Notes under the pieces: model-generated
The model's input: the letters and a program-made list of their open reading frames with translations, nothing else
What the model was told of the DNA's origin: nothing
Databases searched by the model: none
Shown here: piece by piece, positions 1-27,252 of the stretch
Layout of the letters: every line of letters starts with the position of its first letter
Position numbering within the stretch: position 1 is the first letter of the stretch
Origin: a virus
IMG/VR virus record: IMGVR_UViG_3300010883_000335
Span: 1-27,252 of that record
DNA length: 27,252 bases
Reading direction: 5' to 3' (one strand)
Position numbers and translations under genes: made by a program

Positions 1-3000
1 GCTCCTCGCTTCACATCGCTAAAGAAATTGTCTTGCCCCCACTGAATAAAGCTTTCAGGGTTATGGCTAATACCAAACTCCTCAATTCGTGCTATTTGTG
101 TTCCTAGAACTTCAGGGACAGAGGTTATCGCTCCCCCTGCCGCCGCATCAGAAAGCAAGTTCTTTCCTGCCAACACATAGGATATCTTATCTTCTTGAAG
201 CGTTAAGACATCAGTTTCGCGTCCTGATAATATCTGAATAGGACCGAAAGACTCTTCACATGGCTTAAAATTAAAAAGACCCAAATTAAACTCATTAAGC
301 CTATTTACGTTGCTTTCATTGTTGAATACACCACTATAGGTTATATCTGCGTATCTATCTGCTTCTTTATAGTCTTGTGCCGCTACGGCAGTAGTCTGTT
401 GCCCTAAGAGGAAATATTGCCCCGTAAGTGAATCTTCAATCTTATAACTTTCTACACCATTGCCAAAAGCATAACAGTCAAAGAACTCTAGGATAGAATT
501 CCCCGTTATGCTTCCATACACTTGGTCGGTAACATTACATTGATGACTTCTTGCTTTTGTGATAGGGTCTACTATAATATCATAAGTTTGACTTCCTATA
601 AAGAAAATGTCAGGTTGAGCATCGATAGGTGGCGTTTCAAATATTACCATAGAATCTGAGTTCTGAATAGTAATACGACACTCTATTGTAGAGTGTTTTC
701 TTGGTGTTCCTGTACAATATTTAGTTCCTCCCACTAAGGATAACCACATTTGTACTCCCGGTCCTGCCGTATTTTCATGAAACTGAAATAAGTTTGTTGT
801 AAGAATAGCTTCAGATGTATCGTCGTCCGCTACAGGCATCGTAGCAGAATCATATAGGAATGGGTAAAAGGTATTGGAGTTAGGGCCACTATCATCTTCA
901 CAGTCGGGAGGACCTGAATCTATAAAATTATTTATATTAATACCTTCGCCTATCCAAAAATCATGCATATTAGCATAATCCTGTGACGACTGATGATTAA
1001 GTTCTACGGTAGCTTCCACTGCGCCACACGCGCCTCCGCACCCCCGCGAGGGACGCCAAAAACGAATATATACATTTACTATTGCTCCTGCTGATATTGC
1101 CCACGGGACAGATGAGCCGCCCACAGTATCATAAATAGGATATTTCATCCACGGATAACAATCGCACCCTGAGGCATCTTTAATACGTTCAGAGTGGTTT
1201 TTTGTTGTTACATGTTGTGTTCCCCCATCTATAAAGGCATTCGCAACAGGGGCCGCAGAATATCCATTGGGTTTTAACCTCATATATGTTCCCGGTTCTT
1301 GCACCGTTGTCGCCGTGCCGTCATCTAAGAAATCTCTCGGTTGCACGACTTTGTCTAATACACTTGTTTCAATACAGGTATCGAGAGCGCCATTAGTATC
1401 CCTTTTAACACGCAAAATATCTCCTACTTCTACCTTTAGTTGATTCTCCCCCTCAAGACGCATCCACACTGAACTATCAAAAGGGTCAATATAAAATAAT
1501 ACTACATAAATAGTCTCATAAGTGGTCTCGCTTGGCTTGCAGGCCCATTTATACTTAGTTGCCCATGAAGGAGGCGCCATATCGGGAGGAATCGTTACCT
1601 CTATTCGATTTTTTTGGTCGCTTGCATGACAAGGAATAGATATGGTGTTAAATTGGCTTACAAGAGCCGTGGTGGCTCTATTGTAGTCATCCATATATAT
1701 TATAGAAGTTTCAAAATCTCTATTACTGTGAAGACTCTTTTTATTCCCAAACTCGCTAAATGTCCATGAACACGCTGCTACTGAAAACAACTGATAGGCA
1801 TCTTGGCTTGGAGGAACAGTAACAGGGGCTACCTCGTACTGCATTTCGGGGAATATGCAAAAGATTTCATTAGTAGCTACATTATTGCTCGTAGCGACTG
1901 ATTCTTCGGCTCCATTAATTCCACTCGCCCGTTTTATAAATCCCGGAGGTGTTAATACTGCACAGTTAAAGGCATCGGTCACGGTATTGCCATTGGCACA
2001 ATTGGGGACAAGCTGAATATTACATGGCAACCCCGGACAAGATGGAAGTTGGTCCCCCATAATTGCATTCCACTCAGAACTAGTCTCTAAATCATAAACA
2101 TTATTATAGTCTTGCTGAAAAGTAATAGTCCATTCAATAGTAAATGGAGATGTTGGAGGAGGGCAAACACCGGCGGGGCAAATGTCTAACCCTACATATA
2201 ATCTATGAGAAAATTCTACTACAAAGGTAAGAGTGGACCCTTGTTTAAGACCGGGTCCATTTATAATTGATGATAAATCAAACGCTGCTTTACCACTTGG
2301 AACAGTAATCAGAGGAGCGCCCTGAAAAGCATAACTTGCGGGCAATGTAGTTCCTGCTTCCTCTATTAACCCAATACTTTGAGTATTAAGTTGTGTTTCA
2401 AATGTTTGCATGCAAGGGAAGCCATTATAGTCTAATAAGTCATATCCATCTATATAATTTCCATACATAAGACGGTTTCCCATTAATGTTTGCGCTTTAG
2501 CATAACGAGGAACATTATCATAAAGCCGAAGTATCTCTCCTTGAGTCAATACTGTATATATCTTGCTATTAGAAAAAGTTATAGATTGTATAAAATTATC
2601 AGGCCATCCTTTGTCTGCCTTGTTATATTTATCTATTACCTTTATAATTGAATTATCTGCATACTTAAAGCATAAATCTATGGCTTTAACTAACGAATCT
2701 CCGGTATTAAACTCAATTCGCACTGAATTAAAGTTATTTATCATAGAGCCATTAATAAAATTATCTATATCAATCTGAAAATTTGGTGGCTCAAAAGCTA
2801 TATCGCTAAATTGAGATAAAGCACTATATTCTCCATTTTCATATTTATATCGATATGCAAAAGATAAAAACCGCGTTTCTATATAATTTTCTTGTCCCGG
2901 CAAATTCAATAACTCAATAGATGGAGATGCCGTAACATTATTTACTGCCGTACTTGTGGATAGTGTAGGAGGTTTAACGATAACATTAATGGTTTCGTTA

Positions 3001-3530
3001 GTAAATTGGTCTATTCCAAGTATAGGTAAAGGATACCCGCTTCTAACATTAATTCTTCTCGGAGCATTAATATCATCAGTCCACAATAAGATATCATCTA
3101 TTTTATTAATTCCTGTTATTAAATATGTAGGATTAAATTTTAAAGTGGTATTAACACCTCCTCCATCATCAATACTGACAAGATGATAAGTTGTACTATT
3201 GGTTTTCGTATCATAGGATACCACCATATCGCATTTACCTGTAGCGGAAACAAGATTAGCGTTGTCATGTACAAACCAATAAATGGTTTCATTAGAGCCA
3301 TCTTCAAAAGCCCCTATACATCGTGCCGTAGCACTTAAGGGTTGTCCACCAAATTCTAAGGCCGTAAGAACAGTATTCCCGGATGAATTTTCTACTGACC
3401 CCACTTCAGATTGCTCGGTTGAGCCTAACCTGACATTCATAGCATCAATATATTGACCTTGAGGGACTAAGCGTTCATCAACGCTTTTATTCATTCTACC
3501 TTGTATAAAATTACGCGTTAACTTTGTCAT
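1..3530 (-). CDS. Muzzle/stabilisation-like tail protein (P22 gp10-type), 3' end outside window
   Basis: This minus-strand frame starts at the ATG at 3528-3530 and stays open to the left edge, giving about 1,176 codons with the C-terminus missing. The N-terminus carries MNKSVDERLVPQGQY (residues 13-27), followed by MNVRLGSTEQSEVGSVENS. I recognise this signature from the P22 gp10-like 'stabilisation' protein of crAss-like phages, called the muzzle in the crAss001 structure, which closes the distal end of the short tail. It follows the preceding ring-type gene after one base, so it is the last visible member of that operon. The later part is unusually cysteine-rich for a phage structural protein (pairs near residues 448-453, 497-515, about 788 and 832). 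The role is inferred from the motif and gene order. A T7 gp12-like tubular protein would be the nearest alternative description. Confidence 0.8.
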   Translation of the reverse strand, partial: MTKLTRNFIQGRMNKSVDERLVPQGQYIDAMNVRLGSTEQSEVGSVENSSGNTVLTALEFGGQPLSATARCIGAFEDGSNETIYWFVHDNANLVSATGKCDMVVSYDTKTNSTTYHLVSIDDGGGVNTTLKFNPTYLITGINKIDDILLWTDDINAPRRINVRSGYPLPILGIDQFTNETINVIVKPPTLSTSTAVNNVTASPSIELLNLPGQENYIETRFLSFAYRYKYENGEYSALSQFSDIAFEPPNFQIDIDNFINGSMINNFNSVRIEFNTGDSLVKAIDLCFKYADNSIIKVIDKYNKADKGWPDNFIQSITFSNSKIYTVLTQGEILRLYDNVPRYAKAQTLMGNRLMYGNYIDGYDLLDYNGFPCMQTFETQLNTQSIGLIEEAGTTLPASYAFQGAPLITVPSGKAAFDLSSIINGPGLKQGSTLTFVVEFSHRLYVGLDICPAGVCPPPTSPFTIEWTITFQQDYNNVYDLETSSEWNAIMGDQLPSCPGLPCNIQLVPNCANGNTVTDAFNCAVLTPPGFIKRASGINGAEESVATSNNVATNEIFCIFPEMQYEVAPVTVPPSQDAYQLFSVAACSWTFSEFGNKKSLHSNRDFETSIIYMDDYNRATTALVSQFNTISIPCHASDQKNRIEVTIPPDMAPPSWATKYKWACKPSETTYETIYVVLFYIDPFDSSVWMRLEGENQLKVEVGDILRVKRDTNGALDTCIETSVLDKVVQPRDFLDDGTATTVQEPGTYMRLKPNGYSAAPVANAFIDGGTQHVTTKNHSERIKDASGCDCYPWMKYPIYDTVGGSSVPWAISAGAIVNVYIRFWRPSRGCGGACGAVEATVELNHQSSQDYANMHDFWIGEGININNFIDSGPPDCEDDSGPNSNTFYPFLYDSATMPVADDDTSEAILTTNLFQFHENTAGPGVQMWLSLVGGTKYCTGTPRKHSTIECRITIQNSDSMVIFETPPIDAQPDIFFIGSQTYDIIVDPITKARSHQCNVTDQVYGSITGNSILEFFDCYAFGNGVESYKIEDSLTGQYFLLGQQTTAVAAQDYKEADRYADITYSGVFNNESNVNRLNEFNLGLFNFKPCEESFGPIQILSGRETDVLTLQEDKISYVLAGKNLLSDAAAGGAITSVPEVLGTQIARIEEFGISHNPESFIQWGQDNFFSDVKRG

Positions 3531-3531
3531 C

Positions 3532-4455
3532 TTATTTAATCCACTTCGCTTGCCCCCTTAGATTCATTAATAGTCTTCCGGGATGAATGTTGCTGATTCT
3601 AATCTTAGCATTACGTAATAATGCCGCTTTCTTTTTTCTTGCCCTATTTATAGTGTATTCCTGAACATTTAGTTTGCTATCAAGAATCATATATTGAATG
3701 TAGGCATAAATGTATTCTTCAAATAACTTATTTACATGCACCAAAGTGTCATCTCCATTTTGCATTCCATCAGAAACGTATTCTAAAATACAGGTTTCTC
3801 CTGCCATCCCTGAACTAAAATTAATTACTCCTTTTGAAGACTCAATCCTAAATGTAGGGTTGAAGTTTGCCGTTTCAGTATTTAACCCAAAGCGCGCGCC
3901 TATTTGAAAATCAAAATACCATGCCCCATCAATGTTCCACCCCATAAAGCCATTATAAGGACTTCCCTCATTAAGATAAATGCTTTTTGTTGCTCCGGTA
4001 AGGCGATTAGTATCGATGTCTGAATTTTGAGGTTCCAATGCATATCCTTGAGCATCAAACAAAATTCTACAATTGTTGTCTTGTAAGTATGCCGTAGCAC
4101 TATTTATCTGTATATTCTCCGTAAGTGGTCTTAAAACACCACTCCTTAATAATGATATTCTAATCCAATTAACATAATCCGACGGTAATACAAACCTTAA
4201 TGTATCACAAACACTTAACTCTAAAACCTTTATCTCTTTAAAAGCATCATAATTAAGTTCCTGTATTGCGCGTTTAGCATGAAATAAAATCTTATATCTT
4301 TCTTCATTATTCACTAAAGAATGATTACCCGAATACATTAACTCAAAGTTATTAACTATATCATGAAGCGATACCCATTGATAAGACCCCCAATTAGCAT
4401 CTTCAGGGATTGCCCCTCCATTCTCATAATATTGATACTGTGTTATATATGCCAT
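3532..4455 (-). CDS. Ring/neck-type head-tail connector protein, 307 aa
   Basis: Complete ORF of 307 aa, starting one base after the stop of the 252-aa gene and ending one base before the muzzle-like gene. The three are therefore tightly co-transcribed and probably translationally coupled. It begins MAYITQYQYYENGG, has a central beta-rich region and ends in a strongly basic stretch (RARKKKAALLRNAKIRI, then LMNLRGQAKWIK). Size and position between the capsid genes and the muzzle match the ring proteins of crAss-like phages, which resemble P22 gp4/T7 gp11 adaptors joining portal to tail. No catalytic motif is visible. The connector role is inferred mainly from synteny. Confidence 0.65.
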   Translation of the reverse strand: MAYITQYQYYENGGAIPEDANWGSYQWVSLHDIVNNFELMYSGNHSLVNNEERYKILFHAKRAIQELNYDAFKEIKVLELSVCDTLRFVLPSDYVNWIRISLLRSGVLRPLTENIQINSATAYLQDNNCRILFDAQGYALEPQNSDIDTNRLTGATKSIYLNEGSPYNGFMGWNIDGAWYFDFQIGARFGLNTETANFNPTFRIESSKGVINFSSGMAGETCILEYVSDGMQNGDDTLVHVNKLFEEYIYAYIQYMILDSKLNVQEYTINRARKKKAALLRNAKIRISNIHPGRLLMNLRGQAKWIK

Positions 4456-4456
4456 A

Positions 4457-5215
4457 CTATTGTTCTTCTTGAGTGTTTTCTAATTCCTCTTGATTCGCAG
4501 CTTTGTAGATGTCTATTTCTCTAATAGATAGTCCTGTATATTGTAATATTTTATTTACTAAGTTAGGTTCATCAGATGCCGGAATTTCAAAATCAATATA
4601 ATCTAAATTTGTTTCATCAAACAATGGTTCTCCATTTGGAAGAGTAAGATAAGTCCATTTTGGTATTCTAGGATAACGTATATATGTACACACCACATCA
4701 GTTATAATTGTACTAGGAAATACCTGAATATTATTAGTTGTAGGAGATTGCACGGCAGGAGGTGCAATGTAAGTAGCAGGCCCTACAGTATATGCCGGAT
4801 ATTGTGCATTGGGAGCAGTTAAGTTAGACATAACTAATTTCCCAATCTTGGCTATCGAAACTCGCTCTATATCAACATATGTGACAGGAAGTAGAGGTGG
4901 GGAAATTTGTATTTTTGATATAGTATACCAATCTATAGGTAATGCAAAATAGGGAGCAGCATACGTTAGATAAAGAGAAAGGGTAAAATAGTCTACTACC
5001 TCTTCTAGTTGTTGCCTAATATCAGCTAGTCCTGTTCCTGATGTTCTAGCATTTTCTTTATTAATTTGATAATTGTAATCATAAAAATAATCTTCAAATA
5101 TATCTAACTGCGCTTGTTTGGCAAATAGATTGAAATCTGAAGGGGAAATATATCCGTAATTATTCTTATTCAATACAGACAATACGGTGTTCCTTACAGA
5201 GTTTATCATACTCAT
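4457..5215 (-). CDS. Ring/neck-type structural protein, 252 aa
   Basis: Complete 252-aa ORF, first gene after the promoter at 5233-5240 and the terminator at 5248-5276. The N-terminal VRNTVLSVLNKNNYGYISP (residues 7-25) followed by AKQAQLDIFEDYFYDYNYQIN is a pattern I recognise from proteins encoded beside the ring and tail genes of crAss-like and other Bacteroidota podoviruses. The middle is rich in hydrophobic and proline residues without a transmembrane pattern, and the C-terminus is acidic and Gln/Glu-rich. It heads the connector operon (252 aa, 307 aa, muzzle), whose 18-nt promoter-to-ATG spacing matches the other promoters here. A head-tail junction component is the best reading; which ring it forms cannot be decided. 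Confidence 0.65.
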   Translation of the reverse strand: MSMINSVRNTVLSVLNKNNYGYISPSDFNLFAKQAQLDIFEDYFYDYNYQINKENARTSGTGLADIRQQLEEVVDYFTLSLYLTYAAPYFALPIDWYTISKIQISPPLLPVTYVDIERVSIAKIGKLVMSNLTAPNAQYPAYTVGPATYIAPPAVQSPTTNNIQVFPSTIITDVVCTYIRYPRIPKWTYLTLPNGEPLFDETNLDYIDFEIPASDEPNLVNKILQYTGLSIREIDIYKAANQEELENTQEEQ

Positions 5216-5232
5216 AGAGCCATTCTTTTATA

Positions 5233-5240
5233 CAAAGATA
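5233..5240 (-). promoter_or_regulatory. Bacteroidota-type promoter -7 element for the ring/muzzle operon
   Basis: The minus strand reads TATCTTTG, an exact TAnnTTTG match, 18 nt before the ATG at 5215 and just downstream of an intrinsic terminator. No good -33 TTTG was identified at standard spacing. It is supported by the same element recurring 18-26 nt before six other genes. Confidence 0.75.
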
Positions 5241-5247
5241 GTAAAAT

Positions 5248-5276
5248 AAAAAAAGGTCGCATTTTTTCTACGACCC
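5248..5276 (-). terminator. Intrinsic terminator between decoration-like gene and ring operon
   Basis: On the minus strand a GGTCG/CGACC stem with an A-rich loop (plus a possible T-G pair) is followed directly by seven T. It lies 45 bases past the stop of the 169-aa gene and just before the next promoter, so it separates the capsid transcript from the ring/muzzle transcript. Confidence 0.8.
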
Positions 5277-5298
5277 TTCTTATAAACACCGAAACAAA

Positions 5299-5314
5299 GT
5301 ATCCTTAAGGATAC
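5299..5314. repeat. Palindrome GTATCCTTAAGGATAC, copy 1
   Basis: Perfect 16-bp palindrome, seven bases past the stop of the 169-aa gene and upstream (in minus-strand reading) of the stronger terminator at 5248-5276. On the minus strand it is followed by TTTGTTT, so it could act as a weak additional terminator. It belongs to a five-copy family: exact copies at 26598 and 26982, one-base variants at 25646 and 13786. Confidence 0.85.
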
Positions 5315-5320
5315 CTTTAT

Positions 5321-5830
5321 TTATGCTACTGTTACAGAAATGATTACTGCACCATCAAGGATTACTTCTTGAGACGGCTTAGGCCTACTATTAGGACTCG
5401 CAGCTAACTCCATTCCTGCTTGTACTCCTTGTTGTGCTAAAGGAAGAGCAAGTAGGGTATGAGTAATGGTTACTGTATCATTTGCAGCGGCAACAGTTTG
5501 CAATACGGTAGTATCCGTAGTGGTTTGAGTTGCTAGTACAATAGATGCAGAATCTACTAACTGTGATACTTGAGAAGCTGAAGCTGATAAAATAATAAAA
5601 GCTTTAGCCGTTGGAAATACATCCAAAGAGACAGTAAGCGATGTCTCGCTATTGACTGCCGTAACAACCGCAGATGTATCATCTGTATCGTTATAGGCAT
5701 AATCTCCCACCGACACTCCATCAGTAATAAAAGTAGCGGTAGTTAGATTAATTTCAAAAGCAACTGATATTCCATCTGTTGTTCCCGTAGCTAATTGGTC
5801 AGCAATAGGGAGTTTTAAATATTTTGACAT
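5321..5830 (-). CDS. Probable virion decoration/head-associated protein, 169 aa
   Basis: Complete 169-aa ORF rich in Thr, Ser, Ala and Val with few charged residues, a composition typical of beta-sandwich decoration or fibre-head proteins. The segment FITDGVSVGDYAYNDTDDTSA (about residues 34-54) resembles a repeated beta motif seen in many phage structural proteins of this kind. No enzymatic motif or membrane helix is seen. It lies 27 bp past the 257-aa gene without a promoter of its own and is closed by the palindrome at 5299 and the terminator at 5248. Its place two genes after the major capsid gene supports a capsid-surface role, inferred from composition and position only. Confidence 0.5.
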   Translation of the reverse strand: MSKYLKLPIADQLATGTTDGISVAFEINLTTATFITDGVSVGDYAYNDTDDTSAVVTAVNSETSLTVSLDVFPTAKAFIILSASASQVSQLVDSASIVLATQTTTDTTVLQTVAAANDTVTITHTLLALPLAQQGVQAGMELAASPNSRPKPSQEVILDGAVIISVTVA

Positions 5831-5857
5831 TTTTTATAAATTTATTAGGTTATATAA

Positions 5858-6631
5858 TTAAACTTTTTCCGTTAAGTGTTCTAAAATCTTTAAGGCTTCA
5901 ATTCCATCATCAGACTGCAAGAAAGAAGATACTATATGGTCTCGGCTTTCGCCAAAAGGAACCGTGAGCATTTTCTTTTTATTAGTAGGAGTGTTAAAGT
6001 AGATTTGGTTTCTCTTTACAACTAATAAATTATCAGAAAAGAAACCATTTACTTTAGCTTGTAATGTCAGCATAGGGTCATTAAGAACATCTAAAAATTC
6101 TATTGGATGCTTGCGAGCAAAAACAAGGACATCGCGTTTTAATTCTGCCGTTGTCATATTTTCTACCTGCTTGCCTAAAACTACTCGCGCCACCTGTTCA
6201 AGTCTAGTTACATCTAAGTTCCTAGCCTCAATAAGTGCATCAACCTCATGATTCATTATTTCTAGTTCTTCGCTTGCATCTGCCTCTAAGTTTACCTCAA
6301 CAAATACTCCCCCGTTGTCAGGATGGTAATGAAGAAATTCTTGGAGAACAGGATTAGTTCGAGAAACCGAAAGAAATCCATCTTGAAATATAATAGGCTC
6401 TAAAATTGCATTGCCATCCTGCTCCTCCTCGAAAGGAGATTTTTGGTTCCTAGCATACCGCATAGGTTTATTAACACCCTCCAATTCATCAAAGTAAAGG
6501 AGAGGTTTCCTTCGGGTATGTTTAGAAGAAAGCATGAAGGCTAAAGGAGCCATATCGCGTGTCAATTTATAAGTTTTATCCACTAAGACCTTTTTAGGTT
6601 TAGAAGAAGTTTTTATTGTTTTTGTACTCAT
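5858..6631 (-). CDS. Conserved head-module protein of unknown function, 257 aa
   Basis: I do not recognise a named family. The 257-aa protein has a basic Ser/Thr/Lys-rich N-terminus (STKTIKTSSKPKKVLVDK), a mixed central region with the acidic stretch EVNLEADASEELEIMNHEVD (about 131-150), and a C-terminal part with VKRNQIYFNTPTNKKKM. It starts 57 bp past the capsid gene stop, just after the strong terminator at 6654-6681, and no TAnnTTTG element precedes it. Its expression should therefore depend on read-through and be lower than that of the capsid protein. A minor virion or assembly protein is likely from position alone. Confidence 0.55.
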   Translation of the reverse strand: MSTKTIKTSSKPKKVLVDKTYKLTRDMAPLAFMLSSKHTRRKPLLYFDELEGVNKPMRYARNQKSPFEEEQDGNAILEPIIFQDGFLSVSRTNPVLQEFLHYHPDNGGVFVEVNLEADASEELEIMNHEVDALIEARNLDVTRLEQVARVVLGKQVENMTTAELKRDVLVFARKHPIEFLDVLNDPMLTLQAKVNGFFSDNLLVVKRNQIYFNTPTNKKKMLTVPFGESRDHIVSSFLQSDDGIEALKILEHLTEKV

Positions 6632-6653
6632 TAGATTATATTAAATTAAATTT

Positions 6654-6681
6654 AAAAAAGGGGAGGATTTTACTCCTCCCC
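6654..6681 (-). terminator. Strong intrinsic terminator after the major capsid gene
   Basis: A perfect 8-bp GC-rich stem (GGGGAGGA/TCCTCCCC) with a 6-nt loop is followed by six T on the minus strand, starting eight bases past the capsid gene stop. The next gene has no visible promoter, so this is likely a partial terminator that lowers downstream expression relative to capsid protein. Confidence 0.9.
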
Positions 6682-6688
6682 ATTAAAA

Positions 6689-8149
6689 CTATGCTTCCAT
6701 TACGAAGAAGTTGTTTGCACCTAAAGTACAAACACATCTTTCAGAAAGGAAATGAACATTCATCTCATCAATGCCTGATGTTCTAGCACCTCCGGCAGAA
6801 CCTGTTATCCAAGTCTTATACCTTCGGTCTTCTGTTTCAGACGCTCTGTAACGAACATGCAAGAAAGGTCTCTTAGCATTTTTGCCCATAACTTGGTCAT
6901 AAACACTTGTTGAACCCGCAGGAACCATAAGCCCGAAGACTTCGCCCGCGTGAATTCCACCCCTCATAGCAGCATCGTTAAGATACTTCCAATCAGATTT
7001 GTAGAAATCATAACCTCTTCTGAAGCCTTTAAAGCCTAAGTTAAGAGCCATCTCTTCGTCGTTATCGAACAATCCAAAAGATGTTCCGTTAACGCCGTAT
7101 GAGTTTTGAGCCGCTAACATATCATCGATATCAAAGCTAAGTTCCCTATTACAGAAAATTACATTCTCTTCAATAGAACCTTGCTTATCAAGTCTTTGGA
7201 TGATAGCATCAAAATCAGCAAGAGATGAAGGAGAGCCACTGAAGACGTTTCCTCTATTCCTTACTACCCAAAACACACCCTGAGAGCCTTTGTTACCTAC
7301 GTTGCCGCCTCCTGCAATAGCTGCTGCTCCTGAGCCTACTTCAGCCGGAACTGCTTCAATCATGGCAGTTTCAAGGTAATCATCAAATCTCATTCTTGTG
7401 TCAGACTCAGACTTAAGATACCAAAGGTATCCGGCAGCGCCTAACTCAGAAGTGATTTCTACCCATCCAATTTGCGCCATATCAGAACCACTCACGACAT
7501 ATTTGTCACGGATGATGATAGGCGAGTTCTCGAAGATGTAGTCATCAGACTCTAATCCAAGCATTGTTGCATCATCAGAGGCTTTCTGAAATTCAGAACC
7601 ATAAATAAATACAGTACATTGTGCGCCTAACGCAAACGCTTGACCCGCAGCTTCATAATAAGCTACAGTAAAGGTTTGAACGCCCGGAGCGGGTCCTGAC
7701 ACGGCAGTAACGATAGCTTTGTTCCAAAGAGTTGATGCTCCTGCATTAGCAGAAATCATAACAGTTTGACCTACCTTGATAGCGATGTTGCCTGCGGTTA
7801 AACTCGCAGTAGTAGTTCCGCCACCGGGAAACGCAGGATTAAGGTTGTCAGCCACCGTGATTACACCTGTTGGCGAACCTGCTGCTTGTGCTGAAGTACA
7901 CTGTGTATACTTAATATGTAGACGACCTTGCTCAGTCCATTTAATTAAATCAGAATTGGAGGGCATCTCTGCACCTACCATTCTTAAAAACGCGGAAACA
8001 CTTCTGTTTCCATATCTCTCGAATTCCTTCTCATATGTATCAGGTAAATACTGATTCAAAAAGTCGAAATTAGTGATATAGTTTGTCGAGGTGGCGACAC
8101 GTTCCGCACTTGGAATTAAGTCGAACCCCGGAGTTGGTAATACACTCAT
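6689..8149 (-). CDS. Major capsid protein (HK97-fold, crAss-like type), 486 aa
   Basis: Complete 486-aa ORF, a length close to crAss-like major capsid proteins (about 490-500 aa). Residues 1-60 include TNYITNFDFLNQYLPDTYEKEF and NRSVSAFLRMVGAEMPSNSD, followed by a Gly/Ala/Thr-rich insertion (about 85-185) that could form a surface domain. The C-terminal half has RRGYDFYKSDWKYLNDAAMRG and RPFLHVRYRASETEDRRYKTW, typical of phage capsid subunits of this lineage. It is placed after portal and scaffold-like genes, as expected for the shell protein. A strong terminator follows immediately. The HK97 fold is inferred from family knowledge and was not tested by structure. Confidence 0.85.
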   Translation of the reverse strand: MSVLPTPGFDLIPSAERVATSTNYITNFDFLNQYLPDTYEKEFERYGNRSVSAFLRMVGAEMPSNSDLIKWTEQGRLHIKYTQCTSAQAAGSPTGVITVADNLNPAFPGGGTTTASLTAGNIAIKVGQTVMISANAGASTLWNKAIVTAVSGPAPGVQTFTVAYYEAAGQAFALGAQCTVFIYGSEFQKASDDATMLGLESDDYIFENSPIIIRDKYVVSGSDMAQIGWVEITSELGAAGYLWYLKSESDTRMRFDDYLETAMIEAVPAEVGSGAAAIAGGGNVGNKGSQGVFWVVRNRGNVFSGSPSSLADFDAIIQRLDKQGSIEENVIFCNRELSFDIDDMLAAQNSYGVNGTSFGLFDNDEEMALNLGFKGFRRGYDFYKSDWKYLNDAAMRGGIHAGEVFGLMVPAGSTSVYDQVMGKNAKRPFLHVRYRASETEDRRYKTWITGSAGGARTSGIDEMNVHFLSERCVCTLGANNFFVMEA

Positions 8150-8178
8150 AATTTCTTAAATTTTATATGTTTTTTAAA

Positions 8179-9273
8179 TTAATTTCTTTTATTACTTTTT
8201 ATGCGTAACCCATTATTATTACTGTTTTGGCTTACCGCACGAATTGATAATCCTCCTTTGCGAACCGCTTCAGGCGAACGCCTCATCTCCATATCTATAT
8301 TCTTGGAGTTCTTAGCATCCGATTTTACTGCATCCGTTTTGCCTTGCTCATAAAAGAACTTAGCAAATTTATCAGGATTCATAGCAAGTGATAATGCCCT
8401 ATGGTATGATGTAGCATCAGTAATTAATCCATCCTTATCAAGATATTTATTAATAAAATTAGTAATATCCGATTGGGAATGTTTTAAATCCTGTGCTGAC
8501 CCCGGAGAGAAATTAATTTTGTTATCTCCAATACTAAAATCAAAACCTTTGAAATCATTATTAAAGACTTCGTTCGTTTTATCTAAAAACCAATCCGAAC
8601 GCTTATTTGCCTCTTCTTCGACACTTTTGGACTCTGCGAGATATTTTCTATAGCTTTCTAAATCTTTGGTATTGCTATCAGAAAAATCTCCCGTACTTGA
8701 CTCAAGGGGGAGTTGGTATTTTTCTTTTTGCTCATCAAAGAAATTTTTAGCTTTAGTTATAGCCCGCTTTTTAGCTAACTTCCTTCTTTTGACATCTGAT
8801 TCTTCATCTAAATCCTCATCATATGCAAACTCGGATATCATATCCTGCACATCATCAGCATCTAAACCTTCTTCAGTTGCCATATAGAAGTCGGCTAATA
8901 TTTTATCAGGCTCTACTTCATTATAGTCTTTATTAACTTTAATAAAATCTTCAATGCTTCTGCCTGTTTCTTTTTTATACTTAAAGAACGCTGATACATC
9001 ATCAGGTAATTCCTCTGATGTCTCACGCCTTTCCATTAACTCATCTATAGAGTTAACTTCTTTGCCATATCTATTTCCAATATATGAAAGAACGTCTTCT
9101 TCTTTTAAGTCAGTATTATTAGAAGATGTGTTGTTTTCTTCTTTTAATTTATCAACAATTGTGGTTTCATTGGGGTCGCCATGCTTTTCCTCATGCTTTC
9201 TCAATAATTCCGCTTCTATCTCTTGCGAAGATTTTTCTTCTCCGGCCTCTATTGCTCTAACTTTAATTTCCAT
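8179..9273 (-). CDS. Scaffold-like head assembly protein, 364 aa
   Basis: Complete 364-aa ORF, highly charged and mostly helical in composition. An acidic Glu/Lys/Asp-rich N-terminal two-thirds (for example EELPDDVSAFFKYKKETG and FAYDEDLDEESDVKRRKLAKK) is followed by a basic, Asn-rich C-terminal tail (RRSPEAVRKGG then LRIKSNKRN). Acidic coiled regions with a basic C-terminal capsid-binding tail are typical of phage scaffolding proteins, and this gene sits exactly between portal and major capsid. It has its own promoter (9295-9302) and the ATCAAATCAAATG leader. No protease motif is evident. The scaffold role is inferred from composition and position. Confidence 0.6.
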   Translation of the reverse strand: MEIKVRAIEAGEEKSSQEIEAELLRKHEEKHGDPNETTIVDKLKEENNTSSNNTDLKEEDVLSYIGNRYGKEVNSIDELMERRETSEELPDDVSAFFKYKKETGRSIEDFIKVNKDYNEVEPDKILADFYMATEEGLDADDVQDMISEFAYDEDLDEESDVKRRKLAKKRAITKAKNFFDEQKEKYQLPLESSTGDFSDSNTKDLESYRKYLAESKSVEEEANKRSDWFLDKTNEVFNNDFKGFDFSIGDNKINFSPGSAQDLKHSQSDITNFINKYLDKDGLITDATSYHRALSLAMNPDKFAKFFYEQGKTDAVKSDAKNSKNIDMEMRRSPEAVRKGGLSIRAVSQNSNNNGLRIKSNKRN

Positions 9274-9294
9274 TTGATTTGATTTTAGTATTTA

Positions 9295-9302
9295 CAAAGT
9301 TA
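9295..9302 (-). promoter_or_regulatory. Bacteroidota-type promoter -7 element for scaffold-like and capsid genes
   Basis: The minus strand reads TAACTTTG (TAnnTTTG), 22 nt before the ATG at 9273, in the 59-bp gap after the portal gene. The leader ends ATCAAATCAAATG, the same 13-mer found before the genes starting at 17132 and 23778. A promoter here would raise scaffold and capsid mRNA above portal and terminase. Confidence 0.75.
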
Positions 9303-9332
9303 TGAAATTTTTTTCAACTATTTTTAAGTAAC

Positions 9333-11768
9333 TTATCTAGGTTCAAATTCTGCAAGGTCAAAACCATCTAAACTATCCTCATTGGATTCAAATCGTTGAG
9401 GAGGAGTATTGTTTTGTCTTTGTTCAATTAACCTAGACTGTTCGGTATTAGCCTGACTTATTCTCTCCGACTTGGCTCCTTCTCTTTGAGACTCTCTTTC
9501 CTTAAGAGAATTTTCGCTAACATCCGTTAATTGCTTATTATAATTAAACTCTTCCGCCATTAGCATTTTTTTCATTTCTGCTTCCGCCCTCATCTTCTCT
9601 ATTTCAAAAGCTACTTCAGCTTGTTTAATTTGCATTGCCGTTTGTCCTTCAAGTTGTATCTTTTCCATTGCCGCCTGTGCCGCCATCTGTTGAGATTGCA
9701 GTTGTCCTTGCTGCTGAATGGCTTGTTGCTCCATTGCCATTTTCTCATCATACTGTTGTTTCTGACGTCTCTTAACTTTTAACAATTGGTTTGCCATCTT
9801 AATATTTCTTATCTCACGTATATCTATAGCATCTTCAAGATTAATATCTTTCTGTTGTAGAGCCATTTGTATATTCCCTTCTAACATAGCTTTTTCTTCT
9901 TCGTCGGGAGCAACTCTAATAAAAATGCCAAAGTCATAAATATATAGGTCTTTAATATCTTCAAGAACTTTAAGATTATATTTACCTATCTTATTTGCGA
10001 ACTCTTCTTTAAAAGGAGCATACTCTAATATATCAGCTATTCTATAAGATAAAGCTTCTGCTAATGACCTTAATAAATAAAGGCTTGCATCTAAAATATG
10101 TCTAGTAGCGACATTAGAATTAAGAGCAGCAAGTTTTTGAACCCCCACAAGAGAATAAGGGTCAGGAGTTGTTCCATCCCTTGCTTCATTTAAACCTGTA
10201 CATGCTCGTATCATCTCCATATAATGATTGTAGTTTCCAATAAGAGCCTGCATTTTTTGTTGTCCTGTATTTCCTGTCAACTGAGTGACAGGGATTTTGC
10301 CATGATTATATTCTCCCTCTTGAGTGTAACTTCTTCCTATTACACTTCCCGTTTGGAAATAAAGGCGTAATGCATCTTCAGGATTATAGGAATTCCCGGT
10401 TCCCAAATCTACTTCGTTTAACCCATCGGCATCAATAAAGACACCGTCAGGGACCATCCTAGATATTACTTGTTGGAGTTTTAAGTGTGTAATCTGAATA
10501 AGGTCAGCAAAAGGTATCATCCTTTGAAGTAAAGACTCTATCCTTCCTTTATACATTCGTGGAGCCACGGCAATATAGTTTGGGAGAGCATGTTGGGTAG
10601 CTGACTTTGGTCGTACCATATTTTTAGCCATTTCCCATTTTAATATTATATTGGTCCCCATAATCATTACCCCATCATACCATACGTCAATGGTTTTCTC
10701 TATCTTCTCAAAATTGCCCTCTTCCATCATTTCGTCCGGGGGGTTAAAGGTATCATCTTTTTCAATTACCTTTTCTCCACCTCCTTCGCTTACTTTCTTT
10801 TTATGAACAACTTTTTTGGTAGTTTTATAATTAAAGTATAGAACTGTAGCAGTGTCCCTATAGAAAATGCTATTTTCCTGAAACTGTGCTACATTATAAT
10901 AATTGTACCAAGCCTGTGAATACTTTGATATAGTATTAAGGTCATCATTTGTAAGTGTGGGGTCAATTTTCATTAACTCAATTATAGGAATGGATTTTAT
11001 TTCTCCCCAATAGAAGCAATCTTTAAAATGAGGGTCTTCAGTATAACTGTAAATAACATTGGCAGGGTCTACATAATCAATAGTCACACCTGCTCCCGGA
11101 AGGAATTGAGTTTTCGTTATCCCTATACCTAAAACAGTGAGGTCATAATCCATGCGCTTACGCGTATCTATATAATGATTATCTTCAAGCATTGTATTTA
11201 TAGCCTCTTCTTCAGCAATCTCGATGGCAGGCTTATAATTTAGTTGCATAAATAAGGACAACTCTTCATCAGTATTGGGTAAGTTATCGGGGTCCATTGA
11301 GAAAGTATCTACTTGGAATTCTTCAGATATTACGGTAAGAATATCTTTAGCAATCATTTGGCCTTCTATTTCATCTTGATATTTGCTTCTATGAGCCGCC
11401 GACATGGCATCTTGTGCATATGCATTTACTTTAAAAAGACGGTCTGACATACCATTAACAACAATATCTACAAATTTAGGGATGATAGGAACAGGAGTCC
11501 AATCAAGATTAAGATATGATAAGTCTCCATCAATAGCTAACTCATTTTTATATTTGGCTATAGATTGTTCTCCACGCGCATATAGTCTAAGTCTATGAAA
11601 ATTTGCCCATTGGTCATAAAATCGACAATTGTTATAATCTCTTCTAAACCATTCATATTGAATAGCCTGTCCAATCTGTAATCCATATTCAAATGTCGCT
11701 TTCTCAGCATCGGACACAAACTGAGAAGGAAACCCACTAGGATTAATATTTATTTCTACTTCTTTCAT
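9333..11768 (-). CDS. Portal protein (crAss-like type), 811 aa
   Basis: Complete 811-aa ORF whose ATG shares one base with the terL stop (TAATG), indicating translational coupling. Residues 59-75 (RLRLYARGEQSIAKYKN) and 83-106 (LSYLNLDWTPVPIIPKF followed by VDIVVNG) form a signature I recognise from crAss-like portal proteins, and the length suits that family. The C-terminal region (about 655-745) is extremely Gln/Met/Ala/Glu-rich and predicted coiled coil, probably the barrel or internal extension. The portal is the dodecameric ring at the capsid vertex through which the terminase packages DNA and to which ring proteins dock. The gene follows terL directly and precedes the scaffold-like gene, the standard head-module order. 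Confidence 0.88.
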   Translation of the reverse strand: MKEVEININPSGFPSQFVSDAEKATFEYGLQIGQAIQYEWFRRDYNNCRFYDQWANFHRLRLYARGEQSIAKYKNELAIDGDLSYLNLDWTPVPIIPKFVDIVVNGMSDRLFKVNAYAQDAMSAAHRSKYQDEIEGQMIAKDILTVISEEFQVDTFSMDPDNLPNTDEELSLFMQLNYKPAIEIAEEEAINTMLEDNHYIDTRKRMDYDLTVLGIGITKTQFLPGAGVTIDYVDPANVIYSYTEDPHFKDCFYWGEIKSIPIIELMKIDPTLTNDDLNTISKYSQAWYNYYNVAQFQENSIFYRDTATVLYFNYKTTKKVVHKKKVSEGGGEKVIEKDDTFNPPDEMMEEGNFEKIEKTIDVWYDGVMIMGTNIILKWEMAKNMVRPKSATQHALPNYIAVAPRMYKGRIESLLQRMIPFADLIQITHLKLQQVISRMVPDGVFIDADGLNEVDLGTGNSYNPEDALRLYFQTGSVIGRSYTQEGEYNHGKIPVTQLTGNTGQQKMQALIGNYNHYMEMIRACTGLNEARDGTTPDPYSLVGVQKLAALNSNVATRHILDASLYLLRSLAEALSYRIADILEYAPFKEEFANKIGKYNLKVLEDIKDLYIYDFGIFIRVAPDEEEKAMLEGNIQMALQQKDINLEDAIDIREIRNIKMANQLLKVKRRQKQQYDEKMAMEQQAIQQQGQLQSQQMAAQAAMEKIQLEGQTAMQIKQAEVAFEIEKMRAEAEMKKMLMAEEFNYNKQLTDVSENSLKERESQREGAKSERISQANTEQSRLIEQRQNNTPPQRFESNEDSLDGFDLAEFEPR

Positions 11769-14008
11769 TATTTCAAAATTTCACTTAAACTACCCTTATT
11801 GTTATATGTTGCAAAGTTAATGCTTATTTTCGACTGTTCTTTTTGAGGGGTATACATGTGCTTTTGATTAGCCATTATCGCTAACCCGGAACTTATAGTA
11901 GCATCAAATTTAGTTCTATTATTAATATTAAATTTTGCCCAATCCTCTAATGTTCGTGTAAAGTTCATAGACCCCATCTCATCAGAATCTCTATAAACAC
12001 CTTGCAAGTCTATCCCTACATGCTTTTCAATATAGGATTCTATAGCCGATGCATGTGATTGTTTTACATCTTCAGATGAGTTAGGTATACCACCTAATTC
12101 TTTTTCTGTTTTTGATAACTTATTAAATACTTTATCAGGGCGATTTAGGCAAAACCCCCTATATCCTCTATTTTTAAAATGATATAATAATCTAGGTTTA
12201 TTATTTTCAATCAATATAGGCATACCATAGAATATACACGCCATAAGCACTTCTTCAAAAAATATCTCTGCCGTCTGTGGTCGTGCTACATACTCTAAAA
12301 AAAACTCATTGCTAGGAGCATCTTCCATATTAAATTTAGTGAGTCCGTGAAGTGCGCCATTTGAGCCACGCCCGCCTACTGTTCCTGATATATCATATGA
12401 GTCACACCCAAAAGAGCCGATATGCTCATTCCCCGGCAATTTGCGACCTCGTTTTTCAAGTGTTCTATTTTGTAAGTGTAGAGCAGGAATCCAAGAAAGA
12501 AGAAACCGCCCATGATTATTGGGCGTCCATATCACGCGAGTATCTTTAATCCCATCTTTCCAATGGAAAGACCCGCGCGTTAAGAAGTGTTCTTTTATTA
12601 AAGAATCATTATAGTCAATTTGTTGGTAAATTTTAGTTAGATTAAAAAGAGACTGTTGGCTCTCATCTCGAAAAGCATGTGACTGCGTTTTTGGAAACTG
12701 TCGATAGAATTCATTAAGAGCATCAGCGTCATTCTTTAGAGATGCTACTTCATTCTCCCAATATTGTAAGGCTCCCATCTTAATAGTTCCTCCATCAATA
12801 CCTTTAATGTGAGATGAAGGAGTATTAAATATAGGCATTCCATATCTATCAATATATCCCTCAAAATTCCATTCCATAGGAACAAACAGGCTATAAAGAC
12901 CGCTTTTTGTTTGTCCATTGCTATTGCGTTTTTCTATATTAGAGTCCTCAAATAACTTTTTAAAATTATCTCCTCCTTTATCAAGAGCATTAGAAGTTGA
13001 CCCCATCATGCATTTGCCTATAATTCGTGACCCTAAACGCAAGCAAGTCTTCGTTACTCGCCAATTATTTAGAATATTATCGGGCCTCATCCATTTACCG
13101 GACTCATCGTGTATTAAAAGCTGAAGTTTTTCTCCATCATAACTATTATCAGCAGTATTTTTCCAATCTATAGTAGTGTCTAACCCATCAAGTTCATCAT
13201 GAGATATATTATACATGTTTTTTTTGGTAATCTTAGCGGCAGGGATTCTATATGCTAATTCTGTTTTTGGTTTATCCATGCCATCTTGTATAGGAGAAAA
13301 GAAAAAGGGATAATTAGTTGAGATAGGAACTATCTTATCGGTAAACATTTTCTTAGCATCTGCCCCCGTCTTTGATAATACTCCTATACGAGAGTCTTTA
13401 GCTAGAGTGGCATTATTAACTGCTTCCGAAGACCCCATAAATGAGAATCCTGACCTCCTAATCTTTAAATAACACATACCAAAGCTTCTATCGTCAGCTT
13501 TACATGCTTCCCAAAAAATAAAAAACAAACGATTTGCTTCCCTAAAATCGGGATATCCTATATCGATTTTTGTCCATTGAAGATACATGTAATGAGACCC
13601 TGTAATATATGTTGATAGGGTCTTATTCGTAAACCAATGTCCTTGTTCTCTTTTATCAAACTCTGCTTCAATATAATCTACCCATTGCGCCTTAAAAGCA
13701 CTTGGCATCTCGTTCCATTGAAAGATGGTTTTTATTTTCTTTAATATTTTAGGTTGGGGAATGCGTTCCCAATACTGTTCTATTGGTATCCTTGAGGATA
13801 CTTTTTTAGGAATAGATGGTAAAGCTATATATAGACCACTTATGTTATATATATCTCCAATAGTCCCATTTTGGGAGATAACTATTATATCATATTTTTC
13901 ATTATAACCATAAAGCCAAGACCGATTATTATTCTTTCGTTTAATAACGCCACTTGGAACAATATCTTTTACTATTCCATATAATTTATTTTGACCTTCG
14001 CTCTGCAA
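11768..14008 (-). CDS. terL: Terminase large subunit, 746 aa
   Basis: Complete 746-aa ORF, the ATPase/nuclease motor that packages the genome. Visible motifs are a Walker A-type segment KIRRSGFSFMGSS (182-194; divergent, as in many large terminases), Walker B LQLLIHDESGKW (295-306, D301/E302), a coupling-type GSTSN (336-340), the linker YRQFPKTQSHAF (435-446) and an RNase H-like nuclease signature GCDSYD (534-539). The start overlaps the upstream 93-aa gene by 23 bp and the stop overlaps the portal start by one base. The gene contains a copy of the 16-bp palindrome at 13786-13801, encoding VSSRI near residues 70-74. No interruption is seen. The assignment is secure, and crAss-like affinity is supported by the neighbouring portal. 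Confidence 0.9.
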   Translation of the reverse strand: MQSEGQNKLYGIVKDIVPSGVIKRKNNNRSWLYGYNEKYDIIVISQNGTIGDIYNISGLYIALPSIPKKVSSRIPIEQYWERIPQPKILKKIKTIFQWNEMPSAFKAQWVDYIEAEFDKREQGHWFTNKTLSTYITGSHYMYLQWTKIDIGYPDFREANRLFFIFWEACKADDRSFGMCYLKIRRSGFSFMGSSEAVNNATLAKDSRIGVLSKTGADAKKMFTDKIVPISTNYPFFFSPIQDGMDKPKTELAYRIPAAKITKKNMYNISHDELDGLDTTIDWKNTADNSYDGEKLQLLIHDESGKWMRPDNILNNWRVTKTCLRLGSRIIGKCMMGSTSNALDKGGDNFKKLFEDSNIEKRNSNGQTKSGLYSLFVPMEWNFEGYIDRYGMPIFNTPSSHIKGIDGGTIKMGALQYWENEVASLKNDADALNEFYRQFPKTQSHAFRDESQQSLFNLTKIYQQIDYNDSLIKEHFLTRGSFHWKDGIKDTRVIWTPNNHGRFLLSWIPALHLQNRTLEKRGRKLPGNEHIGSFGCDSYDISGTVGGRGSNGALHGLTKFNMEDAPSNEFFLEYVARPQTAEIFFEEVLMACIFYGMPILIENNKPRLLYHFKNRGYRGFCLNRPDKVFNKLSKTEKELGGIPNSSEDVKQSHASAIESYIEKHVGIDLQGVYRDSDEMGSMNFTRTLEDWAKFNINNRTKFDATISSGLAIMANQKHMYTPQKEQSKISINFATYNNKGSLSEILK
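13786..13801. repeat. Palindrome variant GTATCCTTGAGGATAC inside terL, copy 5
   Basis: One-base variant of the dispersed 16-bp palindrome with intact 6-bp arms, located in the terL coding sequence. On the plus strand, antisense to terL, it is followed by CTTTTTT, giving it the form of an antisense intrinsic terminator. Its minus-strand reading is identical to the copy at 25646. Confidence 0.7.
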
Positions 14009-14267
14009 ATCCTTGTTTTATGTCAATATCACTACGACCATTTATGGATAAGGCGATGTTTTCTCTTTCTTCTTCTATTCTATTGAGAATATCAAAAGCA
14101 TCAAAAATACATAGCTTCTTTGTGGCAGCAGCATTTTTTAATCTATCGGAAGCCAAGTCATCTTCAGGGTCGGGCTTAATAATATCCTCTTTAGCTACCT
14201 TTATCAGATGTTGGACGGCTTGTTCTCCTGCCTCAATTATTTTTAGTTTTATATCAGTATGTTTCAT
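13986..14267 (-). CDS. Putative terminase small subunit, 93 aa
   Basis: Small, charged, probably all-helical 93-aa protein encoded just upstream of terL and overlapping it by 23 bp. Visible segments are IKLKIIEAGEQAVQHLIKVA (6-25), DDLASDRLKNAAATKKL (36-52) and a basic C-terminus GFAERRSK. I recall similar short proteins directly before terL in other Bacteroidota phages. The helical size, the coupling to terL and the absence of any other candidate suggest the DNA-recognition terminase subunit. No classical helix-turn-helix signature is obvious, so this remains a positional inference. It overlaps the 191-aa gene upstream by 14 bp. Confidence 0.5.
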   Translation of the reverse strand: MKHTDIKLKIIEAGEQAVQHLIKVAKEDIIKPDPEDDLASDRLKNAAATKKLCIFDAFDILNRIEEERENIALSINGRSDIDIKQGFAERRSK

Positions 14268-14829
14268 TTAATTTAATTGATATATTATTGGTAAACATTC
14301 TATATAATTTTTCTCCATCAACTATAAATTCATAATCCGAATGAGGGGTGTAGCAAATTATATCTCCAACTTTTAAACCTAAATTTAACAATTCTTCATT
14401 AATATATCTAATCTTCCCCATTAATGGCTCTTCATTAGTGAATTTAGTTAGATAATATTCCTGTTCCGCGATAGGTTCAATAAAACAGTATTTAGAATGC
14501 GACTTCCATTCTCCTTTATGTTTATATAAAAAGAATTGGTCTTCATCAATAAAAAAAATATCATCACGAAGAAAGCTACGCCCACTTTTCTCTCTTCCTT
14601 GCATATCATAATAGTACTTAAATACATTATGGTGTACCAATAGAGTATCTCCCTTTCGTATTTTTCCTTTATATCCTATAGGAGTTTCTACAACATTGGC
14701 ATATCGATTAGAAAAACGATGGTCTTCGGTGTCGGTGCTAGTGATGACTTCCAATCCGCCAATATTTTTAGTATTATCATATCTCTTTCCGTTGTTTGGC
14801 TTAATAATAAAAAAAAATGGAGATTTCAT
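14254..14829 (-). CDS. Tandem (double-domain) GroES-like co-chaperonin, 191 aa
   Basis: This 191-aa protein reads as two Cpn10-like halves. The first (about 5-75) has IIKPNNGKRYDN and GKIRKGDTLLVHHNVF (55-70), matching the GroES pattern of a strand followed by 'VGD-hydrophobic'. The second (about 113-188) has YCFIEPIAE, EPLMGKIRYI, VGDIICYTPHSDYEFIVDGE (154-173) and LYRMFTNNISI, closely following the GroES C-terminal pattern GDxVxFxxxxxxExxIDGEExLIMxExDILAI. A GroES monomer is about 95 aa, so two halves fit the length. The gene sits between small membrane-protein genes and the terminase, overlapping the upstream gene by ATGA and the downstream gene by 14 bp. It is separate from the 85-aa GroES beside groEL. 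It could be a dedicated co-chaperonin for capsid folding, as T4 gp31 is, or a structural protein using the fold. Confidence 0.65.
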   Translation of the reverse strand: MKSPFFFIIKPNNGKRYDNTKNIGGLEVITSTDTEDHRFSNRYANVVETPIGYKGKIRKGDTLLVHHNVFKYYYDMQGREKSGRSFLRDDIFFIDEDQFFLYKHKGEWKSHSKYCFIEPIAEQEYYLTKFTNEEPLMGKIRYINEELLNLGLKVGDIICYTPHSDYEFIVDGEKLYRMFTNNISIKLNETY

Positions 14830-15011
14830 TTTGTAGTTTGTTTATAATCTAAAATAAATCCTATAAAAACTATAATGTTCATGCCTATCGAAGCACCGAT
14901 TTCATGTATATCCTCAAAAACATTTAAGGATAAGTGAATATGGCCTACCATCCAAAAAGGGATAGCAAGGTTTTGGCTTATCCATATAAGCGTAAACTTT
15001 ATAAAGTTCAT
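14826..15011 (-). CDS. Small two-helix membrane protein, 61 aa
   Basis: The 61-aa ORF contains two hydrophobic helices (about residues 4-22 and 41-55) separated by a polar loop with HEIG, and ends in a polar tail DYKQTTK. The inner-membrane location is inferred from hydrophobicity. Its stop overlaps the start of the GroES-like gene (ATGA), and it begins one base past the 74-aa gene. I recall similar mini membrane proteins in marine phages but no function. A second holin or antiholin is possible but not shown. Confidence 0.5.
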   Translation of the reverse strand: MNFIKFTLIWISQNLAIPFWMVGHIHLSLNVFEDIHEIGASIGMNIIVFIGFILDYKQTTK

Positions 15012-15012
15012 G

Positions 15013-15237
15013 CTAAAAATTAATATTATACTCTATAGCAATCGGTATTGGCGCTTTGAATTCCTTCCATAAGCGCACTTCTTTATCTTTTACAATCCAA
15101 ATCTTTATAGAGTCGGCTCTATCATCATGTTGTATTAGATGAATGGAAAATCCATCCCCCAAAACGGGTTGCCCTACAATATAATGCATCGCTCCCGACT
15201 TATAGTCCGGCCCTACGGATATTTTTCTTATATCCAT
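15013..15237 (-). CDS. Conserved small protein of unknown function, 74 aa
   Basis: The 74-aa ORF begins MDIRKISVGPDYKSGAMHY, a pattern I associate with a short conserved protein of marine phages without assigned function. It appears to be a single compact beta-rich domain, with alternating hydrophobic strands (IHLIQHD, IKIWIVKD, EVRLWKEF). It starts four bases after the YadA-like fibre gene, on an ATTAATCAAATG leader, and ends one base before the 61-aa membrane protein gene, so it belongs to the same operon. No catalytic or metal-binding motif is seen. Confidence 0.5.
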   Translation of the reverse strand: MDIRKISVGPDYKSGAMHYIVGQPVLGDGFSIHLIQHDDRADSIKIWIVKDKEVRLWKEFKAPIPIAIEYNINF

Positions 15238-15241
15238 TTGA

Positions 15242-16909
15242 TTAATATACTATACATATTTGTGCCGCCTGTCCCGGTGGCAATGCGCCTAATGGCCCTA
15301 AGACATATAAGTCTCCGGGCAATAGAACCCCCAATGCCGTTGCGTTATCGGGAAACACTTTTATATTCGATGCTTGACTCGAAAATCCCGTTCCTAAATT
15401 AATATCCCGAATAGAATCAGAAAGTCTAAATTCTTGTGTTCTCTGAATTAGCACTGCTGAACCAAGACCTATAGAGTCTACGGCGTTAGGGAAATTGTGT
15501 TGGGCTTGAAATCCAATAGCGACATTTCGACTTCCTAAATCTATTGCCGGATTGTTTAATGCCTCCGTCCCTATAGCTACATTATCCCTCGGAATTGCTC
15601 CGATTAAAGCATTAAAAGCAGTAGTGCCAATGGCTATATTATTTCCTCCCGTAGCGGTAGCGATTGTAGATGTTCCTATAGCAATATCATTGGCTCCTCC
15701 TCTTGCCATAGCCCTAAAACCAATGGCTATAGCCTCATTATGGGCTCCTCCAAGGGGAGTCATGGCATCTGTTCCAATCCCGATATTAAAATTTCCACTA
15801 TTACCATTCGCTCTGCGCCCAATCGCAATCCCCTCTTCGCCTGCGGGCAACGTCATAGCTTGGTTCCCAACGACTACATTATAGCTTTGAGTAGTGATGC
15901 CTCCGCCGGTATTATCTCCAACAACAATATTATGCCTACCTAAACTGATAGAAATACCCGTAGAAGACCCTAATGCCGTATTGCCATCTGCAATTCCTAC
16001 CGAAGATAAGGAATCCACACCTACTGCCGTATTGCCAACTCCACGGGTTATTTGTAGGGCCTGTCTGCCTACTGCCGTATTGCCATCTCCCGCTATCCCT
16101 GATAATGCATTTTTTCCAATTGCAGTATTGAAATTTGAAGTGGATAAAGAACCCCCTGCTTCATAGCCTAATGCCGTATTAGAAATTCCGGTACTTAATC
16201 CTATAAGTGACCTTATGCCTATAGCCGTATTGTTAATAGACCCTGCTAATGCATTCCCTAAAGCAAGCAACCCATAGGATAAGTTATCATCTCCTACAGG
16301 ATGTTTTACACGAGCAAGAAGATAATTGTCTATTAAGGTTAACCCATTAGGAATTTGTCCAAGGTATAATTCTCCCGTTCCCGATTCATCATTTAGAATG
16401 TTCGTAGATTCAAGAGGAGGCAATCCGAGTCCCGGCGCACCGTACCAAAATTTTTGTGCCGTTAAAGAGGGTTGGGAATCATCTAGCCACTCTATGCCCA
16501 TACCGGGACCTTTGCTTTTTAAAACTTGACCTGCCGTGCCACTTCCACCAAGACTATCTTTAAATTCTCCAATAAGACTAAAGTATCCGCCTACACTAAC
16601 ATCCCCTGCCGCAATAATATCTCCATTGCCGGGGACGCCGGGCCCTAATCGTGGATTAAGTTGAAGTTCTGTTACCCCACCATTTTGTAGTATTATAGCT
16701 GATTCCCCCGTGCCAATTATAGGAGCATCGGAAACATTCCCTGCTTGTAATACCGCGGCTAATGTATCGACGGGGTCTAATCCGGCAATATCGCCAAGTT
16801 TAAAATTTTGTGTCTCTTTGTTTCCCGTTATGGACTCTGTACCAATTACATAATCATTATCTACAGGTGTTCCAAACGGATACGAGGTAGTATTACTTAT
16901 CTTTCCCAT
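15242..16909 (-). CDS. YadA-head-like repeat tail fibre/adhesin, 555 aa
   Basis: Complete 555-aa ORF. The N-terminal part (1-140) includes GSGTAGQVLKSKGPGMGIEW (123-142), a GxGQVL-type motif common in phage fibre proteins. From about residue 213 to 490 there are many repeats of the trimeric-autotransporter head type, such as NTAIGKNAL, NTAVGRQAL, NTAVGVDSL, NIAIGTTAF and NVAIGTEAL, which form left-handed beta-rolls in YadA-like trimers. The C-terminus (VLLPGDLYVLGPLGALPPGQ) resembles fibre tips and there is no peptidase S74 chaperone domain. It overlaps the 79-aa gene upstream by 17 bp. It probably forms a trimeric receptor-binding or head fibre. Trimerisation is inferred from the family. Confidence 0.8.
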   Translation of the reverse strand: MGKISNTTSYPFGTPVDNDYVIGTESITGNKETQNFKLGDIAGLDPVDTLAAVLQAGNVSDAPIIGTGESAIILQNGGVTELQLNPRLGPGVPGNGDIIAAGDVSVGGYFSLIGEFKDSLGGSGTAGQVLKSKGPGMGIEWLDDSQPSLTAQKFWYGAPGLGLPPLESTNILNDESGTGELYLGQIPNGLTLIDNYLLARVKHPVGDDNLSYGLLALGNALAGSINNTAIGIRSLIGLSTGISNTALGYEAGGSLSTSNFNTAIGKNALSGIAGDGNTAVGRQALQITRGVGNTAVGVDSLSSVGIADGNTALGSSTGISISLGRHNIVVGDNTGGGITTQSYNVVVGNQAMTLPAGEEGIAIGRRANGNSGNFNIGIGTDAMTPLGGAHNEAIAIGFRAMARGGANDIAIGTSTIATATGGNNIAIGTTAFNALIGAIPRDNVAIGTEALNNPAIDLGSRNVAIGFQAQHNFPNAVDSIGLGSAVLIQRTQEFRLSDSIRDINLGTGFSSQASNIKVFPDNATALGVLLPGDLYVLGPLGALPPGQAAQICIVY

Positions 16910-17132
16910 TTTCTTTTTTAGTTATCTCGCCCGTATCCATATTAAGAACAGAATCAGGGCCATATTTGTCAATTAATTTCTTTTCTTGAATTCCAAACTG
17001 CTCCTGTATTGAACCAATATTTCTTATAACATCTAATTTTTGGAGTTCTAACTCCCCTAATGCCATTTTTTTCTTATTAAACTCAGTGTTTAAAGTTCTT
17101 ATAGTTTGAAGTTCTTCTGTTTCTACTTTCAT
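16893..17132 (-). CDS. Small coiled-coil virion-associated candidate, 79 aa
   Basis: The 79-aa ORF has a long heptad-like helix (about 3-55) ending in KYGPDSVLNMDTGEI (56-70) and a basic-acidic tail. I recall this short coiled-coil with the same ending from other marine phages, without a known role. It is the first gene after the promoter at 17158-17165, with the ATCAAATCAAATG leader, and its 3' end overlaps the YadA-like fibre gene by 17 bp. That coupling suggests a fibre-attachment or fibre-chaperone function. This is context inference only. Confidence 0.55.
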   Translation of the reverse strand: MKVETEELQTIRTLNTEFNKKKMALGELELQKLDVIRNIGSIQEQFGIQEKKLIDKYGPDSVLNMDTGEITKKENGKDK

Positions 17133-17157
17133 TTGATTTGATTTAATTTATTTATTA

Positions 17158-17165
17158 CAAAGATA
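17158..17165 (-). promoter_or_regulatory. Bacteroidota-type promoter -7 element for the fibre and packaging operon
   Basis: The minus strand reads TATCTTTG, 26 nt before the ATG at 17132. The element directly abuts the stop codon of the holin candidate (17166-17168). The leader is ATTAAATCAAATCAAATG. This is the first promoter upstream of the fibre, GroES-like and terminase genes. Confidence 0.75.
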
Positions 17166-17435
17166 TTAAAATAATTTTAACAACTCTTTAAGTTCTGATA
17201 TTGATAAAACGCCCCCTAAGACGGCTATCAATAAAATTACAGGAACCAAAGAAGATATTATCTCCAAATAAGGAATATCTCCCGATGGGCTTTCTTTAGT
17301 TTCTTGTTGAGTTTTAGTTATTGCTCCCCCTAATGCCGCATTATCAAATACCTTTAACATCGTTGAGCCTGCCTTTTTTAAATTCTTCTTCAGAATTAAT
17401 TCTTTTAATAATTTCATAACTATATAGTTTAACAT
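17166..17435 (-). CDS. Putative holin, 89 aa
   Basis: The 89-aa protein has a basic N-terminal part (KLLKELILKKNLKKAG), a polar middle and one strong transmembrane segment at about 58-78 (IISSLVPVILLIAVLGGV), with a short charged C-terminus. It directly follows the amidase gene with no spacing. Holin next to endolysin is the usual lysis pair and the size fits, but a single visible TM and no family motif make this a context-based call. An internal Met at residue 7 (MKLLKEL) is an alternative start. Confidence 0.5.
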   Translation of the reverse strand: MLNYIVMKLLKELILKKNLKKAGSTMLKVFDNAALGGAITKTQQETKESPSGDIPYLEIISSLVPVILLIAVLGGVLSISELKELLKLF

Positions 17436-17864
17436 TTATAAATTTTCTTTCGACCCTATTCCTTCATATTCCTTTTTGGCATCAAATGATGGACACGCCT
17501 TATTGGAAAAATCCCTATGGCCATATATGGTAGCATCGGGATGTAATAGTTTTAGGACCCTAATTAATAATATAAGTGCCTCTTTTTGTTCGCAAGTTCT
17601 CGTATCCTTTGGAGTGATGCCATCTTCTTCTACTCCCCCAATATAACAAACTCCAATAGAATTGGAGTTATACCCTTGGCAATGAGCGCCAATGTCTTTT
17701 ACTGCACGCCCATATTCTATAATTCCGTCAAGGAGAACTACGTAATGGTATCCTATTCCTTTCCATCCTCGGTCTTTATGCCATCTATCTATTATTTCTG
17801 CATCGATATTTTGTCCCTCACGGGTAGCAGAACAATGGATTATTATTTCATTTATATCTCTCAT
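17436..17864 (-). CDS. Endolysin: N-acetylmuramoyl-L-alanine amidase (T7-lysozyme type), 142 aa
   Basis: The 142-aa single-domain amidase_2/PGRP-type enzyme cleaves the bond between N-acetylmuramic acid and the peptide stem of peptidoglycan at lysis. Motifs are IIHCSAT with Zn ligand H10, WKGIGYHYVV with Y39, and IYGHRDFSNKACPSFD with H116, K122 and C124. These correspond to T7 lysozyme Zn ligands H17, H122 and C130 and catalytic Y46 and K128, so the active site is complete. No signal peptide is seen, so it should need the neighbouring holin for export. It starts three bases after the LamG-like gene and abuts the holin candidate. Confidence 0.92.
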   Translation of the reverse strand: MRDINEIIIHCSATREGQNIDAEIIDRWHKDRGWKGIGYHYVVLLDGIIEYGRAVKDIGAHCQGYNSNSIGVCYIGGVEEDGITPKDTRTCEQKEALILLIRVLKLLHPDATIYGHRDFSNKACPSFDAKKEYEGIGSKENL

Positions 17865-17867
17865 ATT

Positions 17868-18881
17868 TTAAGGATAAATACTATAAAAATCGTTAATAGA
17901 TGTCTCTATATCTCCTTGAATGGGATGGTTAGGAGCATTATAAAGGATAAGTTCTTGAAGTTTTCCTTTAAGAATATATCCTCCACCATATGACCACAAC
18001 TCGTATTCTGCATCAGCAGGCGTAGGATATGACCATGAAATGAAATCTATTCCGGTAAACGTAATAAGTGTTTGTCCTGCGGCGGCAGGAGGGGTACTTC
18101 CCAAAAAATTGGACAGAGCATAAAAAACGCTATCTCTATCTACATCAGTAAAAGGCCCACCCAAAGGTAAAGTTTTTGGTAATGCTACTCCATTTACATA
18201 CCAATCATTAGGGGGCGAAGTGCCGGGAGAACTTCCATAACTCCCAATAGTGGTGTTGGCATATTGTCCCGTTCCATAATAATCTCCTCCATGTCCTCCT
18301 CGTGCCAAAACAAATCTTTCATCTTCTATATATTGAACTGAGTAGTGGACTATATCAGTAGATGTTGCTGCTAAACCAAACAAATCCCACTCGGTTAATG
18401 TATCATTGCTTCCATCAAAGAATATAGAGGGTTTGCTATTTACATCATAAAAAGCACCGGGAGCATTAAAAGCGGGTTGAGAGGATAATATTGTCTGTAT
18501 GAAATCAGAGTTGTTACCACTTTGGTCGTACCACGTATGAACTGCCGTTCTTTGAGCTGCGGGCATCGAGTCAGGATTGGCATAGCCGGTAGCAAATACA
18601 AATTCTCCAAGCGTAGTGGCGAGTGTTCCCGTTCCCGTTCCCGGAACCCATGTAACTGCGGACTCCATGCTAACTTCATCGTTGCTATCAAAACTAACAT
18701 TTACTTCTTCGGGAGATGCTATATTGACTCTTCGTATACGAATAATATAGCCCGAATAATCACTTCTAAGTTTTCTTAAAGAAAATCCTCCTAAGGCATT
18801 AGGGTATAAGTCAAGAAGTGACTCTCCACCCTTTCTTTTAGGTTCGCTCCCTATTGCTGCTGCTGCGGCTATAAAACTCAT
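17868..18881 (-). CDS. LamG/arabinofuranosidase-B-like fibre or appendage protein, 337 aa
   Basis: The 337-aa protein carries FSLRKLRSDYSGYIIRIRR (33-51) and HTWYDQSGNNSDF (115-127). These are the two hallmark segments of the ABFB/ArabFuran-catalytic-like fold found in many phage tail and fibre proteins. The middle (for example KPSIFFDGSNDTLTEW) matches a concanavalin/LamG-type beta-sandwich 'FDGxxD' strand. An Ala-rich N-terminus (SFIAAAAAIG) precedes the domain. Carbohydrate binding on the host surface is likely; enzymatic activity is not supported by a visible catalytic pair. It sits three bases from the neighbouring structural gene and three bases before the endolysin gene. Confidence 0.75.
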   Translation of the reverse strand: MSFIAAAAAIGSEPKRKGGESLLDLYPNALGGFSLRKLRSDYSGYIIRIRRVNIASPEEVNVSFDSNDEVSMESAVTWVPGTGTGTLATTLGEFVFATGYANPDSMPAAQRTAVHTWYDQSGNNSDFIQTILSSQPAFNAPGAFYDVNSKPSIFFDGSNDTLTEWDLFGLAATSTDIVHYSVQYIEDERFVLARGGHGGDYYGTGQYANTTIGSYGSSPGTSPPNDWYVNGVALPKTLPLGGPFTDVDRDSVFYALSNFLGSTPPAAAGQTLITFTGIDFISWSYPTPADAEYELWSYGGGYILKGKLQELILYNAPNHPIQGDIETSINDFYSIYP

Positions 18882-18884
18882 ATA

Positions 18885-19676
18885 TTACCAATTTGCTACT
18901 AATAATGTTGCAGTAGTTCCCGTTTCTAAGACTTGCTTTACTTGTACGGGCATCCATATTCCTTGTGGAACTGCACTATATAAAACAGTCTGTCCACTAG
19001 CCGTAACACAGGTTATATCTCCTGTACCACCAACATAAATGATACATCCTATATTTTCTGTAGGACTCGTATAAATCCTATATGTGCTTGTGGCAACAAG
19101 ACCAATGTCAGTAGTTAAGGTAAGAATTGCTTTATCTGTAATTTCACTTATAGTAGTAGACTTTAAGTAATCCGCCCCTGCCGTAGTATTAACCACGATA
19201 TCTCCTATCTTGCATACGTCTTCAAAATTGTTTGCAGAATATAATTCATAAGTATCGCCAATTTCAATAAGAGGAGCAGTATTAGTAAGAGGAGCATAAG
19301 GCTCCGCTTCTAATAATAGTTCGCGAGTACCAATAACATTCTTAACGCTTCCTTCAATTTGATTACCCGATGGGTCTACTTTTCCCGCAGTAGTATTAAC
19401 AAAAACATCTCTCGGCTGCACCCCTGCTGCCGGAAAATCTGCTGCTGCATCGCCAAGTAGAATCCCCGCATTTATATTTTCTCCTTGCACAGTACCTGAA
19501 GGTGGTGCAGTCGTTCCTGACTCTAAAAGAGTATTCCCAACAAGATTGGTCGCCGGAACTCCTGTTCCAACAATCCCTACTCCATCAAAATGTGGAGATG
19601 TGGGTACGGGAATAGGAGCATCATCGCTTGGAGCAATCTCTAAAGATGTTAATCCTTGTAATTTCAAATATGCCAT
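18885..19676 (-). CDS. Putative virion appendage/head-fibre protein, 263 aa
   Basis: The 263-aa protein is rich in Thr, Gly, Ala, Val and Pro and predicted mainly beta. Its ending IWMPVQVKQVLETGTTATLL then VANW is a C-terminal pattern I recall from many marine phage structural proteins, where a strand 'GxxxPVxVxxVxxTGTTA' closes the domain. A Cys-containing segment GCIIYVGGTGDITCVTASG lies before it. It is followed after three bases by the LamG-like gene. A virion role is well supported by composition and neighbours; the exact location is not. Confidence 0.55.
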   Translation of the reverse strand: MAYLKLQGLTSLEIAPSDDAPIPVPTSPHFDGVGIVGTGVPATNLVGNTLLESGTTAPPSGTVQGENINAGILLGDAAADFPAAGVQPRDVFVNTTAGKVDPSGNQIEGSVKNVIGTRELLLEAEPYAPLTNTAPLIEIGDTYELYSANNFEDVCKIGDIVVNTTAGADYLKSTTISEITDKAILTLTTDIGLVATSTYRIYTSPTENIGCIIYVGGTGDITCVTASGQTVLYSAVPQGIWMPVQVKQVLETGTTATLLVANW

Positions 19677-19687
19677 TTTCTAGTTTT

Positions 19688-19876
19688 TTATGCTTTCTCT
19701 TTATAGGGAAAAGCTTGGTTTAATTTTTTTTTTCTATTCTTACACCCACAATCTTTGCCGGTAACTTTAGTTACTGTATCAACAACTTTAGAAATCCCCG
19801 TGGCTTGAGCCATTTTCTCTATAGTGTCGCCAAGACCTCTCGACTTCCGATGACCTCTATAATATCGTACCGACAT
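19688..19876 (-). CDS. Small basic Cys-motif protein, 62 aa
   Basis: The 62-aa ORF has a basic N-terminus (SVRYYRGHRKSRG), an amphipathic part (GLGDTIEKMAQATGISKVVD, 14-33) and the C-terminal motif KDCGCKNRKKKLNQAFPY (41-58) with C43 and C45. I recall the same CGCxxRKxxLNxxFPY ending from short proteins in other marine phages, function unknown. A CxC pair alone is not a zinc finger. The gene starts after the structured element at 19910-19964 and ends 11 bp before the 263-aa gene. A cargo or fibre-accessory role is possible. Confidence 0.6.
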   Translation of the reverse strand: MSVRYYRGHRKSRGLGDTIEKMAQATGISKVVDTVTKVTGKDCGCKNRKKKLNQAFPYKEKA

Positions 19877-19909
19877 TTAAATCTTTTTCATAGATGTAAG
19901 TTTTCAATA

Positions 19910-19964
19910 GGAGAGATACGGAGTAAAGGGAGTGTTACCCCGAACCGTTTACTCGGCAATCTCC
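19910..19964 (-). ncRNA. Intergenic structured RNA element (long interrupted hairpin)
   Basis: The minus-strand RNA can form an outer GGAGA/UCUCC stem, an internal loop, an inner 7-bp GAGUAAA/UUUACUC stem and a small GGG/CCC hairpin at the tip. It lies between the 71-aa and 62-aa genes with no T-run after it and no tRNA features. It could be an RNase processing, stability or translational-control element. It was called by eye from complementarity. Confidence 0.45.
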
Positions 19965-19971
19965 TAAGTTG

Positions 19972-20187
19972 TTATCTGTTTCCTTTCGTCTTCATCTTGG
20001 TGTTTTTCTTCTGAACTCTTGCAGCTTTACGTATCTGACTTGGAGTCATGCTTTCCTTCTGCTTTGCAGTAGGACCCGTTCCTCCACCACCTTTCTTGTA
20101 GTTAGCTACGGCTCCCGCAATTTTCTTTGCATCGCTCCCGCTTTTACCACCCTTCTGAAGCTTTGTTACTAATCCTTTAAAACTCAT
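19972..20187 (-). CDS. Small Lys/Gly-rich basic protein, 71 aa
   Basis: The 71-aa ORF is strongly basic (many Lys, few acidic residues), with a Gly-rich centre (YKKGGGGTGPTAKQKESM, 30-47) and a basic tail RKAARVQKKNTKMKTKGNR. It begins MSFKGLVTKLQKGGKS. It probably binds nucleic acid or acidic surfaces non-specifically. It is the fourth gene of a run of five tiny proteins, starting six bases past the 65-aa gene. The structured element follows it. No family was recognised with certainty. A virion cargo role (proteins packed with DNA) is inferred. Confidence 0.55.
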   Translation of the reverse strand: MSFKGLVTKLQKGGKSGSDAKKIAGAVANYKKGGGGTGPTAKQKESMTPSQIRKAARVQKKNTKMKTKGNR

Positions 20188-20193
20188 GGTTTC

Positions 20194-20391
20194 TTATTTT
20201 CGGACTAGACTTGTAATGCGTTCATGAACGAATTCATATGTCATTCCGTGGTCTCCACCATATGCGTGTCCATAGTCTTTTTTAGACATTGCTTTACTCT
20301 CATCTCTACGAGACTTTAAACTTTGCTTGTGTTTGCCTTTATGCTTTGCGCCTAAAGAATCATCAAGTCTGTCATTGTATCCTTGTGCCAT
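20194..20391 (-). CDS. Small basic conserved protein, 65 aa
   Basis: The 65-aa ORF has RLDDSLGAKHKGKHKQSLKS (8-27), RRDESKAMSKKDYGHAYGG and a His/Lys-rich middle. I recall a similar 'RLDxSLG...RRDESKxM...AY' pattern in short proteins of marine phages, with no function assigned. It starts three bases after the 105-aa gene, in the same operon as two paralogous basic proteins. Nucleic-acid binding or virion cargo is inferred from charge and context. Confidence 0.55.
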   Translation of the reverse strand: MAQGYNDRLDDSLGAKHKGKHKQSLKSRRDESKAMSKKDYGHAYGGDHGMTYEFVHERITSLVRK

Positions 20392-20393
20392 AA

Positions 20394-20711
20394 TTATTGA
20401 TATTTTTTTCTTGTTGCTTTGCGGGTTGTTGTTTTTTTAGGTTTTGCGCCTTCCTTTAACATAATAGAGTTAAGCATATCCTTTGCCTTATATTTGGTTT
20501 TAGTAACTGTCCCTTTTGTTGTGGTTTTACCTTCCCCGCCCGCATAAAAAGATGGAACATATCCCTTTCCTTTATGTTTTGCAGTAACCGTCCCAAAGCG
20601 TTGTGTGACTTTATGCTTAGAAGTGGGGGTGGTTTTTTTATGCTTTACCTGATTGCTTTTAGGCTTATCATCCTCAGTTTCATGTAATGGTAATGATGTT
20701 CTATATGCCAT
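20394..20711 (-). CDS. Basic protein with shared N-terminal tag, 105 aa
   Basis: The 105-aa protein is extremely rich in Lys and Thr (for example KHKKTTPTSKHKVTQRFGTV and KPKKTTTRKATRKKYQ). Its N-terminus MAYRTSLPLHETEDDKPK is nearly the same as that of the next gene upstream (MPYRTSQPLHPTEDDKPK), while the rest is unrelated. The coding DNA for the tag is also similar (20662-20720 against 20970-21028). It lies two bases past the 101-aa gene. The histone-like charge suggests DNA condensation or a packed cargo protein. Confidence 0.6.
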   Translation of the reverse strand: MAYRTSLPLHETEDDKPKSNQVKHKKTTPTSKHKVTQRFGTVTAKHKGKGYVPSFYAGGEGKTTTKGTVTKTKYKAKDMLNSIMLKEGAKPKKTTTRKATRKKYQ

Positions 20712-20713
20712 AA

Positions 20714-21019
20714 TTATTTTTTTTGGTGTCTTTTATTTGTTAAATCTGTGAACGCTTTTTTATTTGATAGGTCAACAATTGTTTTTCTATCTTTTCTAGC
20801 TTGAACCAAATCGCCAATACTGATATTGCCGGGAGTGGATTTCTTCCGTGGGGTGGAGTGGTATTTAGTAAAACCCTTAACCGCCTTATCAAGATTAACA
20901 GAATCTGTTTTATATTGCTCCATAGAATATCCTGTAGGTCCTGTCATCCCTGTCATTCCTTTTTTCTTTGGCTTATCATCCTCTGTAGGATGTAATGGTT
21001 GTGAAGTTCTATATGGCAT
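20714..21019 (-). CDS. Basic protein with shared N-terminal tag, 101 aa (first gene of mini-protein operon)
   Basis: The 101-aa protein starts MPYRTSQPLHPTEDDKPK and continues with a short GMTGMTGPTG collagen-like run (20-29), then a helical basic region (VQARKDRKTIVDLSNKKAF) ending KRHQKK. The first 18 residues are shared with the 105-aa neighbour and the rest diverges, as expected for a common targeting or docking tag. The promoter element TATATTTG is 26 nt upstream. No known family was recognised. Confidence 0.6.
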   Translation of the reverse strand: MPYRTSQPLHPTEDDKPKKKGMTGMTGPTGYSMEQYKTDSVNLDKAVKGFTKYHSTPRKKSTPGNISIGDLVQARKDRKTIVDLSNKKAFTDLTNKRHQKK

Positions 21020-21044
21020 AACTATTTTTTAATAAGTAATAATA

Positions 21045-21052
21045 CAAATATA
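21045..21052 (-). promoter_or_regulatory. Bacteroidota-type promoter -7 element for the mini-protein/fibre/lysis operon
   Basis: The minus strand reads TATATTTG (TAnnTTTG), 26 nt before the ATG at 21019, in the 39-bp gap after the coiled-coil gene. No other element was seen before 17158, so this promoter may serve all genes from 21019 down to the holin candidate. Confidence 0.7.
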
Positions 21053-21058
21053 CAAAAA

Positions 21059-21418
21059 TTATTTAGGTCGTTTTCTAGGGCGACCACGCTTTCTCTTAAT
21101 TGGAGTTATAACCCGTAAACGCTCATTATCTTTTTCTAGGTGTACTACCCGCTCGCGAAGTGTAGAAACCTCTTCCGTTAAATATAATACTTTCTGCCTT
21201 AAGTCATCTTTTTCCTTTGCTGCTGAAGTTAGTAAGTCCTCAAGCTTATTTACTCTCTCTTTCAAATCATCTCTAAATTGTACGGTGTCACTATTCTCCC
21301 TTCTCTCTTTCATTCTCTTAGTCCTAAGCCGAAGTCTCGTTTCTAAAAACTTCCAAACCCCCGCAGTACCTACTACGGCAGCAATAGTTACTAATATTTG
21401 AGTCGTCAATGCATCCAT
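21059..21418 (-). CDS. Membrane-anchored coiled-coil protein with AT-hook-like tail, 119 aa
   Basis: The 119-aa protein has three parts: a transmembrane helix at 7-25 (QILVTIAAVVGTAGVWKFL); a basic patch and long heptad-rich coiled coil (about 47-103, including VNKLEDLLTSAAKEKDDLRQ); and a C-terminal KRKRGRPRKRPK (108-119) containing the AT-hook core RGRP. The many basic residues just after the TM predict a cytoplasmic C-terminus, so the protein could tether AT-rich DNA to the membrane. A spanin- or holin-like accessory is an alternative, though it lacks a lipobox. The gene is divergent from the winged-helix gene and shares its promoter palindrome. Confidence 0.6.
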   Translation of the reverse strand: MDALTTQILVTIAAVVGTAGVWKFLETRLRLRTKRMKERRENSDTVQFRDDLKERVNKLEDLLTSAAKEKDDLRQKVLYLTEEVSTLRERVVHLEKDNERLRVITPIKRKRGRPRKRPK

Positions 21419-21431
21419 TGTAATAAATTGT

Positions 21432-21449
21432 TAGCTTTGTACAAAGATA
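21432..21449. promoter_or_regulatory. Face-to-face overlapping promoter pair (near-palindrome)
   Basis: The 18-mer TAGCTTTGTACAAAGATA contains TAGCTTTG on the plus strand (21432-21439, 25 nt before the ATG at 21464) and TATCTTTG on the minus strand (21449-21442, 24 nt before the ATG at 21418). Both match TAnnTTTG. Only one position differs between the two half-sites, so two RNA polymerases could not occupy both at once. Confidence 0.7.
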
Positions 21450-21463
21450 ATTAAATTAAATCA

Positions 21464-21943
21464 ATGGATATAGATAAACTTATCGACAGAAGCTATACAA
21501 AAAAGACGCCATCAAATGATTATTTGAAGTATTGGCGCGTAATAAGGTACTATTTTAAAAAAAAATATGATATCTCTACTGCTGACCTTGAAATGTTATT
21601 GTTCCTTTACTCTGAAAGATACTTCTCTAAGGTAAAGTTTAATGAGTTTAACGAACTTTTGTCTTGGGATATAAAAAGATTTGATAGTCTCTTGAAGAAG
21701 GGATGGATAGGGGTTTTTAGAAAGAATAGGCATAAACATAAAACCCTTTACGAAATATCACATAAAGGTCGCCACATGATAGGTTCCATCTATAAGAAAC
21801 TTAATGGCGAAGAAATACCCGAAAGTTTGACCGGAAACCCAATGCTCCTCAAAAATGTGTCCTATTCGGATAAAGTATATCGCAATATGATACGTGAGAT
21901 GAATAAGTCTATAAGACAACAACGACGTCTTTCTCAAGAATAA
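21464..21943 (+). CDS. Winged-helix-like DNA-binding protein, 159 aa
   Basis: The only plus-strand gene inside the late block. Residues 37-112 read as a winged helix: helix ADLEMLLFLYSERYFS, helix FNEFNELLS, a recognition-helix candidate WDIKRFDSLLKKGWIG (68-83), then a basic beta-wing VFRKNRHKHKTLYEISHKG. This resembles MarR/PadR-type folds by pattern, without a diagnostic signature. The C-terminus is basic (MNKSIRQQRRLSQE). The start is supported by the promoter 25 nt upstream and the ATTAAATCAATG leader. The last 35 bp overlap the end of groES in convergent orientation. Its position suggests regulation of the divergent late promoter or of the chaperonin genes, which is inference. Confidence 0.6.
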   Translation: MDIDKLIDRSYTKKTPSNDYLKYWRVIRYYFKKKYDISTADLEMLLFLYSERYFSKVKFNEFNELLSWDIKRFDSLLKKGWIGVFRKNRHKHKTLYEISHKGRHMIGSIYKKLNGEEIPESLTGNPMLLKNVSYSDKVYRNMIREMNKSIRQQRRLSQE

Positions 21944-22166
21944 TAGTAAAGGTCTGTTGCTCAATAATCATATCATAGCCTGACTTCTTATCATAGTAGA
22001 TGATGTCATTCTCTTTTATGGAATCAACATGTGTTCCCGGCTTTACGACTTTCCCTTTCTTATACCTAAAGCTATTGCTATCGGTTTCTGAAAGAAGGAG
22101 TCCTGACTCGGTAGTTACCGGCTCCTCAATGGTATTGATGATTATATATTTGTTAATCGGCTGCAT
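21909..22166 (-). CDS. groES: Co-chaperonin GroES (Cpn10), phage type, 85 aa
   Basis: The 85-aa protein is slightly shorter than bacterial GroES (about 95 aa) and follows its pattern: KYIIINTIEEPVTTESGLLL (6-25, with the SGLLL corresponding to 'GGIVL' at the mobile-loop end), FRYKKGKVVKPG, IKENDIIYYDKKSGYDMII and a terminal ILEKDVVVVL like the GroES C-terminal strand. It would cap the GroEL cage. It starts inside the last codons of groEL (14-bp overlap), so translation is coupled and the order is groEL-groES, the reverse of bacterial operons. Its 3' end overlaps the convergent winged-helix gene by 35 bp. Confidence 0.85.
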   Translation of the reverse strand: MQPINKYIIINTIEEPVTTESGLLLSETDSNSFRYKKGKVVKPGTHVDSIKENDIIYYDKKSGYDMIIEQQTFTIILEKDVVVVL

Positions 22167-23778
22167 ATGTTCTAGCTAAAGTGATTATTGCATTAGTGCT
22201 TAATATCGTTATCGCTACAGAAACTGCGTTTGCCAAAGCACTTTTCGTAACTTTAGCGGGGTCAATAACTCCCATATCCATTAGGTCTCCGTACTGCTCT
22301 TTTTTTATGTCATAGCCAAATCCTTCTTTTTTTACTTCTATGTTCCTGTCTACATAGGTATCAAGAATATTAGGAGTTTTGCCACTATTAATCATTATTT
22401 GTTCAAAAGGAGCGCGCAGCGCGATTTCAAAAATTTTCAGCGCAGCATTTTCTTCTTTAGACTTATAGGGCTGATGAATACAGTTGTCAGCCTCATCATA
22501 GAGTGCTATCCCTCCACCGGGGAGGATACCATCTTGCAGTGCTGACCTAACGGCACATACGGCATCATCAACACGGTCAAATTTTTCTTTTTGTTCGAGG
22601 TCGGTATGTCCCCCAACATGTATCACTCCGATGCCACCTTTCAGTGCTGCTATCCTCTCTAGGATAAACACTTGGTCGGCAGGATTTTTCGTTGCCTTAT
22701 GCTGCTCCCACAATTCTTTTGCTCTTGTCTCTATTGCTTTGGTATCGCTTGCGTCATCTTTAATTATTATGGACGAGTCTCTTCCGATGATGACTTTCTT
22801 GGCATGGCCCAAATCGCCGAACTCGACATGGCTGAGGTCATCGCCTGTGCCTTCAGAGAAGTATGACGCTTTTAGGGAGAACGCAATATCAGCCATCAGT
22901 TCCTTCTGCTTCCATCCGAAGTTAGGGGGTTGTATGACGCATATCTTAAGGCCATTCTTCATGACATTAGCCGCTAAGGTATTAATGACATTAGGGGCGC
23001 AGGGCGCTATGAGAAGGAGTTTCTTGCCATCAGTTATTATTGGCTTAAGGGCTTTCTCGATATTAAGGATGTTGTTTATCTCGATGTCTGATACCATTAC
23101 ACAGACGTCTTCGAGGATGCACTCGTCTTTCTTTTGGTTATTGATGAATAGGTTGGAGGAATATCCCCTGTCGAGTTTAAACCCCTGTGTCACTTCGGCG
23201 TAGGTCTTTTCCGATTGTGACTTCTCCACCGTTACGATGCCGTCCTTCCCGACCTCGTTATATGTGTCGCCGATGATTTTACCTAACTCCTTATCATTAT
23301 TTGCTGAGATGGTAGCCACATCAACGACTTTCTTTTTATTTAACTTGCGAGACTTAATTGTTAGGTTGCTGAGAATACTGCGACACAGAATGTCAATCTC
23401 ACGAAGCATCTCCGTAATATTTAACTCCCCAATATCTTCCAATTGATATGCCGCCTCAACTATCGCCTCCGTTAATACTATCGCCGTTGTCGTTCCGTCG
23501 CCCGCATCTTGAGCAGTCTTATCTGCCGCCTGCTTCATAATCTTTACCGCAAGGTTCTCAACGGGGTCCAATAAATCTATGCTCCGGGCCACCGTGACGC
23601 CGTCTTTCGTTACTGTTATTCCGTGTGTGTGGTTTTGGGATTCAATGAGGACCGTCTTTCCGCGAGGTCCCAATGTGCTTTTTACGGCGCGAGATATTTC
23701 CTTTATCCCCTTGATGAGTTTCTTTCTGCCCTTCTCGTCGAAAGCGAGTTGCTTGGGCGAGTATCCTAAGTCTTGCAT
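22153..23778 (-). CDS. groEL: Chaperonin GroEL (Cpn60), phage-encoded, 541 aa
   Basis: Full-length 541-aa chaperonin (E. coli 548). ATP-site motifs are intact: TLGPRGKTV (35-43), KDGVTVA (58-64), DAGDGTTTA (91-99), RVDDA (402-406) and PGGG (420-423). The apical domain has FKLDRGYSSNLFINN (200-214), matching bacterial 'DRGYLSPYF', and IAALKGGIGVIHVGG (376-390). The C-terminus ends ARTYAAD and lacks the GGM repeat tail. Several positions differ from host-type Bacteroidota GroEL (for example SANNDKE), so it appears to be a diverged viral lineage. By eye its coding DNA is more GC-rich than neighbouring genes. It has its own promoter and leader and overlaps groES by 14 bp. It probably folds virion proteins such as the capsid protein. 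Confidence 0.95.
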   Translation of the reverse strand: MQDLGYSPKQLAFDEKGRKKLIKGIKEISRAVKSTLGPRGKTVLIESQNHTHGITVTKDGVTVARSIDLLDPVENLAVKIMKQAADKTAQDAGDGTTTAIVLTEAIVEAAYQLEDIGELNITEMLREIDILCRSILSNLTIKSRKLNKKKVVDVATISANNDKELGKIIGDTYNEVGKDGIVTVEKSQSEKTYAEVTQGFKLDRGYSSNLFINNQKKDECILEDVCVMVSDIEINNILNIEKALKPIITDGKKLLLIAPCAPNVINTLAANVMKNGLKICVIQPPNFGWKQKELMADIAFSLKASYFSEGTGDDLSHVEFGDLGHAKKVIIGRDSSIIIKDDASDTKAIETRAKELWEQHKATKNPADQVFILERIAALKGGIGVIHVGGHTDLEQKEKFDRVDDAVCAVRSALQDGILPGGGIALYDEADNCIHQPYKSKEENAALKIFEIALRAPFEQIMINSGKTPNILDTYVDRNIEVKKEGFGYDIKKEQYGDLMDMGVIDPAKVTKSALANAVSVAITILSTNAIITLARTYAAD

Positions 23779-23800
23779 TTGATTTGATTTAATTTTACTA

Positions 23801-23808
23801 CAAAGATA
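23801..23808 (-). promoter_or_regulatory. Bacteroidota-type promoter -7 element for groEL-groES
   Basis: The minus strand reads TATCTTTG, 23 nt before the groEL ATG, inside the 35-bp gap to the 95-aa gene. The leader TTAAATCAAATCAAATG is nearly the same as those at 9273 and 17132. No CIRCE-type inverted repeat was seen, so heat-shock control of the host kind is not indicated. Confidence 0.75.
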
Positions 23809-23813
23809 ATAAA

Positions 23814-24101
23814 TTATTCGGTGTAAATATATATCGGAGTCATCTCTCCAACATATGCCCCCAATACATTGTAGTCAATATATTCCATAGCATCTTCCTC
23901 ACTCATCTCATCGCGAGTCATTAATATATCTATCATCTTAGCAACTCTATATACTAGCTTACCCTCATTGGTGTAGCCTACTATAGCCGAATTAAACCCA
24001 TCGGCAATTAATGCCTCCGGATAATGTTCTTTTACTATCTCCAATATCTTATCGTGATTCATTCGTTTGGTGTATTTATATATCGTCTTCTTCTTCGTCA
24101 T
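23814..24101 (-). CDS. Unknown protein, 95 aa
   Basis: The 95-aa ORF has a basic N-terminus (TKKKTIYKYTKRMNHDK) followed by a mixed domain with EHYPEALIADGFNSAIVGY (about 26-44) and an acidic segment TRDEMSEEDAMEYIDYNVLG. I recall the 'EALxADGFxxAxxGY' pattern from short unnamed phage proteins. No enzyme motif is visible. It ends six bases before the groEL promoter element and overlaps a possible 36-aa ORF upstream. Confidence 0.5.
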   Translation of the reverse strand: MTKKKTIYKYTKRMNHDKILEIVKEHYPEALIADGFNSAIVGYTNEGKLVYRVAKMIDILMTRDEMSEEDAMEYIDYNVLGAYVGEMTPIYIYTE

Positions 24102-24186
24102 TATGTATCTCTGCCGTGATATAGGCTATGGGTATTAGAAATAAACCTACTATCCAAATATACAAAATTATGTCCACTCCTATCAT
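24076..24186 (-). CDS. Possible 36-aa membrane mini-protein
   Basis: The minus-strand ATG at 24186 opens MIGVDIILYIWIVGLFLIPI then AYITAEIHNDEEEDDI and a TAA stop. It has one hydrophobic helix and an acidic tail, a plausible single-pass peptide. It overlaps the next gene by 26 bp. The same DNA contains TATATTTG and TAATTTTG, so it may instead be a promoter region for the 95-aa gene. Low certainty. Confidence 0.3.
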   Translation of the reverse strand: MIGVDIILYIWIVGLFLIPIAYITAEIHNDEEEDDI

Positions 24187-24225
24187 AATAATCTTATTGT
24201 TCCAATGCTCGTTTCTACTGTGGTG

Positions 24226-24582
24226 TTATTCATTTTTAATGTTTTTTTTTATATAGTCTAGTAACCAATCGTTGTCCCGGCAAATTCCTAAAAAATAATT
24301 AGCCATTTGGTGTACAACAATCTCTTCATCATCATCTTCCTCTAATGGGGCGCTAGATTTATTTAATCCTCCAATATCTATTATGGCATGGAACATTTCA
24401 TGGATAAAAGTATTGACCATCTTTTGTCCATATAAATCTTTTTGAATCTCTATTAAGCCTTTACGGCTATCGTATATGCCATAGCAATCCGTTAAGTGGT
24501 CCGTTGTGAAGTCAGGAGAGGAATATTTAATTTCGATATCCCTATACCCTACTTTTATTTTATTAGGCTTTCCTTTTCCCAT
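24226..24582 (-). CDS. HEXXH metalloprotease-like protein, 118 aa
   Basis: The 118-aa protein has FIHEMFHAIIDIGGL with the zincin motif HEMFH at 61-65. The two His would bind zinc and E62 would be the catalytic base; a third ligand could be E86, E87 or H91 in EEIVVHQMANYF. The N-terminal part IKVGYRDIEIKY and CYGIYDSRKGLIEIQ form the beta-hairpin that usually precedes the motif in short phage proteins of this type. The family resembles ImmA/SprT-like mini-proteases, but the substrate is unknown. It could cleave a repressor, a host factor or a virion precursor. No signal peptide is seen, so it acts in the cytoplasm. Confidence 0.7.
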   Translation of the reverse strand: MGKGKPNKIKVGYRDIEIKYSSPDFTTDHLTDCYGIYDSRKGLIEIQKDLYGQKMVNTFIHEMFHAIIDIGGLNKSSAPLEEDDDEEIVVHQMANYFLGICRDNDWLLDYIKKNIKNE

Positions 24583-24623
24583 CCCTAATTTTTATCTGCA
24601 TCTCGCATATCTTTATGTTGATA

Positions 24624-24842
24624 TTAGAATTCTCCCTTTGCCACTTGTGTAAGCAAGGTGCTTCTCTTAACTTCTTTATTAACTTTTCTAAGTACATCGT
24701 ATTTCTTTATTATCTCCTCTTCTAAATGGTTTCTGTTTATCCGTATGCATTCAGCCTGATAGATGCTATTCCATCGCTCATTGATTTTCTCCCCCGGAGT
24801 GTGGTACTTCTGTGCCAACTTCTTTATCTCTTCAACTGTCAT
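24624..24842 (-). CDS. Unknown charged helical protein, 72 aa
   Basis: The 72-aa ORF is charged and probably helical (TVEEIKKLAQKYHTPGEKIN then NHLEEEIIKKYDVLRKVNKE), without a recognisable motif. It is the first gene left of a 335-bp regulatory gap. An inverted repeat (TGGACATA/TATGTCCA) ends 18 bp upstream of its start, suggesting operator control. It is separated by 41 bp from the HEXXH gene. Function unknown. Confidence 0.45.
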   Translation of the reverse strand: MTVEEIKKLAQKYHTPGEKINERWNSIYQAECIRINRNHLEEEIIKKYDVLRKVNKEVKRSTLLTQVAKGEF

Positions 24843-25097
24843 GTATCTATTTTATCGCGTGGACATAAATAAACTATATGTCCATCATATGTCGGTAATG
24901 CGGGTTTTCTTCTTCCCTATATACTATATATATATTTTATCTATGTCTCTGTTAAAAAGTATTTCATTTCCACTTTGAAATCGACATTATCGACACAACT
25001 TTTATAACTCGTTCTATTATAACTCTTTATACTATGTCGTTTTTTTTAAAAATCGACACTAAAATGTCAATAATTGGTTTATTATAGAAATTTATAT
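24843..25097. promoter_or_regulatory. Intergenic regulatory region with inverted repeat and TCGACA motifs
   Basis: This stretch has no convincing gene. It holds an inverted repeat TGGACATA-N9-TATGTCCA (24860-24884) just upstream of the 72-aa gene. A cluster of TCGACA/TGTCG words lies at about 24981, 24990, 25035 and 25053, the last two forming TGTCG-N13-CGACA. A direct repeat TTATAACTC occurs at 25002 and 25017. Together they suggest operator or iteron sites; no clear TAnnTTTG element was found. Confidence 0.45.
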
Positions 25098-25122
25098 AAA
25101 AAAAAAGGGAACCGAAGTTCCC
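25098..25122 (-). terminator. Intrinsic terminator with UUCG tetraloop
   Basis: The minus-strand RNA folds GGGAAC-UUCG-GUUCCC, a perfect 6-bp stem with the very stable UUCG tetraloop, followed by nine T. It lies 55 bases past the stop of the 55-aa gene and ends that transcript, isolating the regulatory region to its left. Confidence 0.92.
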
Positions 25123-25177
25123 TCTCCATCAAACAAACCAACCTTAACAGGACACGAAAAGGAAAGAAAGAATATAT

Positions 25178-25345
25178 CTATTTGTTTAAAAGTGTTTTAA
25201 TATCTCTGCGGCTTCGTGCTAAATCATTGCCCTCAGCTATCATCTCAATCTTCTCAGCCTTCTTCATATCTCTCATTACTCTGCACATCTTAGTAATTCC
25301 TAGTTCTGAAGTAGGTCTTCGATTTATTTCACGACCGTTTTTCAT
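25178..25345 (-). CDS. Small unknown protein, 55 aa
   Basis: Starting at the ATG at 25343-25345 this is a 55-aa basic protein (MKNGREINRRPTSELGITKM and KKAEKIEMIAEGNDLARSRR). I chose this start because the -7 element TATCTTTG (25372-25365) lies 20 nt upstream, in line with the other genes. A longer reading from 25360 is only 5 nt from the element, and one from 25375 would overlap it. It is a single-gene transcript closed by the UUCG terminator. It is the first minus-strand gene after the polarity switch, so an early or regulatory role is possible. No family recognised. Confidence 0.55.
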   Translation of the reverse strand: MKNGREINRRPTSELGITKMCRVMRDMKKAEKIEMIAEGNDLARSRRDIKTLLNK

Positions 25346-25364
25346 TGTTAAACCATCCATGTAC

Positions 25365-25372
25365 CAAAGATA
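25365..25372 (-). promoter_or_regulatory. Bacteroidota-type promoter -7 element for the 55-aa gene
   Basis: The minus strand reads TATCTTTG, preceded by TTTTTTTTG. The distance to the chosen ATG at 25345 is 20 nt, within the 18-26 nt range of the other promoters. It marks the leftward side of the divergent region. Confidence 0.65.
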
Positions 25373-25519
25373 CAAAAAAAATATTACATACTTAGAGGTG
25401 TTGGGTCTTATGTCGTGTCAGCGTTGTGATGCTAAAAATTAAAGTGATTTGTTTTTTGGGTAGGGGGGTAATGTCTTGAAAATCGCAGGCTGATTTTTTT
25501 AGCTTTTTGTGGCGCATCT

Positions 25520-25568
25520 GCTTGCCTGTCTGTCTGTCCTTTTGCGCTTGCCTGTCTGTCTGTCCTTT
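25520..25568 (+). repeat. Two tandem copies of a 23-bp repeat
   Basis: The unit GCTTGCCTGTCTGTCTGTCC plus TTT occurs at 25520-25542 and again at 25546-25568 (period 26 bp). Each copy contains a smaller TGTC microrepeat. Both lie in the gene-free leader. Confidence 0.85.
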
Positions 25569-25645
25569 GTTCCTTTGCTTATGCTATGGGGTGCATCTAT
25601 CTACATATTGAATGACTGTTCCTATCTATCCAATGAAAGAGAATA

Positions 25646-25661
25646 GTATCCTCAAGGATAC
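25646..25661. repeat. Palindrome variant GTATCCTCAAGGATAC, copy 4
   Basis: Arms GTATCC/GGATAC are intact and one centre base is changed. It lies in the leader 228 bp before the 235-aa gene and is followed by a related half-site GATACTTAAGAG. It has no T-run, so it is more operator-like than terminator-like here. Confidence 0.7.
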
Positions 25662-25889
25662 TTAAAGAGATACTTAAGAGAGTAAGAAGTCTCTTTATAT
25701 CCCTGTCCCTGTTACCGTAATGATAAACATTCAGTCAGGTTATATACTAATATTAAACTATTGATAAACAATCTGTTAACCTAGTGTTAAACATTTATTT
25801 TATTTTATTCTTGTTTTATGCTTCTTTATTCAATAATTAATATTAAATTGCACTATATTTATTAATTAACTCAACTAAATTTAAACATT

Positions 25890-26597
25890 ATGACACTAGT
25901 AACAACAGGATTAAACACAAATGTTAACAGTATGGAAGTAGAATTTTTAGCGAATTCTCAGGTAAAAACTTTTTTCAAGTTAGGCAGAATTAACACATTA
26001 CAGGGTAAAGTGGTAAATGCTCAAAAGAAGAAATTCGGGCACAATGTAGAATTAAGTATAGTAGTCTTAGAAGCATATGAACAGATTACATCTGAACAGG
26101 GCAAACAGTTGATGAATGACCATGATATCACATGGTCAAGGGAAGAATTTTACCTGAAGGCATTCGGATGGAAAAAAGCTTACTTCGGTAAAGTTAAAAC
26201 AATGGGCATGAACCAAGTAAGTTTCCCTGACAGTATTCAAGCTTACTACGATGCAATCGAAGAATTCGAAACATCAGGAATGAAAGCTTCATTATCTGTT
26301 GTTGGGTATAATTATTTTTGCGCTAACGAAATGGTATTGAAGGAAGTGCATGACATGATGAATACCAATGAAGCTGAGATTGAAAGCGAAGATACGGACA
26401 GTGAGACTGACAGTGAGACTGACAGTGAGACAGACGTAAGTATCACTATTAAACTTGGCGAACAGACTATTTGCTTAAGAAGAACAAACGGTCAATTTAT
26501 ATCACATAATGACGCGCCCGATATCGTATTTGCTCTTTCATCTATCATTGATGATATTGAAGCACAAGGTGTAATAACTTCATCTGAAGCTAGCTAA
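25890..26597 (+). CDS. Unknown protein, 235 aa, first rightward gene
   Basis: The 235-aa protein has no family I recognise. The N-terminal 140 residues form a mixed domain (MEVEFLANSQVKTFFKLGRI and EEFYLKAFGWKKAYFGKVKT), followed by an acidic linker with the repeat DSETDSETDSETD (about 169-181) from three 12-bp DNA units. A small C-terminal domain (SITIKLGEQTICLRRTNGQF then DIVFALSSIIDD) comes last. The linker suggests two folded domains. It is the first gene of the rightward block, preceded by a long leader and an A/T-rich start context (TTTAAACATTATG), and ended by a palindrome touching its stop codon. A DNA- or protein-binding early function is possible but not shown. Confidence 0.65.
   Translation: MTLVTTGLNTNVNSMEVEFLANSQVKTFFKLGRINTLQGKVVNAQKKKFGHNVELSIVVLEAYEQITSEQGKQLMNDHDITWSREEFYLKAFGWKKAYFGKVKTMGMNQVSFPDSIQAYYDAIEEFETSGMKASLSVVGYNYFCANEMVLKEVHDMMNTNEAEIESEDTDSETDSETDSETDVSITIKLGEQTICLRRTNGQFISHNDAPDIVFALSSIIDDIEAQGVITSSEAS
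26397..26434 (+). repeat. Three 12-bp in-frame repeats encoding the DSET linker
   Basis: The unit GACAGTGAGACT occurs three times (the last with one change), in frame inside the 235-aa gene. Short in-frame units of this kind can expand or contract by slippage and change linker length. Confidence 0.85.
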
Positions 26598-26615
26598 GTA
26601 TCCTTAAGGATACTT
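26596..26615. repeat. Palindrome GTATCCTTAAGGATAC, copy 2 (possible terminator)
   Basis: The perfect palindrome extends to AAGTATCC/GGATACTT and overlaps the TAA stop of the 235-aa gene. It is followed by TTAA rather than a long T-run, so it would be a weak terminator at best. An adjacent long hairpin (26620-26662) follows within five bases. Confidence 0.8.
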
Positions 26616-26619
26616 TTAA

Positions 26620-26662
26620 CCCTAAAGCCTGCTTTCGTTCATTCGTTAGCGGGCATTTTGGG
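26620..26662 (+). promoter_or_regulatory. Long hairpin upstream of the two-TM gene
   Basis: CCCTAAAGCCTGCT pairs with AGCGGGCATTTTGGG through about 13 base pairs with one T-T mismatch, one bulged A and one T-G wobble, around a 14-nt loop TTCGTTCATTCGTT. No T-run follows, so mRNA stability or translational control of the next gene (ATG at 26682) is more likely than termination. Confidence 0.6.
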
Positions 26663-26681
26663 TAACTAAAACCAAGAAATC

Positions 26682-26918
26682 ATGAGAATTTACAAACCGT
26701 CTATTATTACCAAATTTAAAAAGCTACATAGCTTTAATAAAGGAAGATTTATTACCGCCATGTGCATGGCATTATATTTATATGCGTTTACGGTATTAAT
26801 GGCTTACCTATCTACCACAGTTATTGATATACCTTATGGCGTAATCGCTTTTGGTCTTATTAGCTTCACGTCAGGCTTATACTGTGAATGGCAAGCATTC
26901 AAGATATTGGAAGATTAA
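26682..26918 (+). CDS. Two-TM small membrane protein, 78 aa
   Basis: The 78-aa protein has a basic N-terminus (RIYKPSIITKFKKLHSFNKG) followed by two hydrophobic helices (about 23-45 and 52-68) and a short acidic end ILED. The positive-inside rule places both ends in the cytoplasm. It lies between the hairpin at 26620 and the terminator at 26940 in the rightward block. No family is recognised. A membrane-remodelling or superinfection role is speculative. Confidence 0.55.
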   Translation: MRIYKPSIITKFKKLHSFNKGRFITAMCMALYLYAFTVLMAYLSTTVIDIPYGVIAFGLISFTSGLYCEWQAFKILED

Positions 26919-26939
26919 CATCAATAGGCTTAAAACCTT

Positions 26940-26968
26940 AGCGCATATCAGAGACGGTATGCGCTTTT
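26940..26968 (+). terminator. Intrinsic terminator-like hairpin after the two-TM gene
   Basis: Perfect 8-bp stem AGCGCATA/TATGCGCT with a 10-nt loop, followed by TTTT counting the last stem base. Flanking CC and GG can extend the stem. It lies 22 bp past the stop of the 78-aa gene and is followed by another copy of the 16-bp palindrome. Confidence 0.6.
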
Positions 26969-26981
26969 GGTGGTAGACAAA

Positions 26982-26997
26982 GTATCCTTAAGGATAC
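26982..26997. repeat. Palindrome GTATCCTTAAGGATAC, copy 3
   Basis: Exact copy, 28 bp before the ATG of the last gene, and followed by TATTTT. Its position between a terminator-like hairpin and a start codon would suit an operator or a second terminator. Confidence 0.8.
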
Positions 26998-27024
26998 TAT
27001 TTTAAACACAAAAACGACAGGACA

Positions 27025-27252
27025 ATGAGACAAATTACACAAGAATCAGTTAGCGCATTTTTAGATGGTAAGCCATTCAAAAAAGCAAATATGGAAGTAG
27101 AAATTTCAGAGAGACACAATATAAAATTCCTTATGTTGCATGGGCATACAATCGCAATTATGGAGAATGGAAAATTAAGAATTTCAAATTGTGGATGGAA
27201 AACCAACACCACAAAAGAAAGGCTTAATGGCTTACCGGATGTTAATATTCAA
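27025..27252 (+). CDS. Conserved small phage protein, 5' part only (right edge)
   Basis: The ATG at 27025 opens 76 codons that run off the window. The sequence MRQITQESVSAFLDGKPFKK followed by MEVEI and GWKTNTTKERLNGLPDVNI matches a short conserved phage protein I recall from many phages, whose usual length is about 80-95 aa, so only the C-terminus is probably missing. No function is known. The TTKERLNGLP segment is the best recognisable part. A palindrome copy lies 28 bp upstream. Confidence 0.75.
   Translation, partial: MRQITQESVSAFLDGKPFKKANMEVEISERHNIKFLMLHGHTIAIMENGKLRISNCGWKTNTTKERLNGLPDVNIQ

Follow-up and report, generated by a model that had tools for sequence, protein, structure and literature searches.

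Can a phage carry a complete folding cage of its own, chamber and lid together, and what would such a cage serve for? The characterised phage examples considered here are either jumbo-phage chaperonins working with no lid or gp31-type lids that borrow the chamber of the host. In the window, as the whole viral record of 27,252 bp analysed here will be called, a groEL gene (22153-23778, minus strand) is followed by a groES gene (21909-22166, minus strand). We consider it fairly likely that the two encode a self-sufficient phage group I folding cage, refitted through the lineage, perhaps single-ring or enlarged, and probably used for virion proteins. The initial annotation had placed the whole pair at 22153-23778; this interval is that of groEL only.

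The large chaperonin subunit is encoded by an intact gene of 541 codons. Its product matches Cpn60_TCP1 (PF00118) over residues 28-533 (Pfam E-value 5e-54), PHROG 5725 'chaperonin groEL' (7e-127) and the NCBIfam GroEL models (down to 3e-141), with an NCBIfam score of 435 bits that exceeds two subfamily cut-offs but falls short of the GroEL equivalog cut-off of 582. The catalytic residues D52, D87 and D398 (E. coli numbering, used for GroEL throughout) are found in the window and in 82/82 relatives, and the full-length Cpn60 domain with its three catalytic aspartates identifies a group I chaperonin (GroEL/Cpn60), in keeping with the full-length groEL with ATP-site motifs described before. In the same way, the co-chaperonin gene is intact, with 85 codons, and matches Cpn10 (PF00166, E 1e-10) and PHROG 3188 (E 1e-14). 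Its product of 85 residues, a length found in nearly all clade members, combines the Cpn10 beta-barrel with the hydrophobic mobile-loop motif that identifies GroES/Cpn10. As had been annotated, groES starts within the last codons of groEL, which comes first, and the overlap measures 14 nt. With both genes intact and strong family matches, the description as a complete phage pair was borne out, and the pair is probably functional.

On the minus strand, groEL and groES lead onward to a virion block of terminase, portal and structural proteins. It includes the terminase large subunit (TerL, 11768-14008, minus strand; PHROG 6681, E 5e-174), which was used as an independent marker for phylogeny and sampling, and a protein of 486 residues (6689-8149, minus strand) matching PHROG 13704, 'virion structural protein' (E 8e-95), whose position in the block indicates that it is probably the major capsid protein. 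A run of small Lys/Arg-rich proteins (19688-21019, minus strand) lies between the groE module and the virion block. Immediately 5' of groEL lies a small gene of PHROG 13182 (23814-24101, minus strand). Its homologues are found close to groEL in some relatives and sit between groEL and groES in four loci (L003, L007, L010 and L044), and its link to the chaperonin pair is uncertain. Another small protein, encoded at 24226-24582 on the minus strand, contains an HEMFH motif and shows a weak SprT-like metallopeptidase match below the family cut-off. A tRNA search of the window found none.

Relatives of the window GroEL are encoded by 317 IMG/VR stretches, and the best 80 of these 317 were analysed. 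Among them, groES is downstream of groEL in 79/79 loci in which both genes were located, at distances ranging from an overlap to more than 400 nt, and a convergent gene for a MarR-like protein usually comes next. An outlier of 6.9 kb, locus L049, is probably a second GroES-like match, since this locus also has a groES overlapping groEL. Sampling was also carried out independently of GroEL, with 18 larger records taken from a TerL search. GroEL was present in 5/5 of the near-complete genomes of at least 58 kb picked in this way and in 8/9 of those of at least 41 kb; one TerL-picked record of 51 kb is without GroEL and may be a fragment. The chaperonin pair turns out to be an old, stable component of a whole viral lineage.

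The nearest isolates are the Flavobacterium elemo phages (Elemovirus, NC_055854.1). They are annotated with both genes, which makes the earlier statement that known phages carry one chaperonin component each out of date. They share with the window groEL followed by groES, the short-roofed lid and a homologous convergent winged-helix gene, but their GroEL is only 34% identical, keeps L234 and displays other ring-contact changes. The closest annotated relative is Podoviridae sp. ctfjg026 (MW202828.1, 60.85 kb, circular; GroEL 56%, TerL 72%), a different species with the gene order and convergent gene of the window, annotated and apparently unstudied. The groEL-groES order, reversed with respect to bacteria as first annotated, is real but not unusual, since the elemo phages and MW202828.1 have both the pair and the order; the idea of a unique order was rejected. 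Marine et al. 2017 (ISME J, 'Novel chaperonins are prevalent in the virioplankton') reportedly linked subunit gene order to GroEL phylogeny, so that this order would be already known.

The late region had also been called crAss-like. A TerL tblastn search (E 1e-5) found no Crassvirales; apart from one unassigned relative, all its matches were flavobacterial phages. Profile comparison with a single Crassvirales reference genome, cr111_1, in which the capsid genes are split, gave a weak likeness for TerL (hmmsearch E 6e-6) and portal (hhalign probability 87%) and no match for the four other structural proteins tested, capsid and tail included. A strict assignment to Crassvirales is thus not supported by these tests, and crAss-like is a distant relation only. 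In parallel, Cellulophaga phage phi46:3 (L305), a TerL relative, is annotated with groES only, which is roof-less, and no GroEL match was seen in it; flavobacterial phages therefore seem to comprise both carriers of the lid alone and carriers of the complete system.

GroEL was previously described in 36 marine phage genomes (group 2) related to Cellulophaga phi38:1 (Nishimura 2017, PMC5332604), and this broad set very probably includes the window. Phage GroEL in a marine Bacteroidota group is already published there, as both genes are already annotated in cultured elemo phages; the available part of that paper deals with GroEL only and holds no lid, ring-interface or groove analysis. What is added here, as read from the sequences, are the changes of the lid, the tail, the ring contacts and the groove of the phage chaperonin pair. 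Among open-licence papers, none on these four features of this lineage was found.

The roof hairpin is missing from the lid. The GroES roof segment measures 11 residues in 79/80 relatives, as compared with 20 residues in 55/78 bacterial GroES and 15 in 15/78, the latter mostly from Bacteroidota, while the mobile segment counts 26 residues in the clade against 24. The mobile-loop motif is GLLL, of which G22 and L25 are invariant. An AlphaFold2 model (pLDDT 91.5), for which the alignment was built without rows from the phage collection, matches GroES structures with Z-scores of 10-11 and gp31 with 8.6. Like the window lid, T4 gp31 is without roof loops (13 residues), but it uses the host GroEL, its mobile loop is longer and it carries further insertions, whereas the window lid has its own chamber. 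As the phage has its own GroEL with a changed groove, the lid, in which the roof loops are absent as in gp31-type co-chaperonins, is gp31-like in shape and is not classed as a gp31 member. Roof-less GroES was also found in phages phi46:3, DAC16 and XG4. Roof loss as a phage-only trait was rejected, since the segment is equally short in one Campylobacter and two Nitrospirota GroES, and several other phage GroES have retained the roof.

The chamber is modified as well. The GGM tail, whose absence from the window had been pointed out, is found in 0/82 relatives as opposed to 88/102 bacterial GroELs; the window protein ends in ...ITLARTYAAD, and 3-10 residues follow position 523 in the clade versus roughly 19-27 in most bacteria. 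At the ring contacts, positions that were taken from published knowledge, the window GroEL carries R452E, E461T, S463N and V464I, and the single-ring mutant SR1 is R452E, E461A, S463A and V464A (PMC5653362). Conservation was scored in 45 non-redundant clade members over the 193 columns that are at least 94% conserved in bacteria. K105, A109 and R452 are within the 13 least conserved of these columns (random triples, p = 1.6e-4, not from a blind test, since the positions were tested after R452E had been seen in the window). Lysine at 452, a mild change, is frequent in the clade, and the length of the 105-119 region varies, so that the alignment of the interface is uncertain in part. The key GroES contacts are L233, L236 and V263 (PMC12696368), which are L234, L237 and V264 in the present numbering. 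In this groove for GroES and substrate, L234E, V263A, V264A and Y203L are nearly fixed and L237 and F204 retained; the alignment gap within residues 226-250 occurs in the window sequence as it does in the bacterial-like rows, which leaves L234E aligned with no indel there.

The relaxed ring-contact residues argue against a standard ring-ring interface, and a single-ring phage GroEL is a tentative reading to which we give a little less than even chances. The ring contacts are also altered in other phage GroELs, namely pv27, K382 and Calle3, and loosening of this interface may therefore be a recurrent change. In the same way, the single-ring chaperonins of OBP and AR9 and that of phage EL are phage GroEL relatives with altered ring contacts, but they are reported to act without a co-chaperonin (PMC5934643, PMC9598537), whereas here groES always adjoins groEL. 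As for the bacterial groESL operon, it holds the same two proteins; its groES-first order, GGM tail and close host identity are not found in the window, which has groEL first, no GGM tail, a short roof and at most 39% identity.

The origin of these differences can be explained in several ways. Recent capture of a groE operon from the host, or a chimeric assembly of the contig at 21.9-23.8 kb, would fit the raised GC of both genes: groEL has 44.5% GC against 37.3% for the whole contig, and GC3 is 0.48 in groEL, 0.465 in groES and 0.27 in TerL. The excess that the initial annotation had suspected is real, but its value as evidence of transfer was rejected, since within the clade groEL GC3 follows locus GC (r = 0.88, n = 93), and neighbour genes are raised too. 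A chimera was rejected because the matching block recurs with its flanks in dozens of independent contigs. The best bacterial GroELs, from mixed phyla, are 35-39% identical to that of the window (at most 38% in Bacteroidota genomes), and none among those sampled exceeded 39%. The window clade is monophyletic with 100/100 support, and its placement alone inside Flavobacteriales was rejected by the AU test (p = 0.003), in line with the separate viral lineage first proposed. Recent host acquisition was likewise rejected, from the recurring block, the GC3 tracking and this AU test, and either form of the explanation is highly improbable. For more ancient sources, the AU tests give no distinction between Bacteroidota and the remaining phyla (p = 0.056 for all phage lineages grouped with Flavobacteriales, p = 0.13 for grouping with other phyla), and in the best tree the phage GroEL lineages join near Bacteroidota. 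The elemo GroEL is sister to the window clade (100/91 in one tree, 99/94 in another), a position that carries a warning since both are long branches. The GroEL of the jumbo Bacteroides phage DAC16 (L092), whose GroES is unannotated, nests in Bacteroidales and is apparently an independent, younger acquisition.

An ordinary double-ring phage copy of bacterial GroE, raising folding capacity in infection and differing from it by drift, is a real possibility, though not one we hold to be probable. It agrees with the retained group I architecture, with the closest solved structures to the phage GroEL, which are double-ring GroELs, and with the relaxation of other surface columns such as G337, K277 and Y360. 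On the contrary, the ring-contact columns rank with the least conserved, the lid deletion is identical in 79/80 members, and 29 formerly invariant GroEL columns have been swapped and then fixed anew in the clade, a pattern that is not drift. The trimmed lid and altered ring contacts look like adaptations for folding the virus's own proteins, and the cage is probably adapted to its own lid and enlarged.

In the self-sufficient cage that we favour, groEL would probably be transcribed from a promoter of Bacteroidota host type, with groES next and, in the window, overlapping. GroEL would form a heptameric chamber driven by ATP, with GroES as the lid. This large phage lineage has passed the pair down for long enough to refit it. 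On the lid, the roof hairpin is gone and the mobile segment is slightly lengthened; in the chamber, the C-terminal tail is lost, the ring-ring contacts are released and the groove for GroES and substrate is altered. The outcome would be a roomier phage-specific cage, possibly working as a single ring, in which phage proteins, with large virion proteins the likeliest, would be folded independently of host GroE. It is possible, but somewhat doubtful, that the entire lineage combines an enlarged single ring with its own roof-less lid, is not closed by host GroES and is perhaps regulated by the MarR-like protein. If true, the strategies of gp31 and of OBP/AR9 would be joined in one self-sufficient machine. 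A lineage with both parts, consistent lid deletions and contact-site substitutions provides testable predictions on how a folding cage is enlarged and privatised. Moreover, the elemo phages infect cultured Flavobacterium, so a related pair is directly testable.

Virion proteins have about an even chance of being the clients, and the product of 6689-8149 is a candidate. A non-capsid phage protein as main client, for instance an endolysin or a replication enzyme, is rather unlikely. The chaperonins of EL and AR9 were tested with an endolysin substrate (PMC9598537) and the Callevirus pair sits among replication genes, but in the window lineage the pair is a same-strand neighbour of the virion block, and the lid without a roof has a parallel in gp31, which serves the T4 capsid protein (PMC6318259). 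In gp31, the greater length of the mobile loop and the absence of roof loops are believed to accommodate this protein of about 56 kDa (PMC6318259).

The promoter of groEL had been described as phage-style. The motif TATCTTTG (23801-23808, minus strand) lies 22 nt 5' of the groEL ATG, and the pattern TAnnTTTG occurs at most 120 nt 5' of groEL in 80/82 relatives where Markov shuffles predict 6.2; in the window alone the pattern is not significant (37 matches on both strands). We take TAnnTTTG to be the Bacteroidota -7 promoter element. The groEL promoter is therefore host-style rather than phage-style, and this motif together with the flavobacterial TerL relatives points to Bacteroidota hosts for the window phage. 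In some loci groEL and groES are set apart by several hundred bases, with no promoter motif adjoining groES, and co-transcription is for this reason not claimed for every locus.

The convergent gene (21464-21943, plus strand, 159 residues) is kept beside groES in the clade and in the elemo phages. The model of its winged-helix product (pLDDT 88.9) finds its best PDB matches mostly in the MarR family (Z up to 9.5), and this MarR-like protein perhaps regulates the chaperonin pair. Close to the groEL promoter, TGAC/GTCA inverted repeats such as TTGACACTGTGTCA were observed in five loci (L005, L008, L016, L022 and L024), and none was seen upstream of groEL in the window; these repeats are possibly an operator for the convergent protein. 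Finally, the convergent gene overlaps the 3' end of groES by 35 nt (31-41 nt in 70/74 loci), so that positions 21909-21943 of the window are coding on both strands, and this conserved antisense overlap may constrain both C-termini.
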